Source: Microbacterium sufflavum
GTDB taxonomy: Bacteria; Actinomycetota; Actinomycetes; Actinomycetales; Microbacteriaceae
Assembly: GCF_023091155.1 (NCBI RefSeq)
Contig: NZ_JAHWXK010000001.1
Coordinates: forward strand, 434,001-498,000
Direction: 5' to 3'
Length of the DNA stretch: 64,000 nt
Below are positions 1 through 64,000 of this stretch, piece after piece (position 1 is the first letter of the stretch; each line of letters starts with the position of its first letter). A program made the translations under genes and the position numbers. The notes under the pieces were generated by a model. The model was not told where the DNA came from. It did no database searches and saw only the letters and a program-made list of their open reading frames with translations.

Positions 1-1563
1 CAGGTCGCGCAGCAGGGCGTCCGAGGCGTCGGGGTCCACGCCAGCGGTCGGCTCGTCGAGCACCAGCACCGGGAACCCCCGGAGCAGCGCGCGGGCGAGG
101 GCGATGCGCTGCGCCTGGCCGCCCGACACCAGCGCCCCGCGGTCGCCCACCCTGGCGTCGAGGCCCCCGCGCTCGCGCGCCCACGCCCCGAGCCCCACGC
201 GGTCGAGCGCGTCGAGGAGCTTCGCGTCGGTCGCGGTGTCCCTGGCGAACAGGAGGTTCTGCCGCAGATCCTCGTCGAACAGCTGCGGGTGCTGCTCGCA
301 CAGGCCGATCGTGCGGCGCAGCGCCGGACCCGACAGTGCCGCGGCGTCGCGCCCGTCGATGCGGTACTCCCCTGTCACGCGGAGGAACCCGACCAGCGCG
401 GCCGCGAGCGAGCTCTTGCCCGCACCGCTCGGACCGGTCACGAGCACGCGCTCCCCGGGCCGGAGGTCGAGGTCGACGCCGCGCAGTGCCGGAACCCCTC
501 CGGGCCACTGCGCCGCGACCCCCCGGAGCGTGAGCCGCGGTGTGCCGTCGAACGCGACATCCTCCCCCGCGTCCGTCCGCAGCTCCGACGGCATGCGCTC
601 CGGCAGCACGTCCACGATGCGCTCGGCGCTCGCCCGCACGCTGCGCCACGAGGCCGCGGCGATCGGCACGGCCCCGAACACCTCGAACACCACCATCGGC
701 ACGAGCACCGCGACCGCGAGCCACGGCGCATCGATCGCCCCGGTCGCGAGTCCCGGCGCGGCCGCCGCGAGCGCCCACACCGACGCAGCCCCCGCCACGA
801 GCGACACGGTGCCCGCGGCGACGGCCTGGGCGACCGAGGCCCTGCTCACGACCCGGCGCAGGGCGGCGTCGGCCACCCGGATGCGCTCGCGCGCCTGGCC
901 CTCCGCCCCGTAGGCGAGCAGCACGTCGAGACTGCCGAGGTAGTCGACCAGTGCCGCCGACACCTCGGCGCGACGGGCAGACACGGCCGACTCGGCCCGG
1001 GAGCCGAACACCCACCCGAGCCCGATCGCGGCGAGCGCGGCGACGACCAGGCACACGGCGAGGGTCAGCGCGGCCGCGGGCGACACGAAGGCGAGGAACC
1101 CCACAGCCCCCACGGCGACGAGCGCCGACACCGCGAGCGGCTGCACCACCCGCAACGGCAGGTTCTGCAGATTCTCCACGTCGTCGACGAGCGCCGCGAG
1201 CACCTGTCCCCGGTCGGTCGCGCCGAGCCCCGCGGGAGAGAGCGGGATGAGGCGGCGCACCAGGTCGGAGCGCGTCGAGGCCAGCTGCCGCAGCGCCGCA
1301 TCGTGCCCGCTGAGCCGCTCGAGGTAGCGGGTCACGGCGCGGGTCACGGCGAAGAACCGCACCCCGACCACGGCCACCGACAGCGGCACGAGCGAGTCCA
1401 CGATCGAGGCGCTCACGATCAGCCAGCCGCTCACCGCGAGCAGGCTCACGGCCGCGCCCGCCGACAGCACGCCCCAGATCAGGCCGGGCAGGAACCGCGC
1501 GACGGGCGGCTGCGCCAGGCGGAGCACCTCGCGCACCCGCCGGGCCCTGGTGGTCTCGCTCAT
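1..1563 (-). CDS. cydC: Thiol reductant ABC exporter subunit CydC (C-terminus cut by window)
   Basis: Membrane half-transporter that works with CydD to export cysteine/glutathione and so supports assembly of cytochrome bd (family knowledge). The 521 codons visible run from ATG at 1563 to the window edge without a stop. The N-terminal half holds the ABC transmembrane domain; the nucleotide-binding domain shows Walker A GPSGAGKSS, the signature VSGGQAQ and Walker B VLVLDEPT, then the sequence ends just before the H-loop. The start overlaps the cydD stop in an ATGA arrangement, indicating translational coupling. Last gene seen of the cyd operon. Assignment rests on operon position plus ABC motifs. 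Confidence 0.92.
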   Translation of the reverse strand, partial: MSETTRARRVREVLRLAQPPVARFLPGLIWGVLSAGAAVSLLAVSGWLIVSASIVDSLVPLSVAVVGVRFFAVTRAVTRYLERLSGHDAALRQLASTRSDLVRRLIPLSPAGLGATDRGQVLAALVDDVENLQNLPLRVVQPLAVSALVAVGAVGFLAFVSPAAALTLAVCLVVAALAAIGLGWVFGSRAESAVSARRAEVSAALVDYLGSLDVLLAYGAEGQARERIRVADAALRRVVSRASVAQAVAAGTVSLVAGAASVWALAAAAPGLATGAIDAPWLAVAVLVPMVVFEVFGAVPIAAASWRSVRASAERIVDVLPERMPSELRTDAGEDVAFDGTPRLTLRGVAAQWPGGVPALRGVDLDLRPGERVLVTGPSGAGKSSLAAALVGFLRVTGEYRIDGRDAAALSGPALRRTIGLCEQHPQLFDEDLRQNLLFARDTATDAKLLDALDRVGLGAWARERGGLDARVGDRGALVSGGQAQRIALARALLRGFPVLVLDEPTAGVDPDASDALLRDL

Positions 1564-3227
1564 GCGCTCACCCCCAGGGCGACCACGCGGTCGGCGATGT
1601 CGCGCGCCGACCGGCGGTGGGAGACCAGCACCACGGTCGCTCCGGCGTCCGCCCGCGCGCGCAGCGAGGACCACAGCCGCTCCTCCGTGGCGGGGTCGAG
1701 CGCGCTGGAGGGTTCGTCGAGCGCGAGTACGGCGTGCGGCATCCCCGCCTGGCGGTAGAGCGCCCGCGCCACCGCGACCCGCTGCGCCTGCCCGCCCGAC
1801 AGTCCGCTGCCCTGCACGCCGAGCTCTCGCGCGGGGTCGATCCCTTCGGCGCAGGCGGCGTCGAGCGCCCTCCGCACCCGCTCGGCATCGGGCTCCGGGT
1901 CGCCGAGGGCGACGTTGTCCGCCACCGTGCCGCGGATGAGCCCGGGCGACTGGCCCGCCCACGCCAGCCACTCCGACGACGCGAGGCCGCGGACGTCACG
2001 CCCGGACCACGTCGCCTCGCCCGCGAACGGCACCGCGCCCCGCAGGGCCGCCAGCAGACTCGACTTGCCCGCGCCGCTCGGCCCCTCGATGAGGGTGATG
2101 GTGCCGCGCTCGGCGGTGAACGACACGGGCGGCAGGTCGCGCACGCGCAGCTGCTCCACGACGAGGGCCCCGTCCGTGCGGGTTCGCGACTCCGGAGAAC
2201 GGACGGCGGCTGCGCCGCGGACCGCGCCGGAGGCGCTCACCGCGGCAGGCGCTCCCGAGTCGTGTACGCCGGAGCCGTCGCCCCGCGCCTCGTCGAGCAC
2301 CGCGAACACGTCCTCGGTCGCGGCGACCCCCTCCGCCGCCGCGTGGAACTGCACGCCCACCTGCCGGATGGGGAGGAAGGCCTCGGGCGCCAGCAGCAGC
2401 ACGAACAGCCCGACCTCGAGCGTGAGCTCGCCCGACAGCAGCCGGAACCCCACCGCGACCGCGATGAGCGCCACCGCCAGCGACGACAGCAGCTCCATGG
2501 AGAAGCCCGACAGGAACGAGAACCGCAGCACCTTCATGGTCTCGCGACGGTAGTCGTCGGCGGTGGCCTCGATGCGGTCGGCCGCCCGGGCGTCGCGGCC
2601 GAACAGGCGCAGCGTCGACAGTCCCTGCACGGTGTCGGCGAACCGGGCGGCCAGTCGCTGCAGCGTCTGCCACTGCCGCTTCTGCACGGTGCGGGTGGCG
2701 ATGCCGATCAGGATGAGGAAGAGCGGGATGAGCGGCAGGGTGATGAGGGCCGTGAGCCCGCTCGGCCAGTCCTGCCACCACATGACCGCGACCAGCACGG
2801 GTGTCGCGATCGCTGTGAGCACCAGCTGCGGGATGTACCGGGCGAAGTAGGCGTCGAGCGCCTCCAGCCCGTGCCCCGCGGTCACCGCGAGCGCCGTCTG
2901 GTTCCGCTGCGCCAGCCACCCCGGCCCGAGGCGCCCGACGGCCGCCACGAGCGCGGACCGCAGCTGCATGCCCGTGCGCGCGGCCGCCCGTGTGCCCGCG
3001 GCGTCGGACGCGGCGATCAGCAGCCCGCGCACCAGGGCCGTCGCGAGCAGCGTGAGCAGCACCACGGTGACGTCTCGGCCGGCGATCGCTCCCGTGATGG
3101 CCTCGGTCAGCAGCCAGGCGAACGCGATCGTGACCGCGGTCTGGGCGACGCCGATCACCGCGGAGGCCGCGAGGTACCCACGGGCGGCGGCCGCGTAGCG
3201 CAGCAGTCTCGGGTCGACGGGTTTCAT
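1560..3227 (-). CDS. cydD: Thiol reductant ABC exporter subunit CydD
   Basis: Partner of CydC in the heterodimeric ABC exporter of reduced thiols at the cytoplasmic membrane. The 555-residue protein has about six hydrophobic segments in the first 320 residues, then an Ala/Ser/Arg-rich linker (about 320-365) before the ATPase domain with Walker A GPSGAGKSS, signature GLSGGQAQRVAVARAL and Walker B LALDEPSSALD. The linker looks longer than usual. The gene follows cydB by 30 bases with no clear Shine-Dalgarno at ATG 3227 and overlaps cydC by 3 bases. Order cydA-cydB-cydD-cydC is usual for actinobacteria. Confidence 0.93.
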   Translation of the reverse strand: MKPVDPRLLRYAAAARGYLAASAVIGVAQTAVTIAFAWLLTEAITGAIAGRDVTVVLLTLLATALVRGLLIAASDAAGTRAAARTGMQLRSALVAAVGRLGPGWLAQRNQTALAVTAGHGLEALDAYFARYIPQLVLTAIATPVLVAVMWWQDWPSGLTALITLPLIPLFLILIGIATRTVQKRQWQTLQRLAARFADTVQGLSTLRLFGRDARAADRIEATADDYRRETMKVLRFSFLSGFSMELLSSLAVALIAVAVGFRLLSGELTLEVGLFVLLLAPEAFLPIRQVGVQFHAAAEGVAATEDVFAVLDEARGDGSGVHDSGAPAAVSASGAVRGAAAVRSPESRTRTDGALVVEQLRVRDLPPVSFTAERGTITLIEGPSGAGKSSLLAALRGAVPFAGEATWSGRDVRGLASSEWLAWAGQSPGLIRGTVADNVALGDPEPDAERVRRALDAACAEGIDPARELGVQGSGLSGGQAQRVAVARALYRQAGMPHAVLALDEPSSALDPATEERLWSSLRARADAGATVVLVSHRRSARDIADRVVALGVSA

Positions 3228-3257
3228 GCGGGGGCGATCATCGGGGGCGGGGCAGGG

Positions 3258-4286
3258 TCACGCGTGGGCCGGCGCCCCCTCGATCGAGCTGCGGGTGACG
3301 CGCTTGCGGAACACCCAGTATGTCCAGGTCTGGTACGCGATGACGAGCGGCAGCGCGATCAGCGCGGTCCAGGTCATGATCTGCAGCGTGTACGGGGTGC
3401 TCGACGCGTTCGCGATCGTCAGGCTGAACGCCGGGTCGATGGTCGACGGCATGACGAACGGGAACAGCGCGGCGAACAGCATCACCACGGCCGTCAGCAC
3501 CGTGACGATGCCCGCGGTGAAGGCCTGGCCGTCTCGGCCCCGCAGCGACAGCACGATCGCGGCGATGAGCGACACCGCGGCGATGGCACCGGCACCCGCG
3601 ACCAGCCACAGCAGCGGCGCCTCGCGCCCTGCGGCGAGGAAGTACGTCCACAGCACGGTCGCGGCGGCGGCGATCACGGTGGGCACGGCTGCGCGGGCGG
3701 CGAGCTTCCGGGCGTCGGCGTGCACCTGCCCGTCGGTCTTGAGCGCCACGAACAGCACGCCGTGCAGGAAGAACAGCAGCAGGGTGGTCACGCCGACCAG
3801 CAGCGCGTACGGGTTGAGCAGCGAGAAGAAGCCGCCGACGTAGATGTGGTTCTCGTCGATCGCGACGCCCTGCACGATGTTGCCGAAGGCGACGCCCCAC
3901 AGCAGCGCGGGCACGACCGAGCCGATCACGATCATCCGGTCGAAGCCCTGCTTCCACTTCCTGCTCTCGCGCTGGTGGCGGTACTCGAACGAGACGCCGC
4001 GCAGGATGAGCGCGAGCAGGATGAGCAGCAGCGGCAGGTAGAACCCGCTGAAGAGGGTGGCGTACCACTCGGGGAACGACGCGAACAGCGAGGCACCGGC
4101 CACGATGACCCACGTCTCGTTGAGGTCCCACACCGGGCCGATCGTGTTGATGACCTGCCGGCGGGAGACGTCGTCCTTGCCGAGGAACGGCAGCGACATG
4201 CCGACGCCGAAGTCGAATCCGTCGAGCACGAAGTACCCCACGAAGAGGAAGGCGACGATCCAGAACCAGAGCGTTGCGAGATCCAT
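3258..4286 (-). CDS. cydB: Cytochrome d ubiquinol/menaquinol oxidase subunit II
   Basis: Subunit II of the cytochrome bd terminal oxidase, an integral membrane protein that stabilises the haem-bearing subunit I. The 342 residues contain multiple hydrophobic helices. The start region shows the family pattern FLFVGYFVLDGFDFGVGM followed by INTIGPVWDLNETW, both hallmarks of CydB. A good Shine-Dalgarno (AAGGAG) precedes ATG 4286, and only 14 bases separate it from the cydA stop. Length matches the family. Confidence 0.97.
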   Translation of the reverse strand: MDLATLWFWIVAFLFVGYFVLDGFDFGVGMSLPFLGKDDVSRRQVINTIGPVWDLNETWVIVAGASLFASFPEWYATLFSGFYLPLLLILLALILRGVSFEYRHQRESRKWKQGFDRMIVIGSVVPALLWGVAFGNIVQGVAIDENHIYVGGFFSLLNPYALLVGVTTLLLFFLHGVLFVALKTDGQVHADARKLAARAAVPTVIAAAATVLWTYFLAAGREAPLLWLVAGAGAIAAVSLIAAIVLSLRGRDGQAFTAGIVTVLTAVVMLFAALFPFVMPSTIDPAFSLTIANASSTPYTLQIMTWTALIALPLVIAYQTWTYWVFRKRVTRSSIEGAPAHA

Positions 4287-4300
4287 GATGCTCCTTCCTC

Positions 4301-5716
4301 TCAGTACACGACCGACGGCAGCTGAGCCGTCTCCTCATGGGGCTGTTCATCGGTGTCCGGCCCCTTCTGGGCGGCCTTCACGATCAACCGCACCTCGACC
4401 ACCGCGAGGGCGGCGTAGATCGCGGTGAAGGCGATCAGCGAGATGAGCACCTCGACACCGCTGACACCGGGCGAGACGCCGTCTCGCGTGGACATCAGCC
4501 CGAACACGATCCACGGCTGCCGACCCATCTCGGTGAACACCCAGCCCATGATGTTGGCGGCGAGCGCGAGCGGGAACGACCAGATCGCGACCTTCCACAT
4601 CCACGGGGCGACCGGCTTCTTGGCGTTCTTGCGGGTGACCCAGAGGCCGGCGACCGCGACGAGGGCGGCGGCCATGCCGAGGCCGATCATCCAGCGGAAC
4701 GACCAGTACGTGACCCACAGGATCGGGGCGAAGTCGGTCAGGCCCGTGGCGGCGTAGGTCTGGGCGTACTCGGCGTTGAGGTCGTTGATGCCGTGCACGC
4801 ACGCGTCGAGCGTGTGCGTCGACAGCAGCGACAGCAGGTACGGGACGCGGATGGAGAACAGCTCGGAGCTGCCGTCCGGCGTGCCGAGCGTGAACAGGCT
4901 GAAGGAGGCGTCCGGTCCGCACACGGTGTTGAACGTCGCCTCGGCGGCGGCCATCTTCATGGGTTGCGCGGCGTACATCGCCAGGCCCAGCTGGTCGCCG
5001 GTGAGCACCACGCCCGCGGTGGAGAAGATCATGGCCCACAGCCCGAACTTGAGGGAGACGCGCATGGTGTCGAAGTGCTGGCCCCGCGCCAGGTGCCAGG
5101 CCGAGACCGAGATGACGACACCGGCGGCGAACATGAGCGCGCCGAAGATGGTGTGCGGGAAGGCGGCGAGCGCCACCGGGTTGGTCAGCAGCGCCCAGAA
5201 GTCGGTGAGCTCGGCACGGTTGGTCGCCTCGTTGAACGTGTAGCCGACCGGGTTCTGCATGAACGCGTTCGCCGCGATGATGAAGTACGCCGACAGGATG
5301 CTGCCGATCGAGACGCACCAGATGGTCGCGAGGTGCAGCTTCTGCGGCAGCTTGTCCCAGCCGAAGATCCACAGGCCGATGAAGGTCGCCTCGAAGAAGA
5401 AGGCGAGGAGACCCTCGAAGGCCAGCGGGGCTCCGAACACGTCGCCGACGAAGCGGGAGTAGTCCGACCAGTTCATGCCGAACTGGAACTCCTGCACGAT
5501 GCCGGTGACCACGCCCATGGCGAAGTTGATCAGGAAGATCTTGCCGAAGAAGCGGGTGAGGTGGAGGTACTGCACCTTGCCGGTGCGCACCCACGCCGTC
5601 TGGAAGATCGCGGCCACCAGGGCCATGCCGATCGTCAGCGGCACGAAGAGGTAGTGGTAGACGGTCGTCAGCCCGAACTGCCATCGGGACAGGACGAGCG
5701 GATCAAGCCATTCCAT
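4301..5716 (-). CDS. cydA: Cytochrome bd oxidase subunit I
   Basis: Haem-bearing subunit I of cytochrome bd, which reduces O2 to water with quinol electrons. Visible ligands fit the family: His21 (haem b595), His188 and a downstream Met (haem b558), Glu101 and Glu109 in FEGLLAFFFEA, and GRQPW near residue 395. At 471 residues it lacks the long Q-loop insert of the E. coli protein, so it belongs to the short Q-loop subfamily. The hydrophilic C-terminus (DTDEQPHEETAQ) is cytosolic or variable. It starts inside the 3-prime end of the upstream regulator (14-base overlap), so the regulator is co-transcribed. Confidence 0.97.
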   Translation of the reverse strand: MEWLDPLVLSRWQFGLTTVYHYLFVPLTIGMALVAAIFQTAWVRTGKVQYLHLTRFFGKIFLINFAMGVVTGIVQEFQFGMNWSDYSRFVGDVFGAPLAFEGLLAFFFEATFIGLWIFGWDKLPQKLHLATIWCVSIGSILSAYFIIAANAFMQNPVGYTFNEATNRAELTDFWALLTNPVALAAFPHTIFGALMFAAGVVISVSAWHLARGQHFDTMRVSLKFGLWAMIFSTAGVVLTGDQLGLAMYAAQPMKMAAAEATFNTVCGPDASFSLFTLGTPDGSSELFSIRVPYLLSLLSTHTLDACVHGINDLNAEYAQTYAATGLTDFAPILWVTYWSFRWMIGLGMAAALVAVAGLWVTRKNAKKPVAPWMWKVAIWSFPLALAANIMGWVFTEMGRQPWIVFGLMSTRDGVSPGVSGVEVLISLIAFTAIYAALAVVEVRLIVKAAQKGPDTDEQPHEETAQLPSVVY

Positions 5717-6380
5717 GCGCGACTCCTCTTCTGTCGGACTGCTGCGTCGTGGTGTCGCGCAGCTGCACGGTGCACTCCGATGGGCTCTGAGCGTCGCGCA
5801 CGCACGCGGCGACGAGCGGTCCCCCGGCCTCGGTCAGCACGCTCTGCATGAGGCCCAGGTGCACCTGGCACAGGAGCGGGCGGTCTTCGGGACGGCCGGC
5901 GGCGTGCGGGCACGGGCTCAGGTCGACCGTCAGCACGCGGTCGTCGACGACCGGTTCGAAGCCGCTCTCCTCCAGGTGCTCGACCAGGGCGTCGAGCTGG
6001 TGCACGGCGTCACGGCCGAGGGCGCTCGGGGCCGCGGAGGGCACCACGCTGCGCAGCAGGTCGCCGCGACGGGCCGCCGCCTTGGCCTTGTCCCTGGCGA
6101 CCGGGCTCGATGCGTCGGACGCACCGGTCGCGGCGCGGTAAAGCGTGCGCGGGCGGCCGCGGGTGGTGCGGTGCTCCACCTCGGGGATCACGTAGCCGCC
6201 CTCGATGAGGCGCTGCAGGTGCTCGCGGACGGTGTTGGCGTGCAGGCCGGTGGCCTCGCACAGTTCCCCGATCGTGAGGTGCCGGGACGCACCGGTCACC
6301 CCCGCCTCGAAGAGCAGATGCAGGATGCGCACCCGGGAGTAGCTCGAGATCGGTCCGCAGACGGACCCGCCGTTGGACAT
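5703..6380 (-). CDS. Winged-helix transcriptional regulator with four C-terminal cysteines, first gene of the cyd operon
   Basis: Probable regulator of the cyd operon that it heads. The N-terminal part has an ArsR/DeoR-like winged helix (LTIGELCEATGLHANTVREH, then wing residues TRGRPRTLYR). The C-terminal half has Cys at residues 165, 179, 201 and 211, counted from an upstream in-frame GTG at 6404 (subtract 8 for the start chosen here). The pattern SPCPH-x11-LCQVHLG resembles the cysteine set of Fe-S regulators of the SufR type, so redox or Fe-S sensing is plausible but unproven. I chose ATG 6380 because GGAG lies 5 bases upstream; GTG 6404 lacks a properly spaced site. It overlaps cydA by 14 bases. 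Confidence 0.82.
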   Translation of the reverse strand: MSNGGSVCGPISSYSRVRILHLLFEAGVTGASRHLTIGELCEATGLHANTVREHLQRLIEGGYVIPEVEHRTTRGRPRTLYRAATGASDASSPVARDKAKAAARRGDLLRSVVPSAAPSALGRDAVHQLDALVEHLEESGFEPVVDDRVLTVDLSPCPHAAGRPEDRPLLCQVHLGLMQSVLTEAGGPLVAACVRDAQSPSECTVQLRDTTTQQSDRRGVAHGMA

Positions 6381-6406
6381 GTCTCCATTATTCTGGCGAT
6401 CCACAC

Positions 6407-6438
6407 CCCTGTTGGGGCACCGGGCCGTGAATAATCAC
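6407..6438. promoter_or_regulatory. Two short palindromes between radA and the cyd regulator
   Basis: Two inverted repeats sit in the 100-base divergent region: CCCCTGTTGGGG (6407-6418) and GTGAATAATCAC (6427-6438). They lie upstream of the minus-strand cyd regulator start at 6380 and upstream of the radA -10 element. Their position suits operators for the cyd regulator or another redox regulator. This is inference from position and symmetry only. Confidence 0.35.
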
Positions 6439-6480
6439 CCGCGCGATAGGGATGTCTGATCCCGCCGATAGCCTGGGGGC

Positions 6481-7848
6481 ATGGCCACCCGGAAACCCGC
6501 TCCCCCTGCGTACGTGTGCACGGAGTGCGGGTGGACGACGGCGAAATGGGTCGGCCGCTGCGGCGAGTGCCAGCAGTGGGGAACCGTGCAGGAGCAGGCC
6601 GCCCAGACCGGCATCCTCCGACGCGTGAACGCCCTCGCACCCACCGCCGATCGCGCCGCCCGACCGATCACGCAGATCACGACACAGGATGCACCCCGGC
6701 GCACGAGCGGGGTCGGCGAGTTCGACCGCGTGCTGGGCGGCGGCATCGTGCCCGGCGCCGCCATCCTGCTCAGCGGCGAGCCGGGCGTCGGCAAGTCCAC
6801 GCTGCTGCTCGAGGTCGCCGCGCAGGCGGCACGTGCCGGGCGGCGGGTGCTGTACGCGAGCGCCGAGGAGTCCCCCGCTCAGGTGCGGCTGCGCGCCGAG
6901 CGCACCGGCGCGCTGCACGACGAGCTGTACCTGGCGAGCGAGACCGACCTCGCCACGATCCTCGGTCACATCGACGAGGTGCAGCCGCAGCTCGTGATCG
7001 TCGACTCCGTGCAGACGGTGTCGTCGTCACTGACCGACGGCGCGGCAGGACAGCCCAGCCAGGTGCGCGAGGTCGCCGCGACCCTCATCCGCGTCGCCAA
7101 GGAGCGGGACCTGCCGATCATCATCGTCGGTCACGTCACGAAAGACGGGCAGGTCGCCGGCCCCCGCGTGCTGGAGCACCTGGTCGACGTGGTGTGCCAC
7201 TTCGAGGGCGACCGGCAGACGTCGCTGCGCTTCATCCGCGCGCTCAAGAACCGCTTCGGGCCGACCGACGAGGTGGGGTGCTTCGAGATGACCGGCGACG
7301 GCATCGCCGAGGTGCCCGATCCGTCCGGGCTCTTCCTGTCTCAGGGGGCGTCCGAGCCCGGCACGTGCGTCGCGATCTCGCTGGAGGGCCGCCGCGCGCT
7401 GCCGGTGGAGGTGCAGGCGCTCACGGTGCCCAGCAACGCCCCGAACCCCCGGCGCATCGTGCACGGGCTCGACGCGTCGCGCGTCGCGATGGTGCTGGCC
7501 ATCCTGGAGCGCCGGGCCGGGGTGCCCACGGGCAGCCTCGACGTGTACGTCTCCACGGTGGGCGGCGTGCGGTTCACCGAGCCCGCGGCCGACCTCGCGA
7601 TCGCGATCGCGGTGGCGGGGTCCATCCAGATGATCTCGGTGCCGCGCACGGTCGCCGCGGTGGGCGAGCTCAGCCTGGCGGGCGAGGTGCGGCCGGTCAC
7701 GCAGGCCGCGCAGCGCCGGACGGAGGCGGCGCGGCTGGGCTACGAGCAGGTGGTCGACGACCGGTCGAAAACGCTGCGCGCCGCCCTGGGCGACATCCGC
7801 TCGCGGAACGCGGCCCGGCGTCCCGACCGCGACATCCCGCCGTTCTGA
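6481..7848 (+). CDS. radA: DNA repair protein RadA (Sms)
   Basis: ATP-dependent branch-migration protein in recombinational repair. The 455 residues contain a four-Cys zinc finger (Cys13, Cys16, Cys27, Cys30), Walker A GEPGVGKS at 99-106, the diagnostic KNRFG motif at 256-260, and a C-terminal Lon-like domain (VYVSTVGGVRFTEPAADLAIA). Length is typical. The hexamer TAGCCT lies 6 bases before ATG, suggesting a leaderless transcript. It is divergent from the cyd operon and convergent with the next gene, with only 15 bases between stops. Confidence 0.97.
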   Translation: MATRKPAPPAYVCTECGWTTAKWVGRCGECQQWGTVQEQAAQTGILRRVNALAPTADRAARPITQITTQDAPRRTSGVGEFDRVLGGGIVPGAAILLSGEPGVGKSTLLLEVAAQAARAGRRVLYASAEESPAQVRLRAERTGALHDELYLASETDLATILGHIDEVQPQLVIVDSVQTVSSSLTDGAAGQPSQVREVAATLIRVAKERDLPIIIVGHVTKDGQVAGPRVLEHLVDVVCHFEGDRQTSLRFIRALKNRFGPTDEVGCFEMTGDGIAEVPDPSGLFLSQGASEPGTCVAISLEGRRALPVEVQALTVPSNAPNPRRIVHGLDASRVAMVLAILERRAGVPTGSLDVYVSTVGGVRFTEPAADLAIAIAVAGSIQMISVPRTVAAVGELSLAGEVRPVTQAAQRRTEAARLGYEQVVDDRSKTLRAALGDIRSRNAARRPDRDIPPF

Positions 7849-7863
7849 GCCGCGGCGCCGCGA

Positions 7864-8274
7864 TCAGGCGTCGAGCGCCTTGAGCAGCTCGACCGGATCC
7901 GCCTGCATGGGATGGGGACCGGCGATGTCGAGGAACACGGTCGTGATGGGGTGGGCGGAGAGGAACCGCCGCAGCCAGGCCGCGTCGTAGATGCCCACAC
8001 CGGGCGGCAGGTTGGCCGGCTTGTTCTTCGCGTCGCTGAAGAGCAGCAGCGCCAGGTCGCCCGTGTTCGGGTCGCGGTACGTCCACACCTCGCCGCCGTC
8101 GAGCGGGTTGTCGCGCGCACCGGGCTTGATGAGCGGGACGACGGTCGTGCCGTGCCGCAGGGCCAGGGCGACCGCGGCCACGTCCTGCTTCTCCAGGGCC
8201 ACCGCCAGCGCCTCGGACCGGAAGTCCTCGGGTGCGGGCTTCTTCTTGCCGGACTTCGCCTTCTTCGCAGCCAT
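7864..8274 (-). CDS. Conserved hypothetical protein, possibly SseB-like
   Basis: A 136-residue soluble protein starting with a Lys-rich tail (MAAKKAKSGKKKP). Residues 40-136 alternate short strands and helices, with GDLALLLFSDAKNKP and a C-terminal ITTVFLDIAGPHPMQ segment. This loosely resembles the SseB N-terminal fold, but I cannot confirm it. No catalytic motif is evident. TAAGCT lies 6 bases before ATG, so the gene is probably leaderless and transcribed alone. Confidence 0.7.
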   Translation of the reverse strand: MAAKKAKSGKKKPAPEDFRSEALAVALEKQDVAAVALALRHGTTVVPLIKPGARDNPLDGGEVWTYRDPNTGDLALLLFSDAKNKPANLPPGVGIYDAAWLRRFLSAHPITTVFLDIAGPHPMQADPVELLKALDA

Positions 8275-8335
8275 GTCTCCAGCTTAGGCATCGACACGAC
8301 GAGCGCGGCTCCACGGCGACCTCCGGCCGGCGCGG

Positions 8336-8482
8336 GAAAAAGATTGGGGCCCTCTCGAGTCCTCCATTGGGGACTGGGGTACTCGAGAGGGCCCTCGGAC
8401 TCTCGAGCGGCGGTGTCGAAGCGCTGGGGACGCTGTAGTTCGACGCCACTGGGGATGGCTTATGCCGCATAGGCGGAGAGTC
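8336..8482 (-). ncRNA. Putative C-rich small RNA with intrinsic terminator
   Basis: An apparently noncoding transcript of about 147 bases in the only gene-free gap over 300 bases (8275-8627). On the minus strand a first hairpin (about 8411-8446) pairs GGCGTCGAA with TTCGACACC, one mismatch, exposing a UCCCCA loop. A second hairpin has perfect 14-bp arms (8347-8360 and 8381-8394) and a 20-base loop with two CCCC runs, followed by a CAATCTTTTT tract, a classic rho-independent terminator. Another UCCCCA lies upstream of the first hairpin (near 8450). The repeated single-stranded CCCC motifs recall the actinobacterial 6C RNA class, though runs here are four C. No open reading frame with a start signal covers it. 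Confidence 0.72.
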
Positions 8483-8488
8483 ATGTCT

Positions 8489-8517
8489 ATGGTATCCCAA
8501 AGAACGACTCGTGTCAG
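8489..8517 (-). promoter_or_regulatory. Promoter of the C-rich small RNA
   Basis: On the minus strand a -35 element CTGACA (8512-8517, five of six to TTGACA) is separated by exactly 17 bases from a -10 element TACCAT (8489-8494). The predicted start is near 8482, giving an RNA that ends at the T-tract near 8337. Confidence 0.65.
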
Positions 8518-8551
8518 CACAAGAGGCCCTCCGACGCGAAGGTCGCCGCAA

Positions 8552-8588
8552 TTCGGATCGGTTGCCGCAGCAGACGAAGCAATCCGAA
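8552..8588 (-). terminator. Possible terminator after the secreted threonine/serine-rich protein gene
   Basis: An inverted repeat with arms TTCGGAT (8552-8558) and ATCCGAA (8582-8588), extended by inner TTGC/GCAA pairing with a bulge, lies 40 bases past the stop at 8628 on the minus strand. There is no T-tract, so it is only a candidate. Confidence 0.35.
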
Positions 8589-8627
8589 GCCGCACGGCCG
8601 GATCGCCCGCAAAGCCGTAGCGTGCGA

Positions 8628-9272
8628 TCAGTAGAGCAGGAACTGCGCCGTCGTGGCGCTGGGGAAGCCGCCGATCGACACGGCCACATGGTACGACGCG
8701 CCGCCACCGGGCGCCCGCTGCCGGTTCTCCTGCGCGCACGTCTCCACGCTCGACCGGGTGCGGTCCCACACCACGGGCTCCTTGCTCACCACGGTCGATC
8801 CGGCGGTGAGCGTCGCGATCATGCTGCTCGGGTTCTCCTGGCAGTCCGTCGACCGCCACCACACGTCCGCGCCGCTCGACACCGTGAACACCTGGGTGCT
8901 CGACCCCACGTCGATCGTGCAGTCCGTGGTGCCCTTGTTCGTCAGCGAGATCGACAGGCGCGGGGTGACGCCCGCCGCGTAGGTGTCGGCGTCGGTGACA
9001 GCCGTGACCTCGATGTCCTTCGCCTGGCAGGCCACGACAGCGGGCGTCTCGGAGGCGCTCGGAGTGGGCGCCGGGCTCGCGGAACCCGTGGGCGGCGGCG
9101 TCGTCTCGGTCGTCGAGGAGGACGTCGCAGCCGGGGTCGCATCGGTCGCGGCGGCCCAGGGGCGCGCGACCAGCAGCCACACCGACACCCCGATCACCGC
9201 GAGGACCAGGATCAGCCCGAGCAGCACCACCAGACGCCGACGACGGTAGACGGCGGCGGAACGACGGGGCAT
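8628..9272 (-). CDS. Membrane-anchored extracellular protein of unknown function
   Basis: A 214-residue protein with a basic N-terminus (MPRRSAAVYRRRR), one strong transmembrane segment (about residues 14-36), a Thr/Ser/Pro-rich linker (about 40-78) and a C-terminal beta-rich extracellular domain with several cysteines (CQAKD, DCTID, DCQEN, ETCAQ) likely to form disulfides. The layout suggests an anchored cell-surface protein with a DUF4232-like beta-sandwich; I do not recognise a function. TAACCT lies 6 bases before ATG, so it is probably leaderless. Confidence 0.78.
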   Translation of the reverse strand: MPRRSAAVYRRRRLVVLLGLILVLAVIGVSVWLLVARPWAAATDATPAATSSSTTETTPPPTGSASPAPTPSASETPAVVACQAKDIEVTAVTDADTYAAGVTPRLSISLTNKGTTDCTIDVGSSTQVFTVSSGADVWWRSTDCQENPSSMIATLTAGSTVVSKEPVVWDRTRSSVETCAQENRQRAPGGGASYHVAVSIGGFPSATTAQFLLY

Positions 9273-9332
9273 GCTTCCAGGTTAAGCGATCGAGCCCCGC
9301 GATCCTGGGAGGCGTCGTGCGCCCGTCGGACC

Positions 9333-9833
9333 TCAGAGCACCTTGAGCATCCGGGTGTTGCCGAGCGTGTTCGGCTTGACGTGCGCCAGGTCGAGGAACT
9401 CCTCGACACCCGCGTCTCCACTGCGCAGCAGCTGCGAGTACACGTCGGGATCGACGACCTGCTCGCCGATGGGGGTGAAGCCGCGGCGGCCGAAGAAATC
9501 GACCTCGAACGTGAGGCAGAACAGGCGCGTCAGTCCGAGTGCGCGCGCGTTCTCCTCCAGGCGCTCGACGATCGCGCGACCGATGCCGTGGTGCAGCCAG
9601 TCGTCGCGCACGAGCAGGGTGCGCACCTCGCCGAGGTCCTCCCAGATCACGTGCAGGGCGCCGCAGCCGATCAGCTCGCCGTCGGCCTCCGCCACCACGA
9701 ACTCCTGCACCGCGCCGTACAGCACCGCCAGGTCTTTGCCGAGCAGGATGCGCTGCTCCACGAGCGGCTGGAGCAGGTTGCGGATGCTGACGATATCGGC
9801 GCTGCGGGCGGGCCGGACGATGTAGTCGCTCAC
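9333..9833 (-). CDS. argA: Amino-acid N-acetyltransferase (actinobacterial short ArgA)
   Basis: GNAT-fold enzyme predicted to acetylate glutamate in the first step of arginine biosynthesis. The 166 residues match the stand-alone actinobacterial type, without the amino-acid-kinase domain of classical ArgA. Visible features are the N-terminal YIVRPARSADIVSIRNLL and the acetyl-CoA loop LVRDDWLHHGIGRAIVERL. The GTG start has TAGGCT 6 bases upstream and no Shine-Dalgarno, consistent with leaderless transcription. A terminator hairpin separates it from clpC. Confidence 0.85.
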   Translation of the reverse strand: MSDYIVRPARSADIVSIRNLLQPLVEQRILLGKDLAVLYGAVQEFVVAEADGELIGCGALHVIWEDLGEVRTLLVRDDWLHHGIGRAIVERLEENARALGLTRLFCLTFEVDFFGRRGFTPIGEQVVDPDVYSQLLRSGDAGVEEFLDLAHVKPNTLGNTRMLKVL

Positions 9834-9880
9834 CCGACCAGCCTAGAACCGCACCCTCCGTGCGCCTCCCAGACACGAGG

Positions 9881-9910
9881 AAGGGGCGGATGCCGCAGCA
9901 TCCGCCCCTT
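9881..9910 (-). terminator. Hairpin terminator downstream of clpC
   Basis: Perfect 13-bp arms (AAGGGGCGGATGC at 9881-9893; its complement at 9898-9910) enclose a 4-base loop, 28 bases beyond the clpC stop. There is no long T-run, as is common in high-GC actinobacteria. Confidence 0.75.
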
Positions 9911-9938
9911 CACGTCCGGGCTCACGACCCGGGTGGGA

Positions 9939-12470
<2,532 letters not shown>

Positions 12471-12545
12471 GTTGACTCCTTATTCGCACGGGGCGAAGAC
12501 GCATGAAGCGCTTGTACATCGAGAGTAACGACCAGGAATGCCGGG

Positions 12546-12570
12546 TATGCCCGTGTTCGCCGTGGGCATA
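12546..12570. promoter_or_regulatory. Inverted repeat upstream of clpC
   Basis: Arms TATGCCC (12546-12552) and GGGCATA (12564-12570) flank GTGTTCGCCGT, about 75 bases upstream of the clpC start and just ahead of the divergent promoter. Clp genes of actinobacteria are usually controlled by ClgR, which binds CGC/GCG-type repeats; this site resembles that only loosely. Confidence 0.45.
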
Positions 12571-12578
12571 GCGGGGGC

Positions 12579-12622
12579 TTGACCCGTTTATCGACAGTCG
12601 TTATGTTAACGAAAGTCGATAA
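12579..12622 (+). promoter_or_regulatory. Promoter with 35-bp nested palindrome for the membrane-protein/XRE operon
   Basis: A -35 TTGACC (12579-12584) is 17 bases from a -10 TATGTT (12602-12607). A symmetric nested palindrome covers the -10: outer arms TTATCGAC (12588-12595) and GTCGATAA (12615-12622), inner arms TCGTTA (12598-12603) and TAACGA (12607-12612), centre TGT. It lies directly upstream of an operon ending in a small XRE-type regulator, so autorepression is the likely role. Confidence 0.72.
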
Positions 12623-12646
12623 CCCCCCGATCTCCAGGAGGAGCCC

Positions 12647-13270
12647 ATGCTCGCCACGGATAGACGACCCTCGCTCGCCGACGGCATCGCCCTCGGACTG
12701 ATCGCGACCGGAGCCGTGAGCGTCGGAATCGGTGCGATCGTCGCCGTCGCCCAGGCCGCCGCCACCCTGTTCTCGCCGTCGCCGACGATCGCGATGCCCG
12801 TGCACGACGTCGACCTCACCGCCCTCGACGGCGTGGCCGGGATCGAGGGCGCCACCGTCGACTCCGCACTCGTCACCCTCACCGCGCCGCCCACCGCCGC
12901 CCGCTGGCTGCTGCTGCTGGAGACGGCGCTGCCCGCGCTCGCCACGGTCGCCCTGTGCGCGGTGGTCTGGTGGCTGGGAGTGTCCCTCATCCGCTCCCGC
13001 CCGTTCCGCGCCTCGCTCGGGTGGATGTTCGCGGTCGCCGCCTGCCTGCTGATGGCCGGCACGCTGCTCGGGCAGTTCGCCGGCGGCATCGGCCGGGCCG
13101 AGATCGTGAAGGATCTGGCCGCGACCGAACCCGGCGTCGAAGACGTGCTGTGGACGCTGCTCGTGCAGTTCGACCTGGCACCCGTGGGGTGGGCGTTCGC
13201 CCTGGCCCTCGTGGCGGGCGTGTTCGCCGTCGGCCGCCGCCTGCAGCGCGACACGGAGGGGCTGGTCTGA
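12647..13270 (+). CDS. DUF2975-like integral membrane protein
   Basis: A 207-residue membrane protein with about four hydrophobic segments (near residues 17-40, 85-112, 126-145 and 178-195) and an extracytoplasmic region between the first two. It heads a three-gene operon ending in a YozG-like regulator, the usual setting of DUF2975 proteins; function is unknown. ATG 12647 has a strong AGGAGGAG site. The last codons (ACG GAG GGG CTG GTC) contain the ribosome-binding site of the next gene, whose ATG overlaps the stop. Confidence 0.72.
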   Translation: MLATDRRPSLADGIALGLIATGAVSVGIGAIVAVAQAAATLFSPSPTIAMPVHDVDLTALDGVAGIEGATVDSALVTLTAPPTAARWLLLLETALPALATVALCAVVWWLGVSLIRSRPFRASLGWMFAVAACLLMAGTLLGQFAGGIGRAEIVKDLAATEPGVEDVLWTLLVQFDLAPVGWAFALALVAGVFAVGRRLQRDTEGLV

Positions 13271-14022
13271 TGATCACGTTCGGCTCGGAGGCCGTCTGGC
13301 CCTCGCTGCTCAACATTGCGATCGCCCTCGCCGTCGGCGCCGCCGTCGTCGCCCTCGTCGTCTGGAACAGCCGCCGGCGCGGCAGCCGCACGGTCACCCT
13401 CGATGCGGCGCTCACGCTGTCGGGATGGTGGGTGATCCTGTCGGCACTCGGCGCGATCGCGGTCGTCGTCAAGGCGTTCGCGGTCGACTGGGCGGAGCTG
13501 CACGGGCGGACCGTCGTCTTCCTCGACTGGCCCGCCGCCCTCCCCTGCTCCGAGTTCGGCGACGGTGCGCACACCGCCCTCACCTGCGGCGGCACGGAAC
13601 TGACGGACTTCACCGTGGGCAACGCCTCGCTCGGACTCCGCCTCCTCGCCGCGGCGGCACAGCTCAGCAGCCTGGCGCTCGCCACGGTGCCCGCCGTGGT
13701 CCTCGCCCTCATCTGCTTCCACACGCTGCGCGGGCGCGCGTTCTCCCTGGTCGTGACCCGCGCCCTCGTCGGCGGCGCGGTCACGCTCGTGGTGCTCGGC
13801 GTGGCCTCCGACCTGTTGAACGGGATCGCCGCCACGGCGGGCCTGCGGGAGGCCCTCCCGATCGGCAGCCCGTGGTACCCCGCGGCGTATCAGCTCACCG
13901 TGACGCCGCTGCCGTTCGCCGCCGCGCTCGGCCTGCTCGCCCTCGCCGCCGTGTTCCGGCAGGGCATGCGCCTGGAGCAGCAGCGTGCCGCCCTGGAGAA
14001 GGAGACGGAGGGGCTGGTGTGA
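13270..14022 (+). CDS. Second DUF2975-like integral membrane protein
   Basis: A 250-residue membrane protein with about four or five hydrophobic segments and a loop containing two cysteines (PCSEFGDGAH and TCGGTE) between helices two and three, possibly a disulfide outside the membrane. The start ATG overlaps the stop of the preceding gene. Like its neighbour it ends in TEGLV, encoded by a sequence that doubles as the Shine-Dalgarno of the next gene. Function unknown; probably acts with the adjacent membrane protein and is controlled by the operon's own regulator. Confidence 0.72.
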   Translation: MITFGSEAVWPSLLNIAIALAVGAAVVALVVWNSRRRGSRTVTLDAALTLSGWWVILSALGAIAVVVKAFAVDWAELHGRTVVFLDWPAALPCSEFGDGAHTALTCGGTELTDFTVGNASLGLRLLAAAAQLSSLALATVPAVVLALICFHTLRGRAFSLVVTRALVGGAVTLVVLGVASDLLNGIAATAGLREALPIGSPWYPAAYQLTVTPLPFAAALGLLALAAVFRQGMRLEQQRAALEKETEGLV

Positions 14023-14255
14023 GCCCGGCCGAGAGCGACGAGGAGTTCACCGGCATCCACTGCCGCCTGGACGAGTTGCTCGCCGAGCGCGGCATGACCC
14101 TCACCGAGCTGAGCGCCGCGGTCGGCGTGAGCATCGTCAACCTGTCCGTGCTCAAGAACGACCGCGCCCGCGCGATCCGTTACTCCACGCTGCGGGCGAT
14201 CTGCGAGGCGCTGGAGTGCGACGTGGGCGACCTGCTCGTGCTCGCGGCCCGCTGA
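14019..14255 (+). CDS. Small XRE/YozG-type helix-turn-helix regulator
   Basis: A 78-residue DNA-binding protein with a Cro/C1-type helix-turn-helix (MTLTELSAAVGVSIVNLSVL, then RYSTLRAICEALECDVGDLL), the pattern of the PF13443 HTH_26 family. The GTG start overlaps the previous stop (GTGTGA), so it is translationally coupled. It most likely binds the 35-bp palindrome over the operon promoter and represses its own operon; this is inference from position. Confidence 0.85.
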   Translation: MSPAESDEEFTGIHCRLDELLAERGMTLTELSAAVGVSIVNLSVLKNDRARAIRYSTLRAICEALECDVGDLLVLAAR

Positions 14256-14327
14256 CGCGGAGCATGGATGCGCCTCCGCACGCAAGCCCCTTCTATGAAT
14301 CTGCTGTGGCGCACTAGCGTCGTCCGC

Positions 14328-14669
14328 ATGAAGAAGCCAGCACCCGCGGCCCGCCCGGCCGCCCGCCTCGCTGCCCTCGTGCCCGCCGTCGCGCTCGCCC
14401 TGTCCCTCGCCGCGTGCGGCGGACCGGCCCGCCCGTCGTCCGACGAGGTGGCCGAGGGGATCCAGAAGGTGTTCGCCGGCACGAGCCAGGAGCAGGCGAT
14501 GACCGACGAGGCCGCCAGCTGCCTCGCCGACGCCCTGGTCGACTCCGAGCTGAGCGACGAGACGCTCACCTACATCGCCAACGGCGAAGACAAGCAGAAG
14601 GACGAAGCCGACAAGGCGCTCACGACGCAGATCATCACCGACAACCTGAACGAGTGCGTCGCGCCCTGA
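14328..14669 (+). CDS. Small lipoprotein
   Basis: A 113-residue predicted lipoprotein. A basic N-terminus and hydrophobic stretch lead to the lipobox LSLAAC, with the lipid-modified cysteine followed by GGPARPSSDEV. The mature part is short and acidic with two further cysteines (ASCLAD and NECVAP) likely to pair. I do not recognise the family. ATG 14328 is chosen because TAGCGT lies 7 bases upstream (leaderless) and the signal peptide begins there; an in-frame ATG further upstream would add a non-signal segment. Confidence 0.75.
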   Translation: MKKPAPAARPAARLAALVPAVALALSLAACGGPARPSSDEVAEGIQKVFAGTSQEQAMTDEAASCLADALVDSELSDETLTYIANGEDKQKDEADKALTTQIITDNLNECVAP

Positions 14670-14683
14670 CCCCCCGAACCCGG

Positions 14684-14717
14684 AGCATGACGGCTGCGGA
14701 GGGGCGGCCGTCATGCT
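14684..14717 (+). terminator. Terminator hairpin after the lipoprotein gene
   Basis: Perfect 11-bp arms AGCATGACGGC (14684-14694) and its complement (14707-14717) enclose a 12-base loop, 15 bases after the stop. There is only a short T-run behind it. Confidence 0.7.
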
Positions 14718-14812
14718 TCGTCATATCCGCCCAGGGAATTCCCAGCCAGCTCTAGCGTTGAGCCTCATGGCGCGCATCCCGGCGCGCCGCGATCTCTGGA
14801 GTCCCCACCTCG

Positions 14813-16243
14813 ATGAGCACCACCGCACGCGCCCAGAAGGCGCCAGACACCCGCGGGCCGGTCCGGAAGCTGCTGACCTCGTTCGGCTTCCAGATCATCG
14901 CCGCCCTCGTCCTCGGCATCGCCGCCGGCCTGATCGGCCGTCAGCTCGGCGCCACGGCCGAGAACCCCACCGGCCTGTCCGCCACGCTCGACACGATCGG
15001 CAGCTCCTACGTCACGCTGCTGCGCGCGGCGGTCGTCCCGCTGATCTTCACCGCGATCGTCGCGAGCATCTCCAACCTGCGCCGCGTGCAGAACGCGGCA
15101 CGCCTGGCCGGTCAGACCATCCTGTGGTTCGCGATCACCGCGTTCATCGCCGTCATCATCGGCATCGGGCTCGGCCTCGTGATTCAGCCGGGCAACCGCG
15201 CCGGCGAGGGCCTCGAGCCCGGCGACCCCTACACGGTCGGCACGTGGTGGAACTTCCTCCTCGGCCTGATCCCCCAGAACTTCCTCGGCCTCACGGTCAG
15301 CACCTCCCCCGGCGCGACCGAGGGCTCGTTCACCTCCACGGTGGGCTTCAACATCCTGCAGGTGATCGTCGTCGCCGCGGTCGTCGGCATCGCCGCCCTC
15401 AAGGCGGGCAAGAAGGCCGAGCCGTTCCTCGTCTTCACCGAGTCGCTGCTCAAGGTCATCCAGCGCGTGCTGTGGTGGATCATCCGCATCGCCCCGATCG
15501 GCACGTTCGGCCTCATCGGCTCCGCCGTCATCAAGTACGGCTGGGAGAAGCTCGCGTCGCTCGGCTGGTTCGCCGCCGCGATCTACATCGGCCTCGCTCT
15601 CGTGCTGTTCGTGGTCTACCCGATCCTCGTGCGCACGCACGGCCTGTCGATAAAGCAGTACTTCTCGGGCGTCTGGCCCGCGGTGCAGCTCGCGTTCGTG
15701 AGCCGCTCCTCCATCGGAACGCTGCCGCTCACGGAGCGCGTGACCGAGCGCAACCTCGGCGTGCCCCGCTCGTACGCCTCGTTCGCGGTGCCGCTCGGCG
15801 CGACCACGAAGATGGACGGCTGCGCCGCGATCTACCCGGCCATCGCCGCGATCTTCGTCGCCCAGTTCTTCGGCATCGAGCTGAACTTCGTGCAGTACCT
15901 GCTGATCGTGATCGTCTCGGTCGTGGGCTCCGCCGCCACCGCCGGCACCACGGGCGCGGTCGTCATGCTCACGCTCACGCTGTCGACCCTGGGTCTGCCG
16001 CTCGAGGGCGTTGGCCTGCTGCTCGCGATCGACCCGATCCTCGACATGGGCCGCACCGCGGTCAACGTCGCGGGCCAGGCGCTGATCCCGACCATCGTCG
16101 CCAAGCGCGAGGGCATCCTCAACGAGGAGCTCTACAACGCGCCGCGCGAGGGCCTGCCGTTCGCCGACGACTCGGCCGACGACGACGCCCCCGAGGCCGA
16201 CGCCGCCTCGGACACCGCGCCGGAGCCGGCCGGCGCCCGCTGA
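14813..16243 (+). CDS. Dicarboxylate/amino acid:cation symporter (DAACS family)
   Basis: A 476-residue membrane symporter, probably Na+ or H+ coupled, for C4-dicarboxylates or acidic amino acids. Family features include a serine-rich hairpin AFVSRSSIGTLPLT, the helix-7 region TKMDGCAAIYPAIAAIFVAQ and the later AATAGTTGAVVMLTL and DPILDMGRTAVNV segments. The acidic C-terminal tail is hydrophilic. A TAGCGT element near 14757 points to a transcript starting about 48 bases upstream; GGAG precedes ATG 14813 by 12 bases. Substrate (glutamate, aspartate or dicarboxylate) cannot be told from sequence. Confidence 0.92.
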   Translation: MSTTARAQKAPDTRGPVRKLLTSFGFQIIAALVLGIAAGLIGRQLGATAENPTGLSATLDTIGSSYVTLLRAAVVPLIFTAIVASISNLRRVQNAARLAGQTILWFAITAFIAVIIGIGLGLVIQPGNRAGEGLEPGDPYTVGTWWNFLLGLIPQNFLGLTVSTSPGATEGSFTSTVGFNILQVIVVAAVVGIAALKAGKKAEPFLVFTESLLKVIQRVLWWIIRIAPIGTFGLIGSAVIKYGWEKLASLGWFAAAIYIGLALVLFVVYPILVRTHGLSIKQYFSGVWPAVQLAFVSRSSIGTLPLTERVTERNLGVPRSYASFAVPLGATTKMDGCAAIYPAIAAIFVAQFFGIELNFVQYLLIVIVSVVGSAATAGTTGAVVMLTLTLSTLGLPLEGVGLLLAIDPILDMGRTAVNVAGQALIPTIVAKREGILNEELYNAPREGLPFADDSADDDAPEADAASDTAPEPAGAR

Positions 16244-16256
16244 CCCGTCACGCCGG

Positions 16257-16288
16257 AACGCCCCGTCTCCTCCGGGAGGCGGGGCGTT
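16257..16288. terminator. Bidirectional terminator between symporter and antiporter genes
   Basis: Arms AACGCCCCGTCTCC (16257-16270) and GGAGGCGGGGCGTT (16275-16288) pair over 14 bp with one G-U, around a 4-base loop, between two convergent genes. Confidence 0.8.
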
Positions 16289-16316
16289 CTCGTGTGCGGG
16301 GCGCGGGGCGACCGCG

Positions 16317-18047
16317 TCAGACGCGGCCCTGCTGACGCGTGGCGCCGCGCGTGTCCATCGCCAGCTCCTCCGCATCCATCGCGGTCAGCAGCTCCCGCAT
16401 GACCTCCTCGTCGAGGTTGCCCGCGTCGCGCTCGGCGACCAGGATCTCCCTCCGCACCTGCAACCACCCCTTCGACAGCGCGACCAGGTCGTCGAACGAC
16501 GGACGGCTCGAGGTGTCCTCCACCCGCTGCGCCTCGTCGGTGTCCTTCTCCACCCTGGTCATGCGCTTCGTGAAGGCGTCGAACACGCTCAGGTCGACCG
16601 CACCGTGCTTCTGCTCCCACTCGACGCGCTTCTGCGCCAGGTACTCCTTGCCCGCCTCCCGGCTCTTGGCCTTGACCGCCTCGAGCGCGGCCTCGTCCTC
16701 CGCGTGCTCGGCGTCGCCCCGGATCCCGAGCCGCCGGATGAGCAGCGGCAGCGTCAGCCCCTGCAGCAGCAGCGTGCCCACCGTCACGATGAACGCCACG
16801 ACGACGATCGCGTGCGAGGCCTCGGTGTCGAGCGTCGCGAGGTCGGCCGCGGCCACCGCGATCGCGAGCGTGACCACGCCGCGCATCCCCGCCCAGGAGA
16901 TCACGGCGTTGTCCTTCCACGTGAGCTGGAGTCCGGCCATGCGCTCCCGCACGATCTGCGTGCGCAGCTCGTCCGCGCTGTACTGCCGCCAGCGCCGCGA
17001 CCGCCGCCGACGCTCGTCGAACTCCCCCGAGGCGATCCCCCGGTCCATGCGCGCGAGCCGACGACGGTCCTGGAAGTTCGCCCACGCGCTGGTGGGGTAG
17101 ATGTACAGGGGCCGCACGAGCAGCACCACCACCAGCACGGCGAGGGACAGCAGCAGGATGCGCCCCACGGACTCGCTGCTCAGGTCGCGGAGCACCCGCG
17201 GGAACTGCAGTCCGATGTACGCGAACACGAAGCTCTCCAGCAGCAGGTCGGCCGACAGCCACAGTGGCGCCTCCTGCTGCCTGGTCGTGTAGTCGGTGCG
17301 TGGGGCGTTGAACCCCACGTACAGTCCCATCGCCACGACCGCGAGCACACCGGAGCCCAGGAGGTGCTCGGCGATGCCGTACGCCCCGAACGGCGCGAGC
17401 AGCCCGAACGTGCCGATCACGACGGGGTCGCTGATGCGCATGCGCAGCTGGTGGAGCACGATCCCGAACACGAGCCCGACCGCGACGCCGACGCCCACGG
17501 CGACCAGGAACTGCCAGACCCCGTCCCACACCGTCAGGGTGGCCCCGGCGAGGATCGCCGCGAACACGCGGTACAGCGTGAGCGAGGTGGCGTCGTTGAT
17601 GAGGCTCTCGCCCGACAGCACCGTCATGATGCGCCGCGGGAGCCCGAGACGGCGGCCGATCGCGGCGGCGGACACGGCATCGGGCGGTGCGACGATCGCC
17701 CCGAGCAGCAGCGCACCGGGGAGGGTCAGCGACGGCAGGATCCACCACGCCACGAGGCCGACCGCGAGCGCGGTGAGCAGGACGAGCCAGATGCCGAGCC
17801 GTCGGATCTGCGGCAGGCTGCGCTTGAACCCGACGAACGACACATCCAGCGCGGCGGAGTACAGCAGCGGCGGCAGCACCAGGCCGAGCAGCAGGTGCCC
17901 GTCGATGGGGAGGTCGGGCACGATCGGCAGGAACGAGGCGGCGAGCGCGACCACCGTCACCAGCAGCGGCGCCGGCCACCCGCGCCAGCGCGCGAACGCG
18001 GCCACGGCGACGGCTCCGACGAGGACGTAGAAGATCCCGGCTTCCAT
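16317..18047 (-). CDS. Na+/H+ antiporter, CPA1 (NhaP-like) family
   Basis: A 576-residue membrane antiporter predicted to exchange Na+ (or K+) for H+. The first 400 residues carry about 12 hydrophobic helices with the CPA1 ion-binding pattern AIVAPPDAVSAAAIGR and the motif SGESLINDATSLTLY. The C-terminal 150 residues are hydrophilic, rich in Glu/Arg and likely a cytosolic regulatory tail. Length fits actinobacterial homologues of Rv2287. TACGCT lies 6 bases before ATG 18047, suggesting a leaderless transcript. Confidence 0.92.
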   Translation of the reverse strand: MEAGIFYVLVGAVAVAAFARWRGWPAPLLVTVVALAASFLPIVPDLPIDGHLLLGLVLPPLLYSAALDVSFVGFKRSLPQIRRLGIWLVLLTALAVGLVAWWILPSLTLPGALLLGAIVAPPDAVSAAAIGRRLGLPRRIMTVLSGESLINDATSLTLYRVFAAILAGATLTVWDGVWQFLVAVGVGVAVGLVFGIVLHQLRMRISDPVVIGTFGLLAPFGAYGIAEHLLGSGVLAVVAMGLYVGFNAPRTDYTTRQQEAPLWLSADLLLESFVFAYIGLQFPRVLRDLSSESVGRILLLSLAVLVVVLLVRPLYIYPTSAWANFQDRRRLARMDRGIASGEFDERRRRSRRWRQYSADELRTQIVRERMAGLQLTWKDNAVISWAGMRGVVTLAIAVAAADLATLDTEASHAIVVVAFIVTVGTLLLQGLTLPLLIRRLGIRGDAEHAEDEAALEAVKAKSREAGKEYLAQKRVEWEQKHGAVDLSVFDAFTKRMTRVEKDTDEAQRVEDTSSRPSFDDLVALSKGWLQVRREILVAERDAGNLDEEVMRELLTAMDAEELAMDTRGATRQQGRV

Positions 18048-18077
18048 GGGGGAAGCGTAGCGTCGTCCGAGGACGGG

Positions 18078-18392
18078 TCAGCGGGTGGGGCGACGCCGCG
18101 CGGGCGTGCGGGCGGTCTCCGCGTCGAGCGCGTCGCGGAGTCCGGCGTTCTCATCCTGCAGGTCGAGCACGCGGGCGATGCCGGCGATGTTGAGCCCGTC
18201 GCCGCGGAGCTCGGCCGCGCGTCGCAGCCGCTCGATGTCGTCGTCGCTGTAGCGGCGCGTGCCGCCGTCGCTGCGGGCGGGGACGAGCAGCCCCTTGCTC
18301 TCGAAGAGGCGGATGGTCGCCTCCGGCAGGTCGACGAGCTGGGCAGCCACGGCGATGCCGTAGACGGGTGTGCGCGAGTCGCGTGCGGTCAT
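18078..18392 (-). CDS. MerR-family regulator (HspR-like)
   Basis: A 104-residue MerR-type DNA-binding protein. Helix-turn-helix and wing residues are visible: VYGIAVAAQLVDLPEATIRL, FESKGLLVPARSDGGTRRYS, then DDDIERLRRAAEL, ending in a short coiled tail with no effector domain. Such short proteins next to hsp20 resemble HspR. I chose ATG 18392 because GAGGA lies 10 bases upstream and homologues start near here; an in-frame ATG at 18431 would add 13 residues. Divergent from the Hsp20 gene with a 17-bp palindrome between. Confidence 0.82.
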   Translation of the reverse strand: MTARDSRTPVYGIAVAAQLVDLPEATIRLFESKGLLVPARSDGGTRRYSDDDIERLRRAAELRGDGLNIAGIARVLDLQDENAGLRDALDAETARTPARRRPTR

Positions 18393-18436
18393 CCTGACGT
18401 GTCCTCGGATCGGGGTTGCGAGATCGGTCATCTCGT

Positions 18437-18476
18437 TCTATAACAAATCTATACCCCACGTGCAGATAATCTGCAC
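18437..18476. promoter_or_regulatory. 17-bp perfect palindrome and promoter elements between merR and hsp20
   Basis: GTGCAGATAATCTGCAC (18460-18476) is a perfect palindrome. A minus-strand -10 TATAGA (18448-18453) lies 17 bases from GTGCAG at the palindrome's edge, and a second TATAGA is at 18437-18442. On the plus strand GATAAT (18465-18470) inside the palindrome could be a -10 for hsp20. The arrangement suits a MerR-type operator controlling both directions. The site does not match the HAIR consensus (CTTGAGT-N7-ACTCAAG). Confidence 0.65.
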
Positions 18477-18516
18477 ACCACCTCAGCCCATACGGGCCGC
18501 ACGAAAGGAGAACCTC

Positions 18517-18939
18517 ATGGCACTGACCTTCGATCCCTTCAGCCAGCTCGATCGCTTCGCCGCGAGCGTGCTGGACTCCGTTCGCGCACCCCGGTCGATG
18601 CCGGTGGACCTGTACCGCGACGGTGACCGCTACATCCTGCACGCCGACCTCCCCGGCGCCGACCCGGGCTCGATCGACGTCGACCTCGACGGCGGTCAGC
18701 TCACCATCCGCGCCCAGCGCACCGCCGACACGCGCGAGGGCGTGCGCTGGCTCGCCCGCGAACGCGGCGCCGGCTCGTTCCTGCGCCAGTTCTCGCTCGG
18801 CGACGGCGTCGACCTCGACAGCATCAGCGCCTCCTACGAGAGCGGGGTGCTGTCGGTCGTGATCCCGGTGAGCGAGCGCGCCAAGCCGCGCAAGATCGTC
18901 GTGGAGTCCGGCGAGCAGCGCCAGGCCATCGACGCCTGA
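18517..18939 (+). CDS. Hsp20/alpha-crystallin small heat-shock protein
   Basis: A 140-residue ATP-independent chaperone. The alpha-crystallin domain covers residues 28-135 (MPVDLYRDGDRYILHADLPG ... LTIRAQR ... YESGVLSVVIPV), with the conserved GVL motif near the end. Start ATG 18517 has AAGGAG 7 bases upstream. It is divergent from a MerR-type regulator whose palindromic operator overlaps the likely promoter, so heat or stress control by that regulator is probable. A hairpin follows the gene. Confidence 0.95.
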   Translation: MALTFDPFSQLDRFAASVLDSVRAPRSMPVDLYRDGDRYILHADLPGADPGSIDVDLDGGQLTIRAQRTADTREGVRWLARERGAGSFLRQFSLGDGVDLDSISASYESGVLSVVIPVSERAKPRKIVVESGEQRQAIDA

Positions 18940-18944
18940 CCCGC

Positions 18945-18970
18945 GGGGGCGGCGCACCCGCGCCGCCCCC
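18945..18970 (+). terminator. Hairpin between hsp20 and the downstream small gene
   Basis: Perfect 11-bp arms GGGGGCGGCGC (18945-18955) and complement (18960-18970) with loop ACCC, followed by a pyrimidine tract. It may terminate the hsp20 transcript or attenuate read-through into the small gene at 19009. Confidence 0.7.
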
Positions 18971-19008
18971 GTCCTTCCCTTTCCTCCTCCCCGCAGAAAG
19001 GACGACCC

Positions 19009-19233
19009 ATGGCCCTCTCCCCCACCCTCGATCGCTTCCTCGCCGGCATGGAGTACCCGGCGACGCGCGACGACCTGCTGCGCGAGGCCACCCGCGACGG
19101 ACTCGACGCCGACGACCGTGCCGTGCTGCGCACCCTCCCCGAGCAGAGCTACAGCGCCGCCTGGCACATCCGCTACCGCCTGGCCCGCGCCGCGCTCCGC
19201 GAGTCGCTGACCCCCGCCGCCCGGGCCGCCTGA
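19009..19233 (+). CDS. Small DUF2795-like protein
   Basis: A 74-residue helical protein with the pattern FLAGMEYPATRDDLLREATR ... LRTLPEQSYSAAWHI that is typical of DUF2795. No catalytic motif is visible; the family is of unknown function and may bind nucleic acid or other proteins. The start has GAAAGGA upstream. It lies 69 bases behind hsp20, across a hairpin, and may be partly co-transcribed with it. Confidence 0.78.
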   Translation: MALSPTLDRFLAGMEYPATRDDLLREATRDGLDADDRAVLRTLPEQSYSAAWHIRYRLARAALRESLTPAARAA

Positions 19234-19315
19234 GCCCGCACCCGCGCGGTCGCGTCACGGACGCACCGGTGCGAGGCCGGGAATGCGCGCGCGACGTCTC
19301 GGGTTGCATCCGGGG

Positions 19316-20353
19316 ATGAACGACGTCGCCCTCTCCGTCCTCGACCTCGTGCCGGTTCGCTCCGGCCAGACCAGCGCCGAGGCCATCGCCGCCTCCCTCT
19401 CGCTCGCCGAGACCGCCGACCGTCTCGGCTACCGCCGCTACTGGTTCGCGGAGCACCACAACATGCCCGCGGTGGCCTCGACCACGCCCCCGGTGCTGAT
19501 CGCCGCGGCGGCCGCGCGCACCCGGCGGCTGCGCCTGGGCTCGGGTGGCGTGATGCTGCCGAACCACGCACCCCTCATCGTCGCCGAGCAGTTCGCGGCG
19601 CTCGAGGCCATCGCGCCAGGACGCATCGACCTCGGTCTCGGCCGCGCGCCCGGCAGCGACCCCGTCATCACGCAGCTGCTGCGCGGCAGCGGCACCACCA
19701 GCGACGTCGAGCAGTTCCCGCGTCACGTGCAGGACATCGCGGCGCTCTTCTCCGCCGACGGTGCCACGGTGCGCTTCACGTCGGGCGGCGAGTACACCGT
19801 GCGGGCCACCCCCGCCGCGACCGGCGTGCCCGAGGTGTGGCTGCTCGGGTCGAGCGACTACTCCGCGCAGCTCGCCGCCTCGCACGGACTGCCCTACGTG
19901 TTCGCCAACCACTTCTCCGGCCAGGGGCTGGAGCGGGCGCTCGACCTGTACCGCACGAACTACCGCCCCAGCGAGGAGCACCCGGAGCCGCGCACGTTCC
20001 TCACCGTCAACGCGGTCGCCGCCCCCACCGCGGACGAGGCCGAGCAGCGCGCCCTCCCCCAGCTGCGGATGATGGCCCGGCTGCGGCTCAACCAACCCCT
20101 GGTGGCGCTGGAGACCGTGGAACAGGCACTCGCCGCGGCCTCCGACGCCGCGACCGACCAGGTCGTGCAGGCCGCCCGGTCGCGGTGGTACGTCGGCACG
20201 GGCGAGTCCGTCGCCGCAGAGGTGCGGGCCTTCGCCACGCAGCACGGCGTGGACGAGGTCATGCTCTCGCCCGTCGCCGGAGCGTTCGAGGCCGAGCCCG
20301 CCGACACCTCGCCCGGACGCACGCAGACGCTCGAGCTCATCGCGACCGCCTGA
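19316..20353 (+). CDS. LLM-class flavin-dependent oxidoreductase
   Basis: A 345-residue luciferase-like monooxygenase (TIM barrel, uses FMNH2 from a separate reductase). Signatures include the N-terminal LSVLDLVPVRSGQTSAEAI, YWFAEHHNMPAVASTTPPV, LRLGSGGVMLPNHAP and APGRIDLGLGRAPGSD, all typical of the YtmO/YhbW group. Substrate unknown. ATG 19316 is preferred to one 33 bases upstream because homologues begin here; TTGCAT lies 6 bases before it. Confidence 0.9.
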   Translation: MNDVALSVLDLVPVRSGQTSAEAIAASLSLAETADRLGYRRYWFAEHHNMPAVASTTPPVLIAAAAARTRRLRLGSGGVMLPNHAPLIVAEQFAALEAIAPGRIDLGLGRAPGSDPVITQLLRGSGTTSDVEQFPRHVQDIAALFSADGATVRFTSGGEYTVRATPAATGVPEVWLLGSSDYSAQLAASHGLPYVFANHFSGQGLERALDLYRTNYRPSEEHPEPRTFLTVNAVAAPTADEAEQRALPQLRMMARLRLNQPLVALETVEQALAAASDAATDQVVQAARSRWYVGTGESVAAEVRAFATQHGVDEVMLSPVAGAFEAEPADTSPGRTQTLELIATA

Positions 20354-20423
20354 ACCCGGCGCGAGGGGCTGGCCCCGGCCGACTCCGAGGCGTAGCCTCA
20401 GCGGCAGAGAGAGGGGTTCGACG

Positions 20424-20630
20424 ATGAGCACCAGGACACTCGCACTGTGGGTCGCCTACGGCCCGAACGGCGTGGTCGGCAGCATCCGCCATGACGACGA
20501 GGGGTACGCGGTCACGATGGCCGGGGCGGACGCCGTGGCCGGGACCTACCCGAGCCTCGCGTCGGCGAAGGGGGCACTGCATGCGCGCATGGCTCCCGGC
20601 AGCGCGTGGCCGCTGTTCCAGGAGCACTGA
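20424..20630 (+). CDS. Small conserved hypothetical protein
   Basis: A 68-residue protein with a compact two-strand/one-helix look (TLALWVAYGPNGVVGSIRHD, YAVTMAG, then YPSLASAKGALHARM). I do not recognise a family. ATG has GAGAGG 11 bases upstream, and TAGCCT near 20394 could be a -10. It lies between a flavin oxidoreductase and pheA with no sign of operon membership. Confidence 0.65.
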   Translation: MSTRTLALWVAYGPNGVVGSIRHDDEGYAVTMAGADAVAGTYPSLASAKGALHARMAPGSAWPLFQEH

Positions 20631-20709
20631 CCACCGCGACCGTCGCTCGAGACGCGCCGGGGCCCTCGGTCCCGACGCGTGCTCGACCCGCGAAGCCCGG
20701 GGACGGGTG

Positions 20710-21651
20710 TCAGGACTCGGGCTCGCCGGAGAGGATGCCGCGCAGCCAGTCGCGTGCCTCGATGAACACGTCGTCGGAGTAGCGGTCGGGGTACTGCACG
20801 ATCTGCCGGTCGGCACGCGGGTACGACCCGAGGAACACCACGCGCGGGCTGAAGCGGCGGATGCCGAGCAGGGCGTCGGCCATGCGCTCGTGCTCGATGT
20901 GACCGTCGGCGTCGATCACGAAGCGGTAGCGGCCGAGCTCGTCGCCGATCGGGCGGGACTCGATGAGCGAGAGGTTGATGCCGCGGGTGGAGAACTGCTC
21001 CAGCATCTCCAGCAGCGAGCCGGGGTGGTCGTGGGGCAGCTCCACGATGAGGGAGGTCTTGTCGGCCCCGGTCGGCTCCGGGGAGCGCGTCGTGCGGGTG
21101 ACCAGCACGAAGCGCGTGACGGCGGCCGCGTTGTCGCCGATGCCCTCCGCGAGCACGTCCACGTCGTAGTGCTGCACGATGCCGGGGGCCGCGATCGCCG
21201 CCTGGGCGGGCAGCGAACCGTCGAGCACGCCGATCGCCGAGGCCACGTTGCTCGCCGCCGGCACGTGCGAGTGCCGCGGCAGGTGCTCGCCGAGCCAGCC
21301 GTGGCACTGCGCGTACGCCACGGGGTGCGCCGCGATCACCTCCACCTGGTCGAGCGTGGTGCCGCGCGGGGCGACCAGGACGAAGTTGACCCGCACCAGG
21401 TACTCGCCGATGATGCGCAGCCCGGGGAGCGTCGCCAACGCGTCCTGCGTGGTGGAGACGCCGCCCTCGATCGAGTTCTCGATCGCGATCATCGCGGCGT
21501 CGCTGCGGCCCTCCAGCACGTCGTCGAGCGCCTCGCCGACGTTGTGCACGGGACGCCACACCTGCCCCCTGGCCTCCGCCACCTGGTCGAGTGCCGCCTC
21601 AGTGAAGGTTCCGGCTGGTCCGAGATAGCTGTAGGTGCGGCGATCGGTCAC
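20710..21651 (-). CDS. pheA: Prephenate dehydratase
   Basis: Converts prephenate to phenylpyruvate in phenylalanine biosynthesis. The 313 residues form a monofunctional enzyme without chorismate mutase: a type-2 periplasmic-binding-like catalytic part with YLGPAGTFTEAA at the start and the catalytic TRF motif at 179-181, then an ACT domain from about 198 with GSLLEML and ESRP at 231-234 that binds phenylalanine as feedback inhibitor. The GTG start has TAGGCT 7 bases upstream, so the transcript is probably leaderless. Confidence 0.97.
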   Translation of the reverse strand: MTDRRTYSYLGPAGTFTEAALDQVAEARGQVWRPVHNVGEALDDVLEGRSDAAMIAIENSIEGGVSTTQDALATLPGLRIIGEYLVRVNFVLVAPRGTTLDQVEVIAAHPVAYAQCHGWLGEHLPRHSHVPAASNVASAIGVLDGSLPAQAAIAAPGIVQHYDVDVLAEGIGDNAAAVTRFVLVTRTTRSPEPTGADKTSLIVELPHDHPGSLLEMLEQFSTRGINLSLIESRPIGDELGRYRFVIDADGHIEHERMADALLGIRRFSPRVVFLGSYPRADRQIVQYPDRYSDDVFIEARDWLRGILSGEPES

Positions 21652-21737
21652 GGCGTTCAGCCTAGCCCTCGCTCGCGCACCGGCCTCCCGGATGTCAAGC
21701 GGATGCGCGCATCCGGATCACGGGGCAGACTGAGAGG

Positions 21738-23381
21738 ATGAGCAGTCGTGCCGGCCTCCCCGCGGAGGAAAGTGACCTGATCGACGTCGACGAGCTGATC
21801 GCCGCCTACTACGACCGCGTGCCCGACCCGACGGTCCCGGCCGAACGGGTCGTGTTCGGCACCAGCGGCCACCGCGGCTCCTCGCTGACGAAGAGCTTCA
21901 ACGAGAACCACATCCTCGCCACGACGCAGGCGATCGTCGACTACCGCGCCGCGCAGGGCATCACCGGGCCGCTGTTCCTCGGCCGCGACACGCACGCCCT
22001 GTCGCTGCCCGCCGAGCGCAGCGCGATCGAGGTGCTGCTCGCGAACGGCGTGGACGTGCGCGTCGACGCCCGCGACTCCTGGGTGCCGACGCCCGCCCTG
22101 AGCCACGCGATCCTCACGTACAACAGGGGTCGCGCGACCGACGACCCCGGCCGGGCCGACGGCATCGTGGTCACCCCGTCGCACAACCCGCCCCGCGACG
22201 GCGGCTTCAAGTACAACCCGCCGCACGGTGGTCCCGCCGACACCGACGCCACGGGCTGGATCGCCGACCGCGCGAACCAGCTCATCGCCGACGGCCTCAC
22301 CGAGGTGAAGCGCGAGCGGTTCGCCGACGTCGACTGGGACGCGATCACCGGGTACGACTTCCGCGACGCGTACGTGCGCGACCTGCCGTCGATCATCGAC
22401 CTCGACGCGATCCGCAGCGCGGGCGTGCGCATCGGGGCCGACCCCCTCGGCGGGGCGTCGGTGGAGTACTGGGCGCTGATCGCCGAGATGCACGACCTCG
22501 ACCTCGACGTGGTGAACCCCGAGGTCGACCCGACCTGGCGTTTCATGACCCTCGACTGGGACGAGAAGATCCGGATGGATCCGTCGTCTCCGTCGGCGAT
22601 GGCGTCCCTGGTCGCCCGCAAGGGCGACTACGACGTGCTCACCGGGAACGACGCCGATGCCGACCGGCACGGCATCGTGACCCCGGATGCGGGGCTCATG
22701 AACCCCAACCACTACCTCGCCGTCGCGATCGACTACCTCTTCTCCCACCGCGAGCAGTGGCCGCGCGACGCCGCAGTCGGCAAGACCCTCGTGTCGTCAA
22801 TGATCATCGACCGGGTGGCGGAGTCGCTGGGCCGCCGCCTGCTGGAGGTGCCGGTCGGGTTCAAGTGGTTCGTGCCCGGGCTGCTCGACGGCACGGTCGC
22901 GTTCGGCGGCGAGGAGTCGGCCGGTGCGTCGTTCCTGCGCCGCGACGGCTCCGTGTGGTCGACCGACAAGGACGGCATCCTGCTGTGCCTGCTCGCGGCG
23001 GAGATCATCGCGGTCACGGGCAAGACCCCGTCGGAGCGCTACGCCGAGCTGGAGCAGGCGTTCGGCGCCTCGGCGTATCAGCGCGTCGACGCCCCCGCGA
23101 CGCCGGAGCAGAAGGCCACGCTGGGCAAGCTGGCGCCGGAGTCGGTCACCGCGACCACGCTGGCCGGCGAGGACATCACGGCGAAGCTGTCGCACGCCCC
23201 CGGCAACGGTGCGGCGATCGGCGGGCTCAAGGTGCAGACCGAGCACGCGTGGTTCGCCGCCCGCCCGTCGGGCACGGAAGACGTCTACAAGCTCTACGCC
23301 GAGAGCCTGCGCGGCCCGGAGCACCTCGCCGAGGTGCAGGAGGAGGCCCGCGCCGTGGTGTCCGCCGCCCTCGGCGACTGA
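21738..23381 (+). CDS. pgm: Phosphoglucomutase (alpha-D-glucose phosphate-specific)
   Basis: Interconverts glucose-1-phosphate and glucose-6-phosphate. The 547 residues show the phosphoserine loop TPSHNP (Ser148), the metal-binding [11 protein letters not shown], the sugar-specificity loop [15 protein letters not shown] and the phosphate-binding [10 protein letters not shown]. Length is that of the PGM class that begins with an extended N-terminus. CAGACT lies 6 bases before ATG, and GAGAGG immediately precedes it. It links the galTKE product glucose-1-phosphate to glycolysis. Confidence 0.97.
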
Positions 23382-23398
23382 CACCCGGGCGACCCCGG

Positions 23399-23444
23399 CG
23401 GGATCGGAACGACCCCGGAGCGGGTGGGGACGTTCGCGATCCCG
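23399..23444. terminator. Long bidirectional hairpin between pgm and the ABC transporter operon
   Basis: Left arm CGGGATCGGAACGACCCC (23399-23416) pairs with GGGGACGTTCGCGATCCCG (23426-23444) with one mismatch and one bulge. The convergent neighbours both end nearby, so it can serve both. Confidence 0.65.
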
Positions 23445-23474
23445 CACAGGGGTGGGACCGGAGGCCGGGGCGGT

Positions 23475-24293
23475 TCAGTCCGCGTCGGTGGAGGAGCCGA
23501 GCAGCTCGCGCACGCGACTCGACACCCGGTGGAACTCCGGCGTCTCCAGTACCTCGGCGTACCCGCGGCGGGCCGGGAGGTCGACCCGGTGCTCCTCCAG
23601 GATCCGGCCGGGACGCGGACTCATCACGATGACGCGGCTCGCGAGGTAGACCGCCTCGGCGACCGAGTGCGTCACGAGCAGGACGGTGGTCCCGGTGGCG
23701 CTCCAGATGCGGTTCAGCTCCACGTTCATGCGCTCGCGCGTCAGGGCGTCGAGGGCACCGAACGGCTCATCCATGAGCAGCACCCGCGGCTCGTGCAGCA
23801 GCGCGCGGCACAGCGAGACGCGCTGCTGCATCCCGCCCGAGAGCTCGTGCGGCAGCGACTTCTCGAAGCCGGTGAGACCGGTCATCTCGATGAGCTCGTC
23901 GGCACGGGCCTGGGCCTTGCGCATGTCCATCCCGCGCATCTCGGCCTGGAGGAGGATGTTGCCGCGGACGCTGCGCCATTCGAGGAGCGCCGCGCGCTGG
24001 AAGACGTACCCGATGTCCTGCCGGGGACCGCGGACCTCGTCCCCGCGGAGGCGGATGCTGCCGCGGCTGGGAGCGGTGAGTCCTGCCACGGCTTTGAGCA
24101 GCGTCGACTTGCCGCATCCGGACGGGCCGGCGATGGAGAGGAACTCGCCCTCCTCCACGCGCAGGTCGACCCCCTCGAGCGCGGTGACCTGACGGCGCTT
24201 GGAGGCGAACGTGATCGCCAGGTCGGAGACCTCCAGCGCGGGGCCGGTGGGCGTGGCCGCCGTGGCGCGCGCCTGCTGATCGTGGGTGAGCAT
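23475..24293 (-). CDS. ABC transporter ATP-binding protein (nitrate/sulfonate/taurine type)
   Basis: ATPase subunit of an importer of the SsuB/TauB/ThiZ class. The 272 residues contain Walker A GPSGCGKSTLL, signature LSGGMQQRVSLCRAL, Walker B VLLMDEPFGALD and the H-loop VTHSVAEAVYLASRV. ATG 24293 is chosen because GAGG lies 8 bases upstream; a GTG at 24308 overlaps the previous stop. It is the last gene of a permease-binding protein-ATPase operon behind a LacI-type operator. Confidence 0.93.
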   Translation of the reverse strand: MLTHDQQARATAATPTGPALEVSDLAITFASKRRQVTALEGVDLRVEEGEFLSIAGPSGCGKSTLLKAVAGLTAPSRGSIRLRGDEVRGPRQDIGYVFQRAALLEWRSVRGNILLQAEMRGMDMRKAQARADELIEMTGLTGFEKSLPHELSGGMQQRVSLCRALLHEPRVLLMDEPFGALDALTRERMNVELNRIWSATGTTVLLVTHSVAEAVYLASRVIVMSPRPGRILEEHRVDLPARRGYAEVLETPEFHRVSSRVRELLGSSTDAD

Positions 24294-24304
24294 GAGATCC
24301 GACC

Positions 24305-25339
24305 TCACTTCCCGGGGGTGAACGCGTCGTCGTAGTAGGTCTCGACGTCACCGTCGCCGGAGATGAGGCCCGCCTTCGACAGCACCTCGAGCGTGGCCTC
24401 CCAGTCCTCGGCGGCATTCGCTCCGGGAGCCTGGCCCTCGGTGGCGTCGGTGTGCAGCAGCTCGATGGTCTCCTCCCACTGGTGCAGCAGCACCTTCTGG
24501 GCCGGCATCTGCGGGTCCTTGCCCTCCATCGCGGCGACCGCGGCCTCCGGGTCCTCCTGCGCGGCCTCGAACGCCTCCGAGGTCGCGGCGACCAGCGCCT
24601 CGACGAGTTCCGGGTCGTTCTCGATCGTGTCGTTCGGGGCGATGAGGCCGTTGCTGAAGAAGTTCAGCCCCGCGTCGGAGTAGCGCAGGTACTCGACGTC
24701 CTTGCCGCTCTTGTCGGCGATGGTCGGTCCCTGGTCGTGGGCGAACCCGATGAGCCCGTCCACCTGGCCGGAGAGCATCGCGGCGATCTTGCCCGCGGCG
24801 TCGAGGTTCTGCTGGGTCACGTCGCCCTCGTCGAGCCCGACCGCCTCGAGGTACATCGGGAACGTCGTGGTCGGAGCGTCGCCGGCGGAGACCGCGATGG
24901 TCTTGCCCTTCAGGTCCTCCGGGCCGGAGATGCCGGAGTCAGCGAAGACCTGCACGGCCGACGGCGTCGTCTGGAGGAAGACGCCGACGCTCTTGATCCC
25001 GACGCCCTTGTCGATGTTCGCGAGGACGGCGGGGGTGTCGGCCCAGCCGAAGTCGACCTGGCCCTGTCCCACGGCCTGGGCGGTCTTGGTCGAGCCCTGC
25101 CCCGCCTTGATCGTGAGGTCGATCCCGTGCTCCTCGAAGATGCCCTGGTCGACCCCGTAGTAGAACGCGGCGTGCTCGCCGTAGGGGTACCAGTTGAGCA
25201 TGAGCGTGACCGGGGTGAGCGCGTCGGCGTCGTCGCCGCCCTCGCCCGCCGGGGCCGAGGAGCCGCCGCACCCGGAGAGGGCGAGCACCGCCGCGGACGC
25301 GAGGGCGATGGAGCTGAGGATGGTGCCTGACTTCTTCAT
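24305..25339 (-). CDS. ABC transporter substrate-binding lipoprotein, NMT1/THI5-like
   Basis: A 344-residue extracytoplasmic binding protein. The signal peptide ends in lipobox LALSGC with Cys24 lipidated. The mature part begins with the family signature LMLNWYPYGEHAAFYYGVDQ, then GIFEEHGIDLTIKAG and GQVDFGWADTP, which define the NMT1/THI5-like and SsuA-like binding proteins. Ligands in this family include pyrimidine precursors, riboflavin, sulfonates and nitrate; nothing here fixes which. GAAGG lies 7 bases before ATG. The putative regulon with a sugar operon suggests a carbohydrate-linked ligand, which is inference. Confidence 0.92.
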   Translation of the reverse strand: MKKSGTILSSIALASAAVLALSGCGGSSAPAGEGGDDADALTPVTLMLNWYPYGEHAAFYYGVDQGIFEEHGIDLTIKAGQGSTKTAQAVGQGQVDFGWADTPAVLANIDKGVGIKSVGVFLQTTPSAVQVFADSGISGPEDLKGKTIAVSAGDAPTTTFPMYLEAVGLDEGDVTQQNLDAAGKIAAMLSGQVDGLIGFAHDQGPTIADKSGKDVEYLRYSDAGLNFFSNGLIAPNDTIENDPELVEALVAATSEAFEAAQEDPEAAVAAMEGKDPQMPAQKVLLHQWEETIELLHTDATEGQAPGANAAEDWEATLEVLSKAGLISGDGDVETYYDDAFTPGK

Positions 25340-25369
25340 CAGTGCCTTCTTTCGTGGGTGCGAGGGGGG

Positions 25370-26221
25370 TCAGAGTCGGACGGTGGCCGCGGCGACGTCG
25401 CGCTTGGACGCGTGCCACGGGATGAGGAAGCGCTCGGCGACCTGGATGATGCCGAAGAGGATCACGCCGAGAAGCGACATGATGATCAGCGCCGCGAAGA
25501 GCATCGCGGTGTCGAGGTTGCCGTTGGCCTGCAGGATGACGTAGCCGAGCCCCTCGTTCGCGCCGACGAACTCGCCGACCACCGCGCCGGTCACCGCGAG
25601 CGTGGCGGCGACCTTCAGTCCGGACAGGAGCTCGGGAAGAGCGGCGGGCAGCCGCACCTTGAGGAAGGTCTTGAAGCGGCTCGCTCCCATGGTCGACGTG
25701 AGCTGGAGGATCTCGGGATCGACGGTGCGCAGACCTGCGAGGCCCGAGATGACGACGGGGAAGAACGCCATGAGCACGGCGACGAGGATCTTGGGCTCGG
25801 CGCCGAACCCGAGCCACACGACGAACAGCGGCGCGATCGCGATCTTCGGGATGACCTGGGCGAACAGGATCACCGGGTAGAGCGTCTGCTCCAGACCGCG
25901 GGAGTAGACCATGAGCACCGCCACGAGGACGCCGACGACGACCGCGATGACGAATCCGATCACGGTCTCGTAGGTCGTGACCCAGGTGTTCTGCGCCAGG
26001 TAGGCCGCGTTGTCGGTGAAGGCCGCCCAGGTGTCGGCGGGCGACGGGATGATGAACGCCGGCACCCACCCGAGGCTCGTCGAGACCCACCACAGGGCGA
26101 TGACCGCGAGCACGAAGACGAGCGGGTGCCAGTGGCGGCTCCACCAGCGGACGATGCCCGCGGGCTCGGGTCGGTCGGCGGCCAGCGCCAGGGTCATGGT
26201 CGCGTTGGGGGCAGACGACAT
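25370..26221 (-). CDS. ABC transporter permease (nitrate/sulfonate/taurine type)
   Basis: Membrane subunit of the importer, 283 residues with six predicted helices. The ATPase-docking EAA-like loop reads TSTMGASRFKTFLKVRLPAA. The PTS FIIPSPADTWAAF segment and AVTGAVVGEFVGANEGLG are typical of the SsuC/TauC group. ATG 26221 is chosen because GAGG lies 5 bases upstream; a longer open frame upstream would be hydrophilic. First gene of the operon; a 17-bp-spaced promoter and a palindromic LacI-type operator lie just upstream. Confidence 0.92.
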   Translation of the reverse strand: MSSAPNATMTLALAADRPEPAGIVRWWSRHWHPLVFVLAVIALWWVSTSLGWVPAFIIPSPADTWAAFTDNAAYLAQNTWVTTYETVIGFVIAVVVGVLVAVLMVYSRGLEQTLYPVILFAQVIPKIAIAPLFVVWLGFGAEPKILVAVLMAFFPVVISGLAGLRTVDPEILQLTSTMGASRFKTFLKVRLPAALPELLSGLKVAATLAVTGAVVGEFVGANEGLGYVILQANGNLDTAMLFAALIIMSLLGVILFGIIQVAERFLIPWHASKRDVAAATVRL

Positions 26222-26248
26222 GTGGTCCTCGACATCTTCGTGAAGGAT

Positions 26249-26308
26249 TCGGGAAAGCGCATTCCCGAGCGGTGTTGCGAGTCTATGCCGCCGGTTCCCT
26301 CGTGTCAA
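26249..26308 (-). promoter_or_regulatory. Promoter and LacI-type operator of the NMT1-type ABC operon
   Basis: On the minus strand -35 TTGACA (26303-26308), 17-base spacer, -10 TAGACT (26280-26285). About 12 bases downstream lies a palindrome with perfect 7-bp arms TCGGGAA (26249-26255) and TTCCCGA (26262-26268) around AGCGCA. The core GGGAAAGCGCATTCCC is the LacI-family type and matches the operator before the dehydrogenase gene at 32642. Confidence 0.75.
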
Positions 26309-26362
26309 CGCGCGCGGTTCGTCGAGGCGCGTGAACTCGGGAATCCCCGACCGGGACGCGGG

Positions 26363-27466
26363 TCACCGGGAGCGCGCGAGGGCGGCGCCGGCGACGCGGA
26401 GCCAGCGGGCGGGGTCCTCGAGGGCGCTCTCCCCCGAGCCGGCGAGGACCGTGAGGGAGACGGTCGCGGCGAAGATCCCGACGTCGGCGTCGGGCGTGAT
26501 GCGCCCCGCCGCGAGCAGGGGGCGTGCGCCCGCCGCGGCCGCCATCCCCGCGAGGAACGACGGCACCTTCCCGTCGCCGGACTGGCCGTCGTACGACCCC
26601 TCGCCCGTGACCACCACGTCGGCGCCCCGGACGGCGTCGGCGAGGCCGATGAGCTCCGCCACCTCGGCAGCCCCCGGGGCGAGGACAGCACCCCAGCGCA
26701 CGAGGGCCGCCCCGGTGCCGCCCGCCGCTCCGGCGCCCGGGTGCTCCGCGTCCACGTCCAGCAGCGACGCGAGCCGGGCGAGCGCCGCGTCGACGCGGGA
26801 GATGTCGCCCGGATCGGCCAGCCCCTTCTGCGGACCGAAGACCGCCGCGGCGCCGCGTGCGCCCGTGAGCGGATTCGTCACATCGGTGAGCACCCGCACC
26901 TCGGGGGCCGCCCGCAGGCCGTCGAGGTCGACGGCCGCGACGTCGTCCAGGCCCCGGGCTCCGGGCGCGACCGGGCGTCCCGCGCCGTCGAGGAAGCGGG
27001 CGCCCAGAGCGGTGAGCATGCCGATGCCGCCGTCGGTCGACGCGCTGGAGCCGATGCCGAGCACCAGCCGCGAGACGCCGTGGTCGAGCGCGGCGACGAT
27101 GGCCTGCCCGAAGCCCGTGGTGTCCGCGTCCCACGGACGCGGTGCGGCGAGCAGCTCGATGCCCGACGTGGAGGCGATGTCGACCACTCCGGTGCCGTGC
27201 GGTGCACCGTCGTCGGGCGGCAGGAGGAGCCAGGACGTGTCGTGCGCGTCGCCGGCGGGACCGGTGACGCGCACGGGCATGCGCCGCGCCCCGGGGACGG
27301 CCGCCGCGAACGCCGCCACCGTGCCCTCCCCGCCATCGGCCATCGGGCGATGCACGAACTCAGCGCCGGGCTCGACCTCCGCCCACCCCTCGGCGAGTGC
27401 CTGCGCCGCCGCAGCCGCGGTGATGCTGCCCTTGAAGCTGTCGGGCGCGAGGACGACCCGGGTCAC
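26363..27466 (-). CDS. Glycerate kinase (GarK/GlxK type)
   Basis: Phosphorylates glycerate to 2- or 3-phosphoglycerate. The 367 residues begin with the family signature VVLAPDSFKGSITAA, followed by HRPMADGGEGTVAAF and VLGIGSSASTDGGIGMLTALG, all conserved in class-1 glycerate kinases. The GTG start at 27466 overlaps the LacI stop (GTGA), so it is translationally coupled to the regulator. It is the last gene of the catabolic operon, implying the pathway delivers glycerate to lower glycolysis. Confidence 0.93.
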   Translation of the reverse strand: MTRVVLAPDSFKGSITAAAAAQALAEGWAEVEPGAEFVHRPMADGGEGTVAAFAAAVPGARRMPVRVTGPAGDAHDTSWLLLPPDDGAPHGTGVVDIASTSGIELLAAPRPWDADTTGFGQAIVAALDHGVSRLVLGIGSSASTDGGIGMLTALGARFLDGAGRPVAPGARGLDDVAAVDLDGLRAAPEVRVLTDVTNPLTGARGAAAVFGPQKGLADPGDISRVDAALARLASLLDVDAEHPGAGAAGGTGAALVRWGAVLAPGAAEVAELIGLADAVRGADVVVTGEGSYDGQSGDGKVPSFLAGMAAAAGARPLLAAGRITPDADVGIFAATVSLTVLAGSGESALEDPARWLRVAGAALARSR

Positions 27467-28527
27467 GCCGCTCCCGGGGTGCTGTCGCGCACGACCACCT
27501 CGAGCGCGAGCGGCGGCTGGGTCCAGTCGTCGTCGACGATCGCCCGGAAGGCCTCGTACCCGGCGTCGCTGAGCGGCACCCGGACCGTGGTGAGCGCGGG
27601 GGTCACATCCCGGCTGGACGGCACGTCGTCGAAGCCGCACACCGCGATGTCCGCGCCGACCTCGCGCTGCGCCGCACGGATCGCCGCCATCGCACCGATG
27701 GCCACCACGTCGCTGATCCCGAACACGACCGTGCCCGTCGGCACGCCCGCATCGAGGGCCGCGGTCATCGCCGCCGCGGCGGACTCGCGTCGGAAGTCGC
27801 CGCGGACGGTCTGCGCCACCGCGCCGCCGCCCTCCTCGAAGCCCGCGCGGAACCCGGCGAGGCGGTCGTCCGAGGTGCGCACGCCCTCCGCCGCCCCCAC
27901 GAGAACGGCCGAGCGGTACCCGAGCTGTGCCACCCGGCGGCCGAGGGCCGTGGCACCGGCGCGGTTGTCGATCTCGACGCGGCGCGCTCCCTCGGCCTCC
28001 GCGCCGAAGGCCACGACACGTCCGCCGAGTCGGGTGAACTCCGCGAGCTCTCGGGCCGTCTCGGCCTGACCCTCCTCCTGCGTGCGCGACGCGGCGAGGA
28101 TGAGGCCCTGCGGCCGCTGCCCGCGCAGAGCCCGCACGATCCGCGCCTCGCGGGCGGGATCGCGCTCCGTGATCGCCACGGTGACGACGAGACCCTGCTC
28201 GTCGGCGCCGCGCGCGACGCCCGAGGCGATGAGACCGAAGTAGGGATCGGCGATGTCGGCCACGAGGAGGGCGATCACCGGCGAGCGCCCTCGTGCGGTC
28301 GCCTGGGCCGAGACGTTGGCCGTGTAGCCGAGGGTCGCGGCGGCGGCCTCCACCCTCTCGCGGAACGCGGCAGCGACCTTGCGCTCTGACCCGTTGAGCA
28401 CCCGCGAGGCCGTCGCGAGCGAAACGCCGGCCTCGAGGGCGACGTCGTGCAGGGTGGGCGCCGGACCGCGGGCGTGGCGAGGACGACGCGCGGTCGGCGG
28501 CTCCGCCGGGGCGGCTGGCGTGGTCAT
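27463..28527 (-). CDS. LacI-family transcriptional regulator of the catabolic operon
   Basis: A 354-residue repressor with an N-terminal LacI helix-turn-helix (PTLHDVALEAGVSLATASRV, then LNGSERKVAAAFRERVE) and a periplasmic-binding-like ligand domain ending in CGFDDVPSSRDVTPALTTVRVP. It is coded inside the operon between the isomerases and glycerate kinase. Likely operators are the two matching GGGWAAGCGCWTTCC-type sites before the dehydrogenase gene and before the ABC operon. Its inducer would be a sugar or pathway intermediate. Confidence 0.9.
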   Translation of the reverse strand: MTTPAAPAEPPTARRPRHARGPAPTLHDVALEAGVSLATASRVLNGSERKVAAAFRERVEAAAATLGYTANVSAQATARGRSPVIALLVADIADPYFGLIASGVARGADEQGLVVTVAITERDPAREARIVRALRGQRPQGLILAASRTQEEGQAETARELAEFTRLGGRVVAFGAEAEGARRVEIDNRAGATALGRRVAQLGYRSAVLVGAAEGVRTSDDRLAGFRAGFEEGGGAVAQTVRGDFRRESAAAAMTAALDAGVPTGTVVFGISDVVAIGAMAAIRAAQREVGADIAVCGFDDVPSSRDVTPALTTVRVPLSDAGYEAFRAIVDDDWTQPPLALEVVVRDSTPGAA

Positions 28528-28570
28528 GCCCAGAGCCTACCGGCGGGCGCCTCGGGCCCCTCGGCCGGGG

Positions 28571-29335
28571 TCATGCGGGCCGGCCGAGGTAGGCGCGGAG
28601 GGCGGCGGCCTCCCCCGCGAGGTGCGCGGGGTCGTCGTCCGGGACGAACTCGAGCAGGGCGTCGCGGGGCGGTCGCTCCGCCGCAGCCGCCTCCGCGGCG
28701 ACGCGCGTCCACAGCGCCTCCCGGGTGCGCAGCGGGTGCCGCTCGGTCCGCGGCCACCAGGAGAACACGTGCACGGCGCTCACGTGGGCGGCGAGCCGCC
28801 GGTACTCCTCGAGCGCCTCGGCATCGGGAGCCCCGACCGTCGGCTGCCAGTAGCTCGACAGCGCCGGATGGCCGACCTCGGCGAGCACCCGGAGGGCGGC
28901 CTCGGCCGTGTCGGCGAGGGTGCCGGAGTGGAACTCGAGGGCGAGCCCGATCCCGCGGGCGGCCGCCTCGACCGCGGCGGCGCGGAGGCGCGTGACCACC
29001 TCGGCGCGCTCGCGAGGCGTCGCCGCGGCGGCTCCGGTCGAGCCCGCCCACACGCGCACACGGTCGGCCCCGAGCGCGGCGGCGCTGTCGAGCACGGCCG
29101 TGAGAGGCTCGGCCGACCCCGCACGGAAGTACGACCCGTAGGACGCGACCGCGAGCCCGGCGTCGGCCGTGAGCCGCGCCACCTCTTCGGCACGCGCGAC
29201 ATCGCCGGGCGGCACGTGCACGTCACCGCCCCACTCGATCACCTCCAGTCCCGCGGCTGCCGCGAGGGCGACGATCCGGGCGGGCTCGAGCGCGCGGAAC
29301 GTCACCGAGCACAATCCTGGGCGCATCCCCGTCAT
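28571..29335 (-). CDS. Sugar phosphate isomerase/epimerase-like TIM-barrel protein
   Basis: A 254-residue AP-endonuclease-2-like TIM barrel (xylose isomerase-like fold). The N-terminus reads LCSVTFRALEPARIVALAAA and GLEVIEWGGDVHVPPGD; conserved metal-ligand candidates are Glu in IGLALEFHSG and His in VSAVHVFSW, and Glu in LLEFVPDDD. Paralogue-like to the next upstream gene. The pair next to a Gfo/Idh/MocA dehydrogenase recalls 3-keto-sugar elimination/hydration pathways; the actual reaction is unknown. Confidence 0.85.
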   Translation of the reverse strand: MTGMRPGLCSVTFRALEPARIVALAAAAGLEVIEWGGDVHVPPGDVARAEEVARLTADAGLAVASYGSYFRAGSAEPLTAVLDSAAALGADRVRVWAGSTGAAAATPRERAEVVTRLRAAAVEAAARGIGLALEFHSGTLADTAEAALRVLAEVGHPALSSYWQPTVGAPDAEALEEYRRLAAHVSAVHVFSWWPRTERHPLRTREALWTRVAAEAAAAERPPRDALLEFVPDDDPAHLAGEAAALRAYLGRPA

Positions 29336-29395
29336 GGCCTCATCATCTCAATCCCCCTCGTCGACGGGACCCGGTCACGGCGGCACGACCGGCGG

Positions 29396-30268
29396 TCATC
29401 GCAGGTGCGGGGAGACGGCCGCGGCGAACGACTCGGCCGTGCGCCGGACCACGGCGCGCGGATCGGCGGCCCAGACGTCCGCGCGGAAGATCTCGACCTC
29501 GATGTCCCGGTCGTAGCCGGTCGCCCGCACCGCGCGGGTGAGCACGCCGAAGTCGATCACCCCCTCCCCCGGGTAGTGCCGCGACAGCAGCGGGTCGGCG
29601 GCGAGCGGCGTCTTCCAGTCGCACACCTGGTACGTGGCGATGCGGCCCTCGCGCCCGGCGCGCGCGATCTGATCGAGCACCTGGGGGTCCCACCAGATGT
29701 GGAAGGTGTCCACGGCGACCCCCACCACGGCCGGGTCGAAGTCGGCGGCGATGTCGAGCGCCTGTCCGAGCGTCGACACCACGGCGCGGTCCGACGCGTA
29801 GAGGGGATGCAGCGGCTCGATCGCCAGGGTCACGCCCGCGCCGCGGGCATCGTCGGCGAGGGCTCCGATCGCGTCACGCACGCGCTCCCTGGCGCCGACG
29901 AGGTCGCGCGACCCCTCGGGCAGCCCTCCCGCGACGAGCACCAGGACCGCCGTCGACCCCTCGGCCCCCGCCGCCGCGAGCGTCGCGGTCTCCTCGATCG
30001 CCCGCCGGTTGTCGGCGAGCGCGGCCTCGCGCGCGGGGCCGGCCGGGAGCGTGAAGAAGCCGCCCCGGCAGTGCGTGCTGAAACGCAGCCCGGAGTCGGC
30101 GAGCATGCGCGCCGCCCCCGCGAGGCCCACGTCCTGCACGGGCTCCCGCCAGAGGCCGATCGCCGGGAGCCCGGCCTCGGCCGTGACCTGCAGCGCCGTG
30201 GCGAGGTCGGCGTGCTTGATCGTTGCCTGGTTGAGGGAGAGACGCGGGTCGGGGAACGGGGCGGTCAT
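29396..30268 (-). CDS. Sugar phosphate isomerase/epimerase-like TIM-barrel protein
   Basis: A 290-residue TIM barrel of the xylose isomerase-like superfamily. It starts RLSLNQATIKHADLATALQV and GLPAIGLWREPVQD; metal-ligand candidates are Glu in GVTLAIEPLHPLYASD, Asp/His in VAVDTFHIWWD, and Glu in DIEVEIFRADVWA. ATG 30268 overlaps the stop of the DUF993 gene (ATGA), so the two are coupled. Probably carries out an isomerase, epimerase or beta-elimination step in the same pathway as its paralogue. Confidence 0.88.
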   Translation of the reverse strand: MTAPFPDPRLSLNQATIKHADLATALQVTAEAGLPAIGLWREPVQDVGLAGAARMLADSGLRFSTHCRGGFFTLPAGPAREAALADNRRAIEETATLAAAGAEGSTAVLVLVAGGLPEGSRDLVGARERVRDAIGALADDARGAGVTLAIEPLHPLYASDRAVVSTLGQALDIAADFDPAVVGVAVDTFHIWWDPQVLDQIARAGREGRIATYQVCDWKTPLAADPLLSRHYPGEGVIDFGVLTRAVRATGYDRDIEVEIFRADVWAADPRAVVRRTAESFAAAVSPHLR

Positions 30269-31476
30269 GCGTCGACGCCGTTCAGCCGGAGGAGGCCGTG
30301 CCACCGCTCACGGGCGAGCTCCGGCCGCTCCAGGGCGAGCGCCGCGTTCGCGAGCTCCACGACGCGACTGAGGTGCGGGAGGCTCCGGGCGGAGTGGAGT
30401 CCGCCCACCATCTGGAACGCCGGCTGATGGCCGTTGAGCCACGACAGGAAGGCCACGCCCGTCTTGTAGTAGTAGGTCGGCGCGGCGAACACCTGCCGGC
30501 TGAGCTCCTCGGTGGGCCCGAGCAGTGCGAGGTAGCGGTCGGGGTCGTCCGCATCCAGCGCCTGGATCGCCGCCGACGCCACGGGGGCGATCGCGGCGAA
30601 GGCCCCGAGCAGCGCATCCGAGTGCCCGTGCGAGGCCGGCGTCGCACCACCGGAGTCCAGGCTGTCGCCGCCGATGAGGCCGACGTAGTGGAAGTCGTCG
30701 CCCGTGAACATCCGCACGCCCGCGGGGAGCCGGTCGCGCACCCAGACCTCGGAGTCGGCGTCGAGCAGGCTCATCTTCACCCCGGCGATCGCGTCGCGGT
30801 GCTCGGCGATGATGTCGAGCAGCACCCGTGCCGCCTCTTCCCATCCGGCCGAGCCATCCGCGGCCGCCGTCGGCGCGAAGTACCCGGCCAGCTCGGGGTC
30901 GAACGCGGTGCCGAGCCAGTGCAGCACCACGGGCGCGGACGCGCGGGACAGCACCTCCCGGTACACGCGGCGGTAGTCGTCGGCGCTCTCGGCCGCCCTG
31001 GCGAGGTGTCGCGACGCCATGAGCACCGGCCCCGCTCCCTGCTCCTCGGCGAAGTGCAGCTGCTCGACGTACGCGTCGACGATGCGATCGAGCGGGATGT
31101 GCGCGTCGTCGACCTGATCGGTGTTGACCCCGACCACGACCGACCCGCCCTCCTCGCGGGCGACCTCGGCGCTGCGGGCGATGAGCTCGCGCGTCGCGAC
31201 CGCGTCGAGCCCCATGTTGCGCTGCGCGGTGTCCATCGCATCCGCGACGCCGAGCCCCCACGAGTACACGTTGCGGCGGAACGCGAGCGTCGCGTCCCAG
31301 TCGATGTCGGCGGGGCGTCCGGGGGTGTTGTCGGCGTGCGGCTTCGGCACCACGTGGGCCGCCGCGTACGCCACCCGGCTGCGCAGTGGTCCGTCCGGCC
31401 GGGTCACGGCGTCGGGCGCACGCAGCTCGACGCCGGAGGTGCGCCCGTCGGCGGCGAGCAGACGGAGGGCGCTCAT
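30265..31476 (-). CDS. DUF993 family protein (dihydrodipicolinate synthase-like)
   Basis: A 403-residue protein of the DUF993 family, distantly related to dihydrodipicolinate synthase-type aldolases. Visible segments include VVVGVNTDQVDDAHIPLDRI, PVVLHWLGTAFDPEL, the possible Schiff-base lysine region AIAGVKMSLLDADSEV, and GDDFHYVGLIGGD. It overlaps the upstream dehydrogenase stop and the downstream isomerase start by ATGA. A retro-aldol or lyase role making a short ketoacid or aldehyde is consistent with glycerate kinase in the operon, but not shown. Confidence 0.85.
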   Translation of the reverse strand: MSALRLLAADGRTSGVELRAPDAVTRPDGPLRSRVAYAAAHVVPKPHADNTPGRPADIDWDATLAFRRNVYSWGLGVADAMDTAQRNMGLDAVATRELIARSAEVAREEGGSVVVGVNTDQVDDAHIPLDRIVDAYVEQLHFAEEQGAGPVLMASRHLARAAESADDYRRVYREVLSRASAPVVLHWLGTAFDPELAGYFAPTAAADGSAGWEEAARVLLDIIAEHRDAIAGVKMSLLDADSEVWVRDRLPAGVRMFTGDDFHYVGLIGGDSLDSGGATPASHGHSDALLGAFAAIAPVASAAIQALDADDPDRYLALLGPTEELSRQVFAAPTYYYKTGVAFLSWLNGHQPAFQMVGGLHSARSLPHLSRVVELANAALALERPELARERWHGLLRLNGVDA

Positions 31477-32642
31477 GCCCGGTCCAGCGTCAGCGGTTCG
31501 AGCACGATCTTGCGGCCCTCGGCGCTGGACGCCAGGCCGGCTTCCGCGAACTGCACGCCGCGGGCCCCCGCCAGCAGGTCGAACGGGTAGTCGGTGCCTT
31601 CGACGTAGGACAGCAGGTACTCCTCCCACTGCTGCCGGAAGCCGTTCTGGAAGACCTGGTTGGCGGGCACCTGCTGCCAGTCGGCGTCGTAGTCGTGGTC
31701 GTCCTCCAGGTCGGGGTTCCACACCGGCTTGGGGGTGGCGTTGCGGGGCTGGATCTTCGCGCCGAAGAGTCCGACCACCGCGGAGCCGTGCGTGCCGTCG
31801 ACCTGGAACTCCACGAGCTCGTCGCGGTTGACGCGGACCGTCCACGAGGAGTTGATCTCGGCGACGACGCCGCCCGCCAGCTCGAAGATGCCGTACGCCG
31901 CATCCTCGGCCGTCGCGGTGTAGTGCTCGCCCTTCTCGTCCCAGCGGTCGGCGATGTGCACGGCCGCCTGGGCGTAGACGCTCGTGACCTCGCCGAAGAG
32001 GTTCTCGAGCACGTAGTTCCAGTGCGGGAACATGTCGGTGATGATGCCGCCGCCGTCTTCCGTGCGGTAGTTCCAGCTCGGTCGCTGCGCGGGCTGCCAG
32101 TCGCCCTCGAACACCCAGTAGCCGAACTCGCCGCGCACCGACAGGATGCGCCCGAAGAATCCGGAGTCGATGAGGCGCTTGAGCTTCTGCAGGCCGGGGA
32201 GGTAGAGCTTGTCGTGCACGACGCCGGTCTTCACGCCGGCGTCGCGGGCGAGCCGGGCCAGCTCCAGCGCCTCCTCCAGCGACTCGGCCGTGGGCTTCTC
32301 GGTGTAGATCGCCTTGCCCGCGGCGATGGCTTTGCGGATCGCGGAGGCCCTGGCCTTCGTCACGAGGAAGTCGGCGTAGATCTCCCACTGCGGGTCGGCG
32401 AGCGCGGCGTCGAGGTCGGTCGTCCAGTCGGCGATGCCGTGGGCCGCGGCGAGTTCCGCCAGCTTGGCCTCGCTGCGGCCCACGAGGATCGGCTTCACGG
32501 TGACCCGCGTGCCGTCCGCGAGCTCGATGCCGCCCTGGTCGCGGATCGCGAGGATCGAGCGCACCAGGTGCTGCCGGTACCCCATGCGCCCGGAGACGCC
32601 GTTCATGATGATCCCGATCTCGCGGGTCGTGGCCTGTGCCAT
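31473..32642 (-). CDS. Gfo/Idh/MocA family oxidoreductase
   Basis: A 389-residue NAD(P)-dependent sugar dehydrogenase. The N-terminus has a somewhat divergent Rossmann start (IGIIMNGVSGRMGYRQ), followed by GKAIYTEKPTAES, the conserved EKP motif, and VVHDKLYLPGLQKLKRL. The C-terminal sheet domain includes TDMFPHWNYVLENLFG. First gene of the six-gene operon; likely oxidises a sugar or glycoside, for example at C3. A promoter and LacI-type operator lie immediately upstream. Confidence 0.9.
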   Translation of the reverse strand: MAQATTREIGIIMNGVSGRMGYRQHLVRSILAIRDQGGIELADGTRVTVKPILVGRSEAKLAELAAAHGIADWTTDLDAALADPQWEIYADFLVTKARASAIRKAIAAGKAIYTEKPTAESLEEALELARLARDAGVKTGVVHDKLYLPGLQKLKRLIDSGFFGRILSVRGEFGYWVFEGDWQPAQRPSWNYRTEDGGGIITDMFPHWNYVLENLFGEVTSVYAQAAVHIADRWDEKGEHYTATAEDAAYGIFELAGGVVAEINSSWTVRVNRDELVEFQVDGTHGSAVVGLFGAKIQPRNATPKPVWNPDLEDDHDYDADWQQVPANQVFQNGFRQQWEEYLLSYVEGTDYPFDLLAGARGVQFAEAGLASSAEGRKIVLEPLTLDRA

Positions 32643-32696
32643 CTCGGTCCGTTCCTTTCGGTGGAGGGGGATGCGCGGCCCGGATTCGAGGATGCG

Positions 32697-32742
32697 GGTA
32701 AGCGCTTTCCGAGATCATGGCACGAGAACGTCCACCCCGCAA
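32697..32742 (-). promoter_or_regulatory. Promoter and LacI-type operator of the catabolic operon
   Basis: On the minus strand -35 TTGCGG (32737-32742), 17-base spacer, -10 CATGAT (32714-32719). Directly downstream lies the LacI-type site GGTAAGCGCTTTCC (32697-32710) with core AAGCGCTT. It matches the operator of the ABC operon at 26249-26268 at nearly every position. Confidence 0.75.
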
Positions 32743-32797
32743 CCGCGGCGGACCTCGGGCGCGCACGGCCGGCCGCCTCACCGCGCCGCCCGCCGGG

Positions 32798-33898
32798 TCA
32801 CGCTTCCGGCGGCGACCCCGTGCTGGCGCGCACGTGCAGAGCCGGGGCCAGCGCCACCCGCTCCGAAGGGCGATCGATGCCGTCGCGCAGGCGGTCGCGG
32901 AGCAGCTCCACGGCGCGGCGGCCCACCTGCGGCTTCGGCGGGCGCAGCGCGGTGAGGGGCGGGGCCCCGTTCATCGCGATCTCATCGTCGTAGGCGAGGA
33001 GCGACACGTCGCCCGGCACCCGCCACCCCGCATCGACCAGGTGCTGCTGCAGCAGGAGCGCCTGCGGGTCGGAGTGCACCAGCAGCGCGGTCGTCGCCGT
33101 CGCCCGGATCTCGTCGAGGAGCGCGGCGACGAAGGGCCCCACCGCCGACCGGCCCATGCGGTCGAGGGCGATCTCGCGGTCGACCCCCGGCTCGAGACCG
33201 AGCTCCTCGACCGCACGGCCCCACCCGCGGCGCAGGGCGATGGAGGTCGGCGACTGGGGCGAGGTGAGGATGCCGACCCGCCGATGGCCGAGGCCTGCGA
33301 GATGACTCGCGGCGAGCGCTCCCCCGAACGCATGATCGGTGACGACGCTCTCGAGACGCGTCAGCGCGAGCACGTCGGGCGCGCGACGCTCGACGAGCAC
33401 GACGGGCAGGGGCAGCGCATCCAGCCAGGCGAGGAGGGCATGACCGTCCGCGCCCGCGGTCTCGGGAGCCACGATCAGCCCGTGGACCGTCCCCGACGCG
33501 ACCAGGGCGGAGATCTGTCGGCGCTGGTCGGCGGCCGCATAGCTCGCCCCCCGGAGCACGATCTGCGTGTCGGTCTCGATCCCCGCCACGCGGGCGCCCT
33601 CGACCACCTGCGGCCAGTAGTAGCTCAGCGACGGCACCACCATGCCGAACCGTCGCGGAGCGGACAGCGGCCGAGCCGCGGCCGGGTCGAGGGTGCTGCG
33701 GAGCGTGGCGCCGCCGTGCACGCGCGTGAGGAGCCCCCGCTCCGCGAGGTCGGCGATGTCGCGGCGGATCGTCAGCTCGGCCACGCCCAGGTCGCGGGCG
33801 AGCGCGGACACCCGCACGGCCCCCGCGCGCCGCAGCTCGTCGAGGATCCGCTCGCGGCGGGAGATGCCGAAGCGCGGCGCCTCCTCCCCGCCGCTCAC
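32798..33898 (-). CDS. Hybrid regulator: DeoR-type helix-turn-helix with LacI-type ligand domain
   Basis: A 366-residue regulator. The N-terminus has a DeoR winged helix (RRERILDELRRAGAVRVSAL, ARDLGVAELTIRRDIADLAE, RGLLTRVHGGATL), while the rest is a LacI/PBP1-like sensor (RRFGMVVPSLSYYWPQVVEG ... HRRVGILTSPQSPTSIALRR ... LLAYDDEIAMNGAPPLTALR). DeoR helices usually carry a sugar-phosphate isomerase-like sensor, so the combination is uncommon but known in actinobacteria. GTG 33898 is chosen because GGAGG lies 8 bases upstream and a small leader frame ends there. It probably controls the divergent dehydrogenase/DUF2264 genes. Confidence 0.88.
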   Translation of the reverse strand: MSGGEEAPRFGISRRERILDELRRAGAVRVSALARDLGVAELTIRRDIADLAERGLLTRVHGGATLRSTLDPAAARPLSAPRRFGMVVPSLSYYWPQVVEGARVAGIETDTQIVLRGASYAAADQRRQISALVASGTVHGLIVAPETAGADGHALLAWLDALPLPVVLVERRAPDVLALTRLESVVTDHAFGGALAASHLAGLGHRRVGILTSPQSPTSIALRRGWGRAVEELGLEPGVDREIALDRMGRSAVGPFVAALLDEIRATATTALLVHSDPQALLLQQHLVDAGWRVPGDVSLLAYDDEIAMNGAPPLTALRPPKPQVGRRAVELLRDRLRDGIDRPSERVALAPALHVRASTGSPPEA

Positions 33899-33969
33899 GT
33901 CGCGGCCTCCCCGTGTGTCGTGGATGCACGGCACCGCTCGGCCGAGCGGGCGCGGTGTGGGATCGGCAT
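33895..33969 (-). CDS. Possible 24-residue leader peptide upstream of the hybrid regulator
   Basis: ATG 33969 has a very good AAGGAG site 5 bases upstream and opens a 24-codon frame (begins MPIPHRARSAERC, ends GEAAT) whose TGA overlaps the GTG of the regulator (GTGA). The peptide is basic and without recognisable function. It could couple translation to the regulator or be a fortuitous frame; no homology can be checked here. Confidence 0.35.
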   Translation of the reverse strand: MPIPHRARSAERCRASTTHGEAAT

Positions 33970-33979
33970 CGGGACTCCT

Positions 33980-34016
33980 TGTTCGAGTGTGTTCGATCAT
34001 GACAGACCGTGTTCGT
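33980..34016. promoter_or_regulatory. Three helically phased TGTTCG repeats
   Basis: TGTTCG occurs at 33980, 33990 and 34010, spaced 10 and 20 bases, between the divergent regulator and hydroxyacid dehydrogenase genes. Direct repeats in helical phase are typical of DeoR-family operators, so this is the likely binding site of the hybrid regulator. Confidence 0.6.
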
Positions 34017-34091
34017 CTCCGTTGCGCGCACCGCCCCGCCGTCCTTCACTGGAGCGGCGCCGACGTCCGTCGCGCAGACCCCGAGGAGACC

Positions 34092-35105
34092 ATGTCCGCC
34101 CGCCCCACCGTCCTCGTCGCGATGTCCCCCGATGCCTGGGACCTCCTGTTCGACGGCCCCCGTCGCAACCGGCTCGCGGCTCTCGCCCTGATCGACGACC
34201 CCGTTCCCGTCACCGCCGTCGACGCCGCCGCCCCGCAGGAGCGCCTGGCCCGGGTGGAGGCGCTCGTCACGGGATGGGGCGCGCCCGCGCTCGACGAGGC
34301 GGCTCTGGCCCGGCTCCCCCGGCTGCGCGCGGTGTTCCATGCCGCCGGGAGCGTCCGCGGCCTCGTGTCCGAGGCACTGTGGCACCGGGGCATCCTCGTC
34401 ACCTCCGCCGCCGACGCCAACGCGGCCCCCGTCGCCGAGTACACCCTCGCGATGATCCTCCTCGCCGGCAAGCGAGCCCTCGTGCCCCTGCGGACGGCCG
34501 ACCCGCAGCACGACCTCCGCACCGGCGCCCGCGTCGGCGGTCGCATCGGCAACCTCGACCGGACGGTCGGCATCGTCGGGTTCTCGCGCATCGGCCGGCG
34601 CGTGGTGGAGCTGCTCCGGCCGTTCCCCGGCATCGAGGTGCTCGTCGCGGATCCCTTCGCCGATGCGGCCGAGGTCAGGGCCGCGGGCGCCGAGCTCGTG
34701 CCGCTGGCGACACTGCTCCCCCGCGTGGACGTGCTGTCGCTGCACGCTCCGGCGCTCCCGGCGACCCGCGGCATGATCGGACGCGCACAGCTCGCCGCCC
34801 TCCGCGATGGCACGACCATCATCAACACGGCCCGCGGAGCGCTCCTCGACCACGACGCCCTCGCCGACGAGTGCACGGACGGACGACTCGACGCCGTGCT
34901 CGACGTGACGGAACCCGAGCCCCTGCCCGTGGACTCGCGGCTGCTGCAGCTGCCGAACGTCGCGGTCACCCCGCACCTCGCCGGCTCGCTCGGCAGCGAG
35001 ACGCGGCGGCTCGCCGATGCGGCCCTCGACGAGCTGGAGGCCTGGATCGCCGGGGCTCCCCCGCTCCACCCCGTGCGCCCGGCCGACCTGGAGCACGGCG
35101 CGTGA
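34092..35105 (+). CDS. D-isomer-specific 2-hydroxyacid dehydrogenase family protein
   Basis: A 337-residue NAD-dependent dehydrogenase. It shows the nucleotide-binding GIVGFSRIGRRVVELLRPF (slightly degenerate GxGxxG), the catalytic Arg region TIINTARGALLDHDALADE, a Glu in LDVTEPEPLP and the catalytic His in VAVTPHLAGSLG. ATG 34092 has GAGGAG upstream. Possible substrates include hydroxypyruvate/glycerate-type acids, which would connect to the glycerate kinase at 26363, but this is inference. Coupled to the next gene by a GTGA overlap. Confidence 0.9.
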   Translation: MSARPTVLVAMSPDAWDLLFDGPRRNRLAALALIDDPVPVTAVDAAAPQERLARVEALVTGWGAPALDEAALARLPRLRAVFHAAGSVRGLVSEALWHRGILVTSAADANAAPVAEYTLAMILLAGKRALVPLRTADPQHDLRTGARVGGRIGNLDRTVGIVGFSRIGRRVVELLRPFPGIEVLVADPFADAAEVRAAGAELVPLATLLPRVDVLSLHAPALPATRGMIGRAQLAALRDGTTIINTARGALLDHDALADECTDGRLDAVLDVTEPEPLPVDSRLLQLPNVAVTPHLAGSLGSETRRLADAALDELEAWIAGAPPLHPVRPADLEHGA

Positions 35106-37108
35106 GCACGCTCGCCCTCCCTCCGGAGGACCGCGACCTGTCGCCGTACACCGGCTGGGGTCGCGCGCACCTCCAGGCGGTCGCCGACGCCATCCTCGAC
35201 GGGGCCGCCCGGCACGCGAGCCCCACGGGCGCCGGTGTGCGCTATCCGGGCCGCCCTGGCGGATTCGGCCCCGCGATCGACGCCCTGGAGGGCTTCAGCC
35301 GCACCTTCCTGCTCGCCGCGTTCCGCATCGCCGGAGACCCCGACGGCACCGGCGACCTGGCCGCGCGGTATGCGCGCGGACTCGCCGCCGGAGTGGACCG
35401 GGGGAACCCGGAGCGCTGGCCCCGGCCCGACGAGGTCGATCAGGCGAAGGTGGAGGCCGCAGCCCTCGCCGTCGGGCTCCACCTCACGCGGGACACCGTC
35501 TGGGCTCGACTCGACGACACGGCACGCACCCGCACGATCGACTACCTCGCCGGGTTCATCGGAGGCTCGTACCCGCCGAACAACTGGGCCTGGTTCCGCA
35601 TCCTCGTCGAGCAGTTCCTGGAGAGCGTGGGCGGCCCGTTCTCGACCGAGGACCGCGGGGCCGACTTCGCCCTGCTCGACGGGTTCGAGCGGGCCCACGG
35701 CTGGACCTCCGACGGCGCCCCGCGCTCGTTCGACCACTACGCGGGCTGGGCGCTGTCCTTCTATCCCGCGATCTGGGCCGACATGGTCGCCGACGATCCG
35801 CGGCACACCGCCCGGATCGCCCGCTCCCGCGCCCGCCTCGACGACTACCTCGACGACGCCCTGCACCTCGTCGGCGCCGACGGCGGACCTCTGATCCAGG
35901 GCCGCAGCCTCACGTACCGGTTCGCGTCGGCGGCGGCGCCGGGCGCTGCGGCCTTCACGGGGGGATCGCGGCACGGCCCCGGCCTGCTGCGCCGCGCCAT
36001 CAGCGCCCAGGTGCGGCACTTCGTCGACCGCGGGATCCCGGACGCGTCCGGCGTGCTCCCGCTGGGCTGGCACGGCGCGTGGCGGGCGCTCGCGCAGGAC
36101 TACTCGGGCCCGGGGTCGCCGTCCTGGGCGGCGAAGGGGCTGTTCGCGCTCGCGCTGCCCGCCGCCCATCCGGTATGGACGGCCGTGGAAGAACCGTTGC
36201 CCATCGATGCGGGATCGTTCGCGCGGGTGCTCGCCGCGCCCGGGTGGCTCGCGAGCGGCACCCAGGAGGACGGTGTCGTGCGCATCGTCAACCACGGCAC
36301 CGACCACGGCGTTCCGGGAGAGCGCCATCCGGACGCGCCGCTCTACGCCAAGCTCGGCTACTCGACGGCGACCGCGCCCGTGCTCCGCACGCCCGGACTG
36401 ACAGAGCCGCTCGACGGCACCGCCGCCCTGGTGCGGGACGGTCGCCCGAGTCACCGCTCCGGCTTCTCGACCGGGACGCTCGGCGAGCACGAGGGCACGC
36501 TGCTCGGCGGGTCGTCGGGGCGGGTGCACTGGCACCGGGAGTTCGTGTCGGCGTTCGACGTGGGCGGCGGTGCGGCGGCGCGCGTCACCGAGACGGGGCC
36601 GGTGCTCGACGTCGTGTCGGTCGTGCGCGGCGCCTGGGAGGTGCGGCTGGTGCGTGTCCGCGACGCGGAGGGGGAGGCGGCCGCGACGCGGGTGCGGGAG
36701 GGCGACCAGCTGCGCGTCGGGGGATGGGCGCTGTCGGGAGAGGATCTCGTCGAGGACGGCCCGGGGAGCGTGTCCGCCGGAGCCGAGGCGGGGAACGCGT
36801 CGCACGGCAGCGGGCGGCCCGGCGGTCGCGCGCCCGCGCGGCACAGCCGCCTCGTGGGTCTGCACGGCACGGACGGGGCGGCCTCGGGCGTGCGGGTCGA
36901 GTCCGACGTGACGCCCCTGGCCCCGCGGACGGCGACACCGTGGCTCACTGTTCCGGCGCGCCCGGGGGCCTGGGTGGCGGTGGGGGTGCTGCTCGGCGTG
37001 GCCTCGGCGTCGCCGCAGCTCACCCCGCAGGAGGGCGGGTGGCTGGTCGTGTGGGCGGACGGGTCGACGACGGCGTTCGCCGCGGAGGTGCTGCTGCCGC
37101 CCGGCTGA
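35102..37108 (+). CDS. DUF2264 domain-containing protein
   Basis: A 668-residue protein of the DUF2264 family, predicted alpha/alpha toroid plus C-terminal beta sandwich as in polysaccharide lyases and glycoside hydrolases. Motifs include EGFSRTFLLAAFRIAGDPDG, GFIGGSYPPNNWAWFRIL, FDHYAGWALSFYPAIWADM and LIQGRSLTYRFASAA. No signal peptide is visible, so it probably acts in the cytoplasm on an imported oligosaccharide. GTG overlaps the dehydrogenase stop. It ends 2 bases before the convergent LacI gene. A low-complexity segment (about residues 555-582) is likely a linker. Confidence 0.88.
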   Translation: MSTLALPPEDRDLSPYTGWGRAHLQAVADAILDGAARHASPTGAGVRYPGRPGGFGPAIDALEGFSRTFLLAAFRIAGDPDGTGDLAARYARGLAAGVDRGNPERWPRPDEVDQAKVEAAALAVGLHLTRDTVWARLDDTARTRTIDYLAGFIGGSYPPNNWAWFRILVEQFLESVGGPFSTEDRGADFALLDGFERAHGWTSDGAPRSFDHYAGWALSFYPAIWADMVADDPRHTARIARSRARLDDYLDDALHLVGADGGPLIQGRSLTYRFASAAAPGAAAFTGGSRHGPGLLRRAISAQVRHFVDRGIPDASGVLPLGWHGAWRALAQDYSGPGSPSWAAKGLFALALPAAHPVWTAVEEPLPIDAGSFARVLAAPGWLASGTQEDGVVRIVNHGTDHGVPGERHPDAPLYAKLGYSTATAPVLRTPGLTEPLDGTAALVRDGRPSHRSGFSTGTLGEHEGTLLGGSSGRVHWHREFVSAFDVGGGAAARVTETGPVLDVVSVVRGAWEVRLVRVRDAEGEAAATRVREGDQLRVGGWALSGEDLVEDGPGSVSAGAEAGNASHGSGRPGGRAPARHSRLVGLHGTDGAASGVRVESDVTPLAPRTATPWLTVPARPGAWVAVGVLLGVASASPQLTPQEGGWLVVWADGSTTAFAAEVLLPPG

Positions 37109-37110
37109 CC

Positions 37111-38127
37111 TCAGCGGTGCGCGGTGCTGTCGCGCACGAGCAGCCGGGTGGGCACGATCGCACGGCCGCCGTCCGCCGCCGGGTCCGCTCCCTCGATCGC
37201 CGCGACGAGGGCCCCCACCGCCCGCTGTGCGAGAGCGGAGAAGTCCTGGCGGATGGTGGTGAGGGGCGGCAGGTAGTCCGCGGCATCCGGCACGTCGTCG
37301 AACCCCAGCACGCTCACGTCCGCGGGCACACGGCGTCCGGACTCCGCCAGGGCCCGCAGCAGACCGAGGGCCATCTGGTCGTTCGCGCAGAACACGGCCG
37401 TCGCGGGAGCCAGCGCGGCGCCTGCCGCGAATCCCGATCGCGAGGTCCAGTCGCCGCGGACCACCGCGGGCGCCGCGATGCCGCCCGCGGCGAGCGCCTC
37501 CCGCCATCCCCGCTCGCGCTCGGCGGCGGCGAAGGAGTCGGCGGGCCCGGCGAGATGGTGCACGGTGGCGTGTCCGAGGCTCAGCAGGTGCGCCGTGGCC
37601 GCGGCCGCCCCTCCCGCGTGATCGCTGTGCACGACGATCGCCCCGGTCTCGGCGGGCGCGTCGACCACCACGAGCCGCAGACCCGGAGGCCGCGGGGCGG
37701 ACGGCACGAGCGCGGAGGCCTCGTTCAGCACGACCGCGCCGTCGACGCCCTGGTCCGCGAGCTGGGCGAACGCCGCCTCGACGCCCTCGGACGCGGTGAC
37801 CACGGTGAGGGCGTAGCCGCGTTCGGCCGCCGCCTCGGCCGTCGCCTGCAGCATGCGGGAGTTGCCGATCGTCGCGAGGGTGGTGACGACGAGGCCGATC
37901 GTGTGCGAGCGGCCCGTGCGCAGGGCTCGCGCGGCGCGGTGCGGCCGGTAGCCGAGCTCCGCCATCGCCGCCTCGACGCGGGCACGCGTGGCCGGATCGA
38001 CCCGCGGGCTGCCGTTGACGACGCGCGACACCGTCTGGCCCGAGACTCCGGCGCGCGCGGCGACCTGGGCCATGGAGACGCGGGCGTCCGGCGCGGCGGA
38101 TGCGGAGGCGGGGGTGTCTCGTGCCAC
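37111..38127 (-). CDS. LacI-family regulator of the gal operon
   Basis: A 338-residue repressor. The N-terminus has the LacI helix-turn-helix (VSMAQVAARAGVSGQTVSRV, VNGSPRVDPATRARVEAA) followed by a sugar-binding domain ending in LGFDDVPDAADYLPPLTTIR. It is divergent from galT with two TGTTNACGTNAACA-like operators between, so it is very likely the galactose repressor. GTG 38127 has GGAGG 4 bases upstream; another GTG at 38142 would add five residues. Confidence 0.9.
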   Translation of the reverse strand: MARDTPASASAAPDARVSMAQVAARAGVSGQTVSRVVNGSPRVDPATRARVEAAMAELGYRPHRAARALRTGRSHTIGLVVTTLATIGNSRMLQATAEAAAERGYALTVVTASEGVEAAFAQLADQGVDGAVVLNEASALVPSAPRPPGLRLVVVDAPAETGAIVVHSDHAGGAAAATAHLLSLGHATVHHLAGPADSFAAAERERGWREALAAGGIAAPAVVRGDWTSRSGFAAGAALAPATAVFCANDQMALGLLRALAESGRRVPADVSVLGFDDVPDAADYLPPLTTIRQDFSALAQRAVGALVAAIEGADPAADGGRAIVPTRLLVRDSTAHR

Positions 38128-38150
38128 GCGTCCTCCGTTCACAACTCCGT

Positions 38151-38192
38151 CATGTTGACGTTATCACGCGCGGAGACCTACCATGTTGACGT
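38151..38192 (+). promoter_or_regulatory. Leaderless galT promoter flanked by two LacI-type operators
   Basis: -35 TTGACG (38155-38160), 18-base spacer, -10 TACCAT (38179-38184), and the GTG start of galT 6 bases further on. CATGTTGACGT is repeated at 38151 and 38182. The second copy forms TGTTGACGTGAACA, a palindrome of type TGTTNACGTNAACA that covers the transcription start; the first copy covers the -35. Binding of the divergent LacI repressor would block polymerase. Confidence 0.75.
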
Positions 38193-39384
38193 GAACACGC
38201 CCGATTCCCCTGAGATGCGGACGCAGGTCCTCGGTGCCGGCGTCGTCCGCCGCGCCACGACCCTCGCCGACGGCCGCGACCTCTTCTACTACGACGACCC
38301 CGGCACCGCCCTCGGCGCGGAGCGAGCCGTCGACGCCCGCACCCTCGCCCCGCGACCCGACACCGCGACCATGCGGCTCGACGTGCTGACGGGCGACTGG
38401 ATCACGGTCGCCGCGAATCGGCAGAACCGCGTGATGATGCCGAGCGCCGACGCCGACCCGCTCGCCCCGCAGACCCCGGGCAACCCGTCCGAGGTGCCGT
38501 CGCGCTACGACGTCGCCGTGTTCGAGAACCGCTCCCCCGCGTTCGGCCCCGCGCTCGCCGAGGCCGTGGGCACCGCCCCCGCCGCGGCCGACGCCCCACG
38601 CGGGCTCGACGACCTCGACGCCCCGGGCCTCGGTCGCACCCGCACCGCGGTCGGACGCTGCGAGGTCGTGTGCTTCAGCCCCGAGCCCGCGGGATCGTTC
38701 GGCACCCAGACCGTCACGCGCGCCCGCACCGTGATCGAGGCGTGGGCCGACCGCACCGAAGCCCTCTCCGCACTGCCCGGTATCCAGCAGGTGTTCCCGT
38801 TCGAGAACCGCGGCGCCGAGATCGGGGTCACGCTGCCCCACCCGCACGGCCAGATCTACGCCTACCCGTACGTGACGCCGCGCACGACCCGCACGCTCGA
38901 CATGATCGACCGCACCGCGCCCGACCTGTTCGCCCGCATCCTCGACACCGAGCAGCGGTCCGAGCGCGTCGTGCTCCGCGGCGAGCACTGGACCGCGTTC
39001 GTGCCCTTCGCCGCCCGCTGGCCGCTGGAGGTGCATCTGATGCCGCACCGCCACGTGCCCGACCTCGCCGCGACCACCGACGCCGAGCGCGACGAGCTCG
39101 CCCCGCTCTACCTGCGCCTGCTGCGCGGGGTCGACGCGCTGTACGACACCCCGACGCCCTACATCGCCGCGTGGCATCAGGCTCCCGTGCGCGTGGGCCG
39201 CGACAGCGTGCGCCTGCACCTGCAGCTGACGAGCCCCCGCCGCGCCGCCGACCGGCTCAAGTACCTCGCCGGCTCCGAGGCGGCGATGTGGGCGTGGGCC
39301 GCCGAGGTCACGCCGGAGCAGGGGGCCGAGCGCCTCCGCGACGCCATCGCCCGCACGGACGCCGTGGACGGAGTCTCCGCATGA
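38191..39384 (+). CDS. galT: Galactose-1-phosphate uridylyltransferase
   Basis: Transfers UMP from UDP-glucose to galactose-1-phosphate in the Leloir pathway. The 397 residues include FENRSPAFGP, the active-site segment LPHPHGQIYAY with nucleophilic His219, and the late VHLMPHRHVPDLA region. The GTG start is chosen because TACCAT lies 6 bases upstream and no Shine-Dalgarno exists, fitting a leaderless message; an in-frame ATG eight codons later is the alternative. The stop overlaps the galK start. Confidence 0.96.
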   Translation: MNTPDSPEMRTQVLGAGVVRRATTLADGRDLFYYDDPGTALGAERAVDARTLAPRPDTATMRLDVLTGDWITVAANRQNRVMMPSADADPLAPQTPGNPSEVPSRYDVAVFENRSPAFGPALAEAVGTAPAAADAPRGLDDLDAPGLGRTRTAVGRCEVVCFSPEPAGSFGTQTVTRARTVIEAWADRTEALSALPGIQQVFPFENRGAEIGVTLPHPHGQIYAYPYVTPRTTRTLDMIDRTAPDLFARILDTEQRSERVVLRGEHWTAFVPFAARWPLEVHLMPHRHVPDLAATTDAERDELAPLYLRLLRGVDALYDTPTPYIAAWHQAPVRVGRDSVRLHLQLTSPRRAADRLKYLAGSEAAMWAWAAEVTPEQGAERLRDAIARTDAVDGVSA

Positions 39385-40559
39385 CCGCGGTGCGGGAGGC
39401 CGAGGCCCTGTTCGCGACCCTGACCGGGCACGGGCCGGACGGCGTGTGGTCGGCTCCCGGTCGCGTGAACCTGATCGGCGAGCACACCGACTACAACGAC
39501 GGCTTCGTGCTGCCGTTCGCGATCCCGCAGCGCACGGCCGCGGCGGTCGGCGGGCGCGACGACGGTCGGCTCCGCGTCACCTCCACGTTCGCGGACGAGC
39601 CCGTGGAGGTCGCCCTCGACGACCTCGACCGCCTGTTCCCCACCGCGCCCGGGAGCCGCCCCGCGGTGCCGGAGTGGGCCGCGTACCCGCTCGGGGTGGC
39701 GTGGGCGCTGCGCCGGGCGACGGGGGTGCCGGGCCACGGCGCCGACATCGCGATCGCGTCGACCGTGCCGGTGGGCGCCGGACTGTCGTCGTCCGCCGCG
39801 ATCGAGGGCGCCACGTCGTCCGCGCTGAACGAGCTGTGGGGCACCGGGCTCGACGCGGTGGCCCTCGCGCGCATCGGTCGCACGGCCGAGAACGAGGCGG
39901 TCGGCGCCCCCACCGGGATCATGGACCAGATGTCGTCGATGCTCGGCGAGCCCGACGCCGCGATCTTCCTCGACTGCCGCTCGCTGGAGGCCGAGGTCGT
40001 GCCTCTGGGCATGGCCGCGGCCGGGCTGTCCGTGCTGGTGATCGACACCCGCGTGAAGCACGCCCACTCGACCGGCGGCTACCGCGCGCGCCGCGAGTCG
40101 TGCGAGCGCGGCGCCGCGGCGCTCGGGGTGCCCGCGCTGCGCGACGTCGCGGTGGCGGACCTCGCCCGCGCGCAGGAGCTGCTCGACGACGAGACCTTCC
40201 GCCGCGTGCGCCACATCGTCACCGAGAACCAGCGCGTGCGCGACACCGTCACCGTGCTGCGGGCGGAGGGCGCGCGGGCCATCGGCGGCCTGCTCGTCGC
40301 CTCGCACGCCTCGATGCGCGACGACTTCGAGATCTCCACCCCCGAGCTCGACACCGCAGTCGACGCCGCGCTCGCCGCCGGTGCCCTGGGGGCGCGCATG
40401 ACCGGCGGCGGCTTCGGGGGCGCGGCGATCGCGCTCGTGCCGCGCGACGAGGTCGAGGCGGTGACGACCGCCGTGCGCGCCCGGTTCGCCGAGGCCGGAT
40501 ACGCCGAGCCGCACGTGTTCACCGTCAGCCCGTCCGCAGGTCCGCGCCGCGACGCCTGA
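39381..40559 (+). CDS. galK: Galactokinase
   Basis: ATP-dependent kinase producing galactose-1-phosphate. The 392 residues contain the galactokinase signature PGRVNLIGEHTDYNDGFVLP, the GHMP ATP loop VPVGAGLSSSAAIEGA, the catalytic Asp region TGIMDQMSSML and the C-terminal GARMTGGGFGGAAIALVP. It starts with ATGA overlap on galT, so the two are coupled. Confidence 0.97.
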   Translation: MTAVREAEALFATLTGHGPDGVWSAPGRVNLIGEHTDYNDGFVLPFAIPQRTAAAVGGRDDGRLRVTSTFADEPVEVALDDLDRLFPTAPGSRPAVPEWAAYPLGVAWALRRATGVPGHGADIAIASTVPVGAGLSSSAAIEGATSSALNELWGTGLDAVALARIGRTAENEAVGAPTGIMDQMSSMLGEPDAAIFLDCRSLEAEVVPLGMAAAGLSVLVIDTRVKHAHSTGGYRARRESCERGAAALGVPALRDVAVADLARAQELLDDETFRRVRHIVTENQRVRDTVTVLRAEGARAIGGLLVASHASMRDDFEISTPELDTAVDAALAAGALGARMTGGGFGGAAIALVPRDEVEAVTTAVRARFAEAGYAEPHVFTVSPSAGPRRDA

Positions 40560-40605
40560 CACAATGAGTGGTCGAGCCGCCACGGTCGCGGCAGGAGAGG
40601 AACGC

Positions 40606-41586
<981 letters not shown>

Positions 41587-41589
41587 GCC

Positions 41590-42915
41590 TCACACGTCGC
41601 GGGTGCGGATGGGGTAGAGCCAGAAGCACAGCCACGCGAGCGCGGTGAACCCCAGCGGGATCACGGCCAGCATGAGCCGGATGGCGCCGTCGACCGTGTC
41701 GGGCTGCGCCTCGCCGAGCGTCGCGTCGAACCCCGACGCCGTGAGCACGACCGCCGCGACGATCGCCTGCAGCACGACGGAGCCGCGGACGACGAAGCCG
41801 TTGACGCCGAAGTACGCGCCCTCCCGCCGATGCCCCGTGCGCGTCGCGTCGTCGTCGATGATCTGCGCCAGCACGACCTCGAGCAGTTGCAGCAGCCCGC
41901 CCACGCCCACGCCCACCGCGACGCCGACGAGAGCCGCTCCGAGCACCGACGTGGGGATCAGATACCCGAGCACCGCGACCCCGAACACCGCCACGCTCCA
42001 CAGCAGGGCCGTGCGGGGGGAGGTGCGGCGGACCACCGTGCTCCACAGCACGATCGACGGGATCGCGGTCACGAAGATCGCACCGAGCAGCAGGCTGCCC
42101 TCCCCCTCCGCCGCACCCAGCGAGTACCGCACGTAGAACGGCACCGACGCGAGGATCACCGCGATCGAGGTCTGCACGCACAGCGACCCCAGCACGTACG
42201 GCACGAACGCCCGATTGCGGAACGTGTAGGTGAGCTGGTCGCGCCAGCGCATCGCCTCCGACGCCGCCTCCGGCACGCGCCGCTCGATCATGCCGCCGAA
42301 GAACGACCACGCCAGCAGCACGAGGCACACCCCGGACAGCACGAGCGCCATGCCCGGCCAGCCGATCGCGTCGTACAGTGCCGGGGCGCCCGCCGTGCCG
42401 AGCACCATGCCGAGAATCGCGAAGATCTGCCGCGGCACGTTGCCCCGCGCGCGCTCCTCCGTCGTGCGGAAGATCTCCGGGAACAGCGCCGAGATGTTCA
42501 GCACCACCACCACGAACGCGATGTCGTAGACCGCGACCACCACCAGGAACCAGGCGATGAGGCCGTCCGCGGGCAGGTCGGGCGGCATCCACACCAGCGC
42601 GAACGCCACCACCAGCGGCACGATGCCGAGGCCGATCCACGGGATGCGGCGGCCCCACGGCGTGCGGATCCGGTCGGACAGCGCGCCCACCAGCGGGTTG
42701 AGCGCCGCGTTCAGGATGCCGTGTGCGACCATCGCGACGGCCACCCAGGTGGCGGGCACCGCGAGGTGCGACACGTAGAAGTAGACGACGAACGCGGAGA
42801 ACGTCTGCGTCATCAGCTGCGTGGGGAACCCGGACGCCCCGAACGCGATCGACTGCGCCCGCGTCGGGGCCGCGTCGAGGCGACGGTCGCGCAGCCGGTC
42901 CGCGAGCGCCGTCAC
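41590..42915 (-). CDS. MFS transporter (GPH/SLC45-like)
   Basis: A 441-residue membrane transporter with about 12 helices. Family-like features are ALNPLVGALSDRIRTPWGRR, the cytoplasmic loop signature of the GPH (glycoside-pentoside-hexuronide) group, and the later EGAYFGVNGFVVRG segment. Probably a sugar symporter. The GTG start overlaps the stop of the ChbG-like gene (GTGA), so it belongs to the ROK-deacetylase-transporter operon. Confidence 0.88.
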   Translation of the reverse strand: MTALADRLRDRRLDAAPTRAQSIAFGASGFPTQLMTQTFSAFVVYFYVSHLAVPATWVAVAMVAHGILNAALNPLVGALSDRIRTPWGRRIPWIGLGIVPLVVAFALVWMPPDLPADGLIAWFLVVVAVYDIAFVVVVLNISALFPEIFRTTEERARGNVPRQIFAILGMVLGTAGAPALYDAIGWPGMALVLSGVCLVLLAWSFFGGMIERRVPEAASEAMRWRDQLTYTFRNRAFVPYVLGSLCVQTSIAVILASVPFYVRYSLGAAEGEGSLLLGAIFVTAIPSIVLWSTVVRRTSPRTALLWSVAVFGVAVLGYLIPTSVLGAALVGVAVGVGVGGLLQLLEVVLAQIIDDDATRTGHRREGAYFGVNGFVVRGSVVLQAIVAAVVLTASGFDATLGEAQPDTVDGAIRLMLAVIPLGFTALAWLCFWLYPIRTRDV

Positions 42916-43841
42916 CGGGCCGCCCCGCGCTGCAGGTCGCGCAGGTCGCGCCAGCCGACCCGCACGAGGCCCTCGTCGTCGATCGTCTGCTCCACGAGCG
43001 GGTCGTCGAGCAGCCGCAGCTCGTAGCCGCGCTTGGCCGCCCCGAAGTCGACGGCGGCGCGCAGCTCGGCGCCGTCGGTCATCGGGTGCAGGTAGATCTC
43101 GGTCACGCCGGGCGGCACGGCCCGCAGCACGTCGAGGAACCCGTCGCGCACCCGTTCGTACGTCTCCTCCTGCGCCGTGCCCTCACCGGCCAGCTCGAAC
43201 GGGTGCGTCCACAGCCGGTCGATGATCTCCACGCCGAGCGCATCGGCGGCGGCCGTGGCCTCCGCGAGCTTCGCCTGCAGCTCCTGGTCGGCCTCCGCGC
43301 CCTCCCGGTACCGCGGAAGCCGGAACGGCAGGCCGAGCCGGGCGGCGAGCTCGAACACCGGCCGCAGGAAGTCGCGCCCGCTCTGCAGTCCGTAGACCGA
43401 GCCCATGTGGTTGTCGAGGTGGGTGACGTCGACTCCGGCGTCGAGCGCGGCCTGCACCTGCGCCGTCAGCTCGGCGGCCACGTCGGCCTCGGATGCCCCC
43501 TGCTCGACCGCGGCGACCTCGTTCGGGAAGAAGCCGTCGCCGTCGACGAGGGTGGTGCCGGGGCCGGTGAGCGGACGCCACCGGTAGCGCCGCCACTCGC
43601 TGGTGAGCACGAGGTGCACGCCCACATCGAGGTCGCGTCGACCGGCGGCGAACGTGAGCGCCTCGGGCGCCCAGGCGCACGGGACCATGACGGTCGCGCT
43701 GTCGATGCGGCCCCGCTCGAGGAGGCTCCCGATCGCCGTGTTCGCCGCGTGGCACATGCCGAAGTCGTCGGCGTTGAGGATGATCGCCCTGGCACCGGAC
43801 GGGAGGCCGAGCCGGTCGGCGAGCGGGGGCGGAGTGGTCAT
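42912..43841 (-). CDS. ChbG/HpnK-type carbohydrate deacetylase (YdjC family)
   Basis: A 309-residue predicted metal-dependent deacetylase acting on N-acetylated sugars such as chitooligosaccharides or other amino sugars. Metal-binding and catalytic residues appear in IILNADDFGMCHAANTAIGS, LDVGVHLVLTSEWRRYRW and VTHLDNHMGSVYGLQ. ATG 43841 follows the ROK gene by 17 bases. With the regulator and MFS importer this suggests import and deacetylation of an acetylated disaccharide. Confidence 0.9.
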   Translation of the reverse strand: MTTPPPLADRLGLPSGARAIILNADDFGMCHAANTAIGSLLERGRIDSATVMVPCAWAPEALTFAAGRRDLDVGVHLVLTSEWRRYRWRPLTGPGTTLVDGDGFFPNEVAAVEQGASEADVAAELTAQVQAALDAGVDVTHLDNHMGSVYGLQSGRDFLRPVFELAARLGLPFRLPRYREGAEADQELQAKLAEATAAADALGVEIIDRLWTHPFELAGEGTAQEETYERVRDGFLDVLRAVPPGVTEIYLHPMTDGAELRAAVDFGAAKRGYELRLLDDPLVEQTIDDEGLVRVGWRDLRDLQRGAAR

Positions 43842-43858
43842 GGCGGGTCCTGTCGGGG

Positions 43859-45007
43859 TCAGCGGCCGGGTCGGGGGGTGGCGGCCGCGGGGGTGAGGAG
43901 ACGGGAGAAGACGAGCGCGCGCAGGGCGGAGGCCGCCTCGCCCACGACCCCGACGAGCGGAGCCTCCGGGCCGAACGCCGAGACGAGGAACCGGAGCGGC
44001 AGCTGCGCGGCGAACTCCTCCGCGACGCGGTCGACCGCCTCCACGAGCGCGGGGTGCGCGGCCTCGCCGCCGAGGATGAACGCCTCGGGGTCGAGCACGA
44101 GCGCCACGGTGCCCGCCGCCACCACCAGGCGCCGGCCGATCTCGGCCACCAGCTCGCGCGCCTTCTCGTCGCCCTGCTGCGCGGCTTCGAGGTGGGCCAG
44201 CAGCGGCGCCCGCACGTCGAGACCCAGACCGAGCGCGAGGTCGTGCACCACCTCCTCCCCCACGACGGGGGCGCCGATCGGCAGCGGCGACTGCGGCAGG
44301 TACATGATCTCGCCCGCGACACCCGAGAAGCCCCGGTGCAGCAGCCCCTCGATCACGATGCCCGCGCCGAGGTCGTCGTCGAGCAGGAACAGGGCGAAGC
44401 TGCTCAGCTCGGCCCCCGCCCCCGCCGTCAGCTCCGCGAGCGCGGCCAGGTTCACGTCGTTCTCCACCTGCACCGGGCACCCGAGCGCCGTCTGCAGCGC
44501 CGAGCGGAACGCACCGCCGTCCGGGCCCTGGTCGTCGCGGATGCCTCCGTCGGCCGTCACGATGCCGGGCACCCCGACCACCGCGAGGTGCAGCGGGCCG
44601 CGCGTGGACTCCCGGCACGACGCCACGAGCCCGGCGATGTGCCCGACCCGGTCCCCGGACGAGGGGAACGGCGCGTGCTGCTCGGCCCGCACGGTCCCGG
44701 TCGCATCGACCAGCACGACGTGGGCGGCATGATGATCCACGTGCACCGCGGCGGCGACCCCGAGCAGCGGGTGCAGGGCCACGCGCCCCGCGGCGGGACC
44801 CCGCGCACCGCGGTCGACGCCGGCGGCCGCCACCGCACCTCCCGCCTCCAGCATCCGCAGCACCTGGGTCACGGCCGTGCGCGACAGCCCGGTCGCCGCC
44901 ATCAGCTCCGCGCGCGTCTGCGGACCGCTGTCGGCGAGCCGCTCCAGGATCGCGCGGCCGTTGAGCGACCGGAGCAGGCTCTGCGGTCCGGCAAGGGGTC
45001 GTGACAT
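43859..45007 (-). CDS. ROK-family transcriptional regulator
   Basis: A 382-residue regulator with an N-terminal winged helix (RAILERLADSGPQTRAELMA, ATGLSRTAVTQVLRML) and a ROK domain (LHLAVVGVPGIVTADG, VQVENDVNLAALAEL). The usual ROK zinc motif CxCGxxGCxE is missing; the corresponding region (GEIMYLPQSPLPIG) has no cysteine, so it is more likely a sugar sensor than a kinase. ATG 45007 has GAGGA 9 bases upstream. It heads the operon with the deacetylase and transporter. Confidence 0.9.
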   Translation of the reverse strand: MSRPLAGPQSLLRSLNGRAILERLADSGPQTRAELMAATGLSRTAVTQVLRMLEAGGAVAAAGVDRGARGPAAGRVALHPLLGVAAAVHVDHHAAHVVLVDATGTVRAEQHAPFPSSGDRVGHIAGLVASCRESTRGPLHLAVVGVPGIVTADGGIRDDQGPDGGAFRSALQTALGCPVQVENDVNLAALAELTAGAGAELSSFALFLLDDDLGAGIVIEGLLHRGFSGVAGEIMYLPQSPLPIGAPVVGEEVVHDLALGLGLDVRAPLLAHLEAAQQGDEKARELVAEIGRRLVVAAGTVALVLDPEAFILGGEAAHPALVEAVDRVAEEFAAQLPLRFLVSAFGPEAPLVGVVGEAASALRALVFSRLLTPAAATPRPGR

Positions 45008-45129
45008 GCGGCTGATCCTCGGAGGTGTCGATGCTCGTGGTTCGGCTCGGGTGCCCGGCCAGCATGCTACATCCGGCCGCGTGCGTCCACCCCGATTCCG
45101 CCGTCGCCGCGCGCACCTAGGGTGGAGGG

Positions 45130-45657
45130 ATGACGTCCTTCGTGATCCGCGACGCCCGCGCCGACGACGCCGATGCCGTGGCCCGAGTGCACGTGCGCTC
45201 GTGGCAGACCGCCTACCGCGGCCTGATCGACCAGGAGGTGCTCGACGGGCTCTCGGTCTCGGAGCGCGCCGAGGGGTGGCGGCGGATCTTCGCCGACCCG
45301 CTGCCCACGAGCCTGGGCACCCTGGTGGCGGTGCGCGACGGTGCGGTGATCGCGTGGGCGTCGTTCGGCTCGGGGCGCGACCCCGACGGTCTCGACGACG
45401 CCGAGCTGTACGGCATCTACGCCGACCCGGACACGTGGTCGACGGGCGCGGGTCATGCGCTGCTCGAAGCCGCGGAGGCGCGCATGATCGAGGCCGGGCA
45501 CACGCGCGGCTACCTGTGGGTGCTCGACGGCAACGACCGCGCCGACGGGTTCTACGCCCGGCACGGGTGGGAGCTCGACGGGGCGACCAAGATCGACCAG
45601 CGCCCGCAGTTCACGCTCCGCGAGCACCGCCGCGTCAAGCTCCTCGGCCCGCGCTGA
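45130..45657 (+). CDS. GNAT-family N-acetyltransferase
   Basis: A 175-residue acetyl-CoA-dependent transferase. It has the N-terminal FVIRDARADDADAVARVHV and RSWQTAYRGLIDQEVLDGL, then the CoA-loop region IYADPDTWSTGAGHALLEAA and the C-terminal GFYARHGWELDGATK. Substrate unknown. TAGGGT lies 6 bases before ATG (leaderless), though GGAGGG precedes it. It stands alone and is convergent with the aldehyde dehydrogenase gene. Confidence 0.9.
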   Translation: MTSFVIRDARADDADAVARVHVRSWQTAYRGLIDQEVLDGLSVSERAEGWRRIFADPLPTSLGTLVAVRDGAVIAWASFGSGRDPDGLDDAELYGIYADPDTWSTGAGHALLEAAEARMIEAGHTRGYLWVLDGNDRADGFYARHGWELDGATKIDQRPQFTLREHRRVKLLGPR

Positions 45658-45681
45658 GCCCGGACGGCCCGGCGCCGCCCG

Positions 45682-47130
45682 TCAGTCGATCGCGCTCATG
45701 ACGTGCTTGAGGCGCGTGTAGTCGTCGAAGCCGTACTGGGACAGGTCCTTGCCGTAGCCGGAGTGCTTGAAGCCGCCGTGCGGCATGTCCGACACGAACG
45801 GCAGGTGGGTGTTGATCCACACGCACCCGAAGTCGAGGTCGCGCGAGAAGCGCATCGCCCTGGCGTGATCCGTGGTCCACACCGACGCCGCGAGCGCGTA
45901 CGGCACGCCGTTGGCGAGGGCCAGCGCCTCCTCCTCGGTCTCGAACGACTGCACGGTGAGCACGGGTCCGAAGATCTCGCCCTGCACGACCTCGTCGTCC
46001 TGCCGCACACCGGTCACGATCGTCGCCTCCCAGAAGTAGCCGCGGTCGCCCTGCCGGCGGCCGCCGGTGGCCACGGTGGCGTGCGCGGGGAGGCGGTCGA
46101 TGAAGCCCTGCACCTGGGCGAGCTGGGCGGCGCTGCTGAGCGGTCCGTAGAGCACGCCCCGGTCGTGCGGGCCGCCGGTGCGCGCGTGCGTGCGGGCGCG
46201 GGCGACCAGGGCCGCCACGAGCTCGTCGTGCTTGGACGCGTGCACGAGCACCCGGGTGGCGGCCGTGCAGTCCTGCCCTGCGTTGAAGAACGCTCCGGCG
46301 ACGATGCCCTCCACGGCGCGGTCGAGCGCCGCGTCGACGAACACCAGTGCGGGGGCCTTGCCGCCGAGCTCCAGGTGCACGCGCTTCACGTCGTCGGCGG
46401 CCGATCGGGCGACCGCCATGCCCGCGCGCACCGAGCCGGTGATCGCGACCATCTGCGGCACCGGGTGGGCGATCAGCGCGGCGCCGGTGTCGCGGTCGCC
46501 CAGCACCACGTTGAACACTCCGGGCGGGGTGTGCCGCGCGACGATCTCGGCGAGCAGCAGCGTGGTGAGCGGCGTCGCCTCCGCGGGCTTGAGCACCACG
46601 GTGTTGCCCGCGGCGAGCGCCGGCGCGATCTTCCACACCGCCATGTTGAGCGGATAGTTCCACGGGGTGACCTGCGCGATGACCCCGATCGGCTCGCGGC
46701 GCACGAACGACGTGTGTCCGGCGACGTACTCCGCGGCGGCCCGCCCCTCGAGGCTGCGCGCGGCACCCGCGAAGAAGCGCAGCTGGTCGATGGACTGCTC
46801 GATCTCGTCGGCGACCAGCGTGGCGCGGGGCTTGCCGGTGTCGCGGGACTCCAGGTCGGCGAACTCCTCCGCTCGCTCGGCCATCTCGTCGGCGATGCGG
46901 AACAGGGCGAGCTGGCGCTGCGCGGGCGTGGTGTCGCGCCACTCGGGGAACGCGGCGGCCGCGGCGGCGACGGCCGCGTCCACGTCGGCGGCGTCGGACA
47001 GGGGGATCTCGCCGTACGGCTCCTCGGTCGCCGGGTCGATCAGCGGCAGCCGTCCCCGTCCGTGCGCGGGCACGGCGCGGCCGCCGAGGAAGTTGTGCAG
47101 GGGCTCGGTCGTCGTCGACGGGGTGTGCAT
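45682..47130 (-). CDS. Aldehyde dehydrogenase, aminobutyraldehyde type
   Basis: A 482-residue NAD-dependent enzyme. Catalytic residues are Asn157 (TPWNYPL), Glu254 (LELGGKAPALVF) and Cys288 (NAGQDCTAATR). Similarity to gamma-aminobutyraldehyde dehydrogenases and the PuuB-like oxidase with an Lrp regulator point to putrescine degradation. TACCAT lies 6 bases before ATG 47130. Divergent from the Lrp gene. Confidence 0.92.
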   Translation of the reverse strand: MHTPSTTTEPLHNFLGGRAVPAHGRGRLPLIDPATEEPYGEIPLSDAADVDAAVAAAAAAFPEWRDTTPAQRQLALFRIADEMAERAEEFADLESRDTGKPRATLVADEIEQSIDQLRFFAGAARSLEGRAAAEYVAGHTSFVRREPIGVIAQVTPWNYPLNMAVWKIAPALAAGNTVVLKPAEATPLTTLLLAEIVARHTPPGVFNVVLGDRDTGAALIAHPVPQMVAITGSVRAGMAVARSAADDVKRVHLELGGKAPALVFVDAALDRAVEGIVAGAFFNAGQDCTAATRVLVHASKHDELVAALVARARTHARTGGPHDRGVLYGPLSSAAQLAQVQGFIDRLPAHATVATGGRRQGDRGYFWEATIVTGVRQDDEVVQGEIFGPVLTVQSFETEEEALALANGVPYALAASVWTTDHARAMRFSRDLDFGCVWINTHLPFVSDMPHGGFKHSGYGKDLSQYGFDDYTRLKHVMSAID

Positions 47131-47147
47131 GGCGCCATGGTAGCCAC

Positions 47148-47192
47148 TCGAACGCGGAATCTGAAGGATGACGAGGGTCGAACGACGGAATC
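47148..47192. promoter_or_regulatory. Direct repeats between aldehyde dehydrogenase and Lrp genes
   Basis: TCGAACG-CGGAATC at 47148-47161 and TCGAACG-A-CGGAATC at 47178-47192 are repeated with 30-31 base spacing, about three helical turns. They lie in the divergent promoter region and suit an Lrp-type operator. Confidence 0.5.
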
Positions 47193-47229
47193 AGTTGCGA
47201 CAGCCCCCTGAGAATGTCACTATCGGTAC

Positions 47230-47694
47230 ATGACTCCGACGCCGCAGCCGCCCCTCGACGACATCTCCAAGCGCATCGTCGAGCTGCTGCAGGAAGACGG
47301 TCGCCGCCCCTACTCCGAGATCGCGCGCGAGGTCGGACTCAGCGAGGCCGCCGCCCGCCAGCGGGTGCAGCGCATGACCGAGGCCGGGATCATCCAGATC
47401 GTCGCCGTCACCGATCCGCTCCAGCTCGGCTTCCGGCGCATGTCGATGATCGGCATCCGCGTCTCCGGCGACCCCCGCGCGATCGCCGAGGAGCTGACCG
47501 CGATCACCGAGCTCGCGTACGTCGTCGTCACGCTCGGCACCTTCGACATCCTCGTCGAGGCGGTGTGCGAGGACGACGACCACCTGATCGACCTCATCGC
47601 CACCCGCATCCGCACCATCCCCGGCATCGTGCAGACCGAGAGCCTGCTCTACGCCGGACTGTACAAAGACCTCTACAACTGGGGAACGCGCTGA
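47230..47694 (+). CDS. Lrp/AsnC-family transcriptional regulator
   Basis: A 154-residue regulator. The helix-turn-helix reads PYSEIAREVGLSEAAARQRV, followed by QRMTEAGIIQIVAVTDPLQL and an RAM/AsnC-type ligand domain (MSMIGIRVSGDPRAIAEEL, YVVVTLGTFDILVEAVCEDD). CACTAT lies 6 bases before ATG. It sits between the divergent aldehyde dehydrogenase and the downstream oxidase, probably controlling both. Confidence 0.93.
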   Translation: MTPTPQPPLDDISKRIVELLQEDGRRPYSEIAREVGLSEAAARQRVQRMTEAGIIQIVAVTDPLQLGFRRMSMIGIRVSGDPRAIAEELTAITELAYVVVTLGTFDILVEAVCEDDDHLIDLIATRIRTIPGIVQTESLLYAGLYKDLYNWGTR

Positions 47695-47719
47695 CGCGTC
47701 CCCGCACCCGGGAGTGAAC

Positions 47720-49123
47720 ATGGGCACCACGGTCTTCGAACGCCGGCGTCCCGCGCCGTCCGTCATCGACGAGTCCCTGCGCGACACCGCCCTGTCGGTC
47801 TTCTGGCTCGACGACGTCGACCGCCCGACGCATCCGCCGCTGCGCGGGACGGCGCACGCCGACCTCGCGATCGTCGGCGGCGGCTACACCGGGCTGTGGA
47901 CCGCGATCAGGGCGAAGGAGCGCGACCCCGGGCGCACGGTCGTGCTGCTGGAGGCCTCGCGCGTCGCCTGGGCCGCGTCGGGGCGCAACGGCGGCTTCTG
48001 CGAGGCCAGCATCACGCACGGCCACGAGAACGGCGTGAACCGGTGGCCGGAGGAGATCGACCGGCTCGAGGAGCTGGGGCGGCAGAACCTCGACGGCATC
48101 GAGGACACCGTGCGCCGGTACGCCCTCGACGCCGAGTTCGAGCGCACGGGCCAGCTGGCCGTGGCCGTGGAGCCGCACCAGGTGGAGTGGCTACGCGAGG
48201 AGGAGGGCTTCCTCGACCGCGACGCCGTGCAGGCCGAGGTGCACTCCCCCACGTTCCTCGCCGGCGCGTGGGACCGGGAGGGCACGGCCCTCGTGCACCC
48301 CGCCAAGCTCGGCCTGGAGCTCGCGCGCCTGGCCGTCGAGCTCGGCGTGCAGATCCACGAGCACACGATGGTGCGCCGCATCGAGGGACCCGACGCCGGC
48401 CCGGTCACCCTCGTGACCGACGGCGGACGGGTGACCGCGGAGAACATCGCCCTCGCCACGAACGTGTTCCCTTCGCTGCTGAAGCGCAACCGGCTCATGA
48501 CGGTGCCCGTGTACGATTACGTGCTGATGACCGAGCCGCTGTCGGCGGAGCAGCTCGACGCGATCGGCTGGCGCAACCGCCAGGGCCTCGCCGACAGCGC
48601 CAACCAGTTCCACTACTACCGGCTCACCGCCGACGACCGGATCCTGTTCGGCGGCTACGACGCGGTCTACCACTTCGGCGGGAAGGTGCGCCCCGCGTAC
48701 GAGGACCGGATGGAGAGCCACCGCCGCCTCGCCTCGCACTTCTTCACCACGTTCCCGCAGCTCGCGGGGCTCCGCTTCACGCACCGCTGGGCCGGCGCGA
48801 TCGACTCCTCCAGCCGGTTCTGCGCGTTCTTCGGCACGGCCCGTCGCGGGCGCGTGGCCTACGCCACGGGATTCACCGGGCTCGGGGTGGGCGCCGCGCG
48901 GTTCGCCGCCGACGTGATGCTCGACAAGCTCGCCGGGGAGGAGACCGAGCGCACGGAGCTGCGCATGGTGCGCGAGAAGCCGATCCCCTTCCCGCCCGAG
49001 CCCGCCGCCTCGATCGGCATCAACCTGGTGCGCGCCGCGATGGACCGCGCCGACCACGACGGGGGACGACGCGGCCCGTTCCTGAAGACGCTCGACGCCC
49101 TCGGCATGGGGTTCGACTCGTGA
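47720..49123 (+). CDS. FAD-dependent oxidoreductase (PuuB/DAO type)
   Basis: A 467-residue flavin oxidase. The FAD motif ADLAIVGGGYTGLWTAIRA sits near residue 40, followed by RVAWAASGRNGGFCEASI, and a C-terminal GFTGLGVGAARFAADV. This pattern matches the gamma-glutamylputrescine oxidase and related DAO enzymes. ATG 47720 has GGAG 5 bases upstream; a GTG two codons earlier is less likely. Follows lrp by 25 bases and overlaps the cupin gene. Confidence 0.9.
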   Translation: MGTTVFERRRPAPSVIDESLRDTALSVFWLDDVDRPTHPPLRGTAHADLAIVGGGYTGLWTAIRAKERDPGRTVVLLEASRVAWAASGRNGGFCEASITHGHENGVNRWPEEIDRLEELGRQNLDGIEDTVRRYALDAEFERTGQLAVAVEPHQVEWLREEEGFLDRDAVQAEVHSPTFLAGAWDREGTALVHPAKLGLELARLAVELGVQIHEHTMVRRIEGPDAGPVTLVTDGGRVTAENIALATNVFPSLLKRNRLMTVPVYDYVLMTEPLSAEQLDAIGWRNRQGLADSANQFHYYRLTADDRILFGGYDAVYHFGGKVRPAYEDRMESHRRLASHFFTTFPQLAGLRFTHRWAGAIDSSSRFCAFFGTARRGRVAYATGFTGLGVGAARFAADVMLDKLAGEETERTELRMVREKPIPFPPEPAASIGINLVRAAMDRADHDGGRRGPFLKTLDALGMGFDS

Positions 49124-49470
49124 CCGCGCTGACACCGGGCACGCCCGTGGACGCGCGCGCCGTCGCCCTCGCGCACGAGCCCCTGCCCGCGGACGAGGTG
49201 CGCGACGGAGCGCCGACCGCGGCGTATGCCGTGCTCGACGCCGCGGACGGGACGGAGATCGGCGTCTGGGAGATGACACCGGGCGCCGCGAGCGACACCG
49301 AGGAGGAGGAGGTGTTCGTGGTGCTGTCTGGCCGCGCGACCATCGAGTTCACCGAGCCCGCGCTGCCGTCTGTCGAGGTCGGGCCCGGGTCGGTGATGCG
49401 CCTGTCGGCCGGCATGCGCACGGTGTGGACCGTGACCGAGACGCTGCGCAAGGTCTCTGTCGCGGTCTGA
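49120..49470 (+). CDS. Cupin-domain protein
   Basis: A 116-residue single cupin fold: EIGVWEMTPGAASDTEEEEV, FVVLSGRATIEF and VGPGSVMRLSAGMRTVWTV. The usual histidines of metal-binding cupins are mostly absent, so it may lack a metal site. Such cupins often accompany PuuB-type oxidases. The GTG start overlaps the oxidase stop (GTGA). It ends 3 bases before the convergent methyltransferase. Confidence 0.85.
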   Translation: MTALTPGTPVDARAVALAHEPLPADEVRDGAPTAAYAVLDAADGTEIGVWEMTPGAASDTEEEEVFVVLSGRATIEFTEPALPSVEVGPGSVMRLSAGMRTVWTVTETLRKVSVAV

Positions 49471-49473
49471 GCC

Positions 49474-50454
49474 TCAACCGCGACGGACCTCGGCGTGCGG
49501 CATGCGCTCGGCCATGATCCGCACCGCCTCGGGGTTGTCGTCGACCAGCACCGCGTCACGGCCCAGCGCCGACGCCACCGCCCCGGTCGTGCCGCTGCCC
49601 GCGAAGAGGTCGAGCACGCGATCGCCCGGACGGCTCGACGCCGTGACGATGCGCCGCAGGATCCCCTCGGGCTTCTGCGTCGGATAGCCCGTCTTCTCGC
49701 GACCCGTGGTGGGGACGATGGTGTGCCACCACACGTCGGTGGGGAGCTTGCCGCGCGCCGCCTTCTCCGCCGTGACCAGACCGGGAGCCATGTACGGCTC
49801 GCGGTCGACGTCGTCGGAGTTGAACACGTACGTGCGCGGGTTCTTCACGTACACCAGGATCGTGTCGTGCTTGGTGGGCCAGCGCCGCCGCGACTTCGCC
49901 CCGTAGTCGTAGGCCCAGATCAGCTCGTTGAGGAAGCAGTCCCGCCCGAACACCGCGTCGAGCATCACCTTGGCGTAGTGCGCCTCCCGGTAGTCGAGGT
50001 GCAGATACAGCGTGCCGTCGTCGCCCAGGAGCCGCCACGCCTCCTCCAGCCGCGGCATCAGGAAGGCGCCGTAGTCGTCGAAGCTGTCGTCGTACGCGCG
50101 GAGCATGCCCCGCACCCGCTCGTACGCGTGGCCGTGGAACCCGTGCCGCACCTCGGCCTCCGCCGCCGCGGGTTCGGAACTCCGCGGATCTGCCTCCGCA
50201 TCAGGCCCGTCGGCACCGGGGGCCTCCGGATCGGCGGGGTCGTGAGGAGTCGTGAACGTCCGCCGTGCGGTCACGACCTGCCGCTCGCGCGCCCGCCCGG
50301 TGTTGAACGGCGGATCGAGGTACACCAGCGTGAACGATCCGGATGGCAGCGTCGCGGCGACGGCGAGGTTGTCGCCCTCCACGATCTCGACCGCACCCCG
50401 CGGCGCCCCCTCCGCGGCGACGGGACGGCCCGCGCCCGCGTCCGAGGTCGTCAC
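49474..50454 (-). CDS. Site-specific DNA methyltransferase (N4/N6, beta class)
   Basis: A 326-residue DNA methyltransferase. The catalytic motif DPPF (47-50, YLDPPFNTG) precedes the SAM-binding FAGSGTTG (284-291), the order of the beta class; target is adenine-N6 or cytosine-N4. An acidic Pro/Ala/Glu-rich insert lies at about residues 70-103. The other conserved segment is WWHTIVPTTGREKTGYPTQK. No restriction enzyme gene is adjacent, so it is an orphan. GTG overlaps the stop of the lipoate ligase gene. Confidence 0.88.
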   Translation of the reverse strand: MTTSDAGAGRPVAAEGAPRGAVEIVEGDNLAVAATLPSGSFTLVYLDPPFNTGRARERQVVTARRTFTTPHDPADPEAPGADGPDAEADPRSSEPAAAEAEVRHGFHGHAYERVRGMLRAYDDSFDDYGAFLMPRLEEAWRLLGDDGTLYLHLDYREAHYAKVMLDAVFGRDCFLNELIWAYDYGAKSRRRWPTKHDTILVYVKNPRTYVFNSDDVDREPYMAPGLVTAEKAARGKLPTDVWWHTIVPTTGREKTGYPTQKPEGILRRIVTASSRPGDRVLDLFAGSGTTGAVASALGRDAVLVDDNPEAVRIMAERMPHAEVRRG

Positions 50455-51500
50455 GGCACCCGGTGCAGCCACGCGTCGGTGGAGAACTTCGACTCCACCA
50501 GAGCCTCGGCGTCGGCGTACTCCTCCGGCGTGATCGTGCCGTCTTCGGCGGACGTGAGCGAGCGGAACGTCTCCACGAACCGGTCGATGATCTCCGCCCG
50601 CTCGAGCCCGGTCTGGCTGCGCAGCGGGTCGACGCGCTTCGCCGCCGACGTGGTGCCCTTGTCGCTGAGCTTCTCGCGGCCGATGCGCAGCACCTCGGTC
50701 ATCACCTGACCGTCGATGTCGTACGACAGCGTCGCGTGGTGCAGCACCCCGCCGTTGGCGAGACGCTTCTGCGCGGCGCCGCCGATCTTGCCGGTGGGGC
50801 TCGCGATGTCGTTGAGCGGCTGGTACACCGCGTCGATGCCGAGCGAGCGCAGCGCCTGCAGCACCCAGTCGTCCAGGAACGCGTAGGAGTCGGCGAAGGT
50901 CATGCCCGCCACGAGCGACGCCGGCACGTACAGCGAGTAGGTGATAATCTGGCCGGCCGCCATGAGCATGGCCCCGCCGCCGGAGATGCGGCGCACCACG
51001 TCGAACCCGTGCCGGGCCGCGCCCTCCGGGTCGACCTCGTTGCGGTACGACTGGAACGAGCCGATCACGACCGCCGACTCGTCCCACTCCCAGATGCGCA
51101 GCGTGGGACGACGACGCCCCTCGCCCACGCGCGACGTGAGCACCTCGTCGAGCGCGAGATTCATGCGCGGGGAGACGGCCCTGTCGTGCACGATCTCCCA
51201 GTCGAAGTCGCGCCAGCCCGGCGCGGTGACCAGGGCACGTCGCACGGCGGTGCCGACCGCCTCCGGCGTGAAGCCGAGCAGCTGCGCCCCCTCGGGGAGG
51301 GCCCCGCGGACGGCGGCCGCGATCGCGGAGGCGTCGGACTCCACGGGCAGACCCTCGACCGCCGCGTTGATGTCGTCGAGCGCCGAGTCCGGTTCCAGGA
51401 AGAAGTCGCCGGCGAGCCGGAACCGCGCGATCCGGTCGTTCTCCACCTCGAGGTCGACGACGACGAGCTTGCCCCCAGGGACCTTGTATTCACCGTGCAC
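50451..51500 (-). CDS. Lipoate--protein ligase family protein
   Basis: A 349-residue protein. Residues 1-85 resemble the accessory (LplB-like) domain of lipoate ligases placed N-terminally, and the rest is the biotin/lipoate ligase catalytic fold with RRISGGGAMLMAAG and SPTGKIGGAAQKRLANG containing the conserved Lys. The usual GGGAVxH motif has Met instead of His. Probably activates and attaches lipoate to dehydrogenase complexes. GTG start with TAAGCT 6 bases upstream; probably leaderless, and coupled to the methyltransferase. Confidence 0.85.
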   Translation of the reverse strand: MHGEYKVPGGKLVVVDLEVENDRIARFRLAGDFFLEPDSALDDINAAVEGLPVESDASAIAAAVRGALPEGAQLLGFTPEAVGTAVRRALVTAPGWRDFDWEIVHDRAVSPRMNLALDEVLTSRVGEGRRRPTLRIWEWDESAVVIGSFQSYRNEVDPEGAARHGFDVVRRISGGGAMLMAAGQIITYSLYVPASLVAGMTFADSYAFLDDWVLQALRSLGIDAVYQPLNDIASPTGKIGGAAQKRLANGGVLHHATLSYDIDGQVMTEVLRIGREKLSDKGTTSAAKRVDPLRSQTGLERAEIIDRFVETFRSLTSAEDGTITPEEYADAEALVESKFSTDAWLHRVP

Positions 51501-51533
51501 GACTCCAGCTTAAGGCGCGCCGTGCCGCGCGGG

Positions 51534-52271
51534 TCAGCCGCCGAGCACCACCACGCGCTCCCCCGCGCGGATGGGCGTGGAGTAGCGGTTGCCCGGTGGC
51601 GGCAGCGGGCACACGAACTGGTCGGAGAACGCGCACGGCGGCAGGTAGGCGCGCGTGAAGTCGAGCACCGCCGTCCCGTCCTCGGCGGGCTCGTCGACCG
51701 GGAGGAAACGGAACCGGTACGTCTCCAGGCCGCTGGTGCCGTCGGAGAACACCGCGCTCAGGGTGCCCTGACCGGTGCGGGTGACCGTGAGGGTGTGCGG
51801 GGCTCCGGCGAGCGTGAAGTGCAGGCGCCCCGCCACGTCCGTCTCGCGCGAGGCGCCGTCGACCGAGGTCACCAGGATCCGCTCGCCGGGCGTCGGCTCG
51901 AACGTGGCGGGCAGCCGCCACCGCTCGTCCGGGGCGTACGCGTCGATCGCCGTGAACCACTCCCGCTGCGGGCGCGCGGGGTTCCACACGCGCAGCGCGA
52001 TCGCTCCGTTGCGGTCGAACACGCGCAGCTCGCGGCGGCCCAGACGCAGGGTCTGCGCGCCGCGGAGGGTGACGCTCGACCCCGCCTGACCGAGCTCGGT
52101 GCCGCGGATGCCATCGTCGCCGGCGAGGGCCCAGAGCCCGGGGATGCCGTCGACGGCCGCGGGCTCGCTGATGAGCCAGTTCGTGGACTCGAGCGCGGAC
52201 GGCCCGTACTCCGCGCCGGCGTAGCGCTCGCGCGCCGCATGCCATTCGTGCCAGTCGCTCCGGAAACCCAT
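51534..52271 (-). CDS. DUF1684 domain-containing protein
   Basis: A 245-residue soluble protein of the DUF1684 family. Family features visible are WLISEPAAVDGIPGLWALAG, ETYRFRFLPVDEP, VLDFTRAYLPPCAFSDQFVC and PLPPPGNRYSTPIRAGERV. Function unknown. ATG 52271 is chosen over an upstream start because homologues begin here. TAGATT at 52309-52314 is a plausible -10, preceded by three phased CGCGTCA repeats. Confidence 0.85.
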   Translation of the reverse strand: MGFRSDWHEWHAARERYAGAEYGPSALESTNWLISEPAAVDGIPGLWALAGDDGIRGTELGQAGSSVTLRGAQTLRLGRRELRVFDRNGAIALRVWNPARPQREWFTAIDAYAPDERWRLPATFEPTPGERILVTSVDGASRETDVAGRLHFTLAGAPHTLTVTRTGQGTLSAVFSDGTSGLETYRFRFLPVDEPAEDGTAVLDFTRAYLPPCAFSDQFVCPLPPPGNRYSTPIRAGERVVVLGG

Positions 52272-52308
52272 CGCCGCGCGCCCTCCCGTCCCTGCTGCGG
52301 ATGAGCCG

Positions 52309-52378
52309 AATCTAGGTCGCCGACGCCGGGCGCGGCGCGCTCGCGTCACACTCCTTCACCGCGCGTCATCCCGCGTCA
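52309..52378 (-). promoter_or_regulatory. Promoter and phased repeats upstream of the DUF1684 gene
   Basis: TAGATT (52309-52314, minus strand) is a candidate -10. Upstream, CGCGTCA occurs at 52342, 52362 and 52372, spaced 20 and 10 bases, in helical phase. This is a possible regulator binding array; the rest of 52379-52464 is GC-rich with no further feature seen. Confidence 0.4.
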
Positions 52379-52464
52379 CAGTCCGCCTCGGTCGCGTGCG
52401 GGTGTGGGTGCGGACGGGCCGGTGCGGGTGCGAGTCCGGGCCCAGGGACGGGCGGGTACGGGTG

Positions 52465-53319
52465 TCAGCGGGCGGGGATGTGCGCGTCGAGCCACGCGAG
52501 CACGTCGGCGCGCACCTCGTCTTGCTGCTGCTCGTTGAAGATCTCGTGACGGGCGTCGGGGTACACGAGGGTCGTGACGTCGGTGAGGCCCGAGCGGCGG
52601 CGATACTCGTCGGCGAGCTTGTGGACGCTGCGCGGACCGCCGACCGGGTCGTCGCGGCCGACCAGGAGGAGCATCGGCAGGTCGCGGGCGAGGTGCTTCG
52701 CCGGACGACCGTAGAGCCGCGCCGCGTCGAGCGGACCGAACAGCTTCAGGAGGGGCACGCCCGTGGTGAGCGGGTCCTCCTCGAAGGACTTCCACACCGC
52801 GGGGTCGCGGCTCAGCCACTCGTATCCGGTCGCGTCGTCGGCGGCCCACGCGGCGTTCAGCGGCGCGGGGTTCAGCGACCGCGGGGTCCGCAGTGCCGAG
52901 CCGGAGAGGATCACCGCGTCGTACGCCTCGGCGTGCTCGTTCACGAGCATCTGCGCCAGGAACGACCCCCACGAGTGCCCGAGGAGCACGAGCGGCAGGC
53001 CGGGGTTCTCGTCGCGGATGATGCCGGTGAGCTGCCAGATCGCGTCCTTCGCCGCCCGGAGTCCGCCGGGGCCGAGCCGCCCCAGCTTCTCGGGGTCGCC
53101 GTGCTGACGCAGACCGGTGCGCCCGTGGCCGCGGTGGTCGTCGGCGTACACGTGGAAGCCCGCGCCGGTGAGCGCGGCGATCAGCGCGGGATAGCGGCCG
53201 GCGTGCTCGCCCACGCCGTGCAGCAGCTGCACGACGCCGCGGGGCTCGCCCGCAGCCGGGTGGACGTCGTAGACGATGGCGATGCCGTGGGAATCGGTGA
53301 ACTCGCGGGTGTCGGTCAC
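52465..53319 (-). CDS. Alpha/beta hydrolase (monoacylglycerol lipase-like)
   Basis: A 284-residue hydrolase of the serine aminopeptidase S33/lysophospholipase group. The triad is Ser116 (GHSWGS), Asp224 (GRDDPVGG) and His258 (DARHEIFNE). The oxyanion region reads VVQLLHGVGEHAGRY. Predicted esterase or lipase on monoglycerides or lysophospholipids. GTG start with TAGGGT 6 bases upstream (leaderless). Followed by a GC-rich gap. Confidence 0.9.
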   Translation of the reverse strand: MTDTREFTDSHGIAIVYDVHPAAGEPRGVVQLLHGVGEHAGRYPALIAALTGAGFHVYADDHRGHGRTGLRQHGDPEKLGRLGPGGLRAAKDAIWQLTGIIRDENPGLPLVLLGHSWGSFLAQMLVNEHAEAYDAVILSGSALRTPRSLNPAPLNAAWAADDATGYEWLSRDPAVWKSFEEDPLTTGVPLLKLFGPLDAARLYGRPAKHLARDLPMLLLVGRDDPVGGPRSVHKLADEYRRRSGLTDVTTLVYPDARHEIFNEQQQDEVRADVLAWLDAHIPAR

Positions 53320-53328
53320 GCTGCGACC

Positions 53329-54072
53329 CTACCGGTCGCGCCCCGGGAGCGCGTCCCTGATCGCGACGGCGATGTCGCGGTCGGTGACCTCGTAGCCGCC
53401 CACGCCGTCGGACGCCGAGCCCATGCGCACGCCGCCCTCAGCGACGACCGTGCGCTTGGCGGAGAAGTGGAGCGCGTCGATGCCGGTCTCGGCGAGCACG
53501 GGGGCACTCGCGACGTCGACGCCGCTGCCGGCCATGACCTCGATCGCGCCCTCGGCCGCGGCGACCAGGGCGCGCAGCGTGTCGATGCCGTCGATCGCGG
53601 CGGACGCTCCGCCCGAGGTGAGCACGCGGCGCAGCCCGAGCTCGCGCGCGGTGCGGAGCGTGGCGACCGGGTCGGCGGTCACGTCGATGGCGCGGTGCAG
53701 CGTGACGGGTGCTCCCCCGGCGGCGTCGCGGAGACGGGCGACGGCCTCGCGGTCGAGGCGGCCGGCGGCGTCGAGCACGCCGATCACGACGCCCGCGGCC
53801 CCCGCGGCGATCGCGTGGCGCACGTCGCGCTCGGCGACCGCGAGCTCGTCGGCGTCGTAGTGGAAGTCGCCGGCGCGCGGACGGATCAGCACGTGCACCT
53901 CGGGGCCGTCGGCGGCGGCGGCGAGCGCGAGCTCCACGGTCCCGGGCGAGGGGGTGAGGCCGCCGAGCGCGAGGGCCGTGGCGAGCTCGACACGGGCGGC
54001 GCCGATCTCTGCGGCGATGCGCACTCCGGCGGGGTCCTGGACGGCGAGTTCGAGAGCGAGGGTACGGGTCAC
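53329..54072 (-). CDS. cutC: Copper homeostasis protein CutC
   Basis: A 247-residue TIM-barrel protein of the CutC family. Signatures are ALELAVQDPAGVRIAAEIGA, ALGGLTPSPGTVELAL, VLIRPRAGDFHYDADELAVA, VTLHRAIDV and RRVLTSGGASAAIDGI. Cytoplasmic; its role in copper is debated. GTG start with CAGAAT 6 bases upstream. Divergent from the MarR gene. Confidence 0.92.
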   Translation of the reverse strand: MTRTLALELAVQDPAGVRIAAEIGAARVELATALALGGLTPSPGTVELALAAAADGPEVHVLIRPRAGDFHYDADELAVAERDVRHAIAAGAAGVVIGVLDAAGRLDREAVARLRDAAGGAPVTLHRAIDVTADPVATLRTARELGLRRVLTSGGASAAIDGIDTLRALVAAAEGAIEVMAGSGVDVASAPVLAETGIDALHFSAKRTVVAEGGVRMGSASDGVGGYEVTDRDIAVAIRDALPGRDR

Positions 54073-54124
54073 CCGTCCATTCTGCCGGGTGGATGCGCGA
54101 CGGCCCGCCCACGACGCCCGAATA

Positions 54125-54144
54125 TTAGATAGACTAACTAAGTA
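54125..54144 (+). promoter_or_regulatory. MarR-type palindrome at the MarR/MFS promoter
   Basis: TTAGATAGACTAA (54125-54137) is an inverted repeat TTAG-N5-CTAA in an unusually AT-rich patch, immediately before ATG 54144. TAGACT (54130-54135) inside it would be a -10 for a leaderless start 8 bases on. MarR-type repressors bind such sites, so autoregulation is likely. Confidence 0.6.
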
Positions 54145-54584
54145 TGTCTGCGCCCGATGATCTCCTCGCCCTCACCGCCACAGACCTGCGCCTGGCCACG
54201 TTCCGGCTCGCCCGCCGCCTCCGCTGCGCCCGCGCCGCCGACACCATGAGCGACACCCAGCTCGCCGTGCTCGCCGATCTGCGCATGAACGGCCGGCGCA
54301 CGATCTCCACCCTCGCCGAGCGCGAGCGCGTGACCGCCCCCTCCATGACCAGCATCGTCAACGGGCTCGAGGAGCAGGGCTACGTCGCCCGCACGCCCGA
54401 CGAGGACGACCGCCGGCGCGTGCAGGTCGACATCACGCCCGCCGGCGCCGAGATCGTGGTCGAGACCATCCGCCGCCGCGACGAGCTGCTGGCCGACATG
54501 CTCCGCGAGGTCGACTACACCGAGGCCGAGCTCGCGATCCTGCGCGATGCGAGCGCCCTGATGCGGAGGGTGGTCGAACGATGA
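54144..54584 (+). CDS. MarR-family transcriptional regulator
   Basis: A 146-residue winged-helix repressor: RTISTLAERERVTAPSMTSI, VNGLEEQGYVARTPDEDDRR and RVQVDITPAGAEIVVETI are the MarR signatures. It overlaps the MFS gene start (ATGA) and is preceded by a TTAG/CTAA palindrome, so it very likely represses itself and the exporter and is released by a small molecule. Confidence 0.93.
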   Translation: MSAPDDLLALTATDLRLATFRLARRLRCARAADTMSDTQLAVLADLRMNGRRTISTLAERERVTAPSMTSIVNGLEEQGYVARTPDEDDRRRVQVDITPAGAEIVVETIRRRDELLADMLREVDYTEAELAILRDASALMRRVVER

Positions 54585-55924
54585 GCGCCATGTTCCGCTC
54601 GTTCGCGAACATCAACTACCGCATCTGGTTCGCGGGCGCCCTGGTCTCCAACGTCGGCGGCTGGATGCAGGCCACCGCGCAGGACTGGGTCGTGCTGACC
54701 GAGCTCACCGACAACGACGCGACCGCGATGGGCATCACGATGGCCCTCCAGTTCGGGCCGCCCCTCGTGCTCGTGAGCCTCACCGGCTGGGTGGCCGACC
54801 GCTTCGACCGCCGCCGCATCCTGCTCGCCACGCAGGGCTCGCTGCTCGCGCTGGCGATCGCCGTCGGCTCGCTGCTGCTGGCCGGCGTCATGACGCTGCC
54901 GATGATGTTCGCCTTCGCGCTCGGCTTCGGCATCGTCAACGCGTTCGACGCCCCGGCCCGCCAGGCCTTCGTGTCCGACATGGTCTCCGCCGCCGACACC
55001 TCGAACGCGGTCGCCCTCAACTCCGCCTCGTTCAACCTCGCCCGCATGGTGGGCCCGGCCGTGGGCGGCCTCCTCATCGTCGCGATCGGCTCCGGGTGGG
55101 TGTTCATCGCCAACGCCGCCACCTTCCTCGCGATGATCCTGGCCCTGCTGCTGATGCGCGCGAACCTGCTCGCCCCGCGGCCCAAGCACCGCAACCGGGG
55201 CGGGCTGGCCGAGGGCTTCCGCTACGTGTGGGCGCGCAGCGACCTCAAGGTCGTGTTCGTGACGGTGTTCCTGATCGGCGCGTTCGGCATGAACTTCCCG
55301 ATCTTCGCCTCCACCATGGCCCTCGAGTTCGGTGCGGGAGCCGACGGCTACGGGGTGCTCAGCTCGGTGCTCGCGATCGGCTCGCTGATCGGCGCGCTGC
55401 TCGCCGCCCGCCGCGACACCGCCCGCGTGCGGGTCGTGATCCTCGCCGCGGGCGGGTTCGGCATCGCCGCGTTCGTGTCGGCCGCCATGCCGAGCTACCT
55501 CGCCTACGCCGTGACCCTCACCTTCACGGGCTTCATGATCGTGACGCTGCTGACCACGGCGAACGGGTACGTGCAGATCACGACCGACCCGGCGCTGCGC
55601 GGACGCGTGCTGGCGCTGTACATGGCCGTGATCATGGGTTCGACCCCGGTCGGCGCGCCGATCGCCGGGTGGGTCGCCGACACGTTCGGCCCGCGCGCCG
55701 CGATCATGCTGGGCGGCACGGCGGGCTTCGTCGCGTGCGCGATCGGCGTGCTGTGGGTGCTCACCTCCGGGCGCCTGCACCGGCACGAGACCAGCCGCTT
55801 CCTGCTCACCCTCGACGAGACGCGGCCGCTGCGGGTCGTGCAGCCCGTCGAACCGGTCGACTTCACCGAGAAGGCGACCGTGACCACGCCGATCCGCACG
55901 GTGCGCCGCGACGACGGCGAGTGA
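54581..55924 (+). CDS. MFS exporter (DHA3/EntS-like)
   Basis: A 447-residue transporter with about 12 helices. Features include NINYRIWFAGALVSNVGGWM, SLTGWVADRFDRRRILLATQ, NAFDAPARQAFVSDM and LRGRVLALYMAVIMGSTPVG, which are typical of the MFS_3 (enterobactin exporter-like) group. A hydrophilic C-terminal tail follows. Co-transcribed with MarR, so drug or metabolite efflux is the probable role. Confidence 0.9.
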   Translation: MSAMFRSFANINYRIWFAGALVSNVGGWMQATAQDWVVLTELTDNDATAMGITMALQFGPPLVLVSLTGWVADRFDRRRILLATQGSLLALAIAVGSLLLAGVMTLPMMFAFALGFGIVNAFDAPARQAFVSDMVSAADTSNAVALNSASFNLARMVGPAVGGLLIVAIGSGWVFIANAATFLAMILALLLMRANLLAPRPKHRNRGGLAEGFRYVWARSDLKVVFVTVFLIGAFGMNFPIFASTMALEFGAGADGYGVLSSVLAIGSLIGALLAARRDTARVRVVILAAGGFGIAAFVSAAMPSYLAYAVTLTFTGFMIVTLLTTANGYVQITTDPALRGRVLALYMAVIMGSTPVGAPIAGWVADTFGPRAAIMLGGTAGFVACAIGVLWVLTSGRLHRHETSRFLLTLDETRPLRVVQPVEPVDFTEKATVTTPIRTVRRDDGE

Positions 55925-55984
55925 CGACCGCGGCGTTTTGTCAACGCCCTCCGCGTCATCCGCCCCGCGCCGTACGGTCGGGCC

Positions 55985-56263
55985 ATGGACGACAACATGA
56001 GCACCCCCCACCCCCAGGACCCGGCCGAGGGCGCGCCCGACGTCGACGTGCCCCAGGAGGATGGCCAGGGCGACGGCACCGGCGGCGCGATCCAGGGCGA
56101 CAGCTCCCGCGGCGAGTCGACCGGCGGCGCGATCCAGGGCAGCTCCGGCCCCGGTCACGCCCCGCTCGGCGGCTCGGAGAACACGGAGGACGGCCTCGAC
56201 GCGGACAACCCCGCCGAGGAGGACACCCTGAAGACGCTCGACCCGGACAACCCGCCGGCCTGA
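55985..56263 (+). CDS. Small acidic disordered protein
   Basis: A 92-residue, strongly acidic, Gly/Asp/Pro-rich protein without hydrophobic segment. It contains a tandem repeat (GTGGAIQGDSS and STGGAIQGSSG) and ends in DPDNPPA. Probably intrinsically disordered; function unknown. TACGGT lies 6 bases before ATG (leaderless). It is followed by a strong hairpin. Confidence 0.7.
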   Translation: MDDNMSTPHPQDPAEGAPDVDVPQEDGQGDGTGGAIQGDSSRGESTGGAIQGSSGPGHAPLGGSENTEDGLDADNPAEEDTLKTLDPDNPPA

Positions 56264-56281
56264 GCGCTCCCGCAGACGGAA

Positions 56282-56320
56282 CCGCGGACGGGACGACCGG
56301 AGACCGGTGCCCGTCCGCGG
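56282..56320. terminator. Strong bidirectional terminator hairpin
   Basis: Perfect 11-bp arms CCGCGGACGGG (56282-56292) and CCCGTCCGCGG (56310-56320), with an inner ACCGG-AGA-CCGGT helix, between convergent genes. Confidence 0.8.
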
Positions 56321-56344
56321 ATCCTTCGCGTGCGTGTGAGGGGC

Positions 56345-57568
56345 TCAGCCCGCCAGCACGAGCTTGAGCTGCTCGACCGCCCAGTCGAGCTCGGTCGCGC
56401 GGATCACGAGCGGCGGGGCGATGCGGATGGTCTGGCCGTGCGTGTCCTTCACGAGCACACCCCGCTCCGACAGCTTCTCCGCGACCGCCCGGCCCGTCCC
56501 GATCGCCGGGTCGATGTCGACGCCGGCCCACAGCCCCGCGATGCGCACCGCAGTCACGCCGTGGCCGATGAGCGGCTGCAGCGCGGCCTCCAGGTGCGCA
56601 CCCAGAGCCCGTGCGCGCTCCTGGAACTCGCCCGTCTGCATCATCTCCACCACGCGCAGCCCGACCGCCGCCGCGAGCGGGTTGCCGCCGAACGTCGACC
56701 CGTGCTCGCCCGGGCGGATCACGCCCAGCACGTCGCGGTCGCCCACCACGGCCGACACCGGGAGGATGCCGCCGCCGAGCGCCTTGCCGAGCAGGTACAG
56801 GTCGGGCACGACGCCCTCGCGGTCGCACGCGAACGTCTCGCCCACCCGGCCCAGTCCCGCCTGGATCTCGTCGGCGATGAACAGCACGTTCTTCGCGTCG
56901 CAGATCTCGCGGATGCGGCGCAGGTAGCCCTCCGGCGGGATCACGACCCCGGCCTCGCCCTGGATCGGCTCGACCAGCACGGCCGCGGTGTTCTCCGTGA
57001 TCGCGGCCTCGATGGCGTCGGCGTCGGCGAACGGCACCCGGTCGAAGCCCGGCGTGTAGGGGCCGAAGTCGTCGTGCGCGGTCTCGTCGTCGCTGAAGCT
57101 CACGATGGTGGTCGTGCGCCCGTGGAAGTTGCCGTTGGCCACCACGATGCGCGCCTCGCCCTCGGGGATGCCCTTCACGCGGTAGCCCCACGCGCGGGCG
57201 ACCTTGATGCCGGTCTCCACGGCCTCGGCGCCGGTGTTCATCGGGAGCACGAGCTCCTTGCCACACAGCTCGGCGAGCGCCGCGGCGAAGGGCTCGAGCG
57301 TGTCGCTCTGGAACGCCCGGCTCACCAGGGTCACGCGGCCGAGCTGCTCCGTGAGGGCGGCGACCAGGGCGGGGTGGCGGTGACCGAAGTTCACGGCCGA
57401 GTAGGCGGCGAGCAGGTCGAGGTAGCGCTTGCCCTCCACGTCGGTGACCCACGCGCCCTCGCCCCGCGCGATCATGACCGGCAGCGGGTGGTAGTTGTGC
57501 GCGACGTGCGGCTCCGCGTGCGCCGTGGCCTCAGCGGCCGCCGCGGTCACCGGCTCGACCGCGGTCAC
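56345..57568 (-). CDS. rocD: Ornithine--oxo-acid transaminase
   Basis: PLP enzyme converting ornithine to glutamate-5-semialdehyde. The 407 residues contain NYHPLPVMIARGEGAWVTDV, VFNGRTT-like loop (GNFHGRTTTIVSF), VLFIADEIQAGLGR and the PLP lysine region YLLGKALGGGILPVS. GTG 57568 is chosen because it overlaps the upstream stop (GTGA), so translation is coupled to the amidinohydrolase gene; an upstream extension would be non-homologous. Product feeds PutA. Confidence 0.94.
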   Translation of the reverse strand: MTAVEPVTAAAAEATAHAEPHVAHNYHPLPVMIARGEGAWVTDVEGKRYLDLLAAYSAVNFGHRHPALVAALTEQLGRVTLVSRAFQSDTLEPFAAALAELCGKELVLPMNTGAEAVETGIKVARAWGYRVKGIPEGEARIVVANGNFHGRTTTIVSFSDDETAHDDFGPYTPGFDRVPFADADAIEAAITENTAAVLVEPIQGEAGVVIPPEGYLRRIREICDAKNVLFIADEIQAGLGRVGETFACDREGVVPDLYLLGKALGGGILPVSAVVGDRDVLGVIRPGEHGSTFGGNPLAAAVGLRVVEMMQTGEFQERARALGAHLEAALQPLIGHGVTAVRIAGLWAGVDIDPAIGTGRAVAEKLSERGVLVKDTHGQTIRIAPPLVIRATELDWAVEQLKLVLAG

Positions 57569-58443
57569 TTCGCACCGCGCAGTTCGAGCGTGCAGCACTT
57601 GATGCCGCCGCCGCCGAGCAGCAGCTCGGACAGGTCGACCGTGATCGGGTTGTACCCGCGCTCGCGCAGCTGCTGCTCGAAGCCCTTCGCGCGCGGCGAG
57701 ATGATCACGTTGTAGCCGTCGCTGGACGAGTTGAGGCCGAACACCGCGCCGTCCTCGTCGGACACCAGGATCGCGTCCGGGAAGCGCCGCTCGAGCTCGG
57801 CCCGGCTGGCGTCGTCGAAGGCACCGGGCAGGTAGGCGATGTTGGCGCGCTCCGGGCCGCCGTTCTCCACGCCCTGCACCGGGTCGAGCACCGCGATGGC
57901 GGTGTCGAGGTGGTAGAAGCGCGGGTCGACGAGGTTGAGCGACACGACCTCGCGGCCGAACACCTCACCCACCTCGCGGTGGCTGTCGCCCGTGGAGCGG
58001 AAACCGGTGCCGGCGAGGATCACGTCACCCACCAGCAGGAAGTCGCCCTCACCCTCGTTGACCTCTTCGGGCAGCACCGTGTCGTAGCCGTTGGCGCGGA
58101 ACCAGTCGGCGAACGCCGGGGCCTCGCCCTGACGCTCGACGAAGCGGAACTCGGGCACGTACGCGCGGCCGTCGATCAGGAAGCCGCCGTTGGCCGTGTA
58201 GACCATGTCGGGGTATCCGGCGAGCGGCTCGATCAGCTCGACCTCGTGGCCCAGCTCGACGTACAGGTCGTACAGCTTCTGCCACTGCTCGACCGCACGG
58301 GCCGTGTCGGTCGGCTTGGCCGGCTCCATCCACGGGTTGATCGAGTAGTTCACCGTGAAGTGCTCTGGACGGCACATCAGGTAGTGGCGGCGGTGCGCGG
58401 TGCGCGCAGGGGCGGTGGTGACGGCGGTCTCCGGCGTCGACAT
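57565..58443 (-). CDS. Dimethylargininase/arginine dihydrolase-like amidinotransferase-fold protein
   Basis: A 292-residue guanidine-modifying enzyme. Candidate catalytic residues are Asn85 (DMVYTANGG), His178 (FYHLD) and Cys283 (GGGIKCCTL). In DDAH the position of Asn85 is usually acidic (VEDT); Asn there is the hallmark of arginine dihydrolases such as ArgZ. The N-terminal LMCRPEHFTVNYSINPWM is conserved with that group. Database-style naming would be ddaH; location upstream of rocD favours ornithine production. ATG 58443 has GAGGAG upstream. Gap 58444-58609 holds only its leader and a possible promoter. Confidence 0.85.
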   Translation of the reverse strand: MSTPETAVTTAPARTAHRRHYLMCRPEHFTVNYSINPWMEPAKPTDTARAVEQWQKLYDLYVELGHEVELIEPLAGYPDMVYTANGGFLIDGRAYVPEFRFVERQGEAPAFADWFRANGYDTVLPEEVNEGEGDFLLVGDVILAGTGFRSTGDSHREVGEVFGREVVSLNLVDPRFYHLDTAIAVLDPVQGVENGGPERANIAYLPGAFDDASRAELERRFPDAILVSDEDGAVFGLNSSSDGYNVIISPRAKGFEQQLRERGYNPITVDLSELLLGGGGIKCCTLELRGAK

Positions 58444-58609
58444 GGATGCTCCTCGTGTGAACGGGCGCGGCGGACGCTGTCCAGGGGCCCGGCGGTCCTT
58501 CGACCCGTCGCTCGCGCGGGAGCGGGTGCGGGGAAGATGCGACTCGGGCACGCCGGTGACCATTGTGCCACCCGCGCCTGACCGCCCGCCAGATCCCGCG
58601 CCGCCGCGC

Positions 58610-59602
58610 TCAGGTGCCGCGCACGACCAGCTTTCCGACCACGTGCCCCTCCTGCAGCCGGGCGAGCGCGGCCCCGGCCCCGGCGAAGTCGTAGGTCTCG
58701 GCGATCACCGGCACGAGGCTGCCATCCGCCACGAGCTCGAGCAGCCGGGCGAGCACCTCGGGCCGGGGCGTCGCCGCGAGCGGGCGGATGCGCCGCGATC
58801 CGAGCGACAGCACGACCGCCCTCAGCATGCGCGGGATCGGACCCAGCACGGGCCCGCCGTCGCCGGTGACCAGCACCACGCGACCGCCGGGCACCACCAG
58901 TCGCTGCAGCTGCCGCAGCGGGATGCCGCCCGCGACGTCGATGATCGCGTCGAAGTGCCCCGCGGGCAGCTCGCGCAGGGGCGTGACCCGGTGGTCGAAC
59001 GTGCGCACGGCCCCGAGGCGTTCGATCAGCGGCTGGTTGCGGTCGCGGCACGACGCCCACACCTCGGCCCCGCGCAGCGCGGCGAGCTGCACCGCGAACG
59101 TGCCGACCCCGCCCGACGCCCCGATCACCAGCACCCGCGGGGTGCCGCCGTGCAGTCCGACCCCGCCGAGGTCGAGCGCCTGCCACGCCGTGCCCCCGGC
59201 GACCGGGAGCGTGGCGGCGACCTCGGGCTCCACGCCCGGCGGCAGCGGCACGAGCCGGGCGGCCGGCACCCGCACGTACTCCGCGAGACCTCCGCCGCCC
59301 ACGAGCTCGCCGACCACGTGCTCGTCGAGCTCGGCGCCCACCACGTCGGGCCCGACGCCCACGACCGTGCCGACGACCTCCATGCCGCGCACGGGATGCT
59401 TCGGCCGGGTGAGCCCGAACGCCGGTCGCACGAGCAGCGGATCGCCGAGCAGCAGCCGCACGTCGCCCGCATTGAGGGCGGTGGCCCGCACGCGGAGCAG
59501 CACCTCGCCGTGGTGCGGCTGCGGCAGGGGGAGGCGTTCGAGCGCGACTCCGTCGGCGGGGCCGTAGGTCTCGCGACGCCAGGCGGCCATGCGGGCGGTC
59601 AT
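58610..59602 (-). CDS. NAD(P)-dependent alcohol dehydrogenase/quinone oxidoreductase (MDR family)
   Basis: A 330-residue zinc-independent medium-chain dehydrogenase. Motifs include [35 protein letters not shown] and the nucleotide-binding [19 protein letters not shown]. Quinone- or enone-reducing activity is likely. ATG 59602 overlaps the XRE regulator stop (ATGA), so it belongs to the three-gene operon. Confidence 0.88.
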
Positions 59603-59829
59603 GCGGCACCTCCGGGGGCGCTCGGATAGGAGAACAGCTCGTCGAGCCCGACGCCGAAGGCGCGAGCGATCTGGAACGCGAGCTCGAGCGTGGGCGAGTA
59701 TTTCTGCTGCTCGATCGCGATGAGCGTCTGGCGCGTCACGCCGACGGTCTTGGCGAGCTCGGCCTGGGTGAGCCCTGCCCGCTCGCGGTGGGCGCGGATG
59801 CTGTTGGAGACGAGGGTGGGCTTGACCAT
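59599..59829 (-). CDS. Small XRE-type helix-turn-helix regulator
   Basis: A 76-residue Cro/C1-type protein: [60 protein letters not shown]. It overlaps the preceding membrane-protein stop and is coupled to the next gene. The operon promoter is flanked by two 18-bp inverted arms that are the probable operator. Confidence 0.92.
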
Positions 59830-60263
59830 CACACGAGCCCCCGCCGGTAGGCGATCACCCGGGCGATGCCGCCGACCACCGCGGCCACGAAGAACCCGAG
59901 GAACATCGTGTTCGCGATCCAGAAGACGTCGGCTCCGATCCCGCACAGCACGATCACGCCGAGTCCGGCGATCGCCACGAACGCCTGCTCCACGCGGGCG
60001 CCCATGCGGCCGATGTCGCGGTCGCGGATGTCGGAGCGGCCGACGCCGTCGGGGTCGCGCATCCCGGCGAGGATGCCCCAGGCGACGCTGAGCAGGATGG
60101 TGCCGACGATGCCGCCGCCGATGCTCCAGAGCATGAGCGGGAACCAGTCGACCGCGGTGAGCGGCCCGCCCGCCGCCTGCTGCAGCACGAGCACCACGTA
60201 GGCGACGAGCACGATCGGGCTGATGATGAGCCCCGCCCAGACATTGCGTTCCTCGTAGACCAT
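59829..60263 (-). CDS. Small integral membrane protein in an XRE operon
   Basis: A 144-residue protein with four hydrophobic helices (near 8-30, 40-65, 92-110, 112-135) and a cytoplasmic loop [20 protein letters not shown]. Adjacent small XRE regulator and the shared operon suggest a regulated membrane module similar to the DUF2975/YozG pair. Function unknown. ATG 60263 begins about 57 bases downstream of the strong promoter. Confidence 0.78.
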
Positions 60264-60276
60264 GACGCCCTCCGAA

Positions 60277-60337
60277 TGTAAAGGATTCTTGACATGAGGC
60301 TACGCGCGGCCGGCAGAGGTGTCAAGAATCTTTTACA
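60277..60337 (-). promoter_or_regulatory. Promoter flanked by 18-bp inverted operator arms
   Basis: TGTAAAGGATTCTTGACA (60277-60294) and TGTCAAGAATCTTTTACA (60320-60337) are inverted copies differing at one base. On the minus strand -35 TTGACA (60320-60325), 17-base spacer, -10 TAGCCT (60297-60302); the second arm covers the transcription start. Likely autorepressed by the XRE protein. Confidence 0.78.
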
Positions 60338-60346
60338 CGCCCGGGG

Positions 60347-63300
60347 TCAGATGACGGGAGCACTCCAGGGGTCGAGGTTGCCGTAGCGGTGCGCCGTGAT
60401 GGAGATCGACTGCTCGTGCACGAACGGGAGCAGCTCGATGCGGGCAGCCGCGGTCACCTCCGCGTCGTACACCGCCAGATCGGGGTCGCCCGCGGTCGCC
60501 GCCGCCAGCGACGCCCGCAGGGTCGCGACCGCCTCCCGGCCGCCCACCAGACGCACCCGGTCGTACCGCGCGCCCGCGCTCGCGCCCTCCGCCGGCTCCT
60601 CCTCCGCGGGCAGCAGGCGCTGCATCCACTCCTCGTCCGACTCCAGGAACACCACCGCGTCGAGGTCGCCCAGCGCGTGCCGCACCCCGGCCGGCAGCCC
60701 CACCGGGGTGGAGAGCACGAAGCCCGCCCCCGCGCGGACCCCCGCGATCACGACCCGCAGCACGTCCTGCAGCCGTGCGTCCTCGGTCGCCCTGATCTCC
60801 ACGTGCCCCGGGCGGTAGCGGAACAGGTTGCGCTCCACCTCCAGCCGCGACACGTCGCGCACCCGCCCGAACTCACGGTCCCAGGCCAGGGCATCCGACA
60901 GGGCCGCCCGCCGCAGCCACTCGAAGGCCTCGTACGCCAGCGACGGCTGCGCCGACTCGATGAGCGCCGTGATGCGCGAGTCGAGTCCCCGCAGGTGCAG
61001 GGTGCTCGATGCCGCGCCCCCGGGCTGCGAGCGCCACGTGCCGAGGCCGATCAGGTGGTTCGGGCCGCCCGGCTTCGCACCGGGTCCGACCGACGACCGC
61101 TTCCAGCCGCCGAAGGGCTGCCGCTGCACGATCGCCCCCGTGGTGCCGCGGTTGACGTAGAGGTTGCCCGCCTGCACCCGGTCGAGCCAGAGCGACAGGT
61201 CGTCGGGGTCCTGCGTGTGGAGCCCGGCCGTGAGGCCGTACGCGACCGCGTTCTGCAGTTCGATCGCGCGCGCGAGCGTGGGCGCGTGCATGATGCCGAG
61301 CACCGGGCCGAAGAACTCCTCGAGGTGGAAGCGCGACCCCGGCTGCACGCCCACGCGCACGCCGGGCCGCCACAGTCGTCCGCTCTCGTCGCCGTCCACG
61401 GGGGCGGGCTCGATCAGCCACCGCTCGTCGCCCTCCAGCTCGGTGAGCGCCCAGGCGAGCTTGCCCTGCGGCTGCTCGATCACGGGGCCCACCTCGGCCG
61501 ACGGATCCGCCGGCCAGCCCACGCGCAGGGAGCGGACCGCGTCGGCGAGCTGCCGGGCGAAGCGCTGCGAACGGCCGACAGGGCCGACGAGGATCGCGAG
61601 GGAGGCGGCGGAGCACTTCTGCCCCGCGTGCCCGAAGGCGCTCTTGACCAGGTCGGCGACGGCCAGGTCTAGGTCGGCGGACGGCGTGATGATCATGGCG
61701 TTCTTGCCGCTGGTCTCGGCGAGCAGCGGCAGGTCGGGGCGCCACGAGCGGAACAGCGCCGCCGTCTCCCACGAGCCGGTGAGGATCACGCGGTCCACGG
61801 CCTCGTCGGTGATCAGCGCCCGTCCGAGCTCGCCCTCCTCGATGTCGACCAGGGCGAGCACCTCGCGCGGCACGCCACCCTCCCACAGGGCCTCGGCGAG
61901 CGCGGCGGCGCAGCGTCGCGCCTGCGGGGCGGGCTTGAGCACGACCCCCGAGCCGGCGGCGAGCGCGGCGAGCACTCCTCCGGCCGGGATCGCCAGCGGG
62001 AAGTTCCAGGGCGGCGCGACCACGGTCACGCGCGCCGGCACGAACACGGCACCGGAGATCGCGTCGAGCTCGCGGCACGTGGAGGCGTAGTAGCGGGCGA
62101 AGTCGACGGCCTCGCTGACCTCCACGTCGGCCTCGGCGAACACCTTTCCGGTCTCCGCCGCGGCCACCTCGATCAGCTCCCCGCGCCGACCGTCGAGCGC
62201 GGCGGCGGCCCGCAGCAGCACCTCCGCGCGCTCCGCCGCCGGACGCGAGCCCCACGACGCGGCCGCGGCGCGCACGCCCCGCACGAGGCGCCCGAGCTCG
62301 TCGGCGTCGTCCACGCGCGCGGCGGCGAGCACGGCCTCCCCCACGGTCGAGTCGGCCAGGCGACCGCGGATCCCGTCGGCCCACTCCCGGTTGGCGGGCA
62401 GCGCGAGGTCGGTGTCCTGCGCGTTGGCGAAGCCCGGAGCGCCGCTCGTGTCCTCACCGCGCTCGCGGGCCGCGTACACCGCCGTCTCCAGGAAGGCCCC
62501 GGTGTCCGCGCCGTCGGTGCCGCGGGCGATGCCCAGCACCGCCTGCGTCAGGTCGGCCTCGGGGATCGGGGCCGCGGCGGTCGGGCGGACCGACTCGTGC
62601 ACGGGTGCGAGCCGGTCCTGCGTGCGGCGCGGTCCGCGGAGCAGGGTCGCGTCCGTGGAGCGGTCGAGGGCGTCGAGGAACCGGTCGCGCTCCCGGGCGA
62701 ACAGCCCCTCGTCCTCGTGCAGCCGGAAGGCCGCGGACAGGAAGTTGTCGGACGACGCGTTCTCCTCCAGCCGCCGCACCAGGTAGCTGATGGCCACGTC
62801 GAACTCGGCCGGGGCGACCACGGGCACGTACAGGAGCACCGCCCCGACCTCGCGCGACACGGCCCGCACCTGGCCCTGCGCCATCCCGAGCAGCATCTCG
62901 AACTCGATCGCGTCGCGCACGCCGCGCTCGCCCGCGAGCAGCCAGGCGTAGGCGATGCCGAACAGGTTGTGCCCGGCGATCCCCAGCTTCACGGCGGAGG
63001 TGTGCGCGGGCGTGAGCGCCCAGTCCAGGCAGCGGAGGTAGTTCGCGTCGGTGTCGAGCTTGGTGTCGTAGGTCGCGGGGGTCCAGCCGTGCAGCCGCGC
63101 CTCGACGTGCTCCATGGCGAGGTTCGCGCCCTTCACGAGCCGCACCTTGATGCGGGCACCCCCGTGGGCCACGCGGTCCTGCGCCCACGCGGTCAGCTCC
63201 TGCAGCGCGGGCAGCGCGTCGGGCAGGTAGGCCTGCAGCACGATGCCGGCCTCCAGCCGCGCCAGCCGCGGATCCTCCAGCAGCCGCGTGAACACCGCGA

Positions 63301-64000
63301 TCGTGAGGTCGAGGTCGCGGTACTCCTCCATGTCGAGGTTGATGAAGGTGCCGTCGTCCGCCGCGGTCAGGTACAGCGGCAGCAGACGCTGCACCACGCG
63401 GTCGACGACGGCGTCGAACCCCCACATCGAGATGCGGCTCATGATGGCCGACACCTTGACCGACACGTAGTCCACGTCGGCGCGGCGGATGAGCTCGTGG
63501 ATGCCGTCGAGCCGGCGCTGCGCCTCGGCCTCGCCCAGCACCGCCTCGCCCAGCAGATTGAGGTTGAGCCGCGAACCCGAGGCACGCAGCCGCTCGATCG
63601 CGGGGCCGAGCTTGGCGGGACGCGCGTCGACCACGAGGTGCCCGACCATGTCGCGCAGCGCCCGCCGCGCGATCGGCACGACCGGGGTCGGCAGCACGGG
63701 CGCGACACCCCCGCCCAGACGCACGGCCGAGCGCAGGTACCAGGGCAGGAACTCGGGCACGATCGGCGCGATGCGGTGCAGGCGGGCGGCGGCCGCGGTC
63801 AGGCTCTCCGGGCGCATCACCCCGTCGACGAAGCCGAGCGTGAAGGGGAGGCCGTTCGCGTCGCGCAGCACCCCGGCCAGGCGTGCGGCCGCGGGGTCGA
63901 CGTCGGCCGCCGCGGCCTCGATCACCCAGCGGCGCGCGAGGTCGATCGCACGGTCGGAGAGGGGGGCGGACGACGCGGCATCCGGCGGGAGCTCGGCCAT
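60347..64000 (-). CDS. putA: Bifunctional proline dehydrogenase/L-glutamate gamma-semialdehyde dehydrogenase
   Basis: A protein of at least 1217 residues that oxidises proline to glutamate. The proline dehydrogenase part (about 60-440) is followed by the aldehyde dehydrogenase part with the catalytic region GHAGQKCSAASLAILVG and cofactor-binding VVAPPWNFPLAIPAGGVLAA, and a C-terminal domain to the end. No ribbon-helix-helix DNA-binding domain is present, so it is not a trifunctional repressor. The ATG lies exactly at the window edge, so a longer N-terminus cannot be excluded. It converges metabolically with RocD through glutamate semialdehyde/P5C. Confidence 0.94.
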   Translation of the reverse strand: MAELPPDAASSAPLSDRAIDLARRWVIEAAAADVDPAAARLAGVLRDANGLPFTLGFVDGVMRPESLTAAAARLHRIAPIVPEFLPWYLRSAVRLGGGVAPVLPTPVVPIARRALRDMVGHLVVDARPAKLGPAIERLRASGSRLNLNLLGEAVLGEAEAQRRLDGIHELIRRADVDYVSVKVSAIMSRISMWGFDAVVDRVVQRLLPLYLTAADDGTFINLDMEEYRDLDLTIAVFTRLLEDPRLARLEAGIVLQAYLPDALPALQELTAWAQDRVAHGGARIKVRLVKGANLAMEHVEARLHGWTPATYDTKLDTDANYLRCLDWALTPAHTSAVKLGIAGHNLFGIAYAWLLAGERGVRDAIEFEMLLGMAQGQVRAVSREVGAVLLYVPVVAPAEFDVAISYLVRRLEENASSDNFLSAAFRLHEDEGLFARERDRFLDALDRSTDATLLRGPRRTQDRLAPVHESVRPTAAAPIPEADLTQAVLGIARGTDGADTGAFLETAVYAARERGEDTSGAPGFANAQDTDLALPANREWADGIRGRLADSTVGEAVLAAARVDDADELGRLVRGVRAAAASWGSRPAAERAEVLLRAAAALDGRRGELIEVAAAETGKVFAEADVEVSEAVDFARYYASTCRELDAISGAVFVPARVTVVAPPWNFPLAIPAGGVLAALAAGSGVVLKPAPQARRCAAALAEALWEGGVPREVLALVDIEEGELGRALITDEAVDRVILTGSWETAALFRSWRPDLPLLAETSGKNAMIITPSADLDLAVADLVKSAFGHAGQKCSAASLAILVGPVGRSQRFARQLADAVRSLRVGWPADPSAEVGPVIEQPQGKLAWALTELEGDERWLIEPAPVDGDESGRLWRPGVRVGVQPGSRFHLEEFFGPVLGIMHAPTLARAIELQNAVAYGLTAGLHTQDPDDLSLWLDRVQAGNLYVNRGTTGAIVQRQPFGGWKRSSVGPGAKPGGPNHLIGLGTWRSQPGGAASSTLHLRGLDSRITALIESAQPSLAYEAFEWLRRAALSDALAWDREFGRVRDVSRLEVERNLFRYRPGHVEIRATEDARLQDVLRVVIAGVRAGAGFVLSTPVGLPAGVRHALGDLDAVVFLESDEEWMQRLLPAEEEPAEGASAGARYDRVRLVGGREAVATLRASLAAATAGDPDLAVYDAEVTAAARIELLPFVHEQSISITAHRYGNLDPWSAPVI

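Follow-up and report, generated by a model that had tools for sequence, protein, structure and literature searches.

A structured C-rich small RNA in Microbacterium sufflavum and its sibling copies in the genus

The intergenic gap and its small RNA

A structured small RNA lies on the minus strand of an intergenic gap (8275-8627) in the window, the 64,000-nucleotide stretch of the Microbacterium sufflavum genome analysed here. The initial annotation took this gap to be the only one over 300 bases; our own rough gene caller, which may have missed genes, leaves three, the other two at 914-1559 and 37109-37554. Downstream of the RNA, on the same strand, is the gene of a conserved 136-aa protein (7864-8274), near radA and clpC, for which no Pfam or NCBIfam family was found. 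This gene has its own -10 element (TAAGCT) just before the ATG, and a -10-like TAnnCT or TAnnGT is found at that position in 77 of 80 loci, with the RNA present or absent; two of the three loci missing the pattern (L060, L111) show one by eye. Because the -10 is so close to the ATG, the mRNA is probably almost leaderless. The upstream neighbour (8628-9272, minus strand) encodes a 214-aa protein, whose relatives stand beside the copies of the RNA at this position (hereafter locus A). It appears by its look to be secreted or membrane-anchored, and yields no Pfam family and only a sub-threshold Cei match in NCBIfam (23.9 bits, cut-off 150). Between clpC and the RNA, the window also carries at 9333-9833 a GNAT protein matching the PRK07922 amino-acid N-acetyltransferase with 231.6 bits (cut-off 180).

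The RNA would be about 145 nt long (8338-8482, minus strand), with its start inferred from the -10 element and its end from the U-tract. Sequence and a promoter scan give a -35 hexamer CTGACA at 8512-8517, and conservation in 60 relatives marks a promoter core TTTGGGA-TACCAT at 8489-8501, in which the -10 element occupies 8489-8494. The initial annotation had described a promoter of CTGACA and TACCAT spaced by 17; both hexamers and the spacing stand, and the promoter lies on the minus strand (8517..8489). This is the sole promoter-like match in 7900-8900, where shuffled sequences give a mean of 0.0. The -10 element reads TACCAT in 56 of the 60 relatives (TATCAT, TACCGT, TAGGAT and TACCAC occur once each) and TTTGGGA is kept in 54. 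The -35 element is loose, with CTGACA in 22, CAGACA in 11 and other words in 27 relatives. Overall, the promoter core TTTGGGATACCAT hardly varies among the 60 loci, and the identity upstream of the -35 element is just 0.30-0.55. A scan of three genomes for TTTGGGATACCAT with up to 2 mismatches yielded 12 places, three of which are the promoter of the locus-A RNA itself. The remaining nine share no theme; at least two of them are found by eye close upstream of genes resembling GntR-type regulators, and these presumably resemble GntR-type sites.

The predicted fold has a minimum free energy of -72.1 kcal/mol compared with a shuffle mean of -43.2 (sd 3.8), corresponding to a z-score of -7.6. A long-range closing stem is formed by GACUCUC (8476-8482) and GAGAGUC (8398-8404), and an inner stem by GCGGC (8464-8468) and GCCGC (8407-8411). 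Within them, fold and alignment place hairpin A, GCCAU-CCCCA-GUGGC (8445-8459, CCCC at 8451-8454), followed by a GUCGA/UCGAC stem (8415-8444, in which 8440-8444 pairs with 8415-8419) that encloses hairpin B (8420-8434, CCCC at 8426-8429). The segments CCAUCCCCA of hairpin A and GUCCCCAGCGC of hairpin B are invariant across 61 aligned rows. The outer stem around hairpin B is unpaired in some rows and has no two-sided changes. At the 3' end, a terminator hairpin (8347-8394) is built from a perfect 14-bp stem with arms 8347-8360 and 8381-8394 and a loop CAGUCCCCAAUGG holding CCCC at 8369-8372, followed after a 5-nt spacer by U5 (8337-8341) on the minus strand. The U-tract is imperfect in many relatives, and a consensus terminator scan did not list this terminator, probably because loop and spacer exceed the limits of the scan. 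The two CCCC-loop hairpins and the terminator with its T-tract thus stand as originally annotated. The three additional exposed UCCCCA/ACCCC motifs claimed there are in part a recount: there are exactly three UCCCCA motifs in total, two in hairpins A and B and one in the terminator loop, and the one further ACCCC lies largely inside the terminator stem.

To quantify the exposure of these motifs, every second row of the alignment was folded (31 of 61 rows). Three motifs were counted in 30 of the 31 rows and four in the other one, and three TCCCCA words occurred in none of 310 shuffles of these 31 family members. The predicted mean unpaired probability of CCCC was 0.98 (lowest 0.19), against 0.59 for CCCC in the shuffles. 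A closed frame of at least 15 codons was found in 17 of 60 RNA sequences and in none of the other 43, so that no conserved peptide is apparent in the RNA.

Conservation, covariation and strand

A DNA search of 58 genomes revealed matches in 19, of which 11, including the genome of the window, are near full-length. Seven of the other eight (L012-L018) cover only part of the DNA query, and these fit the covariance model R1 (154 positions) end to end with 46-91 bits, in the same gene neighbourhood as the window copy. The eighth (G051, L019), from a genome of the same taxonomic order, matches at E 7e-4. When loci were fetched by the downstream 136-aa protein, 80 of 113 confirmed loci were kept, and in 60 of them the RNA is present upstream of the gene and carries its three UCCCC motifs; at L083 it stands further off. 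The 20 loci outside these carriers come from 14 records titled Agromyces and six titled Microbacterium; one of them (L113) has a diverged copy of 37 bits, and in the remaining 19 R1 scores no better than 14.7 bits.

R1 matches the window at 8338-8488 on the minus strand with 170.9 bits, the window locus itself being in the model. Of 149 genomes sampled from the genus, 88 gave matches; of 249 sampled across the family, a draw in which four genus members are listed, three did. Two of the three belong to the genus of the window and one is weak and partial (26.8 bits). These genome counts are lower bounds because the large searches use stricter filters, and some of the matches listed come from reading the self-complementary terminator on the opposite strand. 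No match was obtained in phages or plasmids at E up to 0.01. Rfam 15 holds no matching family: there were 0 matches in the window at gathering scores, and a permissive threshold on 7900-8900 gave three at E 3.1-7.7, far below the cut-offs. The literature on small RNAs of Microbacterium and Microbacteriaceae and on C-rich or 6C-like RNAs, as far as covered, contains no description of an RNA of this kind from Microbacterium. These results support a new family of multi-copy RNAs, observed to date in this genus, in line with the suggestion in the initial annotation that it might be a new class. Upstream of some diverged locus-A RNAs (L013-L016, L191, L193, L197, L198, L202, L208), TGAGA-N3-TTCTCA replaces TTTGGGATACCAT, and a TGTCCCC...GGGGACA-like palindrome is seen by eye in L013-L015. 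At these loci the RNA has stayed where it was, and its promoter region seems to have been swapped for another.

For the analysis of covariation, the window and 60 relatives were aligned with MAFFT and scored on the fold of the near-identical relative L037, which is the same as the fold of the window itself; 93.8% of the cells in this alignment are paired. Two-sided changes were observed in 17 of 46 pairs against a shuffle mean of 9.5, and in 91 cells against 24.1. The covariation score was 0.155, compared with 0.101 in shuffles and at most 0.061 when the partners were slid by 1-3 columns; none of 500 shuffles reached the observed value in any of the three measures. Both controls flatter the structure, because the shuffles ignore relatedness and the structure is taken from one of the aligned sequences; the claim of covariation rests on the size of the gap to the controls together with the two-sided changes. 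Most of the signal comes from the closing stem (two-sided changes in 5 of 7 pairs) and the inner stem (4 of 5), and the terminator helix contributes 7 of 19 pairs. The stems flanking the two C-rich loops say little on covariation, as they hardly vary. Folding the same 61 rows with no structure supplied gave 23 pairs, nine with two-sided changes. The copies beside the cold-shock gene csp (see below), aligned separately, have such changes in 13 of 41 pairs against 4.9 in shuffles, again exceeding every one of 500 shuffles and well clear of the slid-partner controls. The check proposed in the initial annotation, a covariance model built from relatives and examined for covariation, came out in its favour, with stems covarying above all 500 shuffles.

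The stems change and the loops hardly do. Among the paired cells, G.U outnumbers A.C by 240:39 in the locus-A alignment and by 125:3 in the csp-side copies. Since the opposite strand would swap these counts, the C-rich minus strand is indicated as the RNA. Taken together, the promoter conservation, the covariation and the strand test strongly support, at the level of sequence, the proposed C-rich small RNA, equipped with a promoter and a terminator of its own.

Sibling copies beside csp and elsewhere

R1 detects a second full-length copy in this genome (G000:C1:1125583-1125729, 60.6 bits, E 2.5e-10), which adjoins a cold-shock (csp) gene. From the genus matches we chose 20 second copies by score, length and place, a selection that is not random; in these and six copies met earlier, a csp gene is adjacent in 26 of 26. 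All 26 loci also contain a GTCCCCC-N4-GGGGGAC palindrome of variable centre between the RNA terminator and csp (L171-L190, L020, L022, L023, L025 and L027; also L159 of this genome). In this genome it reads TTGTCCCCC-AAAA-GGGGGACAA at G000:C1:1125752-1125773 (about 10752-10773 of L159), between the second RNA copy and csp, and this exact sequence occurs at one place only. The palindrome is likely an operator.

In each of the 20 chosen genomes another match above 130 bits is listed at a different place; by its score, which is in the range of locus-A copies, it is a candidate for one. Among 20 further R1 matches that were fetched, 14 have a locus-A neighbour gene and six lie elsewhere. Together with L021 and L026 the latter make eight other-site copies, six of which share neighbouring sequence and so form an additional locus with two subgroups; L195 and L209 have no such link. 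R1 covers the other copies over their full length, and the feature common to all is the architecture with (U)CCCCA in the loops, around which the stem letters change. By pattern, three motifs are present in 22 of 26 csp-side rows and two in the other four, and three motifs were found in none of 260 shuffles. The mean unpaired probability of CCCC in these rows is predicted at 0.90 (lowest 0.07) versus 0.40 in shuffles.

Relation to known RNAs and possible mode of action

The anatomy of the RNA recalls several known regulators. 6C RNAs have two hairpins with C-runs of about six in the loops. The RNA described here is likewise an actinobacterial RNA with two C-rich loops, but the loops carry four C (UCCCCA, invariant in 61 rows), and a third loop motif in the terminator and enclosing stems are added. 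In mycobacteria, the report on B11, the 6C counterpart, describes a six-G tract in the eccB4 5'UTR that could bind either C-rich loop, and repression through this region that survives mutation of either loop alone (PMC10470900). LhrC of Listeria monocytogenes is present in five copies, and its report describes three UCCC sites, two in loops and one in a single strand, with the terminator loop among the sites used; they bind a G-rich stretch ahead of lapB, with stronger binding by the two loops than by the single-stranded site (PMC4132741). Similar to LhrC, the Microbacterium RNA has several copies per genome with the same motif (two in G000), and the C-rich motif is predicted to be exposed in hairpin and terminator loops. 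It differs in that the middle site is a hairpin loop rather than a single-stranded stretch, the host is a GC-rich actinobacterium, and the four C are followed by a fixed A; judged by Rfam alone, the window has no match that would indicate a sequence relation to LhrC. The same paper lists RNAIII, RsaE, SprD and FsrA as UCCC-motif small RNAs of low-GC Gram-positive bacteria that bind targets by a C-rich seed (PMC4132741). The C-rich seed is shared with these as well, without sequence relation and in other hosts, and UGGGGA is not the common ribosome-binding word here.

The best reading, by analogy, is a trans-acting sibling small RNA working like LhrC or B11. We consider it probable that the locus encodes a dedicated minus-strand RNA of about 145 nt whose C-rich loops would serve as seeds for G-rich target RNAs, with sibling copies. 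The closing and inner stems would present the two short hairpins and the terminator hairpin would end the RNA, so that each loop offers a UCCCC. The three loops may act as interchangeable seeds pairing with UGGGGA/C in target RNAs, which is the best mechanism because the anatomy is like that of LhrC and B11; such pairing would block translation or change the stability of the target. Sister copies beside csp, and further ones in some species, would present the same motif on other stems and under other promoters, and several signals could therefore feed one target set. Of this scheme, the conserved promoter core, the structure, the strand, the conserved loops and the copies are shown here; transcription, seed pairing, targets, effect and target sharing are what we infer. 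No Hfq match was found in this genome.

Candidate target sites were sought in two ways. At ribosome-binding positions (-22 to -4) of 416 upstream regions in a 464-kb sample, with gene starts from our own unvalidated script, UGGGGA was seen 3 times against 2.5 expected and GGGGAC once against 6.7, in contrast to AAGGAG with 22 against 3.0. A generic anti-Shine-Dalgarno role is thus not supported, as the local Shine-Dalgarno word is AAGGAG and UGGGGA is not enriched. The pattern CTGGGGAY-N3-9-ATG was found 7 times in this genome versus 5 in a reversed control unmatched for composition, one of the 7 being the other strand of the RNA itself; on the same control the counts were 10 versus 7 in G021, 15 versus 5 in G034 and 20 versus 7 in G033. 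A comparison of 30 of the 52 places gave no convincing conserved target in these four genomes; recurrence between genomes was limited to the locus of the RNA itself and to one pair with a 7-codon frame. Under the pairing model, the targets would then be few, or the sites would lie elsewhere in the mRNAs.

Several other explanations have to be weighed against this trans-acting RNA. CsrB titrates CsrA, and by that model the three UCCCC loops could titrate, or be chaperoned by, a single-strand RNA-binding protein such as a cold-shock protein. Three identical loops with near-invariant neighbours would fit a protein site, and the genome carries three CSD genes, with no match to Hfq. The reading becomes more plausible because the second copy adjoins csp in every such locus examined, 26 of 26 in a chosen set. 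However, across copies it is mainly (U)CCCCA that is kept, the surrounding stem letters changing, and the window copy is not beside csp; we regard a protein decoy as unlikely. CsrB/RsmZ-type decoys repeat an identical loop motif, GGA. The repetition is shared, but the motif on the supported strand is UCCCC and GGA loops are missing there. Reading the plus strand as the RNA would supply them, with UGGGGA loops titrating CsrA, for which this genome has a gene (72.6 bits). The strand test (240:39 and 125:3) removes that decoy by favouring the C-rich strand, and promoter and U-tract are also on the minus strand, leaving the plus-strand proposal extremely improbable. The CsrA gene (G000:C1:1931864-1932016, L273) is seen by eye beside a FlhA-like flagellar export gene.

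The position of the RNA upstream of the 136-aa gene on the same strand in 60 loci would also suit a cis-acting leader or attenuator. An independent RNA is far likelier, because the gene has its own -10 before the ATG in 77 of 80 loci irrespective of the RNA, a terminator lies between the two, and other copies are beside other genes; a leader is thus very improbable. A pair of short hairpins with C-rich loops, found in an actinobacterium, would suggest a diverged member of 6C (B11), a relationship considered in the initial annotation. The covariance-model test refutes membership: even at E up to 10, RF01066 does not match 7900-8900, nor does it match the window at the gathering score or the whole genome (G000) at E up to 0.001, or 0.05 under stricter filters. 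The four-C runs, the long-range closing stem and the terminator loop motif also speak against it. Among the 149 genus genomes, 26 have an RF01066 match at E up to 0.05, two of them over the Rfam cut-off (G013, L212; G353, L211), at other places than their R1 matches; because both RNAs coexist in these genomes they are distinct, and descent from 6C has hardly any probability left. A 6C match below the cut-off (42.8 bits, unseen under stricter filters) was noticed in G011 (L032). Finally, terminator-like stems are found at further sites in the genus, which could mean only a strong terminator with unrelated hairpins and no regulatory RNA. However, 15 such sites tested (L012-L018, L020-L027) match the whole model with 46-91 bits, the upstream stems covary and the promoter core is near-invariant, so that we give this reading almost no credence either.

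Should the trans-acting RNA with its siblings hold, the genus would gain a candidate RNA regulator, in 88 of the 149 sampled genomes and with copies at different promoters, and the multi-loop C-rich design known from Listeria would have an independent case. It would also provide, in an actinobacterium for which no Hfq was found, a model in which to ask why a single short motif repeats in one RNA and among its siblings. With the covariance model and the two alignments, a new RNA family entry can be tested directly.

The csp-side copies carry in a 5' bulge GGGGA in 24 of 26 rows and GGGGT in one, the G-run being kept in 25 of 26. Its mean unpaired probability of 0.47 predicts it to be half exposed, and the predicted duplex of this G-run, which is complementary to the UCCCC loops of every sibling, with any such loop, in short pieces, has -10.4 to -10.7 kcal/mol. 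On this modelled pairing, the siblings might regulate each other, the csp-side copy combining the roles of C-loop regulator and sponge for its locus-A sister, a proposal we hold to be rather doubtful. If true, sibling crosstalk would couple the locus-A RNA to the cold-shock locus in an organism with no Hfq gene found. Two further features were noticed on the csp side: at 10825-10855 of L159, past the palindrome and before the csp gene, a hairpin has a C6 loop (GGCCCTCATCGCTCCCCCCGCGGTGAGGGCC), and in G364 the csp-side copy is closely followed by a weak 6C match (31.4 bits).
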